Positions 1 to 64,000 of a stretch of DNA of 64,000 bases are shown here, piece by piece. Under the pieces are notes generated by a model. It made no database searches. It saw only the letters and a list, made by a program, of their open reading frames with translations, and was not told the DNA's origin. A program made the position numbers and the translations under genes. The DNA lies in assembly GCA_030041435.1 (NCBI GenBank), contig JASHNW010000115.1:102921-166920 (forward strand), written 5' to 3'. Positions within the stretch are counted from its first letter, which is position 1. Every line of letters begins with the position of its first letter. This stretch comes from Acidobacteriaceae bacterium. Lineage in GTDB: Bacteria; Acidobacteriota; Terriglobia; Terriglobales; Acidobacteriaceae.

Positions 1-443
1 GCATCGAGGCCAGCGGCTGGCGTCTCGTTTATACCGATGAGCCCTCGCGATACCAGAGTGCGATCGAGAACGTGGGCGAGGGTGAACTGGAGATGCATGG
101 TGTCAACGCAATGTTCTCGGTGGGCTTGTTCCTCGATGGCCAGGGCAAGGTCGAGGACGTGTTATGGAACGGACCGGCCTTCAAAGCCGGGCTCGCACCG
201 GGCATGGAGCTGGTGGCCATCGACGGCCGCCCATACAGCGCCAGCGTGTTGAGAAGCGAGATCGCCCAGGCACAGAAGAGCAGGAAACCATTGCAGATCA
301 TGGCGAACGACGACGGCCTCACCGAGCTTTACACGGTCTACTACGACGGTGGACTGAAATATCCCCATCTTGTCCGAGTACCGGGCACGACCGATTCCCT
401 GCAGCAGATCCTTGCACCAAAGCCGCTGGACAATGGCTCGTAA
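1..443 (+). CDS. M61-family glycyl aminopeptidase, C-terminal fragment (PDZ region)
   Basis: The reading frame is open from the window edge, with the first full codon at position 3 and the stop at 441-443. Only the last ~147 residues are present, so the catalytic part lies upstream of the window. The fragment aligns by eye with the C-terminus of the complete M61 peptidase at 17277-19193: both have a VYTD-type strand, a GLFL/GLNA strand, the PDZ-like motif (V)EDVL followed by GPAFKAGLAPGMELVAIDG, and a C-terminal YxDGxxxPHLxRVxGT motif. The PDZ domain in this family is thought to position substrate or protein partners. Product is probably exported like its paralogue, but the signal peptide is not in view. 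Confidence 0.8.
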   Translation, partial: IEASGWRLVYTDEPSRYQSAIENVGEGELEMHGVNAMFSVGLFLDGQGKVEDVLWNGPAFKAGLAPGMELVAIDGRPYSASVLRSEIAQAQKSRKPLQIMANDDGLTELYTVYYDGGLKYPHLVRVPGTTDSLQQILAPKPLDNGS

Positions 444-900
444 AGCTGCCGGGGTGCGATTGGCGCGAACTTCTCTTCAGCTGCCGGCCGATCGCGACGA
501 GCAAGCAGGCAGCGATCTCCGGCAATGACGCGCATCCACAGAACCGGCCTCATATCCTCGCTCAGGATTCTGACGCCGGTATCGAGAGCACTTCGACCGC
601 CTGCCCAGGCCATGGATTACCTTCCATCACGGGCTGAGTTTCATCTGCTCGACTTCATCGACGGGTTCGCAGATTGCCGGGAAGCTTGACTCGCGGAGAC
701 ACGAGAAGCATCGCAAGCCTGGTTTTTGCCAGGATCGCGCCGGGCGAACTCCGCGGTCTCCGGCTGACGCGTGGCGACCGCGTCAGCCGGATTCGGAAGT
801 CAGAATAAGGCTCTCCCGCTTCCCTTCCGGGCAACGAACCTTCATCGTCGCGTGTTCCCCGCGCGTCGCACGCGAAAGCAAATGCCGCCTCGTCTCGATC
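444..900. other. Intergenic region between convergent genes
   Basis: No credible gene seen. Short reading frames here lack a ribosome binding site or recognisable motif. The only clear structure is the inverted repeat at 759-791. Confidence 0.5.
759..791. terminator. 13-bp perfect inverted repeat downstream of gdhA
   Basis: Arms at 759-771 and 779-791 are perfect reverse complements (TCCGGCTGACGCG and its complement) around a 7-nt loop. The repeat lies ~110 bp beyond the gdhA stop and ~315 bp beyond the M61 stop, between convergent genes. Very stable, but neither side carries a clear T-tract, so it is either a U-less terminator or mRNA-end-protecting hairpin, or an unrelated repeat. Confidence 0.5.
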
Positions 901-2160
901 CTACGGATAAATGCCGCGGATCTGCACCGCGTCGGCCACGCGTCCGATCCCCAGCATGTTCGCGGCAATGCGCATCGGGACCTTCCGCTCGGTACGGATC
1001 TTCAGCACATCACGGAAAGCCGTCTTCATCACGCGTTCCAGGCGGTCGTATACGTCCTGCGCCTCCCAGAACAAGTGCTGCTCGTCCTGCACCCACTCAA
1101 AATACGAGACCGTCACGCCGCCTGCATTGCAAAGAATATCCGGGATCACAAAGGCTCCCCGGCTCTCCAGAATGCGATCGGCTGCGGGCGTGAGCGGACC
1201 GTTCGCCGCTTCGGCGACGATCTTCGCCCGCACTGCGCCGGCATTGTCTGCGTGGACGGCATTCTCCAGCGCGGCCGGCACCAGAATGTCGCATTTGAGC
1301 GCCAGCAATTCGCTGGGATCGATCGGCTCGCTTTCCGGAAATTTTTCCACATGGCCGGTCAGGAGTTTCATGTGGATCAGCTCCGGAATATTCAGCCCGT
1401 TCCGGTTGTAGATGCAGCTGGTCGAATCGGATACCGCGACGATTTTGGCTCCCGCCTCGTGCAGCAACTGCGCTGCAATGGAACCGGCATTACCGAAGCC
1501 CTGTACCGCGACCGTGGCGCCCCGCAGCGTCATGCCCAGATGCTCGCAGGCGCACTGGATGGTGTAGAAGACTCCGCGTCCGGTTGCTTCATTCCGTCCC
1601 AGCGAACCGCCCAGGCTGATGGGCTTGCCCGTGACCACTCCCGGAATCGGATACCCCTTGGTCATGCTGTAGGTATCCATAATCCACGCCATGGTCTGCG
1701 GGTTGGTGTACACGTCCGGCGCGGGAATGTCCTGCTCCGGGCCAATCAGCGGCAGAATCGCGCTGGTGTAGCGCCGCGTCATCCGTTCCAGTTCGCCCTG
1801 CGACATGTGCTTCGGATCGCAGGTCACGCCGCCTTTCGCGCCACCGAAGGGAATGTTGACCACGGCGCATTTCCACGTCATCCAGGTGGCCAGCGCTTTC
1901 ACTTCGTCGAGCGTAACCTGCGGATGGTAGCGGATGCCGCCCTTCGCCGGTCCGCGCACCGAGCTGTGCTGCACCCGGTAAGCCTCGAAACGGTGAATAT
2001 GCCCGTCATCCATGCGCACCGGCACGGTGACCGTCAGGATGCGCTCGGGATATTTGATCATCTCCCGAATATCCTGGCTGAGATCGAGAGCATCCGCTGC
2101 CGTGTCGAAGTTCTCCAGGGCAAGCGTATAAGCATTGTCTTTCACTGCTGTCGTCAGCAT
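901..2160 (-). CDS. gdhA: Glu/Leu/Phe/Val dehydrogenase (glutamate dehydrogenase family)
   Basis: A 419-residue NAD(P)-dependent amino-acid dehydrogenase of usual hexameric-GDH length. It interconverts glutamate with 2-oxoglutarate and ammonia in the cytoplasm. Visible: the substrate segment PAKGGIRYHP (residues 71-80), the catalytic-lysine segment PFGGAKGG (~104-111), and a Rossmann motif QGFGNAGS (~220-227). A strong Shine-Dalgarno (AAGGAGG, 7 nt upstream) fixes the start at 2160. It is the last gene of the six-gene operon running down from 7354 and follows ilvE by 44 bp. In context it probably recycles the glutamate formed by the aminotransferase to 2-oxoglutarate, allowing net deamination of branched-chain amino acids. 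Direct use of Leu/Val cannot be excluded. Confidence 0.93.
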   Translation of the reverse strand: MLTTAVKDNAYTLALENFDTAADALDLSQDIREMIKYPERILTVTVPVRMDDGHIHRFEAYRVQHSSVRGPAKGGIRYHPQVTLDEVKALATWMTWKCAVVNIPFGGAKGGVTCDPKHMSQGELERMTRRYTSAILPLIGPEQDIPAPDVYTNPQTMAWIMDTYSMTKGYPIPGVVTGKPISLGGSLGRNEATGRGVFYTIQCACEHLGMTLRGATVAVQGFGNAGSIAAQLLHEAGAKIVAVSDSTSCIYNRNGLNIPELIHMKLLTGHVEKFPESEPIDPSELLALKCDILVPAALENAVHADNAGAVRAKIVAEAANGPLTPAADRILESRGAFVIPDILCNAGGVTVSYFEWVQDEQHLFWEAQDVYDRLERVMKTAFRDVLKIRTERKVPMRIAANMLGIGRVADAVQIRGIYP

Positions 2161-2204
2161 CTTTCATCCTCCTTCTGTGAACAGGACCGTCCCGGCCACG
2201 CATC

Positions 2205-3200
2205 TTACACCGGCATTGCCTCCACCGTCTCCGCCGGCAAATCCGCGGGCGCTTCGGGTTCCTGCCGTACGGGGCACACCGGAACCACCCATTTCCGGCA
2301 GGCCCGCAAACGTCCGCGCGACGCGTCGAAATACAACTGGCGTATCTCGCGCGTCACCACGCCAATTGCTCCCTCTTTCACCGGCCGATGATCCACCCGC
2401 ACCACCGGCGCAATGCCCACTGCTGTTCCGGTAAGGAACAGCTCATCGCATTCATACAGCTCGCTGCGGTCGATCGCGCGCTCCACAACGTCCAGTCCCA
2501 GCTCCCGCTTCGCCAGCTCGATCACGGAGTCGCGTGTGATCCCTTCCAGCACGTTTTCCGTTACTGCGGGCGTAATCAGCCTTCCCTTTCTCACCATGAA
2601 GAGATTGCAGGTTGCGCCCTCGGCAACATGACCGTTTTCGTTCAGTAAAATCGCCTCGTCAAACCCATTGCGCCGCGCATCGTCGCTGGCCAGCGCGCTG
2701 TTCACGTAGGCGCCGCATATCTTAGCCCGCGCCGGAATCGCATTGTCCTGGATCCGCCGCCACGAGCTCACCCCCGCGTGCAGCCCATCCTCGCTGTTCA
2801 GGTAATCGCCAAAGGGCAGCGCCACTACCGCAAAGGCATCCTGCTCGTCCGTGCTCACGCCCACACGTTCCGCGCACTTGAAGGCAAGCGGCCGCACATA
2901 AATGCTGGTTCGAAATTCATTGCGACGGAGCAGTTCCACCGTGATCGCGCACAGTTCCTCGGGCGACGCCGGCACATCGATGCGCAGAATTCCGCAGTTC
3001 TGCTTCCATCTCTGGAAGTGCTCGAGCGGCCGCATCAGGAACAGCTCGTTTCCCGCGTCGTCCCAGTACGCCCGAATCCCCTCGAAGACGCCGGTTCCAT
3101 AATGCAGCGCATGGGTCAGGATCCCGACGCGCGCCTCGCGCAGCGGGACGTATTGTCCGCCGAAATACACAATCAGATTTGGATCCGCCTCACTCGGCAT
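2205..3200 (-). CDS. ilvE: Branched-chain amino acid aminotransferase
   Basis: A 331-residue fold-type IV PLP aminotransferase exchanging the amino group between Leu/Ile/Val and 2-oxoglutarate. The PLP lysine lies in ARAKICGAYVNS (~K160) and the cofactor-binding glutamate in EGATCNLF (~193-200). The N-terminal LTHALHYGTGVFEGIRAY is typical of IlvE. The ATG at 3200 has GAGGAGAGG upstream, and the gene overlaps the end of the upstream oxidoreductase gene by 11 bp, so the two are translationally coupled. Position in a catabolic-looking operon (oxidoreductase, CoA-transferase, GDH) suggests degradation rather than, or as well as, biosynthesis. The C-terminal ~35 residues (after FDASRGRLRA) are a Pro/Glu-rich extension beyond the usual end. 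Confidence 0.93.
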   Translation of the reverse strand: MPSEADPNLIVYFGGQYVPLREARVGILTHALHYGTGVFEGIRAYWDDAGNELFLMRPLEHFQRWKQNCGILRIDVPASPEELCAITVELLRRNEFRTSIYVRPLAFKCAERVGVSTDEQDAFAVVALPFGDYLNSEDGLHAGVSSWRRIQDNAIPARAKICGAYVNSALASDDARRNGFDEAILLNENGHVAEGATCNLFMVRKGRLITPAVTENVLEGITRDSVIELAKRELGLDVVERAIDRSELYECDELFLTGTAVGIAPVVRVDHRPVKEGAIGVVTREIRQLYFDASRGRLRACRKWVVPVCPVRQEPEAPADLPAETVEAMPV

Positions 3201-4659
3201 GGCACACCTCTCCTCGCCACTCGCGCAGCACTTCCCGTCCGCGCGTCAGCGCCCGCGCGTCCAGATCCAGCCATCGCGGGCTCTTCACTAACCGCCCCAG
3301 CGCATGATCGACACTCGCCTCGGGCAGCACCTGCGCAATCTCCAGCACCGCGCCCAGCGCCACCATGTTCGCCGCCCGTGCGTCACCCAGCTCATCGGCT
3401 AAGTGCGTAAACGACCGGGCCACAATATGCACATCGCGCCGCTCGCATTCCGGCGGAACATCGTCTCCGTTGTAGAGAACCCACCCGCCCCGCCGCACAC
3501 TCGATCCAAACTTATGCAACGACGGCTCATTCATCGCCACCAGCACATGCGGATGCCCCACCAGCGGCGAATCGATCGGCTCCCGCGCCAGCCGGACATG
3601 ACAATTGGAGGTTCCCGACCGCATCTCCGGCCCGTACGACGGCAGCCAGCTCACCTCCAGCCCGGCATCCAGCCCCGCTTCGGCCATCATCTCGCCCAGC
3701 AGCAGCACGCCCTGCCCGCCAAACCCGGCGATCCGTACCTGCCAGTCGATCTCAGCCGTCGCGGCACCCTCTCCTGCGAAGGCCGCCGGCGTTTCCTTCG
3801 CCGCCACGCCCAGCATCGCCGGAACCTTCTCCAGCGAAATCGCCGGCCCCGGCGCCGGGCGCGCCTCCGCCGTCTGCGTCCGGTCGCGATACACCCGAGG
3901 CACAAACGTCTTCTCCATCACATCGTGGATCCAGCGCTGCGCCTCGACCGCCGACATCTTCCAAATCGTCGGGCACGGCGACAGCACCTCCACCAGGGAG
4001 AAGCCCAGCCCGTTCACCTGGTTCTCGATCGCTTTCCGCACCGCGCGCGCGGCCTGCGCCACCTGTTTGTTGTTGCCCAGCGCCACGCGCTCCAGGTACA
4101 CCGGCGCCTCCAGCGTTGCCAGCAGTTCGCATATGTGCAGCGGATACCCCTCCGCCGGCGTTCGCCCGCCTGGACTGGTCGTGCTAGCCTGGCCCATCAG
4201 CGTCGTGGGGGCCATCTGTCCGCCGGTCATGCTATAGATTGCGTTGTTGACAAAGATCACGCTGATGTTTTCGCCGCGATTCGCCGCGTGCAGGATCTCC
4301 GCCGACCCGATCGCCGCCAGATCGCCATCGCCCTGATAGCTGATCACGATGCTCTCCGGACGCGTGCGTTTCACCGCCGTCGCCACCGCCGGCGCGCGCC
4401 CGTGCGCCGCCTGCACATTGCCCACGTCGAAGTAGTAGTAGGCAAACACCGAGCACCCGACCGGACTGATCAGAATCGTCCTGTCCTGAATGCCCAGTTC
4501 GTCGATGGCCTGCGCCACCATCTTGTGCACCATGCCGTGCCCGCACCCCGGACAATAGTGCGTCTGGTGCTGCAATTCCTCTTTGCGTTCGTAGGTTGGG
4601 TAAAAAGCCCGGGCCTTGCTGTGCGCAACGATGTAATCGAGATCCGTTTGGTCAGACAT
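3190..4659 (-). CDS. vorA: 2-oxoacid:ferredoxin oxidoreductase, fused beta (TPP) and gamma subunits
   Basis: 489 residues joining two domains usually encoded separately. The N-terminal half is the thiamine-pyrophosphate subunit: CPGCGHG (36-42) and the TPP/Mg motif from [13 protein letters not shown] to VNNAIYS (~110-142). After a Pro/Ala/Glu-rich linker (~295-325), the C-terminal half is a gamma domain beginning [16 protein letters not shown], with the [14 protein letters not shown] motif. The complex oxidatively decarboxylates 2-oxoacids to acyl-CoA and reduces ferredoxin. The ATG at 4659 ([10 protein letters not shown]) is chosen because it overlaps the vorB stop by 8 bp and matches the family N-terminus; the frame stays open further upstream. 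VorA-type substrate choice (branched-chain oxoacids) is inferred from the neighbours; 2-oxoglutarate is the main alternative. Confidence 0.9.
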
Positions 4660-5746
4660 GGGCGATCTGCTCCGTTTCCGGTTCGCCTGCGCCGGCGCCG
4701 CCATGGGCCAGCTCCCGCACCCGCTCCAGCACCTCGTTGTGCGTCGGAACATTCCCGCCTACCCGGCTCAGGAACTCCACGCCCCGCGCCCCGTTCAGCG
4801 CCAGCCGCACGTCTTCCAGCAACTGGCCCGTACTCATCTCCACCACCAGAAATACCCGCGCCTGCCACGCGGCGCGATCAAAGGCCACGTTCGGGAACGG
4901 GAACAGCGTGATTGGCCGCAGCAACCCCACGCGGAGCCCCTCCGCGCGCGCCTCTGCCGCCACAGCCTTCAGGATGCGCGCCACGATCCCGTACCCCACC
5001 AGGACCACGTCGGCATCCTCGGTGCGCCATTCCTCAGCCCGTGCCTCGCGCCGCTCCGCGACCAGGTACTTGGCCTCCAGCTGCCGGACGTGCGCCTCCA
5101 GCTTGTCCGTCTCGAGATAAATCGACGAGATCAGATTCCGGCGCGTCTCCGCCGTCCCCGCCACCGCCCACGGCGGCAGTTGTGGCGGCGTTGCGCGCTG
5201 CGGAAATTCCACCGGCTCCATCATCTGTCCGATAAACCCGTCTGCCATCAGGACCACCGGATTTCTGTACCGGTCCGCCAGGTCGAACGCCAGCGCCGTC
5301 AGATCCGCCATCTCCTGTACCGAGTGCGGAGCCAGCACCAGCGTCCGGTAATTCCCGTGACCTCCGCCCTTCACCACCTGGTGGTAGTCGCTCTGTTCCG
5401 AAGCGATATTGCCCAGTCCCGGCCCGCCTCGCGTGATGTCGGCAATCACGCAGGGCAGTTCGGCGCCAGCCATGTAGCTGATCCCCTCCTGCATCAGGCT
5501 GATGCCTGGCCCGCTCGACGCCGTCATCGCGCGCACGCCCGCCGCTGCCGCGCCGTACAGCATGTTGATCGCCGCCACTTCGCTTTCCGCCTGCAGAAAG
5601 ACACCGCCCGCCTGCGGCAGATAGACCGCTGCCGCCTCGGTGATCTCGCTGGCCGGCGTAATGGGATACCCATAGAACCCCCGGCAGCCCGCCAGCACGG
5701 CGCTCTTCACAATCGCTTCGTTGCCCTTCATCAGCAGCCGGCTCAT
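4652..5746 (-). CDS. vorB: 2-oxoacid:ferredoxin oxidoreductase alpha subunit, VorB type
   Basis: 364 residues, the usual length for VorB/KorA alpha subunits. The start [20 protein letters not shown] then GYPITPASE is the signature N-terminus of 3-methyl-2-oxobutanoate dehydrogenase subunit VorB; the YPITP motif contacts the TPP site. [18 protein letters not shown] and [11 protein letters not shown] follow, then the C-terminal transketolase-like domain ([21 protein letters not shown]). The ATG at 5746 forms an ATGA overlap with the stop of the upstream ferredoxin-subunit gene, and the 3' end overlaps the beta-gamma gene by 8 bp. Alpha, beta-gamma and delta subunits are therefore co-translated. 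Confidence 0.92.
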
Positions 5747-6009
5747 ACACTGGCTCCTTCCGCCGCGCCAGCCGGGCGACGCTTCAGGCGCAGCACCGTA
5801 ATCGCTCCCGGCTCCGGACACACCAGAAAGCAGATTCCGCAACCCGTGCAGCCTGCGCCCGCATATTCTGCCGTCCGATAGCCGTAGTGATTCAGCCGCT
5901 CGCTCAGCGCAATCACCTTTGGCGGACACGCCTCGACGCACAGACCGCAGCCCTTGCACTCATCGGTGTCGACCTGCAGCCGACCTCCGTCACGCCTGCC
6001 GTCTGCCAT
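5743..6009 (-). CDS. 4Fe-4S ferredoxin-type delta subunit of the 2-oxoacid oxidoreductase
   Basis: A small 88-residue protein with two CxxCxxCxxxCP clusters, [12 protein letters not shown] (18-29) and [12 protein letters not shown] (54-65), enough for two [4Fe-4S] centres. It carries electrons from the TPP site of the oxidoreductase to free ferredoxin. It starts at the ATG at 6009 ([10 protein letters not shown]), 22 bp after the CoA-transferase gene, and overlaps vorB by 4 bp. The linker between clusters ([14 protein letters not shown]) is typical of delta subunits of Vor/Kor enzymes. Confidence 0.92.
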
Positions 6010-6031
6010 GCATCCCCCCTCGTCCGGCCTC

Positions 6032-7354
6032 CTACGCCAACACGGCCGCCCGCTTGTTCTCGAGGTAATGCGACCGCATCGCGAAATCCTCGAGCTCGCC
6101 CTGAAACTGCGGATCGGCGATCGCAATCAGCGCCTGCGCACGTTCCCGCAGCGTCTTCCCGTGCAGGTACGCGATCCCGTGCTCCGTCACCACATAATGC
6201 ACATCCGCGCGCGAGGTCACCACGCCCGCGCCAGGCTCCAGCATCGGCACAATGCGCGAGACCGCGCCGCTCACCGCGGTCGACGGCAACGCGATAATCG
6301 GGACCCCGCCCCGCGAGCGCGCCGCTCCCCGAATGAAGTCCAGCTGCCCGCCAAATCCGCTGTAGGGCTTTGTCCCCAGCGAGTCTGAGCACACCTGTCC
6401 CGTCAGGTCCACCTGCAGCGCGGAGTTGATCGCCACCATGCGGTCGTTCTGCGCCACCACGAACGGATCGTTGGTGTAACTAATCAGCCGGAATTCAAAA
6501 CTGGCGTTCTCGTGGATAAACTCGAACAACCGGCGCGTCCCCAGAACAAATGCCAGCACGGCTTTCCGCCGGTGCAGCGACTTCCGCTCCCCGTTGATCA
6601 CGCCCGACTCAATCAAATCGATGACCCCGTCCGGGCACATCTCGCTGTGAATTCCCAGGTCGCGTTTATCCTCTAGGCACTGCAGCACCGCCTCGGAAAT
6701 TCCCCCGATCCCCGTCTGCAGCGTTGCGCCATCCGGAATCAGCGAGGCTACATGGCGCGCCACCCTCATATGCAGTTCTGTAAAGGACTCCGTATTCAGT
6801 TCCAGCAGCGGGCGCGACGTCTCCACCATTGCCGAAATGCGGCTCATGTGGATGAATGTGTCTCCATGCGTACGCGGCATCTGGTCGTTAACCTCGGCGA
6901 TCACCATTTTGGCGCAGCGCACCGCCGTCAGCGTGCAGTCCACCGTTGTTCCCAGGCTTACATATCCGTGCGCATCGGGCGGAGAAACCTGCATCAGCAC
7001 CACGTCCAGAGGCATGGCGCCGCTCTCCATGAGGCCTTCGATCTCGCTGAGGAAGATCGGCGTGTAGTCGGCGCGTCCGGCGACGACAGCTTCCCGGACA
7101 TTCGCGCCGAGAAACAATCCGCGATGGCGAAAATGTCCCTCGTACTCCGGTTTGGTATAGTCTGCGCTGCCCAAAGTCATCATGTGGATGATCTCCACAT
7201 CCCGCAGCTCAGCGGCCCGTGCCACCAAGGCATTCACCAGGATCGAAGGCGTGCCGCAACCCGACTGGATCCAGACCCGATCGCCCGAGCGTACTGCCTC
7301 CAGCGCCTGCGCCGCGCTCATGCGTGCGGCTCGATGCCCGTTGTTCATGCTCAT
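6032..7354 (-). CDS. Acetyl-CoA hydrolase/transferase family (4-hydroxybutyrate CoA-transferase-like)
   Basis: 440 residues, normal for the Cat1/AbfT-like CoA-transferases that move CoA between an acyl-CoA and a free acid. The N-terminal domain has [14 protein letters not shown]; the C-terminal domain has [14 protein letters not shown] (active-site Glu region), [17 protein letters not shown], and the terminal [21 protein letters not shown] signature. The start at 7354 is set by GGAGG 6 nt upstream; MNNG two codons later is an alternative. First gene of the operon. With the Vor enzyme it could release isobutyrate/isovalerate-type acids while conserving the CoA thioester on another acid. Substrate is inferred from context only. 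Confidence 0.85.
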
Positions 7355-7868
7355 GCAATTCCTCCGCGCGCTGCCCGCATTGCCATGCACACCGCATTGG
7401 TTTTGCCCCACCTGCTCCACGCGGAAAGTGTCCCCGCATTGCCTGTTCCCACCTTCATCCCTGATCGCCGCATCTTGCTTTCACCAAAACGACCTAAGCT
7501 ACGCCTCGCAGGCATCCCGGCGATGTGACAGCTGTCACGGTCTTTGAAGCCCAGTTCCAAAGTGAGTCAACCGGCAATCGTTCGACATTTCCGGTTCGGG
7601 ACGTGGAAGTAGCCTGGCCGTACGGACGCTGTCCAAACTGCTGGCGTGTTTTTCCTGGGCGGGGCGAAAACGCCGTGTGCGGCCGCGGGTTGGCCGGCTC
7701 CGCCGGGGCAGCCCTGTCTCTGCTTCCTTCGAGCTGCGCGCTTTAGAATGAATCGGTTGCGGTTTTGGGCTGGAAACGTCATGGGCGGGAGACCGCCGAA
7801 CTGGCGTTGCGATGGGATGTGGGAAGGGCCTCTGATGGTCAGGACTGTGCCTGATCCGGCTGCCGCGC
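7355..7868. other. Upstream region of the branched-chain amino acid operon
   Basis: About 510 bp without a credible gene. It carries the operator-like palindrome at 7525-7538, ~170 bp before the CoA-transferase start. An imperfect GGCG/CGCC hairpin with flanking T/A runs near 7640-7675 may be a terminator or chance. Confidence 0.4.
7525..7538. promoter_or_regulatory. 14-bp perfect palindrome, probable operator
   Basis: GTGACAGCTGTCAC is self-complementary and sits upstream of the CoA-transferase/Vor/ilvE/gdhA operon. Read as TGTGA-N6-TCACG it resembles a CRP/FNR-family half-site pair; read as TGACAG-CTGTCA it also resembles other dimeric regulator sites. The regulator is not identifiable here. 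Confidence 0.45.
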
Positions 7869-8666
7869 CTAAATTCGCACTGTGGGCAATGCCGCAACCT
7901 GCGCCGGCGGAATCAGCCGCGATACCGGAGCGACGGACTCGGGGGCGCACTCCTGCAGAGTGAAATCCGCCACCAGCGGCAGATGATCCGATGCGACCAG
8001 CGCAGTGGGGCTGCGGTGCGTGGTCAGGTGGTCGAGCCGCAGGCTTCGATCGAAATAAATATGGTCGAGTCGCAGCAGCGGCAGAACCCCTGGATACGTG
8101 TGAGAGCGGCGCACCGGCAGGTGGCTGTGGGCGCTCGCGAAATGCGTATTGAACAGCCGCGACGCCGAACCGCGCGTCCACTCGTTGAAGTCGCCGAGAA
8201 CAATCTTCGAGCCGGCCAGCTCTCCGTCGCTGAACAACTGCCGGCGAAACAGCTCGCGCGCCTGGGCTCGCCGTTCGAACATCGCCGTTCCCAGATGCAC
8301 GTTGAAGAGGTGCAGCAACGCGCCGGAGCTCAGATGAATGTCTGTCTGCAGGCACCCCCGGCGCTCACGGCCTGGTATGGAGATGTCGTGATTATGGGCA
8401 CGATGGATGGGGAAACGGGAAAGCAGAACGTTGCCGTAGGCGCCTCCGCTGTGCCGGCGGTTCTCGCCGACCTCGGCATGGAATCCTAGTTTCTCGGCAA
8501 GGTAGCGCGCCTGGTGGCCGCCGGTTCCTGTGCCTTCCCCGCAAACCACTTCCTGCAAAGCGATAAAATCCGAATCGATTTCGCGCAGAACGCGGAGGAT
8601 GCGATCGGGACGAACGCGGCCGTCCATCCCCCGGCATTTGTGGACGTTGTACGTGACCACACGCAC
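7869..8666 (-). CDS. Endonuclease/exonuclease/phosphatase (EEP) family protein
   Basis: 265 residues of the DNase I-like EEP fold. Metal and phosphate ligands are visible: TYNVHKC (N-terminus), ALQEV, FNVHLG, VLGDFNEW and the terminal SDHLPLVADF. The gene starts with GTG at 8666 (MRVVTYNVHK) with no good Shine-Dalgarno. It is followed upstream by a phospholipase D-like gene on the same strand; EEP plus PLD/cardiolipin synthase neighbours are common in bacteria, so a role in phospholipid or phosphodiester turnover is plausible. No signal peptide. The C-terminal ~25 residues after the last motif are unconserved tail. Confidence 0.85.
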   Translation of the reverse strand: MRVVTYNVHKCRGMDGRVRPDRILRVLREIDSDFIALQEVVCGEGTGTGGHQARYLAEKLGFHAEVGENRRHSGGAYGNVLLSRFPIHRAHNHDISIPGRERRGCLQTDIHLSSGALLHLFNVHLGTAMFERRAQARELFRRQLFSDGELAGSKIVLGDFNEWTRGSASRLFNTHFASAHSHLPVRRSHTYPGVLPLLRLDHIYFDRSLRLDHLTTHRSPTALVASDHLPLVADFTLQECAPESVAPVSRLIPPAQVAALPTVRI

Positions 8667-8739
8667 ACGGCTGGAATTGTCTGGTTGATTCGCCCTGGAG
8701 TGAGACGCCTGGATGAGATACCGCCGCTGACTCCTTCTA

Positions 8740-10167
8740 TTATAGGTTCTCTTCCTCCTTTTCGTTGGCCGAGGATCGCCGGCCGGAACGCTGCAGCCGC
8801 AACGCCTTCAGCAGCAGGGTGATGGCCAGCCCCCCGCAACACACCGCGCCCGTGACGGCCGCTGTGCGGGGGAAGAAGACCATTGCCGTGCCAAGGCCCA
8901 GCAGCAGGATGGCCACCCCAATCATCAGCGGAGCTTCCGCCGGGCCCAGAAGCCGCGGTTTGGTCAGGGCCGTACCGGCGGCGCTCCCCATGGCCAAAAC
9001 GCCGGTGGCGGCCCGGCCCGCGCTGCTGCGCGCCGAACTCCGCAGGCGCCGCTGCCTTCCCCGCCCCTCCACCGGCCTCACTCGGGCTCCCTGACTCAGC
9101 ACGATCTCGGTAGCGTTCTTCAGGTCGTCGCGGTACATCTGCCGCATGGCGTGGGCGAAATCCTCGTTTTCGACCACTACATCCAGCTCGTAATTGCCTA
9201 CCCAGCTGGCAATGTTCAGGTTCGTCGACCCGACCCGCGACCATCTTTCGTCGGCGACAGCAGTCTTGGCATGCAACATGCTGCCGTTCCACTCGAAGAT
9301 GCGCACGCCGGCCTCCAGCAGAGTCCGGTAGCCCACGCGCGACAGGGCGCGCACGACCGGGATGTCGCTGGTCCGCGGCACCAGCAGGCGGACATCGATG
9401 CCATCCAGCGCCGCGGCGCGCAGCGACTGCACATAGGTCGGCGTGGCAAAAAAGTACGCATCCGTCAGCCAGATCGACCGGCGCGCAAGAGCGGCAATCA
9501 GCAGGTCGAGCCGGTAGAGACTGCCCGTGCCCGGCCGGCTCGGAACGATGCGCAGCGCCACGTTGCCCGCCGCCAGCATCTGCGCAGGCTCGATCGCCGG
9601 GGACTCAATCGGATCTTCGCTTCGCAATGAGTTCCACACCCGCGCAAAGGCCCGATTCAGGCTTGCGACGGCGGGGCCCTCCATGCGGATGCCGGTGTCG
9701 CGCCACGGTGCGAGGCCCCGCTTCCCGTCACCGAGCCAGGCTTTGCCGACGCACAACCCCGACACAAATCCGATCCGGTCATCGACGATGATGATCTTCC
9801 GATGATCGCGCTGCAGAGAGTCGAGCAAGTCGTCAAGGCGCGGCCGGCGGAAGCACCGTACCTGCACGCCGGCCTGCCGCACCCTGCGCCAGAAGAGAAA
9901 CGAGCTGGATCCCAGCGCTCCGAACCAGTCGTAGATGACGCGGACCTGGACCCCCTCGCGCGCCTTTACCGCCAGCAGTTCGGCAAACTCGCGCCCGACG
10001 GTATCGGCATGCACGACATATGTTTCGAAATGGATGGTCCGCTTCGCGGCGCCGATTGCCTCGATCCAGGCGGGATAATTTTCCGCAGCGTCTTTGAGGA
10101 GGCGGATACTGTTCCCCGCGATCAGCGGAGCGCCTGCCATTCTCGAGAATGCGCGGTCGGCGAGCAT
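8740..10167 (-). CDS. Phospholipase D-domain / cardiolipin synthase-like protein
   Basis: 475 residues with two HKD (HxKx4D) motifs: DHRKIIIVDDRIGFVSG in the N-terminal half and LHAKTAVADERWSRVGSTNLN in the C-terminal half. These are the two half active sites of PLD-superfamily cardiolipin synthases and phosphodiesterases. Unlike classical ClsA, the membrane anchor is C-terminal: two hydrophobic segments (MIGVAILLLGLGTAMVF and VTGAVCCGGLAITLLL) follow the catalytic part and the protein ends in a charged tail. Start at 10167; an in-frame Met nine codons later is an alternative. The gene ends 73 bp before the EEP gene and is probably co-transcribed. Substrate (phosphatidylglycerol or another phosphodiester) is not determined by sequence. 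Confidence 0.85.
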   Translation of the reverse strand: MLADRAFSRMAGAPLIAGNSIRLLKDAAENYPAWIEAIGAAKRTIHFETYVVHADTVGREFAELLAVKAREGVQVRVIYDWFGALGSSSFLFWRRVRQAGVQVRCFRRPRLDDLLDSLQRDHRKIIIVDDRIGFVSGLCVGKAWLGDGKRGLAPWRDTGIRMEGPAVASLNRAFARVWNSLRSEDPIESPAIEPAQMLAAGNVALRIVPSRPGTGSLYRLDLLIAALARRSIWLTDAYFFATPTYVQSLRAAALDGIDVRLLVPRTSDIPVVRALSRVGYRTLLEAGVRIFEWNGSMLHAKTAVADERWSRVGSTNLNIASWVGNYELDVVVENEDFAHAMRQMYRDDLKNATEIVLSQGARVRPVEGRGRQRRLRSSARSSAGRAATGVLAMGSAAGTALTKPRLLGPAEAPLMIGVAILLLGLGTAMVFFPRTAAVTGAVCCGGLAITLLLKALRLQRSGRRSSANEKEEENL

Positions 10168-10493
10168 TCGATTTCCGCTCCAATGTCCCTGCAGGATGCA
10201 CCAGGGTCACAGTACTCCTGCACCTGGCGGCTTGTCGTTCCCGACGCCGTTCTGCTGGCCGTAGCACGCGATCTGTACAGCGCGGTTGCTGCGACGCGCT
10301 CCCGCAGGGCTTCCGAAAAGGGCATGAGGATCCCATGCTCCCGACGATGGTTACGACGTTGCTGTGCTTCGGCCTGAGCTGCGAAGCCCCAGGCTGCGGA
10401 AGCTCTTCACCTGCTCCCACTTCTACGTCGAGCGGCGGAGATCCCACCGCATGCAGCCTTTCCATGCGTTGTTCCAATTTGCAGTGGGGGCAG
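10168..10493. other. Intergenic region, no supported gene
   Basis: About 325 bp between the methyltransferase and phospholipase genes. On the minus strand a stretch would encode YSCPHCKLEQRMERL, reminiscent of a zinc-ribbon start, but the frame has no proper start and becomes compositionally random, so at most it is a decayed small gene. Confidence 0.35.
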
Positions 10494-11549
10494 CTATAAG
10501 CGCGCGACCAGAAGCTGCCCTGCGCCGCGGTTCCTGAAGAGAGGTATCGCTTCTTCCGGGATGCCGACCTGCTGGGCGAACGCTTCAAAGTCTGGATGTT
10601 CCAGACGGACGTGGGTGAACCCGGCCCGGCGGGCCAATCCTTCCAGTTCGCCATCGTCATAGAAATGGAGCCGCGATGCCATGGGCTCGGGCGCTGCGGG
10701 CGTCCCGCTCAATTCTTTGGTCCCCGTGAACAGGACTAACCGTCCCCCCGGAGCCAGCACGCGACAGATCTCACCGAGGACCCGATCCGGGTGCGAGAGG
10801 AAGCCGAAGACCCCGGTCATGACGGCGCAGGTGAATGCGTCGTCGCGAAACGGGAGCGCCTCTGCGTCGGCCTGGCGAATCTCCAGACGGCCGGCTTCGA
10901 TGGAGTCGCGGTTCAGTTCGGAGGCGGTGCGCACCATGTCGGCGCTGTGGTCGATGGCCGCGGCGCGGCAGCCGCTTTGGAGCGCGTCGTGCAGGAAGGC
11001 CCCGCCGCCGCAGCCGATTTCGACAAGGTAGTCGGAGGGCTGCAACTGGAGGACTTCAAGGACGGCGAGGAAATTAGGCCGGTGGTAAATGGGGTCGCGA
11101 TACGTGGCGCGCGCCTGTGGCCCGGTCGGGCGGCGCGCGCGGCGATCCGTAACCCAGTCCCCGAGTTGCTGGGGCGCGGAGGCGGCCAGCAGAGGCGCGA
11201 GCACCTGGCCAGCCAGCCAGCCTGCGGTTTCGAGAGCGTCGCCGCCCACCAGCAGGATCGGGTCCGGTTGCTCCAGCGCGACCAGGGTACCGCCGGCCGC
11301 GGGTTCAAAGCGAAGCTGGACGGACTGGGTGTTTGGCGGCTGCCAGGCGGGCGGGATCCATTCAACCGCAATTTCTTCAGGGGGATTCCACCGAGTCACG
11401 CATCCGACTGGATCGCCGTTTTGCAGGAGCTGGCCCTGCCGGCCGGGCTGCAGCTCAATGCCGAGCCGATTCAATGCCAGGCGGAGCTCATCCACGATGG
11501 CGTCGAACGCTGCCGCAGGTTCCAGGTCTACTTCGAAAGTGACTCGCAT
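10494..11549 (-). CDS. SRPBCC (AHSA1-like) domain fused to a class I SAM methyltransferase
   Basis: 351 residues in two parts. Residues 1-~145 look like an AHSA1/START-type ligand-binding domain (VTFEVDLEPAAAFDAI, then NPPEEIAVEWIPPAW and VQLRFEPAAGGTLVALEQ). Residues ~160-351 are a SAM-dependent methyltransferase: motif I LVEIGCGGGAFL, acidic AAIDHSADMV, motif DAEALPFRDDAFTCAVM and ICRVLAPGGRLVLF. The fusion suggests a hydrophobic ligand bound by the first domain may be the methyl acceptor; that is inference. Divergent from the radical SAM gene at 11676, with a CRP/FNR-type palindrome in the 126-bp gap. Confidence 0.82.
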   Translation of the reverse strand: MRVTFEVDLEPAAAFDAIVDELRLALNRLGIELQPGRQGQLLQNGDPVGCVTRWNPPEEIAVEWIPPAWQPPNTQSVQLRFEPAAGGTLVALEQPDPILLVGGDALETAGWLAGQVLAPLLAASAPQQLGDWVTDRRARRPTGPQARATYRDPIYHRPNFLAVLEVLQLQPSDYLVEIGCGGGAFLHDALQSGCRAAAIDHSADMVRTASELNRDSIEAGRLEIRQADAEALPFRDDAFTCAVMTGVFGFLSHPDRVLGEICRVLAPGGRLVLFTGTKELSGTPAAPEPMASRLHFYDDGELEGLARRAGFTHVRLEHPDFEAFAQQVGIPEEAIPLFRNRGAGQLLVARL

Positions 11550-11624
11550 CGCGTCCTCGCGCGGGAAACAGTCGAGCCAGGGAGCGCAGGGACAGTGTAG
11601 TCCTCAGGCGCACCCCGGTTCGTT

Positions 11625-11642
11625 ATGTGACTCAAATCACAT
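11625..11642. promoter_or_regulatory. CRP/FNR-family palindrome upstream of the radical SAM-hemG pair
   Basis: ATGTGA-N6-TCACAT is a perfect match to the CRP-type consensus TGTGA-N6-TCACA with one extra paired base on each side. Its centre is 42.5 bp before the annotated ATG of the radical SAM gene. A class II activator site (centre about -41.5) would put transcription initiation at the start codon, i.e. a leaderless message; there is no Shine-Dalgarno before that ATG. It could also serve the divergent methyltransferase gene. Confidence 0.6.
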
Positions 11643-11675
11643 CCGACAACCCACCGCTCCTGCCAACCTGTAGCC

Positions 11676-12923
11676 ATGGACATCCGCCAGGCCATGACCA
11701 CACTTGACTACGACCGCGCGCCGTTTCTTGCGATTTGGGAAACGACGCAGGCCTGCGACCTCGCGTGCAAGCACTGCCGCGCCTCTGCGCAGCCGCTCTC
11801 TCACCCCAGCCAGCTCACCACCGCCGAGGCCACCAACCTCATCGACCAGATCGCCGATCTCCAGGTCCCCCTCTTTGTCTTCACCGGCGGCGACCCATTG
11901 AAGCGTCCGGACATCTTCCAGCTCATCCAGCACGCGTCGCTGCGAGGCGTGCACGCCGCGCTCACGCCCAGCGCTACGCCTCTGCTTACCCGCGACGCGA
12001 TCTTCCGCATGAAGGAGTCCGGCCTGTCGCGTCTCGCCGTCTCCCTCGACGGCTCGGTGCCGGAAATTCACGATTCCATCCGCGGTATCCCGGGTACCTG
12101 GCAGCGGACCCTGCTGGCCATCGAGTGGGCCAACCAGGCCGGCCTGCCCATCCAGGTCCACACCGTGGTGAGCCGGCTGAACATCGCCGACCTCGACAAT
12201 CTCTCCGTCCTGCTCACGCAAAAGAACATCGTGATGTGGAGCTTCTTCTTCCTCGTCCCCGTCGGCCGCGGCAAAACCGACGACCTGCTCACCGCCCAGG
12301 AATTCGAAGACGTCTTCGCGAAGATGTGGGACCTGACCAAACGCGTCCCATTCGCCATCAAAACCACAGAAGCGATGCATTACCGGCGCTACCTCATCCA
12401 GCAGCGCATGAAGGAAGGCCGGCCCACAACCGGCGTGCACGACGACGCGGGTGCTGCGCCGACTCTCCCGCACGGGCATCCGGGTGGCCATCCAGGAGGG
12501 TGGACCTCCGGCCGAGGCACGGGCTCTGAAGCCCAGGCCGTCGGCTGGGCCACCAAGCGCGTCAACGACGGACGCGGCTTCGTCTTCATCTCCCACATCG
12601 GCAAGGTCTACCCCAGCGGATTCCTGCCCATCGAAGGCGGCGACCTGCACAAAGACACGCTCGCCCACATCTACCAGGAGTCGCCCATCTTCGTGAAGCT
12701 GCGCGACTCAGATCTCCTCCACGGCAAGTGCGGCGCGTGCGAGTTCCGCAATATCTGCGGCGGCTCGCGCGCCCGCGCCTACGCCGTCACCGGCGATGTG
12801 CTGGCCGAGGAGCCCTGCTGCATCTATCAGCCGCGCGGCTACCACCCCGACCCGGCACAAAAGGACGCTTCCCGCGTGTGTGCCGCACATGATCTCATTC
12901 AATTAGAAGTGGCGCACTCCTGA
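11676..12923 (+). CDS. Radical SAM/SPASM protein, TIGR04053-like (AhbD/NirJ-related)
   Basis: 415 residues. The radical SAM cluster motif CDLACKHC (CxxxCxxC) is at ~27-34, preceded by FLAIWETTQA as in the TIGR04053 family. The C-terminal SPASM region has CGACEFRNICGG and ends near EEPCC, supplying ligands for auxiliary Fe-S clusters. Relatives act on hemes or peptides (AhbC/AhbD, NirJ); the next gene is protoporphyrinogen oxidase, so a heme-related job is likely, but the reaction is unknown. A Gly/His/Pro-rich insertion (~250-285, with PHGHPGGHPGGW) separates the barrel from the SPASM part. Start is ATG 11676 or the Met six codons later (MTTLDYDRAP); neither has a clear Shine-Dalgarno, consistent with leaderless translation. 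Confidence 0.85.
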   Translation: MDIRQAMTTLDYDRAPFLAIWETTQACDLACKHCRASAQPLSHPSQLTTAEATNLIDQIADLQVPLFVFTGGDPLKRPDIFQLIQHASLRGVHAALTPSATPLLTRDAIFRMKESGLSRLAVSLDGSVPEIHDSIRGIPGTWQRTLLAIEWANQAGLPIQVHTVVSRLNIADLDNLSVLLTQKNIVMWSFFFLVPVGRGKTDDLLTAQEFEDVFAKMWDLTKRVPFAIKTTEAMHYRRYLIQQRMKEGRPTTGVHDDAGAAPTLPHGHPGGHPGGWTSGRGTGSEAQAVGWATKRVNDGRGFVFISHIGKVYPSGFLPIEGGDLHKDTLAHIYQESPIFVKLRDSDLLHGKCGACEFRNICGGSRARAYAVTGDVLAEEPCCIYQPRGYHPDPAQKDASRVCAAHDLIQLEVAHS

Positions 12924-12965
12924 GGCAACGCGCCACTGCGAGGCAGATACGGATAAGCTGAGAAT

Positions 12966-14456
12966 ATGGCCGCAACCGCCCAAGCGTCGAAGTGCCGAAT
13001 CGCCATCGTCGGCGGCGGAATTGCCGGCCTCAGCGCCGCATGGGCCCTCGAAAAGGCCCGTCGAGCGAACCCGGAGACCGGCCAGGAGATCGAGTACGCT
13101 CTCTACGAAGCCGGGCCGCGACTCGGCGGCGTCATCGCCTCCGAGACGATCGATGGCTGCGTCGTCGAAGGCGGCCCCGACTCCTTCCTGACCGAAAAAC
13201 CCGCCGCGGCCCAGTTGTGCCGCGAGCTCGGCATTGGCGATCAGCTGCTCCCTTCGAATGACGCGCAACGCAAGACCTACATCCTCGTCCGCAACCGCCT
13301 CGTGCCGCTGCCCGACGGGCTCATGTTCATGGTGCCGACCAGGCTGGTGCCCACCGCGCTCACCCCGCTCTTCTCCTGGTCCACCAAGCTGCGCATGGCG
13401 CGCGAATATCTCTTCCCGCCCGCGCCCGTGGGTCACGACGAGTCCGTAGCCGACATGACCCGGCGACACTTCGGCCAGGAAACCGTCGACCGCCTTGTCT
13501 CACCGCTGCTCTCCGGCGTCTACGGCGGCGACGCCTCCGAGCTCAGCGTGCGCGCCGTCTTGCCGCGCATGGTGCAGATGGAGCAGCAGCACCGCAGCCT
13601 GACCCGCGCCATGCTGGCCGCGCGCAAAAAGGCGCCCCATCCCACGCAGCCCGCAAGCCGCTCGCTCTTCACTACCCTGCGCGGCGGCATGAGCCAGATG
13701 GTCGACGCCATCGCCGCCCAGCTGCTGCCCGGCGCCGTGCACCTCGAAACGCCCGTACACGCCATCACCGGTGTGGAGAAACTCGTGCGCGGACTGCCCT
13801 CCGCCCACGCCGGCTGGACGGTGGAAACCGCCTTCGAAAAGAAGCTCTGTCATGGCGTCATCCTCGCCCTGCCCGCGTGGTCCACCGCCGGCCTCCTGCG
13901 TTTCATCGACCATCCTCTTTCCGAGGCCCTCGCCGGCGTTTCCTACAGCTCCTCCATCACCGTCACGCTCGGCTACGACAGCAGCGATCTCGCGAAGCTG
14001 CCGCCGGGCTTCGGCTTCCTCGTCCCCACCGTCGAGAACCGGGCCATGCTGGCCTGCACCTTCGTCCATACCAAATTCGCCGGCCGCGTTCCGCCGGATA
14101 AAGGGCTGCTCCGCTGCTTCCTCGGAGGCTCCGGCAACGACCGGCTGCTCGACGAGTCGAACGAAACCCTCACCCGCATGGTGCTCCAAGACCTCGACGA
14201 GATTCTCGATCTCAGAGCGAAGCCCACTTTCGTTCGCATCCATCGCTCGCGCCACGCCATGGCGCAATACGGAGTCGGCCACCTCGAGCGCATCCATTTG
14301 GTCCGCGACCGCGTTGCCGCGCTGCCCGGCCTCGCGCTCGCCGGCAACGCCTATCACGGCATTGGCGTGCCGGACTGCATCCGTACCGGCGAGGAAGCAG
14401 CGAAAGCCGTGCTGGAATTCCTGGCAAAGCAGCCTGCCGCCGCCTGCGCGCACTGA
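12966..14456 (+). CDS. hemG: Protoporphyrinogen/coproporphyrinogen oxidase (HemY/HemG flavoprotein type)
   Basis: 496 residues, slightly longer than typical. The FAD dinucleotide-binding motif RIAIVGGGIAGLSAAWALE lies near the N-terminus, followed by LYEAGPRLGGVI, and the C-terminal FAD contact region reads LALAGNAYHGIGVPDCIRTGEEAA. It oxidises the porphyrinogen ring late in heme synthesis; whether proto- or coproporphyrinogen is the substrate cannot be told from sequence alone. It follows the radical SAM gene by 42 bp on the same strand and probably shares its promoter and CRP/FNR-type control. It ends 29 bp before the convergent lipoprotein gene. Confidence 0.9.
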   Translation: MAATAQASKCRIAIVGGGIAGLSAAWALEKARRANPETGQEIEYALYEAGPRLGGVIASETIDGCVVEGGPDSFLTEKPAAAQLCRELGIGDQLLPSNDAQRKTYILVRNRLVPLPDGLMFMVPTRLVPTALTPLFSWSTKLRMAREYLFPPAPVGHDESVADMTRRHFGQETVDRLVSPLLSGVYGGDASELSVRAVLPRMVQMEQQHRSLTRAMLAARKKAPHPTQPASRSLFTTLRGGMSQMVDAIAAQLLPGAVHLETPVHAITGVEKLVRGLPSAHAGWTVETAFEKKLCHGVILALPAWSTAGLLRFIDHPLSEALAGVSYSSSITVTLGYDSSDLAKLPPGFGFLVPTVENRAMLACTFVHTKFAGRVPPDKGLLRCFLGGSGNDRLLDESNETLTRMVLQDLDEILDLRAKPTFVRIHRSRHAMAQYGVGHLERIHLVRDRVAALPGLALAGNAYHGIGVPDCIRTGEEAAKAVLEFLAKQPAAACAH

Positions 14457-14485
14457 GCCGCTGCTTCGGCCATCCCGAATGAAGA

Positions 14486-15613
14486 CTAAGACAGCGGCGC
14501 GCGTCTGCGCCTGCGCCGCCGCCACACCAGCCAGCTCAGAATCAGCGCAGCGGCGACCAGGCAGATCAGATTCGACCCAACCCACAACACCGATCGCGAC
14601 AGCCATCCTATCCGCTCGGCGCGCTGGGCCTGCGCTGCCGGAATCACGACCGTCTGGCTCCAGTTCATCGCCAGCAGGCGCGGCAGGAATCCCTGCCGAA
14701 TACACCCTTCCAGGTTATAGACGCCGATGTGCGGCGTGAAGTGGCTGGCGACAATCAGGTCGCGTGAGAATTCTGTCCAGTCCAGCGGACCGTTGCCTTG
14801 TCCCGGAGTGCCCAGGCCATCGGTGCTGCCCACCGTAATGCCCCACGCATTTCGCCCGAGCGACCAGATCATCGCTGCACCCACGCGCCGAGCACTGGTT
14901 GTGTAGAGCATCAGGTAATTCTGGTCGCCGCGCACGTCCACGGTCCCCAGCAGCCGGTCCGCCAGCGACGAGTGCACCGCACGCTCTGCCGGGACATACG
15001 GCATGGCGTAAATTTGCACCGGATAGCCCCACGTGTGGATCAGTCCGATCAATTCTGCATAAGCCTTTCGCGCGCGCCTCAGGCGGCCGAGTTCGACACT
15101 GCGGCCCAGCAGCGTCATGGCCAGGCGCCAGCGATGCCCGCGCAGCTGTCCCAGCGCGGCGAAGTTCGGCTCGATATCCAACCCCACCGCTGCCCAGTGC
15201 AGGTTGTTCGCGCTGGTCCACTGTTCAAAGGCGGTCAGGCGCGCTGCGGCTTCCTGCGCGTTGTCGGCGTTCAGGTAGTAGCCCTTCTCTTTGGCCAGCA
15301 TGATCCAGGCGATGACGGGGATACCCTGCTGATGCAGCGTGCGGACCAGATTGGCCCGCTGCGCAGAAAAATCGAGCGTGGGCACGGCAATCGTTGCGTG
15401 CAGCGACTGCAACTGGGTGAGAACCCCGGGTTGCGCGAACAGGCTCTGTGCTTCATCCAGCCCCTGATCGCAACAGGCGAACCCCAGTTGCGGCTGCATG
15501 CCCGGCCCCTGCACACGCAGCTCTCCGGCAGGGCGCTTCGAACACCCTGAGGGCAGCAGGAAGCCCGTTACCAGCACGATGAGCAACGCACGACGAAAAG
15601 CGAACCCCGCCAT
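14486..15613 (-). CDS. Predicted lipoprotein with C-terminal membrane anchor, unknown function
   Basis: 375 residues from the ATG at 15613. The N-terminus (AFRRALLIVLVTGFLLPSGC) is a lipoprotein signal with lipobox LPSGC, so Cys ~22 should be lipidated. The middle looks like a TIM-barrel/glycoside-hydrolase-like domain (GFACCDQGLDEAQ, IPVIAWIMLAKEKGYY, AAVGLDIEPNF, HIGVYNLEGCIRQGFLP), with the DIEPNF acidic pair a possible catalytic site; this is inference. A hydrophobic helix (ICLVAAALILSWLVW) and an Arg-rich end (seven consecutive Arg) close the protein, so both ends may be membrane-tethered. It starts 10 bp after the membrane protein gene and is co-transcribed with it. Confidence 0.75.
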   Translation of the reverse strand: MAGFAFRRALLIVLVTGFLLPSGCSKRPAGELRVQGPGMQPQLGFACCDQGLDEAQSLFAQPGVLTQLQSLHATIAVPTLDFSAQRANLVRTLHQQGIPVIAWIMLAKEKGYYLNADNAQEAAARLTAFEQWTSANNLHWAAVGLDIEPNFAALGQLRGHRWRLAMTLLGRSVELGRLRRARKAYAELIGLIHTWGYPVQIYAMPYVPAERAVHSSLADRLLGTVDVRGDQNYLMLYTTSARRVGAAMIWSLGRNAWGITVGSTDGLGTPGQGNGPLDWTEFSRDLIVASHFTPHIGVYNLEGCIRQGFLPRLLAMNWSQTVVIPAAQAQRAERIGWLSRSVLWVGSNLICLVAAALILSWLVWRRRRRRRAPLS

Positions 15614-15623
15614 ACTCCAGCCG

Positions 15624-16664
15624 CTACGCCCGCTCTCCCCGCAGCTTCGCCAGCAGCACCAGGAAACCCGCGACAGCAATCGCATTGAACACAATCTTTC
15701 CGTAGAAATCGATGCGCAGCCAGTGGCCGCTGCCCGCGAATCCCGCCACCATGCAGACCAGCGTGCCAGCAAACGCCAGCCACCAGCGGTGCAGATCGCT
15801 CCATTGCGGCGATGCCGTCCAGTGGCGAAACAGGAGATACGTAAGCAACGCCCATGCCACGCCGGCCGCCATCAGTGTCTGAAACGGAAAGCGCGAATGC
15901 GAGGAGGGAGAAAAGTTCGGAGCCATGAGCAAATACCAGGGAAGGCCCAGAACCAGTGCGACCAGCCCAATCGCCCATGCCGGAGGCGTGGAGCGCGAAG
16001 CCACCACGTGGCCCGTGCCGCGAATGAGCCAGGCCTCGACGCCCAGCAGCACCATCGCCGCCAGGCCCGCCAGCACGGTCACAGCCGCCGGGTGGTAGGG
16101 CGGAACATGGAAGACCATGGGGCGGACGCGCTTGATCCAGGCGTACCAGGCCATGCGCGAGCCCAGCAGAAACAGCACCGCTGCGACGATCATGCCGCGC
16201 GTGCCCAGCCAGAGCTGCTCGCGGCGCTTCCGGTAGAACAGCTCCGTCACCTGCACCGGTATCAACACCACCCATACGCTCTCATAGCCGAGCATGAAGA
16301 GAAAATAGAGCCAGTTCACGCCCCACAGCCGGCCATAGGCGGCGTTGACGCCGGGAAACGGCAGAGGCGCCAGCGAGGTTTGCTGCACAATGAACTCTTC
16401 GGCAATGGAGAGAGCCAGACCCAGCATCAGCAGACTCGGCCAGCCGCCGCGCCAGCGCCGCACGGCCTCGCGGATGAGAAGCGCCCCGCAGCCCCAGACG
16501 AGCATTTCCGGCACCAGCGCGAAGATCACGCTGGTTTTGGTGGCGCCGCTCAGCACCTCGGCGATGAAGGGCGAGAGAAAGACCAGCGTCAGGACCGGCC
16601 CGGGAAACCGAGGCTTTCCGCCTGCCGATTCCAGCAAGACTTCGCCGCCCAATGTCTGTTCCAT
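15624..16664 (-). CDS. Polytopic membrane protein, unknown function
   Basis: 346 residues from the ATG at 16664 (MEQTLGGEVL), chosen because CCGGAGAACAAC provides a Shine-Dalgarno; a GTG ten codons upstream is possible but poorly placed. About eight to nine hydrophobic segments are visible. The segment LALSIAEEFIVQQTS has a glutamate pair in a helix, reminiscent of CPBP-type proteases, but the other CPBP motifs are not obvious, so I do not assign that family. Divergent from the MarR gene at 16724 across 59 bp holding an inverted repeat, so likely MarR-regulated together with the downstream lipoprotein. Confidence 0.72.
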   Translation of the reverse strand: MEQTLGGEVLLESAGGKPRFPGPVLTLVFLSPFIAEVLSGATKTSVIFALVPEMLVWGCGALLIREAVRRWRGGWPSLLMLGLALSIAEEFIVQQTSLAPLPFPGVNAAYGRLWGVNWLYFLFMLGYESVWVVLIPVQVTELFYRKRREQLWLGTRGMIVAAVLFLLGSRMAWYAWIKRVRPMVFHVPPYHPAAVTVLAGLAAMVLLGVEAWLIRGTGHVVASRSTPPAWAIGLVALVLGLPWYLLMAPNFSPSSHSRFPFQTLMAAGVAWALLTYLLFRHWTASPQWSDLHRWWLAFAGTLVCMVAGFAGSGHWLRIDFYGKIVFNAIAVAGFLVLLAKLRGERA

Positions 16665-16698
16665 GTTGTTCTCCGGTGTGTTTATCTTATTCACTAAG

Positions 16699-16711
16699 AT
16701 TCTTGTAGAAT
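16699..16711. promoter_or_regulatory. Inverted repeat between marR-type gene and membrane protein gene
   Basis: ATTCT-TGT-AGAAT, perfect 5-bp arms with 3-nt centre, lies in the 59-bp divergent gap 13 bp before the MarR start. Size and place fit an autoregulatory MarR operator controlling both directions. Confidence 0.5.
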
Positions 16712-16723
16712 GAACTGAGAATC

Positions 16724-17185
16724 ATGTCAAGCGAAAAGCACTCCCGAACCGTCTCCGCTCTCCATCGCGCCGTGCGCCTTTTCATCGCCGGCTCCAGCCT
16801 GTACAGCCAGCGGGTCGCGGACAAGCTGGGCCTGCACCCCACTGACATGCAGTTCCTCAACCTGCTCGACTTGCTCGGCCCCATGACGCCGGGCATGCTG
16901 GCGCAGTGCAGCGGGCTCTCGTCCGGAGGCGTCACCGTGGTTCTCGACCGGCTGGAAGGCGCCGGCTACGTCCGCCGTTCCAGCAATCCATCGGACCGCC
17001 GCAGCGTCGTCGTCAGTCTGGTGCAGACGCGGCAGAAGCGCGTCACGGCAAATTACGACGCACCGCACAGCCAGTTCGAGTCCGTGATCGCGCAGTTCTC
17101 CGACCAGGAGCTCGCGACCGTCCTGCGCTTCTTCACTTCCGCAAATGCGACGCGGCCCCAGATGGAGGGCCGCGCCGGGAAATAA
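16724..17185 (+). CDS. MarR family transcriptional regulator
   Basis: 153 residues, typical MarR length. The winged helix-turn-helix is clear: PTDMQFLNLLDLLGPMTPGMLAQCSGLSSGGVTVVLDRLEGAGYVRR, followed by the wing residues NPSDRRSVVV. Flanking helices would form the dimer and ligand pocket. Divergent from the membrane protein/lipoprotein pair, which are its probable targets via the 16699-16711 repeat. The inducer cannot be guessed from the sequence. Confidence 0.88.
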   Translation: MSSEKHSRTVSALHRAVRLFIAGSSLYSQRVADKLGLHPTDMQFLNLLDLLGPMTPGMLAQCSGLSSGGVTVVLDRLEGAGYVRRSSNPSDRRSVVVSLVQTRQKRVTANYDAPHSQFESVIAQFSDQELATVLRFFTSANATRPQMEGRAGK

Positions 17186-17220
17186 TGCAATGTTCTTAGG
17201 TTCTCTTCGGCAGGCGCTCG

Positions 17221-17285
17221 CTGACCGCCTCTTAGCTGACCAGACCTGCGTTGACCGCTTTATGACTAACCGCTCCTCAGCTGCC
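17221..17285. repeat. Degenerate 15-nt (7+8) tandem repeat, four units
   Basis: Four consecutive 15-nt units starting CTGACCG, CTGACCA, TTGACCG and CTAACCG at 17221, 17236, 17251 and 17266, then CTGCC. The last unit overlaps the stop codon of the M61 peptidase gene (17277-17279). The unit closely matches those at 28374 and 42469 (consensus CTGACCGCTYCTTAG). Confidence 0.65.
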
Positions 17286-19193
17286 TTTCGTCATCGGCTT
17301 CAGGATTTCATCCAGATAATCCGGCGTTCCATCCACGCGCTCCAGATGCGGGAAGCGCACACCATCGTGGTAATCGAGCCCGACCACGCGATACACGCCC
17401 GTATTCACCACGATCAGCCCAATCGGCGCCTGGGTTCCCTTCGCCGCTTCAATGGCGTCGTTCAGCAACGTGCCGGTGAACTGGCGATTGTTGACCGCGA
17501 CAATCTGCATGCCCGGCCCCAGCTTCGCTTTGTCCGCTGCCGACCCCACCAGCACGTCCTCGATGTGCCCGTCGCTCGTCGCGTTCAGTCCGATCGACCA
17601 CCACTCATTCGTGCTGCCGCTCGCATTCATGTGCGCCAGGGTGATGTCGTTCGGCTGATCGGTGTACACGATCTTGTAGCCGCCCTGCGTAATGCCCTCC
17701 AGCGGCGCGTGCGGCGCAAGACTGGTCAGCCGCTCCTTCAGAAAGCCGGCCCAGTCATACGGCACCACCTGGTTCAGGGCGTTCACCACGTCGTCAAAGT
17801 GATAGGGCACCACCTTCGGCGCCGTGTTGCCGCCCAGACCTTCGAAGATTCCCAGAAAATCATTCAGGCTCTTCTTGTCCCTGGTCAGCCTGCGGATGGT
17901 CGTGTCCACGTCGAGCCACACCAGGTCGCCCTCGGAATAGTAATCGACGCTGCGCCGCCAGTTATCCCAGCCGCCGCCGGCCAGATAGAGAAACTGCGCT
18001 CCCGTTGCCGTGTCCTGCAGATCGCGCCACGTGCGTCCCGGCCGGTAATCGAGTGTCGCCGCGGTGTCGGCCAGATAATCGCGGTACTGCGCGTCCGTCT
18101 CCAGCTTGCTGCGCGCCGCCAGCACATTGCCCATGTAATCGGTCAGCCCTTCGTAGACCCACAGCAGGCTGCCGACCATGGGATCTTCGTAGTTCCCCGT
18201 CGCCAGCCCCGCCGGCCGCCGGTATTTTCCGTTCCATGAATGCGTGAACTCATGCGGCAGCAAATCGGCTGACAGCAGCAGCAGGTTCGGGTCGATGAAC
18301 GTCTTCTCCGGCACGCGATCGTCGCTCGACTGGTGATGCTCCAACCCAAAGTGCGCCACCTGATCGCTCGCCGTCACCAGAAAGTGATAGCTGCCGTAGT
18401 GCCGCGATTTGTACACCGCGCCCGTCTCGCGCACCAGGTTGCTGAAGCCGGCCAGGGTGTCGTCGCTCAGGTTCAGATCCTCCGGCCCATCGGAGACAAC
18501 GTCGAGGTAATGTTTCGGCGTCACTTCCGGCGCCAGATCGAATTGCGCGAAATATTTCCCGCTCAGCAGCGGCGAATCGATCAGCTGCTCCAGCGAAACC
18601 GTGTCGAAGTGAACGGAATTGTCCGCACCCGGCTTCGTGTCGGCCTCCGTGCCCGGGGCCACCCGCGGCAGCGCCGTTCCGTACTGCCAGCCCGTGGGCA
18701 GAATCACGGCAGGCTGCACAAAGACCTGGTCCGACTGGTGCCCGGAGGGATACAGCACCAGCTCATTCCAGCTCAGCACCGCCAGATTTGCGCTGGTCGA
18801 TGCGCCTGCAGAAAATCCGTTGGCTGGCGCCGTGGCCAGAAAATCGTCCTTCACGTCCAGCTGCGAAACTCCCTCCGGCACCGTCAGGTGGATCGCGTAC
18901 ATGTTCACGTCGTCGCGCACCCAGCGCACCGTCTGCCCATTGGCCGTGATGAACAGCCCCGCCAGATTGTCGATCGGTCCATCGGGCATGTGTTCGCCCG
19001 GAATCCACTTCGCGTACAGCAGCGTCAGCGGCCCCGGCGAAACCGGAATTGTCATCTGCGCGTGCAGCAGCTTCCGCGGAGCGTCGGTCAGATCCACGGT
19101 GATCCGGATCGGATTCGCCGGGGTCGTTTGAGCGTGCAAAGAAAAAGCGGCTGCCAGAGCCGCTCCCAATAGCGCGGGAAATCGAAAGCGCAT
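17277..19193 (-). CDS. M61-family glycyl aminopeptidase with PDZ domain
   Basis: 638 residues, full family length. An N-terminal signal peptide (LLGAALAAAFSLHAQ) indicates export to the periplasm. The zinc motif HEFTHSW (~314-320) is the M61 HExxHxW, with the downstream glutamate in WVYEGLTDYMG (~348). A PDZ-like domain occupies the last ~120 residues (HIEDVLVGSAADKAKLGPGMQIVAVN). AGGAGG before the ATG at 19193 supports the start. It removes N-terminal residues, with glycine/alanine preference in characterised relatives. The end matches the fragment at 1-443, so the genome has at least two paralogues. The stop codon lies inside a degenerate 15-nt repeat array. Confidence 0.92.
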   Translation of the reverse strand: MRFRFPALLGAALAAAFSLHAQTTPANPIRITVDLTDAPRKLLHAQMTIPVSPGPLTLLYAKWIPGEHMPDGPIDNLAGLFITANGQTVRWVRDDVNMYAIHLTVPEGVSQLDVKDDFLATAPANGFSAGASTSANLAVLSWNELVLYPSGHQSDQVFVQPAVILPTGWQYGTALPRVAPGTEADTKPGADNSVHFDTVSLEQLIDSPLLSGKYFAQFDLAPEVTPKHYLDVVSDGPEDLNLSDDTLAGFSNLVRETGAVYKSRHYGSYHFLVTASDQVAHFGLEHHQSSDDRVPEKTFIDPNLLLLSADLLPHEFTHSWNGKYRRPAGLATGNYEDPMVGSLLWVYEGLTDYMGNVLAARSKLETDAQYRDYLADTAATLDYRPGRTWRDLQDTATGAQFLYLAGGGWDNWRRSVDYYSEGDLVWLDVDTTIRRLTRDKKSLNDFLGIFEGLGGNTAPKVVPYHFDDVVNALNQVVPYDWAGFLKERLTSLAPHAPLEGITQGGYKIVYTDQPNDITLAHMNASGSTNEWWSIGLNATSDGHIEDVLVGSAADKAKLGPGMQIVAVNNRQFTGTLLNDAIEAAKGTQAPIGLIVVNTGVYRVVGLDYHDGVRFPHLERVDGTPDYLDEILKPMTKGS

Positions 19194-19311
19194 AGTCCTC
19201 CTGATGGCGAGTGCAATCCATTAGTGTAACCATCCGTAACCGGACACCGCTCACACACCGCCTGCGCGGCGCAGTTTTCGGCGTATAGTCGCCAGCCAGG
19301 AGGACCCCGCC

Positions 19312-19716
19312 ATGCTGCACTGGAACTTCGGACTCGCGTGGATCGCCTTCGCTCTGGCCGTCGCTCTGCATGTTGCCGACGAAGCTCGCCACGACTTCCT
19401 CGCCCTCTACAATCCCAACGCCCGCGCCATTCGCCGCCGCCTGCATCTGCCCATCCCGGTCTTCACATTCAGAGGGTGGCTCACCGGACTGATCGCCGGC
19501 GTCTGTCTGCTGCTCCTTCTGTCCCCGCTTGCCTTCCACGGCGCTCACTGGATTCGCATCGTGGCCCTCCCCCTCGGCATTCTGGTCGGCGTGTTCAACG
19601 GGCTGCTCCATATCGGCGGATCTCTGCTTTACCGCCGCAGACTGGCCGGCCTGCTCAGCTCACCGGTCCTGCTGGCGGCCGGAGCCTGGCTGTTGTGGAG
19701 TTCCTGCGCGCCCTGA
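19312..19716 (+). CDS. Small membrane protein, HXXEE-domain-like
   Basis: 134 residues with three to four hydrophobic helices. Near the N-terminus HVADEARHDF resembles the H-x-x-[DE]-E pattern of HXXEE-domain membrane proteins, and LLHIGGSLLYRR the second conserved His of that family; assignment is tentative. AGGAGG upstream of the ATG supports translation. Divergent from the M61 gene and convergent with the next minus-strand gene (18 bp gap). Function unknown. Confidence 0.65.
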   Translation: MLHWNFGLAWIAFALAVALHVADEARHDFLALYNPNARAIRRRLHLPIPVFTFRGWLTGLIAGVCLLLLLSPLAFHGAHWIRIVALPLGILVGVFNGLLHIGGSLLYRRRLAGLLSSPVLLAAGAWLLWSSCAP

Positions 19717-19734
19717 TCGCGACCCGCCCGACGA

Positions 19735-20109
19735 CTATCCCGGAGCCGAGATCTCCGCCTGAGCGCTGATCCTGTCGCTGTCGACCCGCACCGTCACCGC
19801 TCCCATCTCCTCCCCGTGGCGAATCCGCTGCAGCTGTTCGTGCAACAGACGTCCACCCGGCGGCTCGGCTCCACTCGCGTCGTCGACGCTCTCTTCCTTC
19901 TGCTCCTCCACGATCCTGTGCCGCACTTCCGGCTGCACGATCGCCTGAAAACCCAGAAGCATCGCGCCCATCGCCAGTCCCGACAACGGAGAAATCACCA
20001 GATCTTTGGCGGGTTTCCTGGTCCGCCTGCGCCGCTCACGCAGCAGCCGGGCGCTCGCCCACAACAGAAATCCGACAACACAACCATTGACGATCCACGC
20101 AAAAACCAT
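19735..20109 (-). CDS. Hypothetical protein with single N-terminal transmembrane helix
   Basis: 124 residues from the ATG at 20109 (MVFAWIVNGCVVGFLLW), which has GGAGG upstream; a longer reading is possible but lacks a site. One N-terminal helix, a basic stretch (LLRERRRRTRKPAK), a second weaker hydrophobic segment (SGLAMGAMLLGFQAIV) and a charged C-terminus. No family recognised. Same strand as the next small membrane protein gene upstream, probably one unit. Confidence 0.55.
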   Translation of the reverse strand: MVFAWIVNGCVVGFLLWASARLLRERRRRTRKPAKDLVISPLSGLAMGAMLLGFQAIVQPEVRHRIVEEQKEESVDDASGAEPPGGRLLHEQLQRIRHGEEMGAVTVRVDSDRISAQAEISAPG

Positions 20110-20199
20110 CTGTCCCTCCAGGCTGTTCGTTCCCAGAGAAAGCCGCAGAGCGCACCTCAGCCCAAACAAGGGCAGCGCGCCCATAGCGAAAGAAGGAAG

Positions 20200-20457
20200 T
20201 TAGTTTTTGCAGGAAGGAGGAGGCCGCTGGAACAGATGCGCCCGGCACAGAACCGGCGCAACCCATCTTTGCTCCAGATCACCCGCGGGCCACAGCGAAA
20301 GCGGCGCCAGCACCAAACCGAACAGCAGCACCGGCAGCAGAACGAACGCCGCCAGCGCCGGCCCATGCGTCACCACCGGATGCAGCAGCAGCGCGAGCAG
20401 GCCGAGCGCCATGCCCAGCACCACAATCGTTCGCCAATTGCGCCTGAGGAATCTCAT
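20200..20457 (-). CDS. Small hypothetical membrane protein
   Basis: 85 residues from the ATG at 20457 (MRFLRRNWRTIVVLG), with GAAGG upstream. Two transmembrane helices (IVVLGMALGLLALLLHPVV and ALAAFVLLPVLLFGLVL) and a C-terminal tail with two cysteines (VLCRAHLFQRPPPSCKN). No family recognised. Follows the PNGase A-like gene by ~110 bp on the same strand. Confidence 0.55.
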   Translation of the reverse strand: MRFLRRNWRTIVVLGMALGLLALLLHPVVTHGPALAAFVLLPVLLFGLVLAPLSLWPAGDLEQRWVAPVLCRAHLFQRPPPSCKN

Positions 20458-20569
20458 CGCCTTCTCGCGGATCGTCAGGAATCGACCCGATGCGTCGATT
20501 GTAGCTCGCACCGCGGCGACGCCTGGAACCGAAGTCCCCGGCGTGCCGCGATCCGTCACAGACCCTCGA

Positions 20570-22303
20570 TCAGAATTGGTGCTGATCGAAGCAGCCCTGG
20601 CCGTTGCTTACCGAGGCCAGCACCTGCGCCGCGGAGGTAATCGTGCGGGTGTAGCACCCGCCCAGCGAATTTCTCCACGTATACGTGTTGGACGACTGGC
20701 CCGCGCTCGGCCCCAGGAAATTGCCGCTGGAGTCGAACAGGTCGGTGTCCGTCGTGCTCAGCTGGTTGTTCACTTTGCTCCAGTACAGCGGGAACCGGTC
20801 CAGGCTTTGCGCATCATCGGATTGATACGCCTGGCTGACGTTCGTCGTTGCATAGAACCCGCTCGACGTCGAGCCAGACGAGTAGTCCACCGTCAGCGGA
20901 TAGCGGAAGTTTTCCTCCTCCGTCGTCACCAGCCAGCCCTGCTGCGTTGTGCTGGTGGAGTGCACGGTCGTCAGTTGCTGGATATCCTGGACATATTCCG
21001 ACGAGTTGATGGTGAACGTCTGATTGTTGCTGAAGTTCACGTTCTGCTGGACTGTCGTCACCACCTTGCCATGCGACGTCTGAATATATCCGCTGATGGC
21101 GAAGTTCCGGTTCGACGTGGTCAGGATATTCCCCGAATAGTTGCCGTTCGAGGCAACGATGTTGTCCGCGATCGTCGGAGTAGGCGCGGCGGACAACGTG
21201 TTGCTGATCAGCCCTCCGGTCGTCTTTGTCGCTCCGTGATCGAGATAGACGAGCAGGTTCGCCGTGGCCAAAAAGTACGAGTCGGCGTTGTACACGCTCA
21301 GCGCCACCGTGTGCGTGCCGCCGTCAGCCAGCATGCCGGCAAACGGGGTCAGGTTTACGCGGTAGGGCACGAAGTCCAGCGTCTGCACACCGGGAATCGG
21401 CTCCCACAAATACGGGTCGATCCCGCCCGTGAAGATCCACGGATAGATCGGCGCCACCCCCGCAGGCTGGCTGTCGAGGCTCACCTCTGCCTCGCGGAAG
21501 GCCGTGCCTCCGCAGCTCTGCAGCGGTCCAGCTTCGTCATTCGGCACGCACGTATACCAGAACTCGTCGTTGCTCTGGCTTTGCGCAATCACGTTCAGAT
21601 AGACGCTCTCCACGTTCTCCGGCAGGTTCAGCGTTTGCGTAATCTGATCTGTCGTCGTGTTCAGCGTGCCCGCATCGCCGCCCGATCCGTTCACCGGGAT
21701 CACCATATCCGGCGTCCGCGGAGCGGGGTTGCGGAAGTTCGCCGGATAGAATTCCAGCGCGGCATCCGCGTAAATGAGTCCGTTGTAGACGACACCGTTG
21801 TAGGTTCCTACAAAGTTGCCGATATTGGCTTCACCGGTCTGCGGCGACTGAAAGATCGGCGTGAGATCGGTCACGTCGCGCTCCACGTGCCACGAGGGGC
21901 TCAGCGCGCTGCGCGGTTCCGCGGTGGTGCCGTAATAAATGCTGGCCTGGCCCAGGTAGAACGCCGCGGTGCGGTCGAATTGCCTGCCTGCCGTCACCGT
22001 GAAGTCCGCAGTAAAGACCACCTTCGCCCAAGGTCCTGGACAATCGGCCGGCGGCGTGTAGCTGAAGCTCTTGAGATTGAAGTCCGCGAATTCCAGGTTT
22101 TCGAAGAGCGGCACGATGCACGGTTTTGTGGTGGGACGAGGCACCGTGGGTTCGGCCGTCGCGGGATTCGACGATCCGACTTGTGGGGTGGTGGGCACAA
22201 CCACAACCTGTGCGCGCATTAGACCTCCCGATGCGAGCAGCAGTACAGCGACAGGGGCGATCCAGCGCCCCATGCCGAGGGTGAAGCCGGCGGAACTGGT
22301 CAT
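20570..22303 (-). CDS. Peptide-N4-(N-acetyl-beta-glucosaminyl)asparagine amidase A (PNGase A) family
   Basis: 577 residues with a signal peptide (APVAVLLLASGGLMRAQ), so secreted or periplasmic. The first third reads almost like plant PNGase A: PLFENLEFADFNLKSFSYTPP, CPGPWAKVVF, DFTVTAGRQFDRTAAFYLG, IYYGTTAEPRS and SWHVERDVTDLTP; later WEPIPGVQTLDFVPYRVNLTPFAG and ALSVYNADSYFLATANLLVYLDHG. The family cleaves intact N-glycans from glycopeptide asparagine. Its main members are plant and fungal; acidobacterial homologues active at acid pH are, to my knowledge, described. The likely role is nutrient release from plant or fungal glycoproteins in soil. It stands alone with its own upstream region. 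Confidence 0.85.
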   Translation of the reverse strand: MTSSAGFTLGMGRWIAPVAVLLLASGGLMRAQVVVVPTTPQVGSSNPATAEPTVPRPTTKPCIVPLFENLEFADFNLKSFSYTPPADCPGPWAKVVFTADFTVTAGRQFDRTAAFYLGQASIYYGTTAEPRSALSPSWHVERDVTDLTPIFQSPQTGEANIGNFVGTYNGVVYNGLIYADAALEFYPANFRNPAPRTPDMVIPVNGSGGDAGTLNTTTDQITQTLNLPENVESVYLNVIAQSQSNDEFWYTCVPNDEAGPLQSCGGTAFREAEVSLDSQPAGVAPIYPWIFTGGIDPYLWEPIPGVQTLDFVPYRVNLTPFAGMLADGGTHTVALSVYNADSYFLATANLLVYLDHGATKTTGGLISNTLSAAPTPTIADNIVASNGNYSGNILTTSNRNFAISGYIQTSHGKVVTTVQQNVNFSNNQTFTINSSEYVQDIQQLTTVHSTSTTQQGWLVTTEEENFRYPLTVDYSSGSTSSGFYATTNVSQAYQSDDAQSLDRFPLYWSKVNNQLSTTDTDLFDSSGNFLGPSAGQSSNTYTWRNSLGGCYTRTITSAAQVLASVSNGQGCFDQHQF

Positions 22304-22635
22304 GGGTTTTTCCTTCCGCTTTCCGCGTCCCTGGCGCCGCGGCCTTCAACGATTTCCTGTTCCCGTCCCGGATAGCCTTTCGGGACCCTGCAGGAGCCCG
22401 CCGAAAAGTACCGTCGCACTGAGAACGCTCACTAAAAGCGCGCAAATCATAGCATATGAAACAAATTGCTGGCGACTCGATCATAATTGCTCCGTTTTCT
22501 GTGCAAAACCTGGGTCCGCGCGAAAAACCCCTCGTTCCGGGCGCCCGCTGCATCCCGCACCCCGGACTCTGCACCACGTCCCCCCGCGCGAAGCGCCCCT
22601 CGCCCGGACGGCCAGTCCCCCTGTAACCTGCATTT
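22304..22635. other. Divergent promoter region between PNGase A-like gene and tmk
   Basis: About 330 bp without a gene. A short AT-richer stretch near 22440-22500 is the most promoter-like part. Nothing else recognised. Confidence 0.4.
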
Positions 22636-23292
22636 ATGTCCCGGGGATTTTTCCTCACCTTTGAAGGCCTCGACGGTTCCGGCAAATCCACACAGCTTCG
22701 CAGGCTCGCCGCCTACCTTGAGGCCCACGGTCACGCCGTCACCGTCACCCGCCAGCCCGGCGGCACGCGCATCGGCGACCGCATCCGGGCGCTCATCCTC
22801 GACTCGCGCACCGAGCCCATGGATGCCATGACCGAGCTCGGTCTTATGTTTTCCGACCGCGCCCAGGCGATCGCCGAGGTCATCCGCCCCGCCCTCGAAG
22901 CCGGCCGCATCGTCCTCTGCGATCGCTACACTGACTCCACCGAGGCCTATCAGGGGGGCGGGCGCCAGCTGGGCAGCGAGGTCGTCCTCCGCATGCACGC
23001 GGTCATGTGCGGGGGACTCAATCCCGACCTCACCCTCCTGCTGCTGCCCGATTTCAATCGCTCCCTCGCCCGCGCCCGCCGCCGCAACGGCCGCTCCGAC
23101 AAGGACGAGAACCGCTTCGAGACCGAAGACCAGGCCTTCCACCGCCGCGTTTACGACCGGTACCGCGCCATCGCCGCCCGTGAGCCCGCCCGCGTCACCG
23201 TCATCGCAGGCGATCAAAGCATCGAGGCCATTCACCGGCAGATCATCCGCCTTGTCGACGAGAAGCTGCGCGCCGCCACCCCGGCCTCGTAA
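22636..23292 (+). CDS. tmk: Thymidylate kinase
   Basis: 218 residues. Phosphorylates dTMP to dTDP. The P-loop FEGLDGSGKST (~9-19), the DRYTDSTEAYQGGGR substrate segment and the lid region RARRRNGRSDKDENRFETE are all present, with the usual length. Upstream spacing and the weak leader suggest its own promoter in the divergent gap. The downstream adaptor gene begins 165 bp later and is probably regulated separately. Confidence 0.93.
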   Translation: MSRGFFLTFEGLDGSGKSTQLRRLAAYLEAHGHAVTVTRQPGGTRIGDRIRALILDSRTEPMDAMTELGLMFSDRAQAIAEVIRPALEAGRIVLCDRYTDSTEAYQGGGRQLGSEVVLRMHAVMCGGLNPDLTLLLLPDFNRSLARARRRNGRSDKDENRFETEDQAFHRRVYDRYRAIAAREPARVTVIAGDQSIEAIHRQIIRLVDEKLRAATPAS

Positions 23293-23316
23293 CCGCGACC
23301 CTGCCTGCCCGCCCAC

Positions 23317-23332
23317 TGTCCACTACCGGACA
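23317..23332. promoter_or_regulatory. Inverted repeat TGTCC-N6-GGACA, candidate enhancer site
   Basis: A perfect 5-bp-arm inverted repeat ~130 bp upstream of a possible sigma-54 promoter and ahead of the export operon whose last genes encode a sigma-54 activator and its kinase. Caveat: the flanking bases show a weak 7-nt periodicity (CACTGTC, CACTACC) like the intergenic arrays elsewhere, so the symmetry could be accidental. Confidence 0.35.
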
Positions 23333-23426
23333 CAGGTTTCCGCAAACGGCCAGTCCGCTTCCCTCAGCCTCCTCGGATGGCAGGGCCATCCAGCAGAAAT
23401 CAAGCCACTTGCCGCCACACCCTGAA

Positions 23427-23442
23427 TGGTGCGGAACATGCA
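23427..23442 (+). promoter_or_regulatory. Possible sigma-54 (-24/-12) promoter for the export operon
   Basis: TGGTGCG-N4-ATGCA keeps the essential GG and GC with correct 10-bp spacing, against consensus TGGCACG-N4-TTGCA. Transcription would begin ~4 nt before the adaptor ATG, which is unusually close, so this is a weak call supported mainly by the sigma-54 regulator encoded in the same cluster. Confidence 0.3.
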
Positions 23443-23456
23443 ATGAATGAGTTGCA

Positions 23457-24722
23457 ATGGACATCGCTCGCCCCGACATTCGGAAGAAGAAGCTCCGCCG
23501 GCAGATCATCGTGCTCGTCCTCGTTGCCCTCGGCGTCACTGCTGCCGCCTGGGCCGTCATGCGGCTCAAACCGGCCATCCCCACCGTAGACGCCAGCACC
23601 GTTTATCCCGAGACCGTGAAACGCGGCGACTTCACCGTCAACGTCCGCGGACTGGGAACGCTGGTGCCTCGCGAAGAGAGCATTCAGTTAATCCCGGCGC
23701 AGACGGACGCGACGATTGTCTCGATCCGGGTGCTGCCCGGCACCATGGTCAAGCCGGACACCGTTCTGCTGGACATGACCGACCCGCAGCTGCAGCAGGA
23801 GCTGGTGGGCGCGCGAGCGGCGCTCGAAGGCGCGCAGGCCGACTACAAAAGCCTGAACGCGCAACTGCAATCGACCATCATGGGCATGAAGTCCGCGGCG
23901 GCCGCGGTGAACGCGCAGTACAGCCAGGCGCTGCTGCAGGCGCAGATCGACAAGCAACGCTACGCGCTGGGGGAGATCAGCGGCATCCAGTGGGAGCAGT
24001 CGAAGAACAACGCCGACCAGCTCACGACGCAGCAAAAGATCAGCCAGGAACAGCTGCAGGTGAACGAGAACGCCATCAAGGTTCAGCTCGCTTCCTCGCA
24101 GACGAAGATCGATTCGGCAAAGGCGCAGCTCGATCTGTATCAGAAGCAGGAAGAGGAGCTGCAGGTGCGGGCGGGCATCGCCGGCGTGCTGCAGCCGCTG
24201 GCAACGCCGGTGCAGGTGGGCGAGCATGTGACCGCGGGGACCTCGGTAGCTGAGGTCATTATTCCCAACCAGCTCAAAGCGGCATTGCAGATCGCCGAAA
24301 CCCAGGCGCACGACATCCAGCTCGGCCAGCCCGCTGAAATCGACACCCACAACGGCATCGTTCCCGGCCATGTTTCCAGAATCGATCCCATGGTATTGAA
24401 CGGAACGCGCACCGTTGACGTAACACTGGATGGGCCGCTGCCGCCGGGAGCGGTCCCGCAGCTCAGTGTGGATGGCACCATCGATCTCCAGCATCTGCAC
24501 GACGTGCTGTATGTGGGACGTCCGGCGTTCGGTAACCCCTACAGCACCATCAGCCTCTTCCGCTACGATCCGGACGGCAAAACCGCCACCCGGGTTCAGG
24601 TGAAAGTGGGCGGCGCCTCGGTGACCGAAATTCAAATTCTCGACGGACTGAAGGAAGGCGATCGCGTCATTCTTTCCGACATGTCCCGCTACGATGCGAA
24701 CGACAGGGTACGGCTCGAATAA
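23457..24722 (+). CDS. HlyD/MacA-like periplasmic adaptor of an export system
   Basis: 421 residues. A basic N-terminus and one transmembrane helix (QIIVLVLVALGVTAAAWAVM, ~18-37) anchor it in the inner membrane. The periplasmic part has a split lipoyl domain (TVNVRGLGTLVPREE; AGIAGVLQPLATPVQVGEHV), a long coiled coil between (~115-225, Gln/Ala/Leu-rich) and beta-barrel strands with VSRIDPMVLNGTRTVDVTLDGPLP. First gene of a cluster with two ABC ATPases and a TolC protein, so it should bridge the inner-membrane transporter and the outer-membrane channel. No Shine-Dalgarno is evident before the ATG at 23457. Confidence 0.88.
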   Translation: MDIARPDIRKKKLRRQIIVLVLVALGVTAAAWAVMRLKPAIPTVDASTVYPETVKRGDFTVNVRGLGTLVPREESIQLIPAQTDATIVSIRVLPGTMVKPDTVLLDMTDPQLQQELVGARAALEGAQADYKSLNAQLQSTIMGMKSAAAAVNAQYSQALLQAQIDKQRYALGEISGIQWEQSKNNADQLTTQQKISQEQLQVNENAIKVQLASSQTKIDSAKAQLDLYQKQEEELQVRAGIAGVLQPLATPVQVGEHVTAGTSVAEVIIPNQLKAALQIAETQAHDIQLGQPAEIDTHNGIVPGHVSRIDPMVLNGTRTVDVTLDGPLPPGAVPQLSVDGTIDLQHLHDVLYVGRPAFGNPYSTISLFRYDPDGKTATRVQVKVGGASVTEIQILDGLKEGDRVILSDMSRYDANDRVRLE

Positions 24723-24763
24723 GATTCCGGTAAGGCCCAATTCATAAGAAGCAGGAGAGCACG

Positions 24764-25483
<720 letters not shown>

Positions 25484-25485
25484 TC

Positions 25486-25590
25486 AGCCGGCAGCGGGTA
25501 GCCGGTGGCTGGCGCCTCAGGGCTTTCAGTCGGAAGCCGCTGCTTGTCCGCTGCAGGCTACAAGCTGCCGGCTACAGACCAGAGGCTAAG
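25486..25590. repeat. Degenerate heptanucleotide tandem array, 15 units
   Basis: The whole spacer between the two ABC ATPase genes divides into 15 consecutive 7-nt units without a single indel, e.g. AGCCGGC at 25486 and AGCGGGT at 25493; GGCTACA occurs at 25556 and again at 25570. Unit consensus is about RGCYGSY, drifting to GGCTACA at the right end. The array begins 2 nt after the upstream stop codon and ends 3 nt before the downstream ATG (25594), leaving no room for a normal Shine-Dalgarno. Confidence 0.75.
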
Positions 25591-25593
25591 ATC

Positions 25594-26298
25594 ATGATCC
25601 ACCTGAAAAACATCGAACGCAGTTACAAATCCGGCGCCGGCCAAACCTGGGTCCTGCGCCGCGTGGCCCTCGACATCAAGGAAGGCGAATTCCTCACCAT
25701 CATGGGGCCTTCCGGCGCGGGCAAATCGTCGCTGCTCAACGTGCTCGCCCTGCTCGACGACCAGTGGCTCGGCGAGTACTGGTTCAAAGACGATCCGGTC
25801 CACCCCATGAATCGCCGCCAGCGCGCCGAGCTCGCCAAGCGCAATGTCGGCATGGTCTTCCAGAGCTACCACCTGCTCGACGACCTTACCGTCCAGGAAA
25901 ATATCGACCTTCCCCTCTCCTATAAGGACATGCCCCGCGCCCAGCGCCAGGGTCTGGTCGCCGACACGCTCGATCGCTTCAACATCGTCGGCAAGAAAGA
26001 CCTCTTCCCTTCCCAGCTTTCCGGCGGCCAACAGCAGCTCGTGGGCATCGCCCGCGCCGTCATTCACAAGCCGGCGCTGCTGCTGGCCGACGAGCCGACC
26101 GGCAATCTGCATTCCAGCCAGGCAAAGGAGATCATGGAGTTGTTCCGCGAGCTGAATCAGCAGGGCACCACCATCGTCCAGGTCACGCACTCCGAGACCA
26201 ACGCCGCCTACGGCACGCGCGTCATCGAACTGCGCGATGGCTGGCTCGTTGCCGACACCGCCAATCCCAATCTCGGCGTGGAGGTCAGCGCATCGTGA
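25594..26298 (+). CDS. ABC transporter ATP-binding protein, second subunit
   Basis: 234 residues, paralogous to the preceding ATPase. Walker A GPSGAGKSS (~38-46), Q-loop MVFQSYHLLDDLT, signature LSGGQQQL, Walker B LLLADEPTGNLHS and switch His in QVTHSETNAAYG. Two differences from the first copy: the residue after LSGGQQQ is Leu instead of Arg, and the D-loop Asp of NLDS is His. Such changes often mark the degenerate half of a heterodimeric ATPase pair. The start abuts the heptad array and lacks a clear Shine-Dalgarno; the 3' end overlaps the TolC gene by 4 bp (GTGA). Confidence 0.9.
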   Translation: MIHLKNIERSYKSGAGQTWVLRRVALDIKEGEFLTIMGPSGAGKSSLLNVLALLDDQWLGEYWFKDDPVHPMNRRQRAELAKRNVGMVFQSYHLLDDLTVQENIDLPLSYKDMPRAQRQGLVADTLDRFNIVGKKDLFPSQLSGGQQQLVGIARAVIHKPALLLADEPTGNLHSSQAKEIMELFRELNQQGTTIVQVTHSETNAAYGTRVIELRDGWLVADTANPNLGVEVSAS

Positions 26299-28292
26299 AT
26301 CGTACTTCCTGGCACCAGCGGCTTCTCCCGGCCATCCTCTGTGGCCTGCTCGCTCCAGCCGGCTTTGCCCAGCAGACGCAGACCCCGCCTCCGCCCGCGC
26401 AGACCACCCCCTCGGCTCCCATGCCCGCCGCGCCGCCGGCCCAACCCACGCTGGCGCAGCAGATCCAGCAGGAGCAGCAGCAACCCGTCGCTGCCCAGCA
26501 GCCTTTCCATGTGAGCATGCCGCACCGGCGCAATCCCTTCGACGCATACCGCCCGAGCCTGGCGCCGCCGCTGAACCTGCAGAACTCACCGCGGCTGCAG
26601 TCGCTGATGCGCGACGGCAAGCTTTACATCTCGCTGCAGGACGCAATCGCGCTGGCCATTGAGAACAACCTCGACCTGGCGTACGCCCGCTACGAGCTGC
26701 CTACGGCCCAAACCGACCTTGCCCGCACCATGGCGGGCGGCGTCGCCAACGGCGTGAACACGGCCGTGGTTTCGACATCGACACAGGGCGCACTCAGCGC
26801 AGGCTCGACTCCGGCGGGCGCGGGCGGGCAGGCCAGTTCGGGCGCGGGCGCCGCCGGCGCCGGTGGCCTGGTGCAATCGACGCTGGGCGAAGGAACCTTT
26901 GTGGAGCCCTTCGATCCGGTATTCAGCCTGCAGGCTCTGGTGGATCACTCCAAGACCCAGGAAGTGAACACCATTCAGTATGGTGTCCCCCTCTACGAGC
27001 AGAACACCGTCGGTTTCGGCACGGCGTATCAGCAGTATTTTCCCACCGGCATGGGAGTAAATTTCACGCTGAGCGGCGAACGCCAGGCGAGCAACAGCCC
27101 GGAGGATATCGTCAACCCCGACACTTTCCTGAGTTACAAACTGACTCTGACCCAGCCGCTGCTGGCCGGCTTTGGAACGGGAACGAACAAGCGCTGGATT
27201 CGGATTGCCAAAAAGAATCTGGAGCTGACGGACTATGCGTTTAAGGCGCAGGCGATCGCGACGGTTACCGGGGTCGAGGACATTTATTGGGACCTCGTCG
27301 GCGCCTATGAGGACGAGCAGATCAAGGAGCAGTCGCTGAACTTCGCCAACCAGACGCTCAACGACGATCAGAAGCAGCTGGAACTCAAGGCCATTCCCGC
27401 CATGCAGGTCATGACCGACCAGGCCGCCGTCGCAACCGCCGAGGGCAACCTTACGGTAGCTCGCGCCACCCTGAAGGCTGCGGAGCTGAACTTGAAGAAT
27501 GCCCTCACCAAGACCGACGATCCGACCATCGATGACATGCCGGTAATCCCGCTCGACAGGATCGGGCCGTCGGATCCGAACGCGAGCAAGTCGATTGACG
27601 ACCTGATCGCCGAGGCGGAAAAGAACCGGCCCGATGTTTCGCAGGATCAGATCGGCATGCAGGTCGCACAGATGAACCTGAAGGCCATCAACAACGAGCT
27701 GTTGCCCTCGCTGAACGCCTACGGACTGTTTGCCGGATACGGCACTGGCGGCCCGCTGAATCCGCATTGCGATTTGGGCGCGTACTGCACCACCAGCCTG
27801 CCCAGCAGCACGCCGGGCGTTCTCGAGGACGCGTTCAACTACTCGTCGCCGGAATATCAGGTTGGCTTTACGCTCAACTTCACCATCCGCAACCGCATTG
27901 CAAAGGCCGACCAGTACCGCGCGCAGCTGGGCTACCGGCAGGCCCAAATCACGTACGAAGAGCAGAAGAAGAACATCCGATTCGACGTACGCAACTCGCA
28001 GTTCGCTCTGCAGCAGGCGCAGGCTCACGTGGATGCCGCCCAGAAAGCCAGGGATCTGGCGCAGCGAACCTTCGACATCACCAAGCAGGAACAGCAGCTC
28101 GGGGCCAAGTCGAGCCTCGACACGCTGGCCGCGGAGAACGCGCTGGCCGTGGCCGAATCGACGCTGTACGCGGCACAGACCGCGTATGAAATTGCCAAGG
28201 TCGATATCGATCGCGCCATCGGCGAGACCCTCGATCGCACCGGCGTCACCATCGACGAGGCGAAATCCGGCGTCGTAACCCACGCCCCGTAA
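26295..28292 (+). CDS. TolC family outer-membrane efflux protein
   Basis: 665 residues, longer than the usual ~450-500. A signal peptide (LLPAILCGLLAPAGFAQ) is followed by a Pro/Gln-rich stretch (~24-72) and a Gly/Ala/Ser-rich insertion (~165-195) that account for the extra length. The two outer-membrane-efflux repeats are recognisable: YISLQDAIALAIENNLDLAYARYEL at the start of the first, and LNFTIRNRIAKADQYRAQLGYRQAQ in the second. It starts with GTG at 26295, coupled to the ATPase stop. It would form the outer-membrane tunnel for the adaptor encoded at 23457. Confidence 0.9.
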   Translation: MNRTSWHQRLLPAILCGLLAPAGFAQQTQTPPPPAQTTPSAPMPAAPPAQPTLAQQIQQEQQQPVAAQQPFHVSMPHRRNPFDAYRPSLAPPLNLQNSPRLQSLMRDGKLYISLQDAIALAIENNLDLAYARYELPTAQTDLARTMAGGVANGVNTAVVSTSTQGALSAGSTPAGAGGQASSGAGAAGAGGLVQSTLGEGTFVEPFDPVFSLQALVDHSKTQEVNTIQYGVPLYEQNTVGFGTAYQQYFPTGMGVNFTLSGERQASNSPEDIVNPDTFLSYKLTLTQPLLAGFGTGTNKRWIRIAKKNLELTDYAFKAQAIATVTGVEDIYWDLVGAYEDEQIKEQSLNFANQTLNDDQKQLELKAIPAMQVMTDQAAVATAEGNLTVARATLKAAELNLKNALTKTDDPTIDDMPVIPLDRIGPSDPNASKSIDDLIAEAEKNRPDVSQDQIGMQVAQMNLKAINNELLPSLNAYGLFAGYGTGGPLNPHCDLGAYCTTSLPSSTPGVLEDAFNYSSPEYQVGFTLNFTIRNRIAKADQYRAQLGYRQAQITYEEQKKNIRFDVRNSQFALQQAQAHVDAAQKARDLAQRTFDITKQEQQLGAKSSLDTLAAENALAVAESTLYAAQTAYEIAKVDIDRAIGETLDRTGVTIDEAKSGVVTHAP

Positions 28293-28304
28293 TATGGAGA
28301 TTGC

Positions 28305-28418
28305 ATGAACGACTTGCCCGCAAAATCGACCGCACCTGCTGCCCGCGAACCGTCACGCCCCGATGATGACTCGCTGGCCGTCTCATCTCTGGCCGTTCCA
28401 ACCCTGACCGCTTCTTAG
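28305..28418 (+). CDS. Candidate 37-residue ORF between tolC-type and response regulator genes
   Basis: ATG at 28305 is preceded by TATGGAGATTGC, a good Shine-Dalgarno, and encodes a Ser/Ala/Pro-rich 37-residue peptide beginning MNDLPAKSTAPAAREPSR and ending in TAG at 28416. Its 3' half is made of the 15-nt repeat units at 28374-28418, so it may be a chance frame through an array. It has no hydrophobic segment or known motif. Translation here could couple TolC and regulator expression. Confidence 0.3.
   Translation: MNDLPAKSTAPAAREPSRPDDDSLAVSSLAVPTLTAS
28374..28418. repeat. Degenerate 15-nt (7+8) tandem repeat, three units
   Basis: Units start CTGGCCG at 28374, CTGGCCG at 28389 and CTGACCG at 28404, each 15 nt. 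The third unit, CTGACCGCTTCTTAG, differs by one base from the copy at 42469 and by two from that at 17221. The array ends 7 nt before the ATG of the response regulator, which has no Shine-Dalgarno. Confidence 0.65.
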
Positions 28419-28425
28419 CCGCCCC

Positions 28426-29826
28426 ATGTCCACCGCCGCCCAGCCCGTCAGCACCGATGCCACCCGCGACCGCGTCGCGCCCAGCATTCTGATTGCCGAC
28501 GATCAGCCCCACATCCTCGACGCCCTTGAGCTCCTTCTCGAGCCCGAAGGCTTCCGCATCGAAAAGGCCACATCGCCCTTCATGGTCCTCGACGCGCTCA
28601 AATCCGCGACCTTCGATGCGCTGCTGCTCGACCTGAACTACACCCGCGACACCACCTCCGGCCACGAAGGCCTCGACCTGCTCTCGCAGATTCGCTCTCA
28701 CGAGTCGCAGCTCCCCGTCATCGTCATGACCGCGTGGGCTAACGTCGAGCTGGCCGTCGAAGCCATGCGCCGCGGCGCCAACGATTTCATCCAGAAACCC
28801 TGGGACAACGCCCGCCTGCTCACCATCCTGCGCACCCAGATTGAGCTCTACGATGCTGTGCGCCGCGCCCAGCGCCTCGAGGCCGAAAACCGCCTGCTCC
28901 GCGCCGCCAACCTGCCGGAGATGATCGCCACCGCGCCGGCCATGCAGCCGGTCCTCGCCACCATCGCTCGCATCGGCCCTTCTGACGCGAGCGTGCTGAT
29001 CACCGGCGAGCATGGCACCGGCAAAGAAGTCGTCGCGCAGACCCTCCACGCCCTCTCGTCGCGCGCCTCCCGCTCGCTGGTCGCCGTCAATACCGGCGCG
29101 CTGCCTGAAGGCACTTTCGAGAGCGAGCTTTTTGGCCACGTCAAAGGCGCATTCACCGACGCGCGCACCGAACGCATCGGCCGCTTCGAGCTCGCCGACG
29201 GCGGCACCCTCTTCCTCGACGAAATCGCCAACGTCCCGGCGCGCCAGCAGGCCAAGCTGCTGCGTGTGCTCGAAACCGGCGAGATGGAGCGCGTCGGCTC
29301 CTCGAAAACGCGTCGCGTCAACGTACGCATTATCTCGGCCACCAACGCCGATATCCGCGCCGAGGTCGAAGCCCAGCGCTTCCGCGCCGACCTGCTCTTC
29401 CGCCTTAACACCGTCGAAATCCATCTGCCGCCTCTGCGCGAGCGCCGCGAAGACATCCCGCCGCTCGCCGCCCATTTCCTCGCTCGCTACGCCCAGCGCT
29501 ACCGCAAGCAGGTCAACGGCATCGATCCCGCCGCCATCCAGCTCATGCTCCACTATGCCTGGCCGGGCAACGTGCGCGAGCTCGACCACACCATCGAGCG
29601 CGCGGTCCTCATGTCCCGCGAAGACATCATTGAAGTCTCCGACCTGGGCCTTTCCCCGGCCCGCGTCTCCACCCAGGCGCTCGAAGAGATGAGTCTCGAG
29701 TCCGTGGAGAGTATCCTCATCCGCAAAGCCCTCTCGCGCTGCAACGGCAACGTGAGCCAGGCGGCAGAAGCCCTCGGCCTCAGCCGCGGGGCGCTCTACC
29801 GGCGGATGGAAAAATATGGGATCTAG
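28426..29826 (+). CDS. Sigma-54-dependent response regulator (NtrC family)
   Basis: 466 residues with three domains. Receiver (~20-135) with acidic pair DD (~25-26), phospho-acceptor Asp ~69 in LLLDLNY, and K in FIQKPW. AAA+ domain (~165-390) with Walker A GEHGTGKE (194-201) and Walker B TLFLDEI (261-267). C-terminal Fis-type helix-turn-helix (NVSQAAEALGLSRGALYRRMEKYG). The sigma-54 contact loop reads GAFTDA (241-246) instead of GAFTGA. It is followed by its kinase gene and preceded by the export genes, so it probably controls that operon through sigma-54 RNA polymerase. Confidence 0.92.
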   Translation: MSTAAQPVSTDATRDRVAPSILIADDQPHILDALELLLEPEGFRIEKATSPFMVLDALKSATFDALLLDLNYTRDTTSGHEGLDLLSQIRSHESQLPVIVMTAWANVELAVEAMRRGANDFIQKPWDNARLLTILRTQIELYDAVRRAQRLEAENRLLRAANLPEMIATAPAMQPVLATIARIGPSDASVLITGEHGTGKEVVAQTLHALSSRASRSLVAVNTGALPEGTFESELFGHVKGAFTDARTERIGRFELADGGTLFLDEIANVPARQQAKLLRVLETGEMERVGSSKTRRVNVRIISATNADIRAEVEAQRFRADLLFRLNTVEIHLPPLRERREDIPPLAAHFLARYAQRYRKQVNGIDPAAIQLMLHYAWPGNVRELDHTIERAVLMSREDIIEVSDLGLSPARVSTQALEEMSLESVESILIRKALSRCNGNVSQAAEALGLSRGALYRRMEKYGI

Positions 29827-29920
29827 CGAAACGCGAAAATGCCGGGGGCCCGTGACCCCGCCTGAACGAGCCGGGGCTGAGTCAAATGGATCTGCCCGCA
29901 CCTGGCAAATGTGGGATAGG

Positions 29921-29962
29921 CTGTCCCCTGTGCTCTGAGCTCTATGCTCCGATCGCTGATCC
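29921..29962. repeat. Heptanucleotide array abutting the histidine kinase start, six units
   Basis: Six 7-nt units from CTGTCCC (29921) and CTGTGCT (29928) to CTGATCC (29956), ending exactly at the ATG at 29963. Consensus CTGWKCY. No Shine-Dalgarno is present; the array occupies its place. Confidence 0.65.
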
Positions 29963-31495
29963 ATGGCGAACCACTCCCATCGCCGCAAGCCCAAACGCCA
30001 AAGCACCTCCTTTGAGGCGCGCCTGCGCATCTTCTGCACCATCGCGGCGCTCTGCGTTCTTGGCCTCTGCGCCGGCCTGCTCGCGCTGCTTCACGTCTCC
30101 GCCGGCCCCATGGTCGCCACCCTCGCTATCCTCCTCCTCGTTCTCCTGCTCGTCTTCGCCGCGTTTATCGAGGAAGCGGTCCGCCCCGTTCAGACCCTCG
30201 CCAACGTCGTCGCCGCGCTCCGCGAAGAGGACTACTCCTTCCGCGCCCGCGGCGCCAATCGCGACGACTCCCTCGGCCAGCTCTCCCTCGAAATCAACGC
30301 CCTCGCCGACACCCTCCAGGCGCAGCGCGTCGGCGCCCTCGAAGCCGTCGCCCTTCTGCGCCGCGTCATCGCCGAAATGGACGCCCCCGTCCTCGCCTTC
30401 GACCAGAACGCCCGCCTGCGCCTGCTCAATCCCGCCGCCGAGCGCGTCTTCGCCCTCCAGCCCGCGCGCGATCTCGGCAAGTCCGCCGATGAGCTCTCGC
30501 TCGCCGTTCTCCTCGATCAGCCCAGCGAAACCATCCTGCCCCTCGAAGCGCAGACCGCCCTGCGCCGCGGCCCGCAACGCGCCGGGCCCGAGAACGCGCC
30601 CCGCTGGATGATCCGCCGCTCCACCTTCCGCCAGCGCGGCGTCCCCCACACGCTCATCCTGCTCTCCGACGTCAGCACCGCGCTGCGCGAAGAGGAGCGT
30701 CTCGCCTGGCGCCGCCTCATCCGCGTCATCGGCCACGAAATCTCGAACTCGCTTACCCCCATCAAATCCATCGCCGGAAGCCTGCGCTCGCGTCTCGCCC
30801 CCACGCCCCTTCGCTCGCCGATCGCCGTCTCCGACCCCGCCAATGGCACGCCGGGATCGCCCACAGCTCCGGACCGGCCGCAAATGCAGCACCCGCCCCT
30901 GGCGGCCAGCCTGGAGCGCGATCTTAACCGCGGCCTCTCCGTCATCGAAAACCGCGCCGACTCCCTCAACCGATTCGTCCAGGCCTACCGCCAGCTTGCC
31001 CAATTACCGGCGCCCATCCTCAAGCGCGTGCCGCTCGTCCCGCTGCTGGAGCGCGTTGTCTCGCTCGAAATCCGCGTCGACGTTCGCATCCTCGCCGCGC
31101 CTGACGTCGACCTCCTCGCCGACCCCGATCAGATCGAGCAGCTCCTTATCAACCTCGTGCGCAACGCCGTCGAAGCGGCCAGCACCTGCGTCGGCGAAGA
31201 CGCCGAAGTCGAGCAGATCTTCGCCCCCTGCGCCCCGGAGGTCACACTCCGCGCCAGCGAAGACGGCGACGTCGTGGCCATCCAGATCGAGGACAACGGT
31301 CCCGGCCTCGCGAATCCGGAAAACCTCTTTGTCCCGCTCTACACCACAAAAAAATCCGGCTCCGGCGTAGGCCTCGCCTTAGCCCGCCAGATTGTCGAAG
31401 CCCACGGCGGCGCCATCACTCTGCGAAACCGCGCCAACGGCACCGGCTGCATCGCCGAAGTCAGAATCCCTATCGCCGAACGCACGCGAGGGTAG
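29963..31495 (+). CDS. Sensor histidine kinase (NtrY-like)
   Basis: 510 residues. Two N-terminal transmembrane helices (~24-47 and ~51-70) with almost no periplasmic loop, so the signal is probably sensed in or inside the membrane. A HAMP-like segment (VRPVQTLANVVAALREEDYSF), a PAS-like domain (~130-240), and the phospho-acceptor His ~258 in RVIGHEISNSLTPI. The catalytic domain has N-box NLVRNAVEAA, G1 DNGPGL and TTKKSGSGVGLALARQI. A Pro-rich low-complexity loop (~285-310) lies inside the dimerisation region. Partner of the sigma-54 response regulator just upstream (136-bp gap). Confidence 0.9.
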   Translation: MANHSHRRKPKRQSTSFEARLRIFCTIAALCVLGLCAGLLALLHVSAGPMVATLAILLLVLLLVFAAFIEEAVRPVQTLANVVAALREEDYSFRARGANRDDSLGQLSLEINALADTLQAQRVGALEAVALLRRVIAEMDAPVLAFDQNARLRLLNPAAERVFALQPARDLGKSADELSLAVLLDQPSETILPLEAQTALRRGPQRAGPENAPRWMIRRSTFRQRGVPHTLILLSDVSTALREEERLAWRRLIRVIGHEISNSLTPIKSIAGSLRSRLAPTPLRSPIAVSDPANGTPGSPTAPDRPQMQHPPLAASLERDLNRGLSVIENRADSLNRFVQAYRQLAQLPAPILKRVPLVPLLERVVSLEIRVDVRILAAPDVDLLADPDQIEQLLINLVRNAVEAASTCVGEDAEVEQIFAPCAPEVTLRASEDGDVVAIQIEDNGPGLANPENLFVPLYTTKKSGSGVGLALARQIVEAHGGAITLRNRANGTGCIAEVRIPIAERTRG

Positions 31496-31590
31496 ACTCT
31501 TTCGTTCCCGATTGACACCGGCCACTGCCAGGCCTACCATCCGTGCACTCGACAACCAGGCCCAATCCCATCCCAAGGACGGAACCCACG

Positions 31591-32664
31591 ATGCGACCCA
31601 CTCCGCATTTCCTCCGCTCCACCTCAGTTTCTGCGCGCGGCGTCTTCACTTTGACGGCGGCTTTCGTCTTCGCCTTCACCGCAGCCCTCGCGCACGCGCA
31701 GGACTACACCTCTATCGTCGTCTTCGGCGATTCCCTTTCCGACACCGGCAACGTGACCTACCTGACCCAGGAGACCTACGGCCTTGCCATTCCCGGTCCC
31801 ATCGCCGACTACACGCTCGGCCGCTTCACCGACGGCGCCGACACCCTTCCCCCCGCGGAGAAATACTTCGGTGTCTGGGTGGAGCAGCTCGCCGCATCCC
31901 TGCCCGCACAGCCGCCCGTCGTGAACTCGCTCGACGGCGGCACCGACTACGCTTACGGCTTCGCCACCACCGGCAGCGGTACCAGTGCGTTTACCTTTGG
32001 TCCGTCCGATTCCCTTTCCGTCAACATTGACAACATCGGGCAGCAAATCACCGACTACCTCGCCACCAAACCCAAAATCACCAACAAGACCCTCTTCATC
32101 GTCTGGGGCGGCGCCATCGACGTGCTCTACGCCACCTCGCTCGACCAGGTCTTCGACGCCGGCATCACCCAGGCCCTCAACGTCCAGCGCCTCGTCGAAG
32201 CCGGAGCGACCCAGTTCATCGTCCCCAATCTGCCGCCGCTCGGCCTGGTGCCCCGCCTCAACGGCTCTCCCACGACCTCCATCCCCGCCACCCAGGCCAG
32301 CGAACTCTATAACGACGTCCTCAGGACCGGCCTGGCCATCGTGCGCGACATCAACTTCGGCCGGCACCTCGCGATCTACCAGCTCGACGTCTATTCCCTC
32401 TTCGACCAAATCGTTGCCGACCCTGCAAAATTCGATTTGGTCAACATAACCACCGAATCTCAGGCCGAACCGGTCGATCCCGACACCTACCTCTTCTGGG
32501 ACGACCTGCACCCCACCACCCGCGGCCACAATATCCTCGCCATCACCGCTGCCAGGCTCATCGATCCACACAGCCGCGAGGACAACCTCATCCTCGACGA
32601 CCACGGCCTCATCAGCCTCAGGACATCGTGCTCTGCGTGCACCGCCACTCCCGGAGGCCACTAA
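31591..32664 (+). CDS. Secreted SGNH/GDSL-family hydrolase
   Basis: 357 residues from ATG 31591. A signal peptide ends at ALAHAQ (~37). Block I VVFGDSLSDTGN carries the nucleophile Ser (~48); the C-terminal Asp/His lie in DDLHPTTRGHNIL. An asparagine/glycine block (IVWGGAIDVL) is atypical because the usual GxND is replaced by GGAID. Relatives are lipases, acyl- or carbohydrate esterases; substrate unknown. A signal-like Cys pair (SCSACT) near the C-terminus is unusual. It is transcribed in the same direction as the kinase but separated by 95 bp. Confidence 0.85.
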   Translation: MRPTPHFLRSTSVSARGVFTLTAAFVFAFTAALAHAQDYTSIVVFGDSLSDTGNVTYLTQETYGLAIPGPIADYTLGRFTDGADTLPPAEKYFGVWVEQLAASLPAQPPVVNSLDGGTDYAYGFATTGSGTSAFTFGPSDSLSVNIDNIGQQITDYLATKPKITNKTLFIVWGGAIDVLYATSLDQVFDAGITQALNVQRLVEAGATQFIVPNLPPLGLVPRLNGSPTTSIPATQASELYNDVLRTGLAIVRDINFGRHLAIYQLDVYSLFDQIVADPAKFDLVNITTESQAEPVDPDTYLFWDDLHPTTRGHNILAITAARLIDPHSREDNLILDDHGLISLRTSCSACTATPGGH

Positions 32665-32765
32665 GAACAGCCGGATGATGCCGGGAGAGCAACGGATATC
32701 GAGCCGTCAGGCCCTGGCGGACTCTTGTCACGCCCCATTCCCAACCTCCCGGCCAACCGGTTACG

Positions 32766-33371
32766 ATGGTCAGCATCTCCATGTTCTTTCGCACCGTCGG
32801 CTTCCTTGCCCTGCTTGGCTGCGCGCCTGCCCTCTGCGCTCAGGCGGACGCGCCCTCGCTTTACCAGCTTTCCGGCAGCTATAGCTGGGTCTCCAACTCG
32901 CCCAACGGCGTTCCCGGCTCCCGCCAATCGCTCAGCGGGTGGGACGCCGCCATCGGCGTCTTCGACTGGCATAACGTGCGCTTCAAAGCCGACATCGCCG
33001 GCTATCGCGGAACCAATCTCGCCGCGCCCCAGCACCCCATCTACATCCTGGCCGGTGGACAGTATTCGCGCCGCATCGGCAAGGAGTCTGCGTTCGTCGA
33101 AGGCCTGCTGGGCGACTGCAGCCTGAACCAGAACTGGGGAGCCAATCAAACCATCGGCCAGACCGCCTCCTTCGCCAGCTTCCTCGGCGGCGGCCTCGAC
33201 ACTCCCCTGCCGCATCGCCTTGCCTTCCGCGTTCAGGGCGATTTTGTCTATACCAACTTCCATCCGGCCCTGGCCGCCCTTCCCTCACCGGTTCCTGTCT
33301 ACCCTAACCCCGTTCACGGCCTGCCCAACTACTTCGCCCGCATCACTACGGGTCTGGTCTGGAATTTCTAA
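32766..33371 (+). CDS. Outer-membrane beta-barrel protein (paralogue 1)
   Basis: 201 residues. Signal peptide (FFRTVGFLALLGCAPALCAQ), then alternating amphipathic strands ending in ITTGLVWNF with a terminal aromatic residue, as in small outer-membrane barrels. It shares a distinctive layout with the gene at 34316: YSWVSNSPNGVPG, LSGWDAAI, W..VRFKADIAGYRG, GGQYSRR and a final FxRxxTGLVW. Start at ATG 32766 or the Met five codons later. Likely a small pore or adhesion-type barrel; ligand unknown. Confidence 0.72.
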   Translation: MVSISMFFRTVGFLALLGCAPALCAQADAPSLYQLSGSYSWVSNSPNGVPGSRQSLSGWDAAIGVFDWHNVRFKADIAGYRGTNLAAPQHPIYILAGGQYSRRIGKESAFVEGLLGDCSLNQNWGANQTIGQTASFASFLGGGLDTPLPHRLAFRVQGDFVYTNFHPALAALPSPVPVYPNPVHGLPNYFARITTGLVWNF

Positions 33372-33397
33372 ACCCGATCGCCCCCCCACGTTGGCTC

Positions 33398-33429
33398 GGA
33401 AAGAAAAGAGGCAGACATTCGCCTGCCTC
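33398..33429 (-). terminator. Intrinsic terminator of the Ysc84-like gene
   Basis: On the minus strand GAGGCAG (33429-33423), an 8-nt loop and CTGCCTC (33414-33408) form a perfect 7-bp stem followed by TTTTCTTTCC. It lies ~30 bp beyond the stop of the gene at 33458-34159. Confidence 0.75.
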
Positions 33430-33457
33430 CATTGTTCGACATCGTTAACTGTGCGCT

Positions 33458-34159
33458 TTAGTGAGAGTTGCTTGCCGCCCGAGCCACCGCATGGTTGATC
33501 GTGCTCACAAACGTCCGCGCCGCACTCTGGTCCGGCATATGCACCTGGCCATCGAGGATTGCGGTGAACGGTGTCTCCTGCCCGTAGAGTTGCTTCGTCT
33601 CGCCGTGGTCCTGGTTCAGCTCAGCGCCATTCAGCGTGGCGCCGATATACGCTCCTTTGGCGCGCGCGTAGCTCAGGATCGCCGCACTCACGCCGGCTGA
33701 ACCCGACCCCTCGCGCCCCACCGGACCGGCCGCCGCATCCACTCCAGCACCAATCTTAAAGTGGCCGGACATCAGCGCCTGCATACCGTCGTTGTTCATG
33801 ATCATCATCACGTAGCCCTGTTCTTCGCCGCCAATCTGCGCGCCAAACGTCGCGCCGCTCAGATCGAACGGAGCCGGAGGGCTCCAGCGGCCGTTCTCCA
33901 GCCGGCAGGTGGCTACTCCCGCGCCATGCTGGCCGCCCACCACAAAGCCGGCCTTCACCATCTTCGGGATTACGGCCACGCACTTCGCATCCCTCAGAAC
34001 GTCATCCGGAATTCCGGCCTTCGACTGAGGTCCCGTCAGTTCCTGCATCACCAGTGTTGCGGCGTTCAGTTCGTTATCCGCCCTGGTCTGGGCGATGGCG
34101 GTAGTGGACGCGGCTGCGGCCAGCGTCCCGAGAGCCAACAGCGCAATCGATCTCTTCAT
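33458..34159 (-). CDS. Ysc84/SYLF-domain lipid-binding family protein
   Basis: 233 residues with a signal peptide (LLALGTLAAAASTTAIAQ). The SYLF/Ysc84 hallmarks are clear: IPDDVLRDAKCVAVIPKMVKAGFVVGGQHGAG, RWSPPAPFDLSGATFGAQIGGEEQG, VMMIMNNDGMQAL, and SYARAKGAYIGATLNGAEL. Bacterial members are exported proteins thought to bind phospholipids. It is antisense to, and lies between, the two paralogous beta-barrel genes. An intrinsic terminator follows. Confidence 0.85.
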   Translation of the reverse strand: MKRSIALLALGTLAAAASTTAIAQTRADNELNAATLVMQELTGPQSKAGIPDDVLRDAKCVAVIPKMVKAGFVVGGQHGAGVATCRLENGRWSPPAPFDLSGATFGAQIGGEEQGYVMMIMNNDGMQALMSGHFKIGAGVDAAAGPVGREGSGSAGVSAAILSYARAKGAYIGATLNGAELNQDHGETKQLYGQETPFTAILDGQVHMPDQSAARTFVSTINHAVARAASNSH

Positions 34160-34315
34160 ACTTTCTTCCCTCCTGCGTGGATTGAAAATTCCCCGGGGAG
34201 CCGAAATAAATGTTCAAGCCCGGCGGCCGGATCCGCAACTGCGGGATGCCCTCGGTGCCGAAGCCCGTCACCCAGTCTACCGGCGTCCGCTCCTGCCCGT
34301 TGCTGTTCAGATAGG

Positions 34316-34930
34316 ATGAGCAGTAAACGCAAAATGCCTTATCGTTTCCCCGCCCTGCTCGCATTCCTCTTCTGCACTGTCGCCGTCCACGCGCAGTCGC
34401 AGGCGATGCCGCGTTATGAAATCTACACCGGCTACTCGCTCCTTTCCAACTCGCTCAACGGGGTCCCCGGCGCCCACCACCCGCTCAGCGGATGGGACGT
34501 GTCCGCGGCCTTCCCCGACTGGCACGGCTTCCGTTTCAAGCTCGACACCTCCGGCTACATCGGAAGCAACCTGGGCGCATCGCAGAATACGACTTTCATC
34601 CTCGGCGGCGCCGAATACAGCCACCGCGTTCGAAACGAGTCAGTTTTTCTGGAGGCCCTCGGCGGAGACGGCGGCGCCACGAAGTTCTGGGGTCCGAATG
34701 GCGAACAGGGCAACATCGCGGCCTTCTCGACGCTGCTCGGCGGCGGCGTCGACACGCCCATTAATCGCCGCATCTCCTTCCGCGCCCAGGCCGACTTTCA
34801 GTACGCCTATTTCGCCCTGGTCTCCAATCTGCCCGTGCCCCAGCCATTACCCGCCGTGCCGCGCTTCTTCGGCCGCTTCTCCACAGGAATCGTCTGGCGT
34901 TTCCCCGCTCGCGGCCAGCCCTCGCGTTGA
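34316..34930 (+). CDS. Outer-membrane beta-barrel protein (paralogue 2)
   Basis: 204 residues from ATG 34316; the Met six codons later gives a more usual signal peptide (YRFPALLAFLFCTVAVHAQ). Clearly homologous along its length to the gene at 32766: YSLLSNSLNGVPG, LSGWDVSAAFPDWHGFRFKLDTSGYIG, GGAEYSHR, LLGGGVDTPINRR and FSTGIVWRF. The two copies and the intervening opposite-strand gene look like an old local duplication. Confidence 0.72.
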   Translation: MSSKRKMPYRFPALLAFLFCTVAVHAQSQAMPRYEIYTGYSLLSNSLNGVPGAHHPLSGWDVSAAFPDWHGFRFKLDTSGYIGSNLGASQNTTFILGGAEYSHRVRNESVFLEALGGDGGATKFWGPNGEQGNIAAFSTLLGGGVDTPINRRISFRAQADFQYAYFALVSNLPVPQPLPAVPRFFGRFSTGIVWRFPARGQPSR

Positions 34931-34947
34931 CCGCATAGCAGACTGGC

Positions 34948-34966
34948 CTGTCCTGTACCCTGTCCT
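34948..34966. repeat. Short heptad-like repeat at methyltransferase start
   Basis: CTGTC then CTGTACC (34953) and CTGTCCT (34960), ending at the GTG start codon at 34967. Same unit type as the array at 29921. Too short to be compelling alone. Confidence 0.4.
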
Positions 34967-35617
34967 GTGGACCTGACCGACTCCATCCGGGACAACTACG
35001 ACCGCGTCGCTGACGAGTACGCACGCCGCATCTACGCCGAGCTGCAGCACAAGCCGCTCGATCGCCGGCTTCTGGACCGCTTTGCTGCCGCCACCGCGGG
35101 CCGCGGCGAGGTCTGCGACTTCGGCTGCGGACCCGGCCACGTCGCCCGCTATCTGCACGACGCCGGCGCGCGGGCCACAGGCCTCGATCTCTCGCCCGCC
35201 ATGCTCGATCAGGCCCGCCGCCTCAACCCCGGCATGACGTTCCGCCAGGGCAACATGCTCGCGCTCGATCTGCCGGACAACTCCTTCGCCGGCATCGCAG
35301 CCTTCTACGCGATCGTCAACCTGCCGGAGTCCGAGCTGCCCGCCGTCTTCCGCGAAATGCATCGCGTGCTTCAGCCCGGCGGCCTGCTCCTGCTCGCCTT
35401 CCACATCGGCGACGAGATCCGCAACGTCACCGCGATGTGGGAGCGCCCCGTTTCCATGGACTTCTATTATTTCCAGCCCGCCGTCATCCGCCGCCTCCTC
35501 GAATCCGCCGGGCTGCAGATTGACGAAATCGTGGAGCGCGATCCCTATCCCGAAGTCGAGCACCAGTCCCGCCGTGCCTACATCTTCGCCACGAAGCCGG
35601 CGACCACGGCGTTATAA
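34967..35617 (+). CDS. Class I SAM-dependent methyltransferase
   Basis: 216 residues. Motif I VCDFGCGPGHVARYL (~50-64), acidic loop TGLDLSPAMLDQARR, NMLALDLPDNSFAGI and the LQPGGLLLLAFH strand mark a Methyltransf_11/25-type small-molecule methyltransferase. The YFQP and Y..PEVEHQSRRAYIFA tail is typical of this subfamily. It begins with GTG at 34967, directly after a short heptad repeat and with no Shine-Dalgarno. Substrate unknown. Confidence 0.82.
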   Translation: MDLTDSIRDNYDRVADEYARRIYAELQHKPLDRRLLDRFAAATAGRGEVCDFGCGPGHVARYLHDAGARATGLDLSPAMLDQARRLNPGMTFRQGNMLALDLPDNSFAGIAAFYAIVNLPESELPAVFREMHRVLQPGGLLLLAFHIGDEIRNVTAMWERPVSMDFYYFQPAVIRRLLESAGLQIDEIVERDPYPEVEHQSRRAYIFATKPATTAL

Positions 35618-35708
35618 ACCCGCCACGCACGAAACCGCGGTCGTCGGGAATTCCACCAGCATCCCGGCGTACAATTCCGCCCAACCACCAGGCAATCGGG
35701 AGAGTGCA

Positions 35709-36245
35709 ATGCCCTGCTCCGTCTTTGTCGGCATCAGCGTCGATGGCTTCATGGCCCGCCCCGACGGTTCCGTCGATTTTCTGGACGCCGGCGGGAATGT
35801 TCCGCACGGCTTTGAGGAGTTCTTCGCCAGCGTCGATGCCGTCGTCATGGGCCGTAAAACCTTTGAGTGGGTTCTCGCGTACGGTGAATGGATGTACGGC
35901 AAAATGCGCGTCGTCGCCCTCAGCAGCCAGCCCCTCGACTTCAGCCAGTATCCGCAAGCCCGCCTCGAGCAAATGTCCGGCGAACCGGCCGAGATCGTTG
36001 CCCGGCTCGCCGCCACCGGCGCACACCATCTCTACGTCGATGGCGGCATCACCATCCAGCGATTCCTCCGTGCCGGACTCATCGACCGCCTCATCATCAC
36101 CCGCGTGCCGGTCCTCATCGGTCAGGGTATCTCTCTCTTCGGCGCACTGCCGCACGACATCCAGCTCCGCCACACAGCCACGCAATCCTTCGCCGGCGGC
36201 CTGGTGAAATCCGAATACGACGTCCTTTCCAAACCGGCCGTTTAG
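35709..36245 (+). CDS. Dihydrofolate reductase/RibD C-terminal-like family protein
   Basis: 178 residues from ATG 35709, supported by a GGGAGAG site. It begins VFVGISVDGFMARPDGSVDFLD, then VVMGRKTFEWV and the RibD-C/DHFR-like nucleotide segment HLYVDGGITIQRFLRAGLIDRLIITRVPVLIGQGISLFG. Such stand-alone homologues bind NADPH, but their substrates are mostly unknown; they are not the essential folate enzyme. Confidence 0.85.
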   Translation: MPCSVFVGISVDGFMARPDGSVDFLDAGGNVPHGFEEFFASVDAVVMGRKTFEWVLAYGEWMYGKMRVVALSSQPLDFSQYPQARLEQMSGEPAEIVARLAATGAHHLYVDGGITIQRFLRAGLIDRLIITRVPVLIGQGISLFGALPHDIQLRHTATQSFAGGLVKSEYDVLSKPAV

Positions 36246-36413
36246 CAACCCGGCGGCTGGGGCTCCAGCCCTGCAGCGCTGTGTTCACGACGCCAAATCC
36301 CTGCCTCTCCCAGCACCCCGAACGGCGTAGAATGACCAGTTCTCTGCGCGGCTCATAATCCTTCTTCCCGCCGAGTTTCCCAACCACAACGCCTTCCCTC
36401 ACGGAGGTGTGCC

Positions 36414-36857
36414 GTGGACTATCCCAACGCATTCATCGGTAAAAATACCAGGCCTTCTCCCGGCGAAATCGCCACTGCTCTCGGCTCCAGCGTGACTGCA
36501 TGGTCCCAGTTCATTGACTGGATGGTGAATGAGCAAGGCGTCTCCACCGAGGAGTGGCAATCCAGTTCCATCAAGCACGGCTGGTCCCTGCGTCTCAAAG
36601 TGAAGGGCCGAACCATCGTCTATCTGGCTCCGTGCAACGGATGTTTTCGTGCCTCTTTTGTACTTGGTTCCGGGGCCATCGAGGCCGCCCGCCACAGCAG
36701 CCTTCCGCAAAATGTAATTCAGGCGATCGAGAATGCCCCGCGCTATGCAGAAGGCACAGGCGTACAGATCCTGATCAAAGGATCGAGAGACCTGGCGCCG
36801 ATCCGTACTCTCGCGCAAATCAAGATTTCAAACGGATCGCCGGTTCCCGATCGCTGA
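36414..36857 (+). CDS. DUF3788-type protein
   Basis: 147 residues starting at GTG 36414, fixed by GGAGG 7 nt upstream. The N-terminus NAFIGKNTRPSPGEIATALG, the core GWSLRLKVKGRTIVYLAPCNGCFRASFVLG and AIENAPRYAEGTGV match the DUF3788 family as I remember it. The invariant-looking PCxGCF could bind metal or act as a redox pair. Cytoplasmic; function unknown. Confidence 0.75.
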   Translation: MDYPNAFIGKNTRPSPGEIATALGSSVTAWSQFIDWMVNEQGVSTEEWQSSSIKHGWSLRLKVKGRTIVYLAPCNGCFRASFVLGSGAIEAARHSSLPQNVIQAIENAPRYAEGTGVQILIKGSRDLAPIRTLAQIKISNGSPVPDR

Positions 36858-36882
36858 ACGCCGCACCCTGTACCCTAGAACC

Positions 36883-38115
36883 ATGAAAGTTGCCATCCTC
36901 GGCTTTGGCACCGTGGGCTCGTCCGTGGCCCGCATTCTCTGCGATCTCCGCCCCGAAGGGGTGCACCTTTCGCACATCTTCAATCGCGGCGTAACCCGCA
37001 AGATCGTCGACTGGGTTCCCTCCACCGTCGTCTGGACCGAAGACTTCGACATCATCCTCCGCTCCGACGCAGACGTGGTCGTCGAACTGGCCGGCGGCCT
37101 CGAGCCTGCCGGAACCTGGGTCCGCCGCGCCCTCGAAGCCGGCAAGTCTGCCGTGACCGGCAACAAGAAGCTCATCGCTGCGCACGGCATCGAGCTCGAC
37201 CGCCTCGCCCGCTCCAAAGGCGCGCATCTGCTCTATGGCGCGGCCGTCGCGGGAGGCATTCCCGTCATTCCCGGCCTCCAGCAGGGCCTCGCCGGCGACC
37301 GCATCACCCGTATCGAGGGCATCCTCAACGGCACCTGCAACTACATCCTCAGTCGCATGGAAGCAGGCGCAGCCTTCGTCGAAGTGCTCGCCGACGCGCA
37401 GAAGCTCGGCTATGCCGAAGCCAATCCCAGCGAAGATGTCGATGGCTACGACGCCCGCGCCAAACTGGTCATCCTCGCGCGCATCGCACTCCGCGCCGGC
37501 CTCGACGTCGACTCGGTCGCCTGCCGCTCCATCACGCAGGTGGATTCCGTCGATCTCGTCTACGCCCGCGATCTCGGCTGCACCATCCGCCAGATCTCCA
37601 AAGCCGAGCTGCTCCCGGACGGCGTCTCAGCGGTTGTCGGCCCCATGCTCGTGCCGCTGCGTTCCCCGCTCGCGTGGTCGCGTTCGACGGAAAACATGGT
37701 CCTCGTCAGCGGCCAGTACGGCGGCGACGTCGTCTTCTCCGGACACGGCGCAGGAGGCAATCCCACCGCGGTCGCCGTCGTCTCCGACCTCATCGCACTT
37801 GCCCACGGCTCGCGCTCCGCCGACCTGCCCAGCCGCCCCACGCAGATCAGCGGCGAGTTTCAGCTCCGCCACTACATCCGCTTTATCGTGAAGGACATGC
37901 CCGGCATCGTCGCCGAAATTGCCGGAGCCCTCGCCGCCGAGAAGATCAACATCGACGCGCTTTTCCAGCGCCCCGGCTACGAGAAGAACCATCTGCCCTT
38001 CGTTGTCACCGTCGAGCCCTGCGCCGCCTCGGCGCTGCGCCGCGCCCTCGACCGCATCGCGCACGCCGCCTGGCTCGCGCTGCCGCCGCTCGACATGCCG
38101 ATCCTGGGGGAGTGA
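36883..38115 (+). CDS. hom: Homoserine dehydrogenase with ACT domain
   Basis: 410 residues. Catalyses NAD(P)H-dependent reduction of aspartate semialdehyde to homoserine for Thr/Met synthesis. Rossmann motif ILGFGTVGSSVARIL at the N-terminus, ALEAGKSAVTGNKKLIA, the signature LLYGAAVAGGIPVIPGLQQGL and LNGTCNYILSRM, and a C-terminal ACT domain (RFIVKDMPGIVAEIAGALAAEKINIDALFQ) for threonine feedback. Full length. The 5' end has two 7-nt units (CCCTGTA, CCCTAGA) and no Shine-Dalgarno. The next gene follows after 11 bp. Confidence 0.95.
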   Translation: MKVAILGFGTVGSSVARILCDLRPEGVHLSHIFNRGVTRKIVDWVPSTVVWTEDFDIILRSDADVVVELAGGLEPAGTWVRRALEAGKSAVTGNKKLIAAHGIELDRLARSKGAHLLYGAAVAGGIPVIPGLQQGLAGDRITRIEGILNGTCNYILSRMEAGAAFVEVLADAQKLGYAEANPSEDVDGYDARAKLVILARIALRAGLDVDSVACRSITQVDSVDLVYARDLGCTIRQISKAELLPDGVSAVVGPMLVPLRSPLAWSRSTENMVLVSGQYGGDVVFSGHGAGGNPTAVAVVSDLIALAHGSRSADLPSRPTQISGEFQLRHYIRFIVKDMPGIVAEIAGALAAEKINIDALFQRPGYEKNHLPFVVTVEPCAASALRRALDRIAHAAWLALPPLDMPILGE

Positions 38116-38126
38116 AAGACGCACCG

Positions 38127-39329
38127 ATGTTCGCCCTCATCATCTCGGCCCTCACCGCCCTGCTCACGTTCGCCGGATTTGGCTACTATCTCGTCGCCCT
38201 CTGGAGCGCGCGCGCGTTTCTGCGCCGGATGCGGGCAACGCCCGGCTTCGCTCCAGCCGTCACCATCTTCAAATCCCTGCGCGGCGTCGATCCCGGTATG
38301 TACGAGGCCTTCGCCAGCCACTGCCGCCAGGATTACTCCGGCGACTACGAGCTGCTCTTCGGCGTCTCCAGCCTCGACGATCCCGCCGCCGCGCTCGTCC
38401 ATCGGCTGCAGGCCGAATTCCCCGACCGCTCCATCCGCCTCATCCTCTGCCCGGAATCGCTCGGCCCCAACGGAAAAGTCAGCAACCTCGCGCAGCTCCT
38501 GCCCCACGCCCGTTACGACTACCTGCTGATCAACGACAGCGACATCCATGTCAGCCCGCGCTACCTCGCGCGCGTCCTCGCGCCCTTCGCGCCCGCCGCC
38601 GGTACAAAGCCCGTCGGCCTCGTCACCGCGCTTTATCATGGCCGCGCCCACGGCACTGTCGGTTCGAAACTCGAAGCCCTCGGCATTTCCACCGACTTTA
38701 TGCCCTCCCTGCTCACCGCGCGCTACCTTGAGCGCGGCCTGCACTTCGGACTCGGCTCCACGCTCGCCGTCTCCCGCGAAGCCCTGAATGCCGCCTTCCC
38801 GCCTCCGGCCGGCCTCGTTCCCCTGGCCGAATACATCGCCGACGACTATCAGCTCGGCGCGCACATCGACCGCGCCGGATTCCGCGTCGAGCTGTGCGAC
38901 GAGATCGTCGAGACCTCGGTGCCGGCTTATACCTTCCGCGCCTTCCTCGATCACCAGCTGCGCTGGCTGCGCACCGTCCGCGACTCGCGCCCCGCGGGCT
39001 ACTTCGGCCTGGTGTGCGCCAACCTGCTTGCCTGGGCGTTGATCAACCTGATCGCCTCCGGCCTCAGCCTCTTTTCCATCGCGTTGTTCAGCATGGCGCT
39101 GTTGTTTCGCGTATGTCTTGCCCTCGGAGTCGGCGTCGGCATCCTCGACGACCGCCAGGTGCTGCGCGACCTCTGGCTCCTGCTGCCACGCGACCTCGTC
39201 GCCCTCGCCCTCTGGGCGTGGAGCTACGCCTCCGATACCGTGGTCTGGCGCGGCGAGAAGTTCGTCATCAAAAAAGGGAAGTTGATTTCGGGAACCGAAG
39301 CGGCGCAACCGCCAACTGCTGACTGCTAA
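38127..39329 (+). CDS. hpnI: HpnI-like glycosyltransferase (ceramide glucosyltransferase family)
   Basis: 400 residues. Membrane GT2/GT21 enzyme with an N-terminal helix (LIISALTALLTFAGFGYYLVAL), catalytic motifs VTIFKSLRGVD, LINDSDIHV, ADDYQLG (base) and HQLRWLRTVR (the (Q/R)xxRW motif), and three C-terminal helices. HpnI adds GlcNAc to bacteriohopanetetrol; the family also includes ceramide glucosyltransferases, so the exact acceptor is uncertain. Linked to hom by an 11-bp gap. The last residues (TADC) and the stop codon are encoded by the heptad array at 39314-39341, which suggests the C-terminus was extended or reset by the repeat. Confidence 0.75.
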   Translation: MFALIISALTALLTFAGFGYYLVALWSARAFLRRMRATPGFAPAVTIFKSLRGVDPGMYEAFASHCRQDYSGDYELLFGVSSLDDPAAALVHRLQAEFPDRSIRLILCPESLGPNGKVSNLAQLLPHARYDYLLINDSDIHVSPRYLARVLAPFAPAAGTKPVGLVTALYHGRAHGTVGSKLEALGISTDFMPSLLTARYLERGLHFGLGSTLAVSREALNAAFPPPAGLVPLAEYIADDYQLGAHIDRAGFRVELCDEIVETSVPAYTFRAFLDHQLRWLRTVRDSRPAGYFGLVCANLLAWALINLIASGLSLFSIALFSMALLFRVCLALGVGVGILDDRQVLRDLWLLLPRDLVALALWAWSYASDTVVWRGEKFVIKKGKLISGTEAAQPPTADC

Positions 39330-39341
39330 CTGCTTTCTGCT
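39314..39341. repeat. Heptanucleotide array across convergent stop codons, four units
   Basis: AACTGCT (39314), GACTGCT, AACTGCT and TTCTGCT, uninterrupted. It contains the HpnI-like stop (39327-39329) and reaches the YggX stop (39340-39342). Confidence 0.65.
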
Positions 39342-39612
39342 AGTGGCTCGGCGGCACGTACTCCTTCGGCAGCGCCGCGCCCTCACCGAAGAAAAACTGA
39401 TCCATCTGCTCCACCAGAAACTCCTGCGCCTGCGGAGTCCACGGCTGCAGGCGATACTCGTTCAGCAGCATCTTCTGCCGCTCGATCCACTCGCCCCACG
39501 CTTTTTTCGAAACGTTGTTGTAGACCTTGTGGCCAAAGTCACTGTCGAACGGAGGCTCGTCCAGCCCCTCCATCTCCTGCTTGTAACGCGAGCAAAAAAC
39601 CATGTGCGGCAT
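39340..39612 (-). CDS. yggX: YggX-type Fe(2+)-trafficking / oxidative damage protection protein
   Basis: 90 residues, the normal YggX size. The N-terminal MVFCSRYKQEMEGLDEPPF (single conserved Cys), KVYNNVSKKAWGEWIERQKMLLNEYRL and the FLVEQMDQFFFGEG end match the family. In enterobacteria it protects Fe-S proteins and helps iron handling. Convergent with the glycosyltransferase; monocistronic. Confidence 0.9.
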   Translation of the reverse strand: MPHMVFCSRYKQEMEGLDEPPFDSDFGHKVYNNVSKKAWGEWIERQKMLLNEYRLQPWTPQAQEFLVEQMDQFFFGEGAALPKEYVPPSH

Positions 39613-39707
39613 CGTGATCGGTCTCTCTCGCCTATTGTAACCAGGCTCCGTCTCGAACTTGCCCGTGGACTCCCCTGGGATTCAATCGATTGTTTACCAT
39701 GTTGTTC

Positions 39708-39735
39708 TATCCGCTACCCGCTATACGCTATACCC
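39708..39735. repeat. Heptanucleotide array, four units
   Basis: TATCCGC (39708), TACCCGC (39715), TATACGC (39722), TATACCC (39729), without indels, in the 295-bp gap between yggX and the secreted protein gene at 39908. Nothing else recognised in that gap. Confidence 0.65.
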
Positions 39736-39907
39736 TGCTCTTCGTAAGCAACCCATCTGCTTCTTCCCCACTCGCACACAGAGGGTGACGGCGCCATGAA
39801 TTCGGCATCGCACTGAAAGGCTGACCCACCTTGCCTCGACAACCATTAGAATCTGTACTCGTGAGGAACACCGGGTTCTCCCCAGCCCTTACCGGGAAAA
39901 CCAAAGC

Positions 39908-40786
39908 ATGATGAAATCTGCCGGGTCCCATCGTTTTCTAAGCACGCTCTTATCTCTCGCCGCCCTTTTCTGTCTTGCCGCGCTGCGCTCTATCCTTGCC
40001 CAGTCCACTGAACCGCCGGAACAGCTCGTCCGGGACGTGGTCTGGAATGAGGTGCACGCCGAAGCCGCCGATCACAGCCGCTGGATGTACCGCGACGACT
40101 ACAAGTCTCCCGAGAAGGACACTGTCAAGCTCGTCATCCAGACGCCCGATGTGAATCTCTCTGAGCTCGTCGAGGACCACGGCCAGCCGCCCACCTCCCA
40201 GGAGCACCAGGCAGACCTCAGCCACACACAGCAGATCGTCACCGATCCCGCTCTCCGCGCCCGCATGCGCCGCAACGAAGCCCACGACGGCCAGCAGGCC
40301 GACGAGCTGATGAAGATGCTCCCCAACGCGTTCGACTGGACACTGGTCTCCCGTGAGGACGGCAAAGTCACCCTCAGGTATCATCCCGATCCAAACTTCT
40401 CGCCCCCCAGCATGAGCGCGCGCGTCCTCTCCTCCATGTCCGGCACGCTGGTCGTGGATGAAGACCAGAAGCGCATCATCAGTCTCACGGGCAGGCTCAT
40501 GCGATCCGTCGAATTTGGCTGGGGCATCCTCGGCCACCTCAACGCCGGCGGCACCTTCCAGATCGCCCGCGAGCAGATCGCCCCCGGCGAGTGGCAGATC
40601 GTGCAGATGCACGTCCACATCTCCGGCCACGCGCTGTTCTTCAAAACCATCGGCGACCAGGAGGACGAGTTAACCAGCGACTACAAGCCCGTCCCCGAGG
40701 ACGTCGACATGCGGAAGGCCGCCCGAATGATCCACGATGGCGAGCTGGCTCGCGACCTCGGCGTGGACGTCCACTTCGACAACTGA
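39908..40786 (+). CDS. Secreted protein of unknown function
   Basis: 292 residues with a signal peptide (FLSTLLSLAALFCLAALRSILAQ). The mature part begins LVRDVVWNEVHAEAADHSRWMYRDD and contains LISLTGRLMRSVEFGWGILGHLNAGGTF and WQIVQMHVHISGHALFFKTI. This strand pattern resembles the lipoprotein-localisation-like fold (one long curved beta sheet) seen in exported proteins; that is a guess. No catalytic motif recognised. The stop codon overlaps a single CTGACCG-type repeat unit at ~40784. Confidence 0.65.
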   Translation: MMKSAGSHRFLSTLLSLAALFCLAALRSILAQSTEPPEQLVRDVVWNEVHAEAADHSRWMYRDDYKSPEKDTVKLVIQTPDVNLSELVEDHGQPPTSQEHQADLSHTQQIVTDPALRARMRRNEAHDGQQADELMKMLPNAFDWTLVSREDGKVTLRYHPDPNFSPPSMSARVLSSMSGTLVVDEDQKRIISLTGRLMRSVEFGWGILGHLNAGGTFQIAREQIAPGEWQIVQMHVHISGHALFFKTIGDQEDELTSDYKPVPEDVDMRKAARMIHDGELARDLGVDVHFDN

Positions 40787-40836
40787 CCGCTCCTCTCTAA
40801 CACTTTTGCGCCAATGATTTGCGGCGTTCTGTTGCG

Positions 40837-41051
40837 TATACTCCGGCTATCGCAATTCCTGAGCCAGTGTATCCCGAAGCCGCTGCACTCAAGTCGACGC
40901 GATCTTCAGGAAGCGGCGACCCTGCACTGGCTCAGAAGGGCCACAGGAATTCAGGAATTGCCGTAACTGATCGAATCCCCACCGTTCGAGAGCCAAATTC
41001 GCAATATGCTCCGAATTTTCGGCATCGTTCGCCCGCTGGCCGCTTTGGCCG
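40837..41051 (+). promoter_or_regulatory. Promoter and strongly foldable leader of the GGDEF gene
   Basis: A TATACT -10 box (40837-40842) predicts transcription from ~40849. Immediately after it, an 18-nt arm (40852-40869) is the reverse complement of two downstream blocks: CACTGGCTCAG (40925-40935) and CAGGAATTGC (40952-40961). The 16 nt between those blocks include a direct duplication CAGGAATT (40944, 40952). An inner GCCGCT/AGCGGC pair lies within the loop. A second small hairpin (ATGC-CCGAA with TTCGG-GCAT) is near 41004. No known riboswitch class recognised. Confidence 0.5.
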
Positions 41052-42395
41052 GTGTTCGGGAGTGACGGCTTGAGGCCCCAGCCGCAAACCCTCTGGCCCG
41101 CGTCGCAGCCCGCGCAGCAGCTGCTCTTCGTGCTGCTCTTCGTGTCAGCAGCTGCCATTCTGCTCGTCCTTCCGCTCGCCCAGCCGTTTGTCTGGATTGC
41201 AGCCGTCCTCTGCGTGGCTCTGCTCGGCCGCATCGCCTTCGCCGCCGCCCTCCACTTCCCCACCCTCCTCACCCGCTGCGTGCTGTTCGCCTTTATCCTC
41301 TTCTTCGCCTTCGAGCGGTTTGCGGCACACGCACTCTCCTCCCCGCGTTCGCAGATTCTGGCGCATCGCCTGGGGTGGATCCAGCTGCTCGGCTCTTCTG
41401 CCATCGCCGCTGTCTTCGCATGCCTCGCCCCGCGCCTGCACGGCGTCCAGTCATCCCGCAAGGCCACCGATCACGACCGGTTCCTCGCCGCCATGGAAAG
41501 CAGCCTGGACGACTTCTACATCTTCGACGGCGTTCCCGACGCCTCCGGCCAGATCGTCGACTTCCGCTTCAGCTACATCAATCCGAACGCGGAACGGCGC
41601 CTGCACGTCAAACGCGAGAGCCTGCTCGGGAAAATCCTCACCGAAGAACGCCCTTTCATGATCGCTTCGGGCCTTATCTACAACTATCGCGAGGTCGTCC
41701 GCACCGGCGTGCCCTTCACCTGCGAAGTCTTCATCGACGATGACATGATCCGGGCCACCTGGCTCAACGTCCAGGTGGTGAAACTCGGCGACGGCATCGC
41801 CATCACCAGCCGCGATGTGACCGAGCGGCGGCGGCTCACCGATCACGTCCATCGCCTGGCCCACTACGACCAGCTCACCGGCCTGCCCAACCGCACGCTG
41901 CTGCAGGATCGCCTGCAGCAGGCCATCGCCCGCGCTCAGCGCCACAGCCAGAAGGTCGCAGTCTTCATGGTCGACGTCGACCATTTCAAGCGCATCAACG
42001 ACTCGCTCGGCCATGCGCATGGCGATGCGCTGCTCAGCGCCGTTGCCGAACGGCTGCTCTCCGCCGTGCGTGAAACGGATACTGTAGCCCGCATGGGCGG
42101 CGATGAGTTCGTCGTCGTCATGCCGGAAATCCACAGCCTCGAAGACGTCCGCCGCTGCGGATCAAAGCTGCTGCAGAGCGCCTCGCAGCCGGTCATTATC
42201 GGCAACCGCGCTGTCAACATCACCCTGAGCGCAGGGGTCAGCATTTATCCCGACTTCGGTGTCAAAGCCGAAGACCTGCTGAAGGTCGCCGACGCCGCCA
42301 TGTACAAGGTCAAATACGCCGGCCGCAACGGCCTCCGCATCTTCAGCGAAACCATTTTCGAAGAAGCCCCGCAACTCGTCGAGGGAACAGCCTGA
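41052..42395 (+). CDS. Membrane diguanylate cyclase (PAS-GGDEF)
   Basis: 447 residues from GTG 41052; TTG at 41070 (with GGGAGTG ahead) is an equally good start. Four hydrophobic helices (~20-125), then a PAS-like domain (DDFYIFDGVPDASGQIVDFRFSYINPNAERRL), a short coil, and a full GGDEF domain with YDQLTGLPNRTLLQDRL and RMGGDEFVVV. The inhibitory I-site RxxD is present as RETD five residues before GGDEF, so product feedback is expected. Makes cyclic di-GMP. It is preceded by a 200-nt structured leader and stands alone. Confidence 0.9.
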   Translation: MFGSDGLRPQPQTLWPASQPAQQLLFVLLFVSAAAILLVLPLAQPFVWIAAVLCVALLGRIAFAAALHFPTLLTRCVLFAFILFFAFERFAAHALSSPRSQILAHRLGWIQLLGSSAIAAVFACLAPRLHGVQSSRKATDHDRFLAAMESSLDDFYIFDGVPDASGQIVDFRFSYINPNAERRLHVKRESLLGKILTEERPFMIASGLIYNYREVVRTGVPFTCEVFIDDDMIRATWLNVQVVKLGDGIAITSRDVTERRRLTDHVHRLAHYDQLTGLPNRTLLQDRLQQAIARAQRHSQKVAVFMVDVDHFKRINDSLGHAHGDALLSAVAERLLSAVRETDTVARMGGDEFVVVMPEIHSLEDVRRCGSKLLQSASQPVIIGNRAVNITLSAGVSIYPDFGVKAEDLLKVADAAMYKVKYAGRNGLRIFSETIFEEAPQLVEGTA

Positions 42396-42419
42396 ATTAT
42401 TGTTCAGGCCTGCCGTTAG

Positions 42420-42495
42420 CTAACCGTAAGACCAGCTGACCACCTCCTGGCTGCCCGTCTTTTTTTGGCTGACCGCTCCTTAGCTGCCCCTCTCA
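42420..42495. repeat. Degenerate 15-nt-type repeat with embedded T7 tract
   Basis: Units start CTAACCG (42420), CTGACCA (42436), CTGCCCG (42451) and CTGACCG (42469), with lengths 16, 15, 18 and 15; the region runs into the ydcF-like stop codon (42493-42495). CCAG/CTGG pairing (42432-42450) followed by seven T (42460-42466) could also serve as a weak terminator for the GGDEF gene. Confidence 0.55.
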
Positions 42496-43149
42496 GTGCA
42501 TATGCAGCCGCCACGCCGTATAGCTCAATATCTCGTGCGCCAGCCGCTCCGTCCGCGTCTCCGGCGAGATCGGCCGCCCCGCGGGACGCGGCGACGTAAA
42601 CACCTCGAGCCCGTCGTGCTCGCAGATGGCGTGAATGCGGAACAGATGGGTCCCGTCGCTCACCACCACGATGCTCTTCAGCCCGTTTCTGTGCGCGATC
42701 ACCGCCAGCCGCTGCGCGCTCTGCTCGGTGTTGTCGCTCTGCGTCTCCGCGATGATCGCCGCTTCCGGCACGCCGTGCGCCAGCAGATAATTCTCGCCCA
42801 CCCCGCCCTCGGAGTGGTTTTCGTCCGCCTCGTAGCCGCCCCCCAGCGTGATCACCAGCGGCGCCAGGCCGCGCTGATAGAGCTCCAGAGCATGATCCAG
42901 CCGCGCGCGCAGCACCGGTGAAGGCCGCCCGTCGTACTCCGCGGCGCCGAACACCGCAATCGCATCCGCCCGCCGGGCCTCATCCAGATGCGCGTAGTGC
43001 TGGATTTGACGGTTCACCCACAGCACCCACACGGCCGCGCCGGCAAGCAATACACCGGCGGCCCACAACAAAAACCGGCTCGTCCCCTCACGCCGAGTCA
43101 GTGGCGCCGATCTGCGCACCGGCCGCAGATTGTCTTTCGGTACGATCAT
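42493..43149 (-). CDS. YdcF/DUF218 family membrane protein
   Basis: 218 residues from ATG 43149, which overlaps the TsaC/Sua5 stop by 4 bp. One N-terminal helix (FLLWAAGVLLAGAAVWVLW) and a periplasmic DUF218 domain: ADAIAVFGAAEYDGRPSPVLRARLDHALELY, LVITLGGGYEADENHSEG, ETQSDNTEQSAQ and SIVVVSDGTHLFRI. Relatives (SanA, YdcF, ElyC) act in envelope integrity or bind nucleotides/SAM. Function here unknown. Confidence 0.85.
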   Translation of the reverse strand: MIVPKDNLRPVRRSAPLTRREGTSRFLLWAAGVLLAGAAVWVLWVNRQIQHYAHLDEARRADAIAVFGAAEYDGRPSPVLRARLDHALELYQRGLAPLVITLGGGYEADENHSEGGVGENYLLAHGVPEAAIIAETQSDNTEQSAQRLAVIAHRNGLKSIVVVSDGTHLFRIHAICEHDGLEVFTSPRPAGRPISPETRTERLAHEILSYTAWRLHMH

Positions 43150-43793
43150 CGTTCCTGCAAAGCCAAGGCGATGGCGTGCGTCGGAATCGCCCCCTCGCGC
43201 AGCACCTGCCACGTCCCATCGCAGCCCGACAGGTCGACGATCGTCGTCGGCACGCTGCGCCCCGTCGGTCCGCCGTCCACGATCAGCTCGATCCGCTCTC
43301 CGATCTGGTCGCGCACGCAGCCCGCATAGGTGCACTCCGGCAGCCCGGCCAGGTTCGCCGACGTTGCCGTAATCGGCAGCCCCAGCGCCTCTACCACCAT
43401 CCGCGCAATCGCCGCATCCGGCACGCGCAGCGCTACGTTACCCGTGTTCGCCGTGCTGCGCAGCGGCAGCCGCGAGCTCGCCTTTACGATCACTGTCAGC
43501 GGCCCCGGCCAGAACCGCTCTGCCAGCTGGTCGAAGCAGTTTCCGCAATCCCGCGCCAGCTGGTAGGCCTGCGTCAGGTTCGCCACCAGCAACGACAGCG
43601 GCTTGTGCTTCATACGCGACTTGATCTCGTAGATGCTTTCGACGGCCCGCAAATTCACCGGGTCCACGGCCAGCCCGTAGAACGTGTCTGTCGGCAGTCC
43701 CACCACTTTGCCGGCGCGTATGCACCCCGCCACGTATTGAATCCGTTCCGGTTCAGGCTCATCCGGATGGATGCGCAGTATCTCTGCTGACAA
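43146..43793 (-). CDS. tsaC: L-threonylcarbamoyladenylate synthase (TsaC/Sua5/YrdC)
   Basis: 215 residues. Makes threonylcarbamoyl-AMP from Thr, bicarbonate and ATP for t6A37 modification of tRNA. YrdC motifs: AGKVVGLPTDTFYGLAVD, YEIKSRMKHKPLSLLV, FWPGPLTVIVKAS, VALRVPD and LPITATSANLAG. It starts with TTG at 43793 behind GGGAGAGG. There is no extra Sua5 C-terminal domain, so TsaC-like. Translationally coupled to the YdcF-like gene. Confidence 0.92.
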   Translation of the reverse strand: MSAEILRIHPDEPEPERIQYVAGCIRAGKVVGLPTDTFYGLAVDPVNLRAVESIYEIKSRMKHKPLSLLVANLTQAYQLARDCGNCFDQLAERFWPGPLTVIVKASSRLPLRSTANTGNVALRVPDAAIARMVVEALGLPITATSANLAGLPECTYAGCVRDQIGERIELIVDGGPTGRSVPTTIVDLSGCDGTWQVLREGAIPTHAIALALQER

Positions 43794-43883
43794 GGCCTCT
43801 CCCGAACTTCTCGGCTCAGCGAATCACTGGAAGGATTGGCGGTCGCGACCCATACCCGCACGCGGAAGGGTTAGAATCCCCCC

Positions 43884-44792
43884 ATGCCGACGGTTTCGGA
43901 TCGCTCGCGTCTCATCAGCATTGTACAGAGTCGCCAGAACGCCCGCGTCCGTGAACTGCGCGCCGCCTTTGCGCGCCCCTCCCGCGACTTGCCCGAGGTC
44001 ATCGGCATCGAGGGTGAGCACCTGCTTGCCGAAGCGCTCCGCAGCGGCCTGCGCCTGCGCACCGTCTTCCTCCGCACCAGCTCTGACCGCCGCGACGCGA
44101 ACCTCCGCGTACTTGAGCGACTCACCCTGCCCGCGTCCGTCCCCATTGTCTCGCTCAACCCCGCCGTCTTTGCGAGTGCCGTCGACACCGAGTCGCCTCA
44201 GGGCATTGCCGCCCTCGTCGAGCCGCCCCGCTTTTCCATGGCAGAAGCCCTCGCGCCGGCTGCATCCCACAGCGCTCCCCTCGTCCTGGTCACCGCCGCC
44301 CTGCAGGATCCCGGCAATTTCGGCACCCTGGTCCGGTCGGTTGAGGCCTTCGCCGCCAGCGGCGTGCTCGCCCTGCCCGGCACCGTCGATGTCTGGAACG
44401 CCAAAGCCCTGCGCGCTTCCGCCGGCTCCGCCTTCCGCGTCCCCGTCATCTACGAAAAATCCTCGCTCGCTTTCGCCGCCCTGGCCGAGCGGCACATACC
44501 AATCCTCGCCGCCGTCCCCGCGCGCCCCGCGGCCGGCGACAGCACTGACGCCGTTCCCTGCTCCCGCTACGACCTCACCATGCCTGCCGCCATCCTCATC
44601 GGCAACGAAGGCTGCGGCCTCTCGCCCGAACTGCTCGACCGCGCCGACGCTCGCATCGCCATCCCCACACCGGGCCCTGTCGAGAGCCTCAACGCCGCCG
44701 TCGCCGCTTCTATCCTCCTCTACGAAGCCGCGCGCCAGCGCAGTGCGAACCCACCCTTCGCAGACGATTCCCCTCCCTCGAAGGCGCGGTGA
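43884..44792 (+). CDS. SpoU/TrmH-family RNA 2'-O-methyltransferase
   Basis: 302 residues. An N-terminal RNA-binding substrate domain (VRELRAAFARPSRDLPEVIGIEGEHLLAEAL) precedes the SPOUT knot domain with its three motifs: LQDPGNFGTLVRSVEAFAASGV, ILIGNEGCGLSPEL and IPTPGPVESLNAAVAASILLYE. It methylates a ribose in rRNA or tRNA; RlmB is the closest familiar name, but the target is not determined. Divergent from tsaC across 90 bp. Confidence 0.88.
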   Translation: MPTVSDRSRLISIVQSRQNARVRELRAAFARPSRDLPEVIGIEGEHLLAEALRSGLRLRTVFLRTSSDRRDANLRVLERLTLPASVPIVSLNPAVFASAVDTESPQGIAALVEPPRFSMAEALAPAASHSAPLVLVTAALQDPGNFGTLVRSVEAFAASGVLALPGTVDVWNAKALRASAGSAFRVPVIYEKSSLAFAALAERHIPILAAVPARPAAGDSTDAVPCSRYDLTMPAAILIGNEGCGLSPELLDRADARIAIPTPGPVESLNAAVAASILLYEAARQRSANPPFADDSPPSKAR

Positions 44793-44878
44793 ACCGCAAC
44801 GCACGCGCGCTCCCGCCGCCGGATAACCGGACGCTGCAACGATACTGTAGATGGAAAAGCGCGGAAGATACGCGCAGG

Positions 44879-45439
44879 TTATGCGGCTTCGAGTGCGGTC
44901 TGCAGACGAGGATAGAGGACAAACTGGCTGGTCTCATACAGGGCAAGAAGCCGCTGCCTCATCAGGTAATACTGGCTGGCCGCCTGCTGCGTATAAAACG
45001 GTACATCGAAGGCGCGTGCTCCGAAGAAGCCGGCCAGGCGCAGGCGGAATAACGCCCGTTTCAGCAGCATCGCGTCATGCCGAATGCGATGGGCAACGAT
45101 CACGGATTCGGTGAAATCCCAAACCTGAACGTAGGCGGCGAGGCGCACCATAATCTCGGCGTTCTGCCGCATGTGCCTGAGGCCTTCCGCCTGGCCGAGC
45201 AATTCGAAAATTTCACAGGGTTCGATGCGGGTTTGCCCGCTCTTTTCCCAGTAATGGCCCGAATTCGGCTCAAGAAAGTCGCGCGCTACAAGCTCCAGGC
45301 CGCGGCCCGGAATCGGCCGAAGCGCCGAAACCAGCGTGTCCCAGTCCGCCGACCGCAGACGTCTCGCGCGCAACAGGTGCCACACGAACCAAACGACGGC
45401 CGCGTTGGTGATCGTCAGGATGGCAAGGAACCAGGGCAA
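44879..45439 (-). CDS. Hypothetical protein with N-terminal membrane anchor
   Basis: 186 residues. One N-terminal helix (FLAILTITNAAVVWFVWHLL), then a soluble alpha-helical part (YWEKSGQTRIEPCEIFELLGQAEGLRHMRQNAEIMVRLAAYVQVW; RALFRLRLAGFFGARAFDVPFYTQQAASQYYLMRQRLLALYE). No family recognised. It starts 7 bp after the upstream membrane protein gene and is the third gene of a cassette with that protein and a 55-residue secreted peptide. Confidence 0.6.
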   Translation of the reverse strand: MPWFLAILTITNAAVVWFVWHLLRARRLRSADWDTLVSALRPIPGRGLELVARDFLEPNSGHYWEKSGQTRIEPCEIFELLGQAEGLRHMRQNAEIMVRLAAYVQVWDFTESVIVAHRIRHDAMLLKRALFRLRLAGFFGARAFDVPFYTQQAASQYYLMRQRLLALYETSQFVLYPRLQTALEAA

Positions 45440-45446
45440 GTCGAAC

Positions 45447-46220
45447 CTATTTTTGCATGCCGCTGTCGAGGAACTGCGCTTGCACCTCGACTTGCTTCTG
45501 CATTCTCGAGAGATGATCTTTCTGCTCGGGGGACAGTCTACGCTTTTTCTGTTCCGGGCGCCAGAACATTAATATCCAGTACACAGTCACCAGCTGATAA
45601 GTGACGATACGGATCGTATCTAAGTCGATCCCGTGCCACGGTGAACCGAGATAGCTGTAAGCGCCCTCAACCAAAAAGTTCACGATGACCCACGCCGCCC
45701 AGCCGGTTCCCAGTGCCGCGGTATGCCGATCCCAGACCAGCCCAAGCAGGGTCGTGGCCGAACCCAGCGCGATGAAAAGCACCAGCCCCAGCGCTGCGGA
45801 GAAAACCTCGCCCTGTTCGATCCAGGCTCCCATCGTTCGGGATACGTGCGGGTGCGCCGCGTAAGCGAGCACCAGAGCAGCCAACACGCCCGCGCCTGCC
45901 AGCAGGCGGAATCGCCTGCGCGCGTCGCGAGCCCAGATTCCCGCCGGCCTGAGCACGATCCGCATCACTTCCAGCAGCACCAGCACCTGCAGGACAAGAT
46001 CGGCAATGTCGGCGCTCCAGTAGATCGCCGCGTATAGCTTCGCGCTCCCGAAGCGGTAGGTGCAGAACAAAACAATCGTTCGCACCACGTTGAAAGCGAT
46101 AAACGAAGTGAAAAACGGAAATTTTCTCCAGCGGCGGCGCAGAAGCAGCACCAGGAGCAGGGCGGCGTGCTCCACAAAGCCCGCCGCCCAAAGCGCTCCT
46201 GCTAGTGACGTGATCTTCAT
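45447..46220 (-). CDS. Seven-helix membrane protein of unknown function
   Basis: 257 residues with about seven hydrophobic helices and a charged cytoplasmic tail (RPEQKKRRLSPEQKDHLSRMQKQVEVQAQ). Helix-loop features: HAALLLVLLLRRRWRKFPFFTSFIAFNVVRTIVLF, IYWSADIADLVLQVLVLLEVMRIVL and VEGAYSYLGSPWHGIDLDTIRIVTYQLVTVYWILMFW. The layout recalls sensor-type 7TM proteins, but no family is assigned. Translation begins 27 bp after the small secreted-peptide gene and ends 7 bp before the anchored protein gene. Confidence 0.65.
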   Translation of the reverse strand: MKITSLAGALWAAGFVEHAALLLVLLLRRRWRKFPFFTSFIAFNVVRTIVLFCTYRFGSAKLYAAIYWSADIADLVLQVLVLLEVMRIVLRPAGIWARDARRRFRLLAGAGVLAALVLAYAAHPHVSRTMGAWIEQGEVFSAALGLVLFIALGSATTLLGLVWDRHTAALGTGWAAWVIVNFLVEGAYSYLGSPWHGIDLDTIRIVTYQLVTVYWILMFWRPEQKKRRLSPEQKDHLSRMQKQVEVQAQFLDSGMQK

Positions 46221-46247
46221 GCGGTCCTGGCCGGACCTGTCTTCCGA

Positions 46248-46415
46248 TTACAGTCCCAGAGTGGACAGAACGGCCTGGACGATTATGGCCGAAGTTGCCG
46301 TCGTTGTCGTCTGCGGGGGCCGCGGATCGCTTCCCGAAGTGCTGGCGAGAACGGGGACGGTGGTGGCAAACAGCACGGCTGCGCACAGAGCGAGGTTGCG
46401 AACGGACTTTCTCAT
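46248..46415 (-). CDS. Small secreted peptide, 55 residues
   Basis: ATG at 46415 lies 9 nt after AAGGAG, an excellent Shine-Dalgarno, and the frame closes with TAA at 46248. The product has a textbook signal peptide, MRKSVRNLALCAAVLFATT then VPVLAS, and a ~30-residue mature part rich in Thr/Ser/Pro (DPRPPQTTTTATSA) ending in a short hydrophobic stretch (AIIVQAVLSTLGL). It sits 27 bp ahead of the seven-helix membrane protein gene on the same strand. Function unknown; it may be a secreted signal or an accessory of that membrane protein. Confidence 0.65.
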   Translation of the reverse strand: MRKSVRNLALCAAVLFATTVPVLASTSGSDPRPPQTTTTATSAIIVQAVLSTLGL

Positions 46416-47153
46416 GGTATGGATCTCCTTGCGGGCGGCTTAGCCGCGCCTACCAAAGCCTATCCCCATTCCTCCCCGCGGGACAATCGGAAATCGCTCC
46501 CTACTGCCTGTATTTTCAGCCATTTGGAACCAACCTGGTCGACCCGGCATTCTAATTTGGGAGTAATCGAGGCCATTTCTAAAGGTCTTTACCTTCTTCA
46601 ACCATGGTGATAACCCAAACGTAATCAAAGAGAAACCCCCTGCATCCGGCAGGCGCCCGAGATATCGCCCTGAGCAGCTGTGCCGCATTCCCGGCTGCAC
46701 CATTTTGGTTCGGCATCAGAAGCGGATTCGGCAATTATCCTGGCGAGTTTTTAAAAAATGTAGCCAACGCCCGCGTCGGCAAAGCCGGAGCCGTCGTGTA
46801 TCTCCGACCTATAGGTTGGGCACCAACTCGCAAGGGCGGAGATTCTTCCGATTCCAGGCATCATCCACACCCGCGTAGAGCGTCTTCCCGATGACGGATC
46901 GTTCCGCAAAAACTGCGGAACGAGACTACCGCCTGGAACGCGTCATCCCCGTTACGCAGATCAGCGCGACCCTACAAGAGGCAGAACACCTTCCGTTTGC
47001 GATCGCGGCCCGTGAGGATGACACTGTAGATCATGCCCGCCGATCGGCAGCGCAAGGCCCGGAACCAGCAGAGCCGTTCTCGGAGCGGTCAAATCATCAG
47101 CCGCTTACCGCTACCCCTCCCCCGGAGTGAGCGATGATGATGGAAATCATGCC
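46416..47153. other. Long intergenic region upstream of rarA and of the membrane cassette
   Basis: About 740 bp without a convincing protein gene (a 79-codon frame at 46891 lacks any support). Several short complementary blocks cluster at 46755-46850: CGGC-AAA-GCCG, CGGAG...CTCCG, the palindrome ACCTATAGGT, GTTGG-GCA-CCAAC, and CGCCC pairing with GGGCG. This could be a structured RNA. A heptad array lies at 47101-47128. Confidence 0.4.
47101..47128. repeat. Heptad-like repeat upstream of rarA
   Basis: CCGCTTA (47101) and CCGCTAC (47108) followed by CCCTCCC and CCGGAGT in the same 7-nt register. Resembles the unit at 39708. Confidence 0.45.
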
Positions 47154-48503
47154 ATGAGCCTTTTCAACCCAGCCCCGGGTTTCGATTCCGATACCAGGAC
47201 CGCCCCCGTCCGGGCGCCCCTCGCCGAGCGCATGCGGCCTCGCTCGCTCGACGAGTTCCTCGGCCAGGAACACCTCCTCGGCCCCGGCAAGCCGCTTCGC
47301 GTGCAAATCGAGCGCGACGACGCCTCCTCGATGATCTTCTGGGGCCCGCCTGGCGTCGGCAAAACGACCCTGGCCAAAATCATCGCGGAAACCACCAAAG
47401 CCACTTTCATCGAGTTCTCCGCCGTCCTCGCCGGAATCAAGGAAATCAGGCAGGTGATGGCCGACGCGGAAAAAGCCGCCTCCTGGGGCACCCGCACCAT
47501 CCTCTTCATCGATGAGATCCATCGCTTTAACAAAGCGCAGCAGGATGCTTTCCTGCCGTGGGTTGAGCGCGGATCCATTAGCCTCATCGGTGCCACCACC
47601 GAGAATCCCTCCTTCGAGATCAACGGCGCCCTGCTCTCCCGCTGCCGCGTCTACACCCTCCACGCCCTCACCGACGCGCAAATCGTCGCCCTCCTTGAAC
47701 GCGCCCTCGCCGATCCCGACCGCGGCCTCGGTGCCCACCACCTCACCGCCCCCGTGCACGCTCTGGAGCTCCTCGCCTCCTATGCCTCCGGCGACGCCCG
47801 CAACGGACTGAACGCCCTCGAAGTCGCCGCCAAACTCGCCGCCGACGCCCCCGGTAAAGTCATTACCAAAGAAATCGCCACCGAGGCCCTCCAGCAGCGC
47901 GTGCTCCTTTACGACAAGCAGGGCGAGGAGCACTACAACCTCATCTCCGCTCTGCACAAATCCGTCCGCAACTCCGACGCCGACGCCACTCTCTACTGGC
48001 TCGGCCGCATGCTCCAGGCTGGCGAGGATTCCCTGTACGTCGCGCGCCGTCTCGTCCGCATGGCCGTCGAAGACGTCGGCCTCGCCGCCCCTGAAGCCCT
48101 CAACCTCGCCCTCAGCGCGAAAGACACCGTTGACTTCCTCGGCTCGCCCGAAGGCGATCTCGCCCTCGCCGAAGCCGCCGTCTACCTCGCCCTCGCGCCC
48201 AAGTCAAATGCTCTCTACACCGCCTACGGCGCGGTCCTCTCCGATATTGAGAGCACGCGCCAGGAGCCTGTGCCCCTCCACCTGCGCAACGCCCCCACGA
48301 AGCTCATGAAAGAACTCGACTACGGCAAGGGGTACCAGTACGCCCACGACATCGAAGCCCGCGTCGCCGACATGGATTGTCTGCCCGAATCCCTCGCTGG
48401 CCGCCGCTGGTACCACCCCACCCAGGAAGGCCGCGAGAAGCTCCTCGCCCAGCGCATCGAAGAAATCCGGCGCATCCGCGCTGCGAAGCGCCGCCAGCCC
48501 TGA
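47154..48503 (+). CDS. rarA: Replication-associated recombination protein A (MgsA/RarA AAA+ ATPase)
   Basis: 449 residues from ATG 47154; a GTG nine codons earlier is in frame. Acts at stalled replication forks. Begins PLAERMRPRSLDEFLGQEHLLGPGKPLR, Walker A GPPGVGKTT, Walker B ILFIDEIHRFNKAQQDAFLPWVE, sensor GATTENPSFEI and ALLSRCRVY. The C-terminal tetramerisation part has KQGEEHYNLISALHKSVRNSDADATLYWLGRML and the terminal YHPTQEGREK. Full family length. Confidence 0.94.
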   Translation: MSLFNPAPGFDSDTRTAPVRAPLAERMRPRSLDEFLGQEHLLGPGKPLRVQIERDDASSMIFWGPPGVGKTTLAKIIAETTKATFIEFSAVLAGIKEIRQVMADAEKAASWGTRTILFIDEIHRFNKAQQDAFLPWVERGSISLIGATTENPSFEINGALLSRCRVYTLHALTDAQIVALLERALADPDRGLGAHHLTAPVHALELLASYASGDARNGLNALEVAAKLAADAPGKVITKEIATEALQQRVLLYDKQGEEHYNLISALHKSVRNSDADATLYWLGRMLQAGEDSLYVARRLVRMAVEDVGLAAPEALNLALSAKDTVDFLGSPEGDLALAEAAVYLALAPKSNALYTAYGAVLSDIESTRQEPVPLHLRNAPTKLMKELDYGKGYQYAHDIEARVADMDCLPESLAGRRWYHPTQEGREKLLAQRIEEIRRIRAAKRRQP

Positions 48504-48641
48504 CCGGAGCCCGAACAGCCGCGAAACCGCCCTCCGCCGCTTTGCTGCCTCTCCCGTGCCCCCTTCCACATTCGTCATGTCCTCTGCTACCAATGCGCCG
48601 TACAGTTTTTGGCCGTTCCTGGCGAGAATCGAAGAGATGCA

Positions 48642-48660
48642 ACCGCGCCCTCAGCGCGGT
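48642..48660 (+). promoter_or_regulatory. Perfect 7-bp hairpin in the flp leader
   Basis: ACCGCGC-CCTCA-GCGCGGT, 38 nt before the pilin ATG. Not followed by T, so it may stabilise or regulate the pilin message rather than terminate it. Confidence 0.45.
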
Positions 48661-48697
48661 CTGTGCATACACCCAAACAAGCAGGGATCAAGAACAC

Positions 48698-48859
48698 ATG
48701 AAGCAGCTTCTGGTGAAGTTTCTGCATGACGAATCGGGTCAGGATTTGATCGAATATGCGCTGGCCGCAGCGCTCGTCGCGCTGGTGGCTATTACCGGGC
48801 TAAACGGCCTGTCCAACAAAGTGAATGCCGAATTCAACAAAGTCGGCTCCGACATCTAA
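48698..48859 (+). CDS. flp: Flp family type IVb pilin
   Basis: 53 residues. The N-terminus MKQLLVKFLHDESG is followed by the prepilin cleavage context G/QDLIEYALAAALVALVAITG; Gly -1, Glu +5 and Tyr +6 of the mature protein are the type IVb signature. The hydrophobic helix and the short polar tail (LSNKVNAEFNKVGSDI) complete a normal Flp subunit. No tad secretion or prepilin peptidase genes lie nearby, so the assembly machinery must be elsewhere. A hairpin lies in its leader. Confidence 0.85.
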   Translation: MKQLLVKFLHDESGQDLIEYALAAALVALVAITGLNGLSNKVNAEFNKVGSDI

Positions 48860-48998
48860 TTCCACCGTCGTTCTTCCGTGGACGGGCCTGCCTCGCATCG
48901 CCCGTCCCGCCCGCGTCACTTCCTTTCCGAAACTCTCGCACAGCGCCCGCTCCACACCGGCGCCCCGCGTTTCATGTGCTATATTCCGAATGAGTTCC

Positions 48999-49277
48999 AT
49001 GATCTTTTCCCGCGAGTACGTCGGCTACCTGGCGCGCCACACAGTCAAACACCTGATCGACGCCAAAATGATCCGGACCGGCAAGCAGCCGGCCGTCGAA
49101 GAGCGCGTCTACAACGGGCTCCTCGAAGAGCTTTCCCTTGAGGACCGCATCAACGAAGAGGTCCGCGTCATCCTCGACGCCTACCAGGAAGAAATGCGCC
49201 GGACCGGCGCCAGCTATTCCGAAATGTTCAAGAAGGTCAAAACCGAGCTGGCTCGCAAATATAAGGCGGTGCTGTGA
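48999..49277 (+). CDS. DUF507 family protein, first of tandem pair
   Basis: 92 residues from ATG 48999 (MIFSREYVGYLARHTVKHLI); an in-frame ATG three codons earlier is possible. The DUF507 pattern SREYVGYLxRxxVKxLI, EERVYNGLLEELSLEDRINEEVRVILDAYQEEMRRTGASYSEMFKKVKTELARKYKAVL is complete. The family is small, charged, helical and of unknown function. Its stop overlaps the GTG of the second copy by 4 bp. Confidence 0.85.
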   Translation: MIFSREYVGYLARHTVKHLIDAKMIRTGKQPAVEERVYNGLLEELSLEDRINEEVRVILDAYQEEMRRTGASYSEMFKKVKTELARKYKAVL

Positions 49278-49549
49278 GAATCTCGCGCGACAAACTGAAT
49301 AAACTGGCCCACGTCGTCGCCGATACTCTCGCCGAAACCCCCGAGGCCGACTTCCTCGAGGACCGCAACACCATCCGCCAGGAAGCCCGCAAGGCCCTCG
49401 AGCATCTGCTGCTCGAAGAGCAGCGCATCGATCAGGCCGCCCGCCAGAAGATCGAGTCCCAGCGCCGCATCATCCCCGAGGGCAGCCAGGAATGGGACAT
49501 CCTCTACCGCAAGTACTACAACGAGGAAGTGAAGAAACTCGGCATCTGA
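49274..49549 (+). CDS. DUF507 family protein, second of tandem pair
   Basis: 91 residues beginning with GTG 49274, coupled to the first copy. It keeps the family frame (MRISRDKLNKLAHVVADTL; ARKALEHLLLEEQRIDQAARQKIESQRRIIPEGSQEWDILYRKYYNEEVKKLGI) but is clearly diverged, which suggests the two form a heteromeric complex. Function unknown. Confidence 0.83.
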   Translation: MRISRDKLNKLAHVVADTLAETPEADFLEDRNTIRQEARKALEHLLLEEQRIDQAARQKIESQRRIIPEGSQEWDILYRKYYNEEVKKLGI

Positions 49550-49595
49550 ACGGCCGTGCCCGCCGAGCCCAACCAGGTCTTCCCGGAGCTTCGTC

Positions 49596-49865
49596 ATGCC
49601 GAACGAAGACGACATTACTTCCCTTCAGGGACCGGTTGAGGAAATCAATGGTAAGCTCATGCTGCGTATTCCTTTAGATGTCGCCGGTGACCGCCTCCGC
49701 GAGGCTTCCCGCGGCATCTCTGAGATCGACGGCGAGTTCCTTTGCGTGGTTATCCCGCACTGGCTGGCCGACGATCTCCGCCTCACCGCCGGAAGCCTCG
49801 TCTCCGTCGATAACCGCAACGGCAAATTCAATATCCACCCTATGAGCTCCGATTCCATCCAGTAA
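49596..49865 (+). CDS. Small hypothetical protein
   Basis: 89 residues, MPNEDDITSLQGPVEEINGKLMLRIPLDVAGDRL at the N-terminus, then LCVVIPHWLADDLRLTAGSLVSVDNRNGKFNIHP. The second half has the strand-turn pattern of AbrB/MazE-like swapped-hairpin domains (L.L..G..V.V...NGKF.I.P), so a DNA-binding or antitoxin-like role is conceivable, but no toxin is next to it. CGGAGC lies at a usable distance ahead of the start. Confidence 0.6.
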   Translation: MPNEDDITSLQGPVEEINGKLMLRIPLDVAGDRLREASRGISEIDGEFLCVVIPHWLADDLRLTAGSLVSVDNRNGKFNIHPMSSDSIQ

Positions 49866-50311
49866 CCGCGATGCGCTCCGAGCGGCATTGATCCAGAGCT
49901 TCCATTTATCGGATTTCCACAGCTCTTGGTCTATTAATCATTATATGAATCATAGCCACTTTGCCATTAATGCACTGGCTAACTCTACGCCACTTTACTG
50001 AATGGCTCGGCTGCACCCGTCGAATTTGTTAATCTATTTGTTCATAAACAATGATGCATTCAACTGATTTATAACGCTTTGCTTGTCTCCAATCGAGCAT
50101 AGACCGTCGCGCCTCCCTCATCTTGGCACGCTTCTTGCATTCACCCATTTGCCGTCACCTGTCCCTGTCGCCAGCGTCGGCCTCTGTCTTTCTTTTCCGT
50201 GTCTGTCGCACTTCCTGTGCGCCTACCGGCTGCTTTCAGGTTGTCACGGACTCACAGAGACCACCCCACGTGGTTTCCTTACTCATTTTTCAGTCGCTCC
50301 CCGGAGGACCT
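49866..50311 (+). promoter_or_regulatory. AT-rich promoter region and leader of the TonB-dependent receptor
   Basis: About 445 bp without a supported gene. 49900-50110 is strikingly AT-rich against its surroundings. TTGTT-CATA-AACAA (50038-50051) is a perfect inverted repeat, and TATAAC (50070-50075) a possible -10 box, giving a ~230-nt leader before the ATG at 50312. Confidence 0.5.
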
Positions 50312-53300
50312 ATGCAGTCTTTGCGTAATCACTCGCTTTCTCTCTTGCTCGTGCTCGCCTCTCTGCTCTGCGCCGCGCCGTGCGCCCGGGCGCAGGGAAT
50401 CACCACAGGTTCCATCATCGGTGTGGTTGCCGATCCCCAGGGAGCGGTCATTCCCAATGCGGCGATAACCGCCTCGAATAACGCCACCGGCGTCATTCTT
50501 CACACCACCTCCCAGGCCGGCGGCGACTTCGCTCTGCGCGCCCTGCCTATCGGCACCTATCACTTAATGGTCACCGCCCAGGGATTCAACCCCGCGACCG
50601 TGAACGACGTCACAGTCGCCGCCGGCGTCAACACCGACGTAAAAACCATCAGCCTCAGAGTTGGCTCCACACAGGTCGTTCAGGTGAACGGATCGACCAC
50701 CGCGCTGCTCAATCCCAGCGACTCTCAGGTGACCAGCACTTTCTCGTCGCAGAGTCTCGAAACGCTGCCTCTCAATAACGGTTTCGATACCATTACTGAG
50801 GTCATTCCCGGCGTCGTCAGCACCCATGGCGACAATTTCTCGAACACCAACGGCGACAACTTCTCGGTCAACGGTCAGAGCGGCCGCAACAACAACTTCG
50901 AGCTCGACGGCCAGAGCAACAACGACAACTCCGTCGCCGGTCCGCAAATCTTCTTCGGCAATCAGGACGCCATCCAGGAAATCGCGGTCATCACCGACGA
51001 TTACAGCGCGCAATATGGGCGCAACGCCGGCGCCGTCGTCAACTACATCACCAAATCCGGCACGAACCAGTTCCACGGCTCAGCCTTCGAGCTGTACCAG
51101 GGACAGTACCTCAGCTCCCTCACCAACGGCGACAAGAGTTCCCTGTTTGGCTTCTGTGCATCGGGCCAGAGCGCTTCCACCGGCTGCACACCGCCGGTGA
51201 TACCCCGGTTCGATGAGAACCGTTACGGCGCCACCATTGGCGGCCCGGTCATCAAAGACAAGCTTTTCTTCTTCGGCAGCACCTTCTGGGACCGCCTCTT
51301 CACCGGCGTCGTTCCATCGCAGAGCCTGCCCAGCCTCACCCCCACTCCGGCCGGAATCGCCTCCCTCGAGGCCGCCTTTCCTGGCAATCCCGCCGTCGGC
51401 GTTCTTAAATCGGGCGGCCCATACGGCATCGCGGACGGTAACCCCCAACCCATCGCTTCCACCATCACCACAGAGACCGTCACCGGTCCGAACGGCACCA
51501 GCGTTCCCATCCAGTTCGCCGGCGTAACGCGCAGCATCGCCACACCGTTCACCGACGAGGAAGACATGGGCCGCCTCGACTGGCAGCCGGACGACCGGGA
51601 CCACATGTTTTTGCGCTACTTTTACCAAACCCAGCTGAGCCAGGGCGTCTCCGGGGGAGTGACCGCGGCGGGTGACTTTGTCAACGTCCCTGACACCAAC
51701 TACTCCATCGGAGCCGACTGGAGCCACACCTTCAGCGTCAACTGGGTTGACCAGCTCCGCTACTCCTTCCAGGAATCCAAAGTCGACTTTGAGGGTGGCG
51801 CTATTCCCAGCTGCACGGTCACCAACCTGACCGCCTGCACCAGCAACATCGTCTTCAATTCCAGCGATCTCGGGTTCGGCATGAATCCCGTATTCCCGGA
51901 CGGCCGTACCGTGAAAGTCACGCAGATACAGGACAACGCCACCTGGTCGCATGGCAAGCAGACCATCCTCTTCGGTGGCGAGTTCGATTACCAGAACTCC
52001 CCCAACGTCTTCCTGCCTCTGTACAACGGCACCGAGATCTACAACAACTTCTCCGCCTTTCTCGACGACTCCGGCCTGATGGAACTGGCCAACGGCAACC
52101 CCGTCATCCCCTTCACCGAGCCCGACCTCGCAGGCTATGTTCAGGATGACTGGAGGGTCACTCCCACGTTTACAGCCCACCTCGGCATGCGCTGGGAATA
52201 CTTCGGGCAGGCGGTCAACGAACTCCACAACGAAACCGTTGCCCGCGAATCCAACCCCGCCACGGCATTCTGGGATACCGCCCTGCCGCTGGCCGACCGC
52301 ACCGTGCCCGCGGTTGACGAGTACTACAAAAACTTCGAGCCGCGCGTCGGCTTCGCCTGGAACCCCTCGTTTGACAGCCGTCTCGTCATCAGCGGTGGCT
52401 ACGCCATCAACGCCAACCCCGCTTTCTACAACATCTTTCTCATTGATGCCATTGCCAGCCCGGTCGCGAATACCAATGTCTTCGCCTGCTCCGGCAATTG
52501 CCTGCCCCCCAGCGGCGTGAACACCGGTGCTGCGTTCCGCGCCCAAGATCTTTCCCAGCTACCCACCGGCGTCGATCCGCGCTTCAACGATCAGACGTAT
52601 GTGCCCACCAGCTTCCGCACCCCGTACGTCCAGTCCTGGAACCTCGGCTTTACGCATCAGATCGGCCATGCAGCAGTCGGAGAAATCCGCTACGTCGGCG
52701 TCAAGACGACTGACAATTTCCAGTCTGTCGACGCCAATCCCTACCTGCTCCCGGTGGCCACGGCCTTCCCCACTTACCCGCTCGGCGTCTCCTCGCTCTG
52801 CAGCGATGCCAGCGCGCCCGGCTACGGCCGGCCCAACTGCAATCTCGCCAACCAGGCCCTGGTGACCAACGGCGGATGGCAGAATTACGGCGGTCTCGAC
52901 CTTAACCTCACCACCCGCAACTATCACGGCCTGTCCGGTACCCTTTCCTATACGTTCAGCCGTGAAATCGACAACGTCACCGACGTCTTCAGCACCGGCG
53001 GCGCGGGCAGTACCACTGCCTTCGCGCAAAATCCCCTCAGTACCGACATCGGCGAACGCGGCGTAGACGGCAACAGCTACCCCAGTGTCATCGGGGCCAG
53101 CTTCAACTACTCTCTGCCGGCCTTCGTGAAGTCCAATGGCGTCCTCTCCCGCATAGTCAACGGATTTGCTCTCAGCTCCCTCTACCGTTACAACAGCGGT
53201 CAGCCGTTCAATGCCCTACAGCCGCTGACTCTGGACGCGAACACCGGCGACACCAGCTTCTGCGACAGCGCCTTCAACGCCTCCAGCGTCGGGCCGGACA

Positions 53301-53848
53301 GCGACACCTGCCGCCTGGTTCTCTCCAACCCCAAAGCGCCTCTCAACACAGTCGCGTATCTCAATGCCTATACCGGACCGTTCACCTCGGGAGCGCCCAC
53401 GCAGGGAACGCCCATGTACGTGCAGTACAACAGCGACTATCTCGTCACCGGTTCCGGCGGAGCGGTCACCGGCTATTATCCGGGAACGCCGATGAGCCCG
53501 TCTGCCGCTCACTGGATCATCGACAACCAGGCCTATGCTCTCGCGGTCGGCAATCCCTACCCCGGCTCGGCGCGCAACAATCTGCGCGGCGACCCGTTCA
53601 GCGATCTGGATATCAACGTCTTCAAGGACATCCCAGTCACCGAGCGCGTCAAACTGCAGCTCCAGTTCGACGGATACAACGTGCTGAATCAGATGTTCCG
53701 CAGCACTGGCATCGCCGACGTGGCCGATTATTCCTCTACCTCCGGGTTCAATCCCTTCCTCAGCACTGCCTTCAACGTCGACGGCACCGTCCCCGGCAAC
53801 ACGTCGGGACAGCGCTTCTTCATTTTCGGCGGCAAGGTCCTCTTCTAA
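50312..53848 (+). CDS. Oar-like TonB-dependent receptor with carboxypeptidase regulatory-like domain
   Basis: 1,178 residues from ATG 50312, fixed by CGGAGG 7 nt upstream; the frame is open further upstream but without a start signal. Signal peptide (LLLVLASLLCAAPCARAQ), a CarboxypepD_reg-like domain (SIIGVVADPQGAVIPNAAITASNNATG...HLMVTAQGFNP), a plug with AIQEIAVITDDYSAQYGRNAGAVVNYITKSGTNQFHGSAFE, and a large barrel ending in an aromatic C-terminus (RFFIFGGKVLF). This is the expanded acidobacterial receptor type, probably for polymers such as glycans or peptides. An intrinsic terminator follows. Confidence 0.92.
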   Translation: MQSLRNHSLSLLLVLASLLCAAPCARAQGITTGSIIGVVADPQGAVIPNAAITASNNATGVILHTTSQAGGDFALRALPIGTYHLMVTAQGFNPATVNDVTVAAGVNTDVKTISLRVGSTQVVQVNGSTTALLNPSDSQVTSTFSSQSLETLPLNNGFDTITEVIPGVVSTHGDNFSNTNGDNFSVNGQSGRNNNFELDGQSNNDNSVAGPQIFFGNQDAIQEIAVITDDYSAQYGRNAGAVVNYITKSGTNQFHGSAFELYQGQYLSSLTNGDKSSLFGFCASGQSASTGCTPPVIPRFDENRYGATIGGPVIKDKLFFFGSTFWDRLFTGVVPSQSLPSLTPTPAGIASLEAAFPGNPAVGVLKSGGPYGIADGNPQPIASTITTETVTGPNGTSVPIQFAGVTRSIATPFTDEEDMGRLDWQPDDRDHMFLRYFYQTQLSQGVSGGVTAAGDFVNVPDTNYSIGADWSHTFSVNWVDQLRYSFQESKVDFEGGAIPSCTVTNLTACTSNIVFNSSDLGFGMNPVFPDGRTVKVTQIQDNATWSHGKQTILFGGEFDYQNSPNVFLPLYNGTEIYNNFSAFLDDSGLMELANGNPVIPFTEPDLAGYVQDDWRVTPTFTAHLGMRWEYFGQAVNELHNETVARESNPATAFWDTALPLADRTVPAVDEYYKNFEPRVGFAWNPSFDSRLVISGGYAINANPAFYNIFLIDAIASPVANTNVFACSGNCLPPSGVNTGAAFRAQDLSQLPTGVDPRFNDQTYVPTSFRTPYVQSWNLGFTHQIGHAAVGEIRYVGVKTTDNFQSVDANPYLLPVATAFPTYPLGVSSLCSDASAPGYGRPNCNLANQALVTNGGWQNYGGLDLNLTTRNYHGLSGTLSYTFSREIDNVTDVFSTGGAGSTTAFAQNPLSTDIGERGVDGNSYPSVIGASFNYSLPAFVKSNGVLSRIVNGFALSSLYRYNSGQPFNALQPLTLDANTGDTSFCDSAFNASSVGPDSDTCRLVLSNPKAPLNTVAYLNAYTGPFTSGAPTQGTPMYVQYNSDYLVTGSGGAVTGYYPGTPMSPSAAHWIIDNQAYALAVGNPYPGSARNNLRGDPFSDLDINVFKDIPVTERVKLQLQFDGYNVLNQMFRSTGIADVADYSSTSGFNPFLSTAFNVDGTVPGNTSGQRFFIFGGKVLF

Positions 53849-53879
53849 CCTGATTTCACCCCACGATCCCACCACCCCA

Positions 53880-53909
53880 GGGGCCGCTGCTGCGGCCCCC
53901 TTTCCTTTC
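53880..53909 (+). terminator. Intrinsic terminator after the TonB-dependent receptor
   Basis: GGGGCCGC-TGCT-GCGGCCCC (53880-53899), a perfect 8-bp GC stem with 4-nt loop, followed by CTTTCCTTTCT. It lies 32 bp after the receptor stop. Confidence 0.85.
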
Positions 53910-53995
53910 TCCGGAATTTGCGCAGCCGCCCGGAAGCATGATTGCTTCGCCCCCGCCTGCCTTACACTGGTTCACGACCTCCCGGTGACCACCCT

Positions 53996-56116
53996 TTGAT
54001 CGCTCATCGTCTCTTCGCACTGTTTGCCGTTCTTTTTCTCGCCACCTCCGCCCATCCGCAAAACAGCGGCTGGTCCGCTTACAACGGCGGCGTCAACGGC
54101 GACCACTATTCACCGCTCCGGCAGATCAATCGCGATAACGTAGCGCACCTGCAGATCGCCTGGCGCTACGACACCGGCTCCGTCGGCGACATCCAGACCA
54201 ACCCCCTCATCCTCGGCCGCACCCTCTACGGCTGCTCACCCGCAGGACAGGTCTTCGCGCTCGACGCCGCCACCGGCAAGCCGATCTGGACCTTCGACCC
54301 GGCAGTGAGCAACAACCTCGACAGCCTGAACTTCTCGCAGCCCATCCGTGGCCTCAGCTACTGGCCGGGCGATCCGGACGGCCACGACGCACGACTCTTC
54401 GTGGGCATCCTCAACTATCTCTACGCCCTCGACCCCGCCACCGGTCATCCCATCGCGTCCTTCGCTGAAGACGGACGCATCGATCTCCGCAAAGGCCTCC
54501 GCGACAGCGAAGGCTACCAGAACCAGTCCATCGCCCTCACCACCCCCGGCCTGATTTACAAGGACCTCATCATAGTCGGCGGGCGCAATCCCGAAACTCA
54601 TCCCGCGCCACCCGGCGACGTACGCGCCTTCGACGTGCGCACCGGTGCCCTGCGCTGGACCTTCCACACCATCCCTCACCCCGGCGAGTACGGCTACGAC
54701 ACGTGGCCGCCCGATGCGTGGCAGTCCGCCGGCGCCGCCAACAACTGGGCCGGCATGTCGCTCGATGCCGGGCGCGGCATCGTCTACGTCCCCACCGGCT
54801 CCGCGGTCTTCGATTTCTACGGGGGCGACCGCATCGGCAACGATCTTTTCGCCGACACGCTGCTCGCCCTCGACGCATCCACCGGCAAACGCCTCTGGCA
54901 TTTCCAGGACGTCCATCACGACATTTGGGATCGCGACTTCCCCGCTCCGCCCGCTCTGCTCACCGTCAACCGCGACGGCCAGCCGGTCCCCGCCGTTGCG
55001 CAAACTACCAAACAGGGCGTCGTCTACCTCTTCAACCGCGTCACCGGCGCGCCGCTCTTTCCCATCGAAGAACACGCCTATCCGCCCAGCGATGTGCCCG
55101 GTGAACAAGCCTCGCCCACGCAGCCCATGCCCACCGAACCCGCGCCCTTTGCGCGCCAGCGCCTCACCGAGAACGACCTGACCACGCGCACGCCCGCCGC
55201 GCATCAGTGGGCGTTCGACACCTTCCGCACCTTCCGCAGCGACGGCCAGTTTGTCCCCTTCAGCGTCGACAAACAAACCATCATCTTCCCCGGCTTTGAT
55301 GGCGGAGCAGAATGGGGTGGTCCCGCCGTCGATCCCCGCACCAGCGTCCTCTACGTCAACGCGAACGAAATGGCCTGGACGGGCGGCCTTATCGCTACCA
55401 GAGCGCACGCCTCGCCCGGCGCCGCGCTCTACAACGCGCAGTGCGCCATCTGCCACGGAGCCAACCGCGCCGGCAATCCTCCCGCGTTCCCCTCCCTCAT
55501 CGGAGTCACCGACCGCCTCTCGAACGACCAGATCGCGCAGATCGTCGCCCACGGCCGCGGCCGCATGATTGGATTCCCCAATATCGATGCTACGAAACTC
55601 GCCCCGCTCCTCGACTACCTCCGCACCGGCGTCGCTACGACCACGGAAGAGCACTCCAACTCGACGATGCCCGGCGGTCCCGGCATCCAGTACAACTTCA
55701 CGGGCTATCGCAAATTTCTCGATCCCGACGGCTACCCCGCCATTGCGCCGCCCTGGGGCACGCTCAGCGCCATCGATATGAACACCGGAAAATATCTGTG
55801 GAAGATTCCCCTCGGCGAATACCCTGCGCTGGCCGCCCAGGGCCTCACGAACACCGGCTCGGAAAACTACGGCGGCCCCATTGTTACAGCCGGTGGGCTG
55901 GTTTTCATCGGCGCGACGGTCTACGACCGCAAATTCCGCGCATTCGACGCCTCGACCGGCAAGCTGCTGTGGGAAACCACGCTGCCCTTCGCCGGAATCG
56001 CCACGCCAGCCACGTACTCCATCGACGGTAAACAGTACGTCGTCATCGCCGCCAGCGGCGGACGCGACCCCAAATCCCCCGTCGGCGGCAGCTACATCGC
56101 CTTCGCCCTGCCCTGA
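53996..56116 (+). CDS. PQQ-dependent dehydrogenase with embedded cytochrome c segment
   Basis: 706 residues from TTG 53996 (IAHRLFALFAVLFLATSAHPQ is a good signal peptide); another TTG at 53942 is in frame, and no ATG fits. The quinoprotein propeller is clear: WSAYNGGVNGDHYSPLRQINRDNVAHLQIAWRYDTG, repeated A.D..TG...W blades, and GGPIVTAGGLVFIGATVYDRKFRAFDASTGKLLW. A c-type heme segment lies at ~480-540 (YNAQCAICHG, later GRGRMIGF with the distal Met). Oxidises a sugar or alcohol in the periplasm and passes electrons to its own heme. Substrate unknown. Confidence 0.85.
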   Translation: MIAHRLFALFAVLFLATSAHPQNSGWSAYNGGVNGDHYSPLRQINRDNVAHLQIAWRYDTGSVGDIQTNPLILGRTLYGCSPAGQVFALDAATGKPIWTFDPAVSNNLDSLNFSQPIRGLSYWPGDPDGHDARLFVGILNYLYALDPATGHPIASFAEDGRIDLRKGLRDSEGYQNQSIALTTPGLIYKDLIIVGGRNPETHPAPPGDVRAFDVRTGALRWTFHTIPHPGEYGYDTWPPDAWQSAGAANNWAGMSLDAGRGIVYVPTGSAVFDFYGGDRIGNDLFADTLLALDASTGKRLWHFQDVHHDIWDRDFPAPPALLTVNRDGQPVPAVAQTTKQGVVYLFNRVTGAPLFPIEEHAYPPSDVPGEQASPTQPMPTEPAPFARQRLTENDLTTRTPAAHQWAFDTFRTFRSDGQFVPFSVDKQTIIFPGFDGGAEWGGPAVDPRTSVLYVNANEMAWTGGLIATRAHASPGAALYNAQCAICHGANRAGNPPAFPSLIGVTDRLSNDQIAQIVAHGRGRMIGFPNIDATKLAPLLDYLRTGVATTTEEHSNSTMPGGPGIQYNFTGYRKFLDPDGYPAIAPPWGTLSAIDMNTGKYLWKIPLGEYPALAAQGLTNTGSENYGGPIVTAGGLVFIGATVYDRKFRAFDASTGKLLWETTLPFAGIATPATYSIDGKQYVVIAASGGRDPKSPVGGSYIAFALP

Positions 56117-56117
56117 A

Positions 56118-57710
56118 TTACGTCTGAGCGCCGCGCCGGCCTGCATCCAATCGCGGCTTTCGAAAAAACAACAGAAACGGCAGACACGTCAGGCTCAGCC
56201 ATCCCAGAAATCGGAAGTCGTCGATATACGAGGCAAGCGTTGCCTGCTGCAGCAGGCTGCGATAGATCGTCCCCATCGCCTCGCGCATCCCCGCCGCCGG
56301 CCCGCTCTGCGCGGCGAAATAATGCGAGAGCCGCTGCATCGCGTTCCAGTACACCGGATTCGCTGGGTTCAGACGCGCCCCCAGAAACATCTGGTGCGCC
56401 TGCTGGCTGCGTGTCAGCAGCGTGGTCACCATCGAAATCCCGAAGCTCGCTCCCATATTCCGCAGCAGGTTGTAGAGTCCCGTTCCGGCGCCAATCAGCT
56501 CCTGGGGCAGCGTCTTCATCGTCAGCGTGGTCAGCGGCACAAACAGAAATCCGTTGGCGAATCCGTTCACGATATTCGGCCATACCACGCTGCCCATGCT
56601 CATCGACAGGTTCAGATTTCCCAGCATGAACAGCGATGCGCCGCGGATCACTACGCCGACCGCAATCAGCATCCGCTCGTCGTAGCGCCCGATCAGCTTG
56701 CCCGCGATGATCATCGACAGAATTGCCCCGATCCCGCGCGGAGCCACCGCCAGCCCGCTGTTGTACGCCGTATAGCCGATCAGGGTCTGCAAAAACAGCG
56801 GCAGCAGCGTCGTCGTGCCGTAGATGATGATCCCCAGCAGCCCGATCAGAAACGTCCCCGTCGCCAGGTTGCGATTCTTCAGCACGCGCAGGTTCACCAA
56901 CGGCGAACGCGTGTGCAGCTCCCACACAACGAAGGCAACGATGGACACAGTTGCGATCGCCAGAAACCAGCGTACCCACAAGGCTCCGAACCAGTCCGCT
57001 TCCTGCCCCTTGTCCAGCACCACCTGGAAGCAGGTGAGCGCAATCGCCAGAAATCCCAGCCCGGTGTAATCGATGGCCTCGCCGCGCCCCTTGCCGATAT
57101 ATGGCGGATCCTCGACAAACGTCGCGATCATGATCAGCGCCAGGATGCCGACCGGCACGTTGATATAGAAAATCCATCGCCACGTATAGTTGTCCGTGAT
57201 CCAGCCGCCCATCAGCGGCCCCAGCAGCGGCGACACGAGGATCCCCATGCCGTACACGGCCATCGCCTGGCCGCGTTTCGCCACCGGAAAGCTCTCCAGC
57301 AGCACCGCCTGCGACACCGGCTGCAACCCGCCGCCTGCCGCCCCCTGCACCACGCGCGCCAGAATCAGCATCCCCAGGCTCGACGCCGCGCCGCACCACA
57401 TCGACGCCAGCGTAAACAGGCACACCGAATACAGCTGATACCGCTTGCGTCCCAGCCGATTGCTCAGCCATCCTGACGACGGCAAAACAATGGCGTTCGA
57501 AATCAGGTAGCTGGTCAGTACCCATGTCGACTCGTCCGTGGTCGCCGACAGGCTGCCCGCAATGTGCGGCAGCGACACCGTGGCCACTGAGGTGTCCAGC
57601 ACCTCCATGAACGTGGCCAGCATCACCGAGACGGCGATCAGCCACACGTTGTGGCTGGGCTGCCATGGACTGTCGGAATTTCCTGCCGGAGCCGCGTTCG
57701 CCACTGCCAT
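56118..57710 (-). CDS. DHA2-family MFS multidrug transporter (EmrB/QacA type)
   Basis: 530 residues with 14 predicted helices. Motifs: MEVLDTSVATVSLPHIAGSL in helix 1, GWLSNRLGRKRYQ (motif A), ARVVQGAAGGGLQPVSQAVLLESFP (motif B) and GMGILVSPLLGPLMGGWI (motif C, antiporter). Exports drugs or toxic acids using the proton gradient. The usual EmrA adaptor gene is not adjacent. Convergent with the PQQ dehydrogenase gene (1-bp gap). Confidence 0.92.
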   Translation of the reverse strand: MAVANAAPAGNSDSPWQPSHNVWLIAVSVMLATFMEVLDTSVATVSLPHIAGSLSATTDESTWVLTSYLISNAIVLPSSGWLSNRLGRKRYQLYSVCLFTLASMWCGAASSLGMLILARVVQGAAGGGLQPVSQAVLLESFPVAKRGQAMAVYGMGILVSPLLGPLMGGWITDNYTWRWIFYINVPVGILALIMIATFVEDPPYIGKGRGEAIDYTGLGFLAIALTCFQVVLDKGQEADWFGALWVRWFLAIATVSIVAFVVWELHTRSPLVNLRVLKNRNLATGTFLIGLLGIIIYGTTTLLPLFLQTLIGYTAYNSGLAVAPRGIGAILSMIIAGKLIGRYDERMLIAVGVVIRGASLFMLGNLNLSMSMGSVVWPNIVNGFANGFLFVPLTTLTMKTLPQELIGAGTGLYNLLRNMGASFGISMVTTLLTRSQQAHQMFLGARLNPANPVYWNAMQRLSHYFAAQSGPAAGMREAMGTIYRSLLQQATLASYIDDFRFLGWLSLTCLPFLLFFRKPRLDAGRRGAQT

Positions 57711-57903
57711 CTATGCCCTGACGCCCTGCGAAGGCTCAGAGCAGGCGCGGTCCGCGCTCACCACGCCAGGATTTTGCAACGATCCGGAACTTCCCTTCCA
57801 CCATTGCGGCACACATCGATTATCCGACGCGCGGCGCGCCGCGCACAACGTTCCCCGTGTGCATCCATCGCCTCAGGCGCAAGTGCGCCCCGGCACGCTG
57901 TCT

Positions 57904-59280
57904 CTATTGCTTCATCCCCTTAATGTCCTGGCCGTTCTGATGGAGGACGAGGTACGCCACCTTCCCCTGATCGTTTTTGAAGAACTCAATCTGCGCGTCC
58001 ACCACCTTCAGGAAAAACTCTGTCGGCGACTCCGCAAATAATGGAAATTTCGGCTGATTCGTCGCCTGCAGCATCAAACGATCCCCATCCAGTGTGACCG
58101 CGATGCTGAATGTCGGAGCAATCTGATACGTCCCCACATAGGGCTCCAGCGCGCTGGCCGGCAGGCTGATCTCCTTCCGTTCCGACGGCAGCAACACCTT
58201 CACGCCCAGCGCCACGTCGCCGAGGTTCCCGACGATTTCGTCAGCCGCCTCTCCGTTCAGATTAGCCAGCGCAATCACCGTCAGCTTCAGGTCCGGGAAA
58301 TATGCCATGCCCGTATTGAATCCCTCAATGCCCCCGTTGTGCCAAATTTTCTGATGCCCGGATATCGTCTGCACCAGCAATCCGCACGCGTAGTTATCCT
58401 TGAACGGGGTGGTCATCTTCTTCAATTCCGGCGCCGACAGCACCTTCCCTCCGAACAAGGCCCCTTCCCACGTCAGCAGATCATGCGTCGTCGAATAGAG
58501 TGCCCCCGCCGCAAACGGAATGCTCATGTCGATGTACCCGGCGTTCTCCGGCCCCTGCGCCCCTGGCGTGTACCCCGACGCGCGATGCAGGATGATCGCC
58601 GTGTTGGAGTCGTAGCTCGAGTCCTTCATGCCGAGCGGATCGAAAATATTCTCCTGAAGAAATTTCTGATAGCTCTCGCCGCTGATCTTTTCCAGCAGAT
58701 AGCCCAGCAGCACATAGTTTGAGTTGCTATAGCTGAACTTCGTCCCCGGCTCAAAATCCAGCGGTTTGTTCTCGAACCGCGCCACCAGTTCGGCCGGCGT
58801 CGTCGGCTTCCACTCGGTCGCGTGATAATCCGGAAACGATGTGAAGTTCGGGATTCCCGAAGTGTGCGTCAGCAGGTTATAGATGGTGATCTTGTCCCAC
58901 GCCGCCGGCGCGTCCGGCAGGTATTTCTTCACCAGGTCGTCGGTGCTCAGCTTCCCGCGCTCCTCCAGCAAAAGAATGCAGGCCGAAGTAAACTGCTTGG
59001 TCATCGAGCCCAACCGGAACTTCGCCTCCGGCGAATTCGGTATCTGCCACTCCAGGTTGGCGTCTCCATACCCCTTGTCCAGCAGGACGCGCCCGTTCTG
59101 GGCCACCAGCACCGAGCCCATAAACTGGCCGCTCTTCGCGTAAGACTCGACAATCTGCGCCATGCGAGCAACGTCCGGCGCTTTTGCCTGCGAGCTCTCC
59201 TGCGCTTTCGCCGCAACCGCACTCAGCAGAGACATCACCGCACCCGCAGCCGCAATCCAGGCGCACCAGTTCCTCTTCAT
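57904..59280 (-). CDS. Exported serine hydrolase, beta-lactamase class C family
   Basis: 458 residues from ATG 59280 (MKRNWCAWIAAAGAVMSLLSAVAAKAQ signal peptide), with AGGAG upstream. Catalytic motifs: SMTK (SxxK) in FRLGSMTKQFTSACIL, YSN in FSYSNSNYVLLGYLLE, and HNGG in the third motif position. A C-terminal ~100-residue domain (VGTYQIAPTFSIAVTLDGDRLMLQATNQPKFPLFAESPTEFFLKVVDAQIEFF) is the DUF3471-like beta barrel typical of esterase/peptidase members. More likely a D-peptidase or esterase than a true beta-lactamase. Confidence 0.88.
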   Translation of the reverse strand: MKRNWCAWIAAAGAVMSLLSAVAAKAQESSQAKAPDVARMAQIVESYAKSGQFMGSVLVAQNGRVLLDKGYGDANLEWQIPNSPEAKFRLGSMTKQFTSACILLLEERGKLSTDDLVKKYLPDAPAAWDKITIYNLLTHTSGIPNFTSFPDYHATEWKPTTPAELVARFENKPLDFEPGTKFSYSNSNYVLLGYLLEKISGESYQKFLQENIFDPLGMKDSSYDSNTAIILHRASGYTPGAQGPENAGYIDMSIPFAAGALYSTTHDLLTWEGALFGGKVLSAPELKKMTTPFKDNYACGLLVQTISGHQKIWHNGGIEGFNTGMAYFPDLKLTVIALANLNGEAADEIVGNLGDVALGVKVLLPSERKEISLPASALEPYVGTYQIAPTFSIAVTLDGDRLMLQATNQPKFPLFAESPTEFFLKVVDAQIEFFKNDQGKVAYLVLHQNGQDIKGMKQ

Positions 59281-59403
59281 TTTTGGGCTTCTCCTGTTCT
59301 GAACGGTGAGACTCGCTCGCATTCTACTGGCATATGCCGCGACCTGCCGCTATGTCGCAACGTCGCTCGCAGATGCACTCGCAGCAACCGTCCTCTGCGC
59401 AGC

Positions 59404-59904
59404 CTATTCCCCGCGGCCGTCGCGGAACACATCCACGCCGTACGCAATCTGCTGCAGCTTGCCGTGGTCGACCCAGTCAAGCGCGCACCGCTCGCAGCTG
59501 CCGATCACCACGTGATTCGCGCTCGCGTAGAAATCCATCATCAGCGTCTGGCGGCAGTGCGGACAATTAAGTCTCCGCTGCAGTTCGCTGTCGTCCGTCG
59601 CGTTCGGACCCGCCGGCATCGTCCCTGCTTTGTTCGCGCGCACCGCTTCAATCAGGTCCGCGAACGCGTCCATCGGGATCAGCATCCCCCGGCACCGCGT
59701 GCAGTAGCGCAGCCGCGTGCGCTCCAGCGACGCCTGCACCAGCGGCACCGAGCAAACCGGGCAGGGCTCGTCGGGCGACTCGCCCAGTATCCGCACCCCA
59801 TCGTCATTCTTGTCCGGAAAGTAAACGCTGTGACAGTAGTCGCAGGTATACGAATCGCCCGCGGCGCCCAGTTTCATCGGCGCTCCGCATGCAGGACAGT
59901 TCAT
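59404..59904 (-). CDS. Zinc-ribbon protein, TFIIB-type
   Basis: 166 residues from ATG 59904 (MNCPACGAPMKL), overlapping the SPFH gene stop by 4 bp (ATGA). Four CxxC-containing knuckles: CPAC..CDYC (3-29), CPVC..CTRC, and CPHC..CERC, i.e. at least three zinc ribbons. The middle part (LRYCTRCRGMLIPMDAFADLIEAVR; ERCALDWVDHGKLQQIAYG) matches TFIIB-zinc-ribbon domain proteins. Translationally coupled to the SPFH/zinc-ribbon gene and probably its partner. Confidence 0.82.
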   Translation of the reverse strand: MNCPACGAPMKLGAAGDSYTCDYCHSVYFPDKNDDGVRILGESPDEPCPVCSVPLVQASLERTRLRYCTRCRGMLIPMDAFADLIEAVRANKAGTMPAGPNATDDSELQRRLNCPHCRQTLMMDFYASANHVVIGSCERCALDWVDHGKLQQIAYGVDVFRDGRGE

Positions 59905-60902
59905 TGCGCCTCGCCCGGCTGAGGCTTTCCGCATTCCGGGCAGAACTTCGCCGCCCGCGGAATCGCCTTCCCGCAGTCGATGCAGAATTTCGTCGCCGCG
60001 CTCGCACTCACCGTCGCCGCAGCAGCAGCCGGAGCGCCCGCCGCGCCCAATTTCGCGCCGCCCATCATCGTCTGCGCCATCGCCAGGCCTGCGCCCAGCC
60101 CCACACCGGCATCCGCCCCACCGCCCGGATTCGCCGCCGCCGTCCCCAGCGCCTCCGCGGTCTCAAACTGCGTGAACCGCCCCAGATCCCCTGCCATGCT
60201 CACGCCAATCTTCTGGTCGATCACCTTCTGCAAATCGTCAGGCAGAGAAATATTCTCCACCGCAAACTGATGCAGCTCCAGGCCCAACCCCGCGAAGGTC
60301 GGCTTCATCGCCTCCGCAATCTTGCCGCTCAGCACCGCCTGGTTCGCCGCCATATCCAGAAACGACACTTCGCTTGACGCGAAGATATCCGTCATCCGCG
60401 CCACAATTGTCTCGCGCAGCTGCCCCTCCAAGTCGGCCGCATAGTAGCCGTCCCGCGTCCCGCTCACCTGCTTGAAAAACGTCTTCGGATCGGCGATCCG
60501 GTACGAATAAATCCCATATCCGCGCAGCGTCACCGCGCCGAATTCCTTCTCGCGGAAGGTGATGGGCGTAGCCGTCCCCCACTTCTGGTCAATTTGTAAC
60601 CGTGTCGAGAAGAAATACACATCCGACTTGAACGGCGACTGAAAATCCTTCGTCCAGTTCTTCAAATCCGTCAGCACCGGCAGATTCCGCGTGTTCAGCG
60701 TGTGCAGTCCCGGCCCGAAGACGTCCGCAATCGTCCCCTCGTTCACAAACGCCGCCATCTGCGACTCGCGCACGGTCAGCTGGCCGCCGTTTTCGATCTC
60801 CATGTCCTGCATCGGATAGCGCCACGCCAGGATGCCGTCCTCCGGCTCATTCCACTGGATGACCGCGATGAACTGCTTGCCCAGAAAGTCTCTCAGACTC
60901 AC
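59901..60902 (-). CDS. SPFH-domain protein with C-terminal zinc ribbon (YdjI type)
   Basis: 333 residues from GTG 60902 (SLRDFLGKQFIAVIQW), supported by AGGGGG and by the family N-terminus; a TTG seven codons upstream is possible. SPFH domain ~30-235 (ITFREKEFGAVTLRGYGIYSYRIADPKTFFKQVSG), an Ala/Gly-rich linker, and a zinc ribbon FCIDCGKAIPRAAKFCPECGKP. SPFH proteins form membrane scaffolds or chaperone assemblies; YdjI of Bacillus is linked to membrane stress. Coupled to the zinc-ribbon gene. Confidence 0.85.
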   Translation of the reverse strand: MSLRDFLGKQFIAVIQWNEPEDGILAWRYPMQDMEIENGGQLTVRESQMAAFVNEGTIADVFGPGLHTLNTRNLPVLTDLKNWTKDFQSPFKSDVYFFSTRLQIDQKWGTATPITFREKEFGAVTLRGYGIYSYRIADPKTFFKQVSGTRDGYYAADLEGQLRETIVARMTDIFASSEVSFLDMAANQAVLSGKIAEAMKPTFAGLGLELHQFAVENISLPDDLQKVIDQKIGVSMAGDLGRFTQFETAEALGTAAANPGGGADAGVGLGAGLAMAQTMMGGAKLGAAGAPAAAAATVSASAATKFCIDCGKAIPRAAKFCPECGKPQPGEAQ

Positions 60903-61012
60903 GCTCGCCCCCTGGCCTGCCAATGTACCATGCGCAATCTCGACGACACATAACCAAAGATATGCAGATCGATCGCGCGTTCGCGCTGCCCCGGCCTCCC
61001 TGCGCAGTTTCC

Positions 61013-63019
61013 TCAGCCCCGCACCGAAGGCTCAATGGAAGGAGTGGCCGTCACTGCGGCCTTGATCGCCGGATCGGCCGCCATCAGTTCCAGCAGCGCA
61101 TGCGTAATCTTCTCGTCGGTCTCCGCAGCCAGTGCGATCTCCACAGGAATGCGCGCCCAAAGCTGGAACGCGCTGCCGCTGAACTGCAGCCGCGATTCGA
61201 TCACCGGCGCTTCAATCGCCGCCTGCATCCAGTTCTGCACGCTCTGGTGCTGCGCTTCGATCGTTGCGCGGTACTCCTCGTACACCGCGCGCACCGGCTG
61301 CAGGATGGCATCGCACACCTCGCGGTAGTCGGCGCCGTCGGCCAGCTTCACCGTCAGCTCATGCCACGCATAACCCGTCCCTGGCAACTGCTTGTACAGC
61401 GGCGTGCCCGCCTGGAACAGCACCGCATTCGAGAAGACGGCGACCCGGCCCGTCGGATGCAGCGTCGTTCCCGTACCCGCCAGTTCCATCACATAGAAGC
61501 GCACCAGGCCTACTTCGATTACATCGCCCGTCACGCCGGCAATCGTGATCCGGTCTCCCACTCGGATTCCGAACCGCCCGATGATGAAGAAATACGCGGC
61601 CACCGACAGCAGAATCGTCTGCAGGCCGAGCGCCACGCCCGCCGTCAGGAATCCCGCGAACGTTGCCAGCGAATTGAACTGCGTAACAAAGCCGAACAGG
61701 ATGACCAGCGCGGACAGGAACCCCACCACCACCCTGCGCACAATCAGCAGCTGCCGCCGCCGCCGCAGGTCGCGGATGTATTTGTTCGTCGCCCGCGTCC
61801 ACGCCTCGCCTGCGCCGATGATGATGCCCAGCGCGATCGCAATCACCAGAATGCGCAGCAGCAGCGCGTGCAGGATGCTGTCGTACTCCTGATCGACGGA
61901 GGACTGCCAGGCCGCCAGATTGGCATGGCTCTGTTCGAGGACGATGATCTCCTCGCTCAGCGGAACCGTCGCCTGCGACAGCGCTTTGAACTTCGCGGTA
62001 ATGGCCTGCAGGTCTTCCGGCGCAGGCCCCGCCGGCAGACTCGCAGCTGCGCCCCGCGCCTTCGGCCCTCCATGCTGCGCCGGCGGTGGGCCCGCTTCCG
62101 CCTGCTCCGAGAGCTGCTCCCCCTGCTGGATCAGGCCGCGTAAGATCTGCAGCATCGGCGCGCGCAGATCGGTGGCCTGCTGGTGCAGGCGATCGTTGTC
62201 CTGCATCAGAGTCGACAAGGTGTGCAGGCTCCCCAGCAGCCGGAAAACCACGCCGGCCTGGGTCGTGACCCCGGCTGAGAGGGCTGACTCGATCGTGGTC
62301 AGCGGAGCACCCGTTGTCTTGCTGCTGCTCTCCAGATCGGGCGCGGAGCGCTGCAGGCGTTCAATCTCGTCGCTCAGCCCCCCGGCCCCCGCAGCGCCCG
62401 ATGCCTTCATGATCCTCTTCATGGCGTCGCGCAGCGCCGTGGCCAACTCCAGCGCGGCCTGCACCTGTTGCTTCTGTGCCTCCAGCCCCGGAGCCGCGCG
62501 AGGACTGGCTGAAGCGATCTGCCGGTCCAGCCCCGCCTCCCGCGCTTCGAGGTCGCTGATCCGCTTCTCTTCCGCGGCCTCCGACGCCGCCAGCTTCTCT
62601 TCGCTGGTCGATGAGCCGGCCTCCGCCGCTGCCTGCCCCGGCGACGTCTCCATCACCGCGGCCTCGGCCGTGGCCGACTGAAATGCCAGCTCCGCTGCCT
62701 GCGACGCCTGCGTTACCGCCTGATCGTGGTACACCGCATCGTTCGGCTCACCCGCCTTTTGAACGGGCTCACGCACCGATCGATAGAACTGAATCACTGC
62801 GTTCAGATGGGCAATGATGGCCGGCCCCGCGACGCTGGAATCCAGCCCGGCGGCTGGCTGCCCGTTTGGCCCCGCCTGCGCAGCGACGCCGAATCCGCCC
62901 GACACAATCCCCGCCAAAGCAAAAGCAGCGATGACCGCCATGGCCCGCGCGCGGCGACGGCGGCGCTCTATCCTTCTCCCCTTGTGGCATGCGCGGTTCA
63001 GCTCACGCTTCTGCATCAT
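61013..63019 (-). CDS. MscS-family mechanosensitive channel with long periplasmic domain
   Basis: 668 residues from ATG 63019, with GGGAG upstream. Signal peptide (VIAAFALAGIVSGGFGVAAQAG), then a ~330-residue alpha-helical/coiled-coil periplasmic region rich in Ala/Glu/Gln, then four to five helices and the MscS pore and beta domain (TVALGLQ-like AGVALGLQTILLSVAAYFFIIGRFGIRVGDRITIAGVTGDVIEVGLVRFYVMEL). The layout resembles MscK/YbdG-type large channels. Releases solutes on osmotic downshift; the periplasmic part may sense or gate. Confidence 0.87.
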   Translation of the reverse strand: MMQKRELNRACHKGRRIERRRRRARAMAVIAAFALAGIVSGGFGVAAQAGPNGQPAAGLDSSVAGPAIIAHLNAVIQFYRSVREPVQKAGEPNDAVYHDQAVTQASQAAELAFQSATAEAAVMETSPGQAAAEAGSSTSEEKLAASEAAEEKRISDLEAREAGLDRQIASASPRAAPGLEAQKQQVQAALELATALRDAMKRIMKASGAAGAGGLSDEIERLQRSAPDLESSSKTTGAPLTTIESALSAGVTTQAGVVFRLLGSLHTLSTLMQDNDRLHQQATDLRAPMLQILRGLIQQGEQLSEQAEAGPPPAQHGGPKARGAAASLPAGPAPEDLQAITAKFKALSQATVPLSEEIIVLEQSHANLAAWQSSVDQEYDSILHALLLRILVIAIALGIIIGAGEAWTRATNKYIRDLRRRRQLLIVRRVVVGFLSALVILFGFVTQFNSLATFAGFLTAGVALGLQTILLSVAAYFFIIGRFGIRVGDRITIAGVTGDVIEVGLVRFYVMELAGTGTTLHPTGRVAVFSNAVLFQAGTPLYKQLPGTGYAWHELTVKLADGADYREVCDAILQPVRAVYEEYRATIEAQHQSVQNWMQAAIEAPVIESRLQFSGSAFQLWARIPVEIALAAETDEKITHALLELMAADPAIKAAVTATPSIEPSVRG

Positions 63020-63127
63020 GCCGGCTCCCACCTGCACTGCGCTCCATCACACTGCCTTCGCAAACCACGCCGTCACAATCCTCCATCGCCTTCTCAGCCC
63101 CGGCTTGCTGCCGGAGGAAGCTGTTAT

Positions 63128-63137
63128 CGATATATCG
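63128..63137. promoter_or_regulatory. Palindrome CGATATATCG before the S10 peptidase
   Basis: Perfect 10-bp palindrome in an AT-rich patch 8 bp before the ATG at 63145, occupying the ribosome-binding position. It could be an operator. The next identical motif was not found in the window. Confidence 0.35.
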
Positions 63138-63144
63138 TATCCAC

Positions 63145-64000
63145 ATGAAAATTTCTGCGCTCTCCCGCGCTCCCTGGCGCACCCTCTCTGCCGTCGCTCT
63201 CGCGTGCTGCATTTCGCTCGCGTGCGTTTCCGCCATCGCCCAATCCGACAACGACTCCGGACGCCGCCGCGGTCAGCAAGCCGCCGATCAGTCGGCCAAC
63301 CCCACACCTGCAGCCGCGCCCGACAAGAACGCAGCCAAAACCGACAACACCGATTACAACAAGCTGCCTCCGCTCCCGCCCGATGCGCATGTCGAGCAAA
63401 GCATCGTGATCGACGGCAAAAAGCTCACCTACACCGTCACCGTCGGCACCCTCCCCGTCCGCGACGAGCAGGGCAAGACCGCCGGCGAGCTGGTCTACAC
63501 CGCCTACACCGTCGACGCGCCCGACCGCCCCGTCACTTTCGCCGTCAACGGCGGACCCGGCGCTTCCTCCGTTTATCTCAACTTCGGCGCCATCGGCCCC
63601 AAACATCTCGACAGCATCGGCAACGAAGGCGCCAGCCCCTCCGATCGGCCCACGCTCTCCGACAACCCCGGCACCTGGCTGGACTTCACCGATCTGGTCT
63701 TCCTCGACCCCATCGGCACCGGATTCAGCCGCTCGCTGGTCGCCCCTGACGAGACCCGCAAGCTCTTCTACACCACCGAGCCCGACATCCACTACCTGTC
63801 GCGCGCCATCTATGACTGGCTGGTGAACAACGACCGACTGACGTCGCGCAAGTACCTGGTTGGCGAAAGCTATGGCGGATTCCGCGGCCCGCGCATCACC
63901 TACTATCTGCAGTCGCAACTCGGCGTCGCCATGAACGGCGTCGTCCTCATCTCGCCCTACCTCAACCCCACCCTCGAGCAGAATGGCGACCTGTCGCCGC
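63145..64000 (+). CDS. Serine carboxypeptidase, peptidase family S10 (5' part)
   Basis: The first 285 residues; the frame runs off the window. Signal peptide (LSAVALACCISLACVSAIAQ), then a Pro/Asp-rich linker. S10 hallmarks: FAVNGGPGASSVYLNFGAIGP (oxyanion region), DLVFLDPIGTGFSRS and the nucleophile in LVGESYGGFRGPRI. The Asp and His of the triad should lie beyond the edge. S10 enzymes remove C-terminal residues and work at acid pH, fitting an acid-soil organism that also carries the PNGase A homologue. No clear Shine-Dalgarno before the ATG. Confidence 0.88.
   Translation, partial: MKISALSRAPWRTLSAVALACCISLACVSAIAQSDNDSGRRRGQQAADQSANPTPAAAPDKNAAKTDNTDYNKLPPLPPDAHVEQSIVIDGKKLTYTVTVGTLPVRDEQGKTAGELVYTAYTVDAPDRPVTFAVNGGPGASSVYLNFGAIGPKHLDSIGNEGASPSDRPTLSDNPGTWLDFTDLVFLDPIGTGFSRSLVAPDETRKLFYTTEPDIHYLSRAIYDWLVNNDRLTSRKYLVGESYGGFRGPRITYYLQSQLGVAMNGVVLISPYLNPTLEQNGDLSP

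Follow-up and report, generated by a model that had tools for sequence, protein, structure and literature searches.

The spacer at positions 25486–25590 of the window (the whole 64,000-nucleotide stretch of Acidobacteriaceae DNA analyzed here) separates two ABC ATPase genes and consists of two heptamer arrays, or arms, split by a non-repeat core. On the forward strand, the left arm (25484–25512) is an AG-type array (AGCCGGC, AGCGGGT, AGCCGGT, GGCTGGC) that starts right after the TAA stop codon (25481–25483) of the upstream ABC ATPase gene. The right arm (25549–25590, forward strand) is a CT-type array (CGCTGCA, GGCTACA, AGCTGCC, GGCTACA and further units), the reverse complement of the left arm, and stops just short of the downstream ABC ATPase gene, whose ATG is at 25594. 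RNA of the spacer folds arm to arm into one hairpin (−59.7 kcal/mol, z-score −3.5) whose tip is the core (25513–25548, forward strand; GGCTTTCAGTCGGAAGCC). When we scored lag-7 self-identity against 2000 dinucleotide shuffles, the spacer reached 0.50 compared with 0.27 in shuffles, none of the 2000 being as good, and its self-match at neighboring lags was about 25%. The heptamer periodicity proposed in the original prediction is therefore real. Its description of the spacer needs one correction, in that the 15 units do not repeat a single direct unit: units 1–4 are AG-type and units ~10–15 CT-type, that is, reverse complements, and their common register comes mainly from a common GC.

Several other spacers of the window carry arrays of this type. 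A CT-type array at 29921–29962 (forward strand; CTGTCCC, CTGTGCT, CTGAGCT, CTATGCT, CCGATCG, CTGATCC) runs up to the ATG (29963) of a histidine kinase gene and has a lag-7 self-identity of 0.66, matched by 0 of 2000 dinucleotide shuffles. Between the stop codon of the response regulator gene and this array lies a conserved inverted repeat (29880–29925; CATCTG...CAGATGTGGGA type), also present in the orthologous spacers of L045 and L052, which is possibly a terminator or attenuator. A degenerate CT-type array (36840–36882, forward strand) runs to the ATG (36883) of a homoserine dehydrogenase gene; its short form at 36866–36882 scored 0.70 (8 of 2000 shuffles as good) and the longer segment 36840–36887 scored 0.63 (0 of 2000). 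Its last units read TACCCT-N6-ATG, a leaderless −10-like box, and the ending TACCCT-N6/7-ATG before homoserine dehydrogenase is kept in two congeners. The array of AACTGCT units at 39306–39341 (CT-type, forward strand; lag-7 self-identity 0.81 over 39314–39341, 1 of 2000 shuffles as good) lies between convergent genes. It supplies the TAA stop codon (39327–39329) of a glycosyltransferase gene, and the TAG stop codon (39340–39342, minus strand) of an Fe(2+)-trafficking gene (PF04362) overlaps with it, which shows that arrays encroach on gene ends. The glycosyltransferase C-terminus reads ...QPPTADC* with its stop codon encoded by the array, so that the two convergent genes end in one array. A further CT-type array (39707–39736, forward strand; CTATCCG, CTACCCG, CTATACG, CTATACC) lies in the divergent spacer that precedes the Fe(2+)-trafficking gene, and its lag-7 self-identity over 39708–39735 was 0.81 (1 of 2000 shuffles as good). 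Two more arrays named in the original prediction, at 47101–47128 and 34948–34966, did not individually exceed chance in the same test, with 177 and 150 of 2000 shuffles as good, respectively; the four at 29921, 39314, 39708 and 36866 passed it. In a scan of the whole window the top lag-7 segments all fell in spacers or at gene ends, and no Rfam family matched anywhere in the window.

The check suggested originally, mean autocorrelation at lag 7 against other lags over all spacers, gave a small excess (0.276 versus 0.266, with a standard deviation among other lags of 0.004); it is a weak test, the excess being small because arrays sit in only a subset of spacers. The excess becomes overwhelming when local segments are counted: within 1.04 Mb of this genome, part of which was selected for containing arrays, 48 spacer segments scored at least 15 at lag 7, compared with 0–8 at other lags, multiples of 7 aside, and an unselected 354 kb held 15 lag-7 segments with a score of at least 12, the median for comparison being about 2. 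Among 56 arrays detected without regard to sequence, 40 carried CTR (or YAG) in phase in at least 75% of units, where 35% would be expected (p = 2e-8), and the pattern (CTRNNCN)4 had 268 matches in the whole genome compared with 4 for the reversed pattern. The arrays are thus numerous, largely confined to spacers, and share a common grammar, CTRNNNN, or NNNNYAG in reverse complement. Unit sequence is largely locus-specific, with degenerate units of many types, but is not free, being held within this grammar. The longest array, of 29 units (L096:10121–10324), is a patchwork of few types (CTGATCG, CTGAGCT, CTGAACG, CTGTTCC and CTGCGCC).

Orientation follows the gene ends. In this genome 52 of 60 oriented arms were AG-type at the left end of a spacer or CT-type at the right end, whatever the gene direction (p = 1e-8). 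Our genes were called by a simple codon model, which places stops more reliably than starts. Within 9 nt of stop codons, 28 of 35 arrays were AG-type reading outward, and 18 of 20 next to starts had the AG strand outward; in phase, CT counted 86 versus 40 for AG upstream of starts, and AG 138 versus 54 for CT downstream of stops. Among named organisms of many phyla, in a sample of 118 loci collected by pattern alone, 88 of 106 arrays obeyed the same rule (p = 6e-12), and when only arrays no more than 30 nt from a gene end were counted, those obeying outnumbered those disobeying by 45:4 for stops and 11:3 for starts. The purine, AG-bearing strand therefore reads outward from the nearest gene end, be it a start or a stop, here and across many phyla, and the arrays hug gene ends so closely that they can even provide the stop codon.

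Where a spacer has arrays at both ends, the AG arm was the left-hand one in 28 of 30 pairs, and the arms are reverse complements with common units: arms of one spacer agreed at 4.84 of 7 positions, compared with 3.91 of 7 for arms of different spacers in the same genome (p = 4e-6). Some such pairs become a long hairpin, but hairpins are not general, the mean fold z-score being −1.1 in array spacers and −0.7 in controls. Swapping arms between spacers or species did not weaken folding significantly, and we rejected hairpin selection as a general cause. Strong arm-to-arm folds of the ABC ATPase spacer were found in the window's own genome, G010, G006 and G005, and any effect of the intercistronic stem-loop at 25486 on mRNA processing or stability is probably just a by-product. 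In a separate convergent spacer (L283:11034–11175) inverted CTAAACC arms, the plant-telomere heptamer (TTTAGGG), fold with a z-score of −6.7.

We compared orthologous spacers among congeners. The ABC ATPase gene pair is conserved in the genus (97–98% and 85–93% amino acid identity), and most of twelve spacers at this locus kept the 7-nt phase while their units changed; the phase was absent from three of them (G003, G008 and G007) and marginal in a fourth (G001). Five congeners have a core with GTGTG between the arms, mutually similar and different from the core in the window. This conserved core (e.g., ACACGCATTCGTGTGTGG) lies between the inverted arms of L004, L005, L006, L012 and L013, and a similar sequence, TCGTGTGTGGA, occurs in an inverted array of another class (L084:13903–14003). 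Upstream of the histidine kinase start, four congeners have CT-type units with phase and strand kept and sequence different, and at an hpnA-like gene CT-type heptamers run up to the ATG in 7 of 11 congeners, with none in the other 4. The expectation that orthologous spacers keep phase while changing units is thus borne out at the histidine kinase, hpnA-like and ABC ATPase loci. After FolE and IspF, an array is found essentially only in the window's own genome, and its lack in most orthologous spacers there implies that arrays are dispensable. The closest pair seen, G005 and G006 (~88% identical over the hpnA-like locus), has at the hpnA-like gene a 127-nt array spacer that aligns with no indel at 91.3% identity, compared with 92.0% for the adjacent coding sequence, so that in this one close pair 8.7% divergence accrued with no unit gained or lost; the ABC ATPase spacers of the same pair cannot be aligned to each other. 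Arrays can therefore be static at one locus and replaced at another. The indel-free phase does not by itself imply the proposed selection or templating, since an array interrupted by an indel escapes detection as a single array. Array spacers were not longer than array-less spacers, and a search along arrays for a gradient of homogeneity that would mark a growing end found no direction.

Within the phylum, (CTRNNNN)6 occurs in 125 of 297 genomes, with 1 to 2005 hits in each and a patchy distribution within genera, and the same grammar is found across many phyla, CTRNNCN arrays being present in several cyanobacteria. Five genomes (G042, G050, G077, G096 and G298) contain many matches to the reversed control pattern (NNNNRTC)6 and seem to carry heptamer arrays of another unit grammar. 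In some relatives a smaller excess of arrays with an 8-nt period accompanies the 7-nt one: L053–L057 (G017), L063–L067 (G015) and L296–L297 (G089) are the cases noted.

We found no description of heptamer repeats for Acidobacteriota in the literature searched; the remark that no equivalent had been described is nevertheless too strong, in that intergenic heptamer repeats are known in cyanobacteria, Xanthomonas and Beggiatoaceae and the grammar extends to many phyla. The present arrays are of the same broad kind, combining both general traits of bacterial heptamer repeats, tandem 7-nt units in spacers above chance and a location at gene ends with fixed polarity. The STRR heptamers of cyanobacteria, attributed to Mazel et al. 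in 1990 (cited in PMC4692102), are reportedly tandem and intergenic, as here, with few near-perfect unit sequences; measured against that definition of near-perfect copies of a few named heptamers, the arrays described here are degenerate and of many types. In phase-variation simple sequence repeats a change in repeat number switches a gene; for the present arrays the comparison is the one close pair, G005 and G006, whose hpnA-like spacers have the same number of units. REP/BIME palindromes are intercistronic inverted repeats that form stem-loops, as do some of the array spacers, whereas our arrays have no fixed palindromic consensus, have an internal 7-nt period and are commonly single-armed, and strong folding is limited to a minority of array spacers, where each REP/BIME copy is a palindromic hairpin. 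In Xanthomonas and Nostoc, GGGAATC and GGGGA(C/T)T (GGGNATC) heptamers are intergenic and near gene ends of all gene classes, with the G-rich strand being the non-coding one upstream and the coding one downstream (Rehm et al. 2015, PMC4692102). The unit length, location and polarity are those found here, and inverted pairs are possible in both (PMC4692102); the differences are that those genomes each have one G-rich consensus with G-quadruplex (G4) potential, while the present genome has no single consensus but many types within CTRNNNN, and of 60 oriented arms only about 10 belong to G4-capable arrays. The TAACTGA direct repeats (MacGregor 2015, PMC4679880), present in Beggiatoaceae, some cyanobacteria and Bacteroidetes, resemble the present arrays in that they fit CTRNNNN when rotated (CTGATAA) and lie on the forward strand just upstream of starts, replacing the Shine-Dalgarno region. 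They differ in having one fixed unit with related heptamers rare, whereas here units are many and arrays also follow stop codons.

As an origin we favor, at somewhat short of even chances, slippage-born heptamer arrays that drift in register and whose orientation is filtered at gene ends. On this view, slippage during replication or repair would create arrays in a 7-nt register, which would then drift by substitution within it and be rapidly gained and lost, their orientation being what survives the filter of gene expression signals at gene ends. A purine-rich sense strand upstream of a start would resemble a Shine-Dalgarno sequence, while CT-type units there would be neutral or might even act as a leaderless −10 box; downstream of stops, the opposite orientation would be tolerated. 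In the window's own genome Shine-Dalgarno sequences peak at −13 to −8. Upstream of predicted starts, a TANNNT box is sharply enriched at position −12, in 24 of 542 cases compared with about 4 per position (L093–L107, L256–L293 and the window), i.e., a set of leaderless genes exists beside Shine-Dalgarno genes. With this use of Shine-Dalgarno sequences and some TANNNT boxes, a purine-rich sense array before a start would be expected to do harm, and a CT-type array to be tolerated. The main weakness of this account is the stop side, which has no equally good filter argument; polarity is poorly explained at stops between convergent genes, where both neighbors only end. Also counting against slippage are the unremarkable length of array spacers, the G005/G006 hpnA-like spacer without unit change, although ongoing slippage should alter length, and the homogeneity gradient that marks no growing end.

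A broader alternative, which we consider possible but rather unlikely, is a general, undescribed bacterial process that writes 7-nt purine-strand repeats outward from gene ends and so gives spacers their AG ... CT polarity regardless of gene direction and phylum, the repeats described piecemeal in cyanobacteria, xanthomonads and Beggiatoaceae, together with the present ones, being its products. Also unlikely, in our estimate, is that selection maintains the arrays at gene ends as elements with a function in RNA or DNA, such as protein-binding ladders, intercistronic stem-loops or leaderless promoters. Phase, strand and position kept with changed units at the response regulator–histidine kinase, hpnA-like and ABC ATPase loci, a G005/G006 spacer that diverges no faster than coding sequence and without indel, CT at the end of the −12 to −7 box in 7 of 20 start-adjacent arrays, and the strong ABC ATPase folds in four genomes are all consistent with function; the arrays missing from most FolE and IspF and 4 of 11 hpnA-like orthologous spacers, the lack of a general tendency to form hairpins and, by inspection, the mixed functions of neighboring genes argue against it.

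Directional DNA synthesis, in which gene-outward 3′-ends would be extended with purine-type heptamers during break repair or fork restart, as at telomeres, and two extended ends joined to give AG–core–CT, is a live alternative, though an unlikely one. It would account at once for outward polarity at starts and stops, inverted arms and their common unit, and some units equal the plant-telomere-like CTAAACC. No candidate enzyme was found, and the ancestral core conserved between the arms in five congeners should have been removed by break-and-heal events. Of 55 array-rich genomes 30 lack Ku, the two richest among them, and Ku-dependent end healing is accordingly not required.

Mobility of REP/BIME-like palindromes by the Y1 (REP-associated) transposase is very unlikely: the arms are inverted and Y1_Tnp is present in 48 of 55 array-rich genomes versus 141 of 242 others (p = 4e-5, with genome size an uncontrolled confounder), but genomes with 9–14 copies lack arrays, seven array-rich genomes have no copy, no correlation exists within two genera and unit differences from locus to locus imply no mobile consensus, so that the transposase is neither necessary nor sufficient. 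It is hardly credible that G-quadruplexes cause the polarity, a proposal made for Xanthomonas and Nostoc, whose G4-forming heptamers have the same reported strand preference (Rehm et al. 2015, PMC4692102), because most arrays here lack four G3 tracts and 43 of 50 arrays without G4 potential still obey the rule, which rules out G4 as its general cause in this genome. In-phase capture of stop codons was rejected as a general origin, the case at 39306–39341 notwithstanding, since offsets after stops scatter over 3–5. A Rho site is a C-rich ladder with ~7-nt spacing; this explanation was set aside since the polarity also holds between convergent genes.

Over-representation of heptamers in bacterial spacers has been noticed before without an accepted cause; the present arrays extend a poorly known type of repeat and reveal an orientation rule. 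Polarity across phyla, its validity for non-G4 arrays, the common grammar and phase-keeping turnover turn the matter into a sharp question, namely what fixes the 7-nt register and, relative to gene ends, the strand. The solution would account for the making of a sizeable part of bacterial intergenic DNA and bear on the annotation of terminators, promoters and small RNAs in bacterial spacers.
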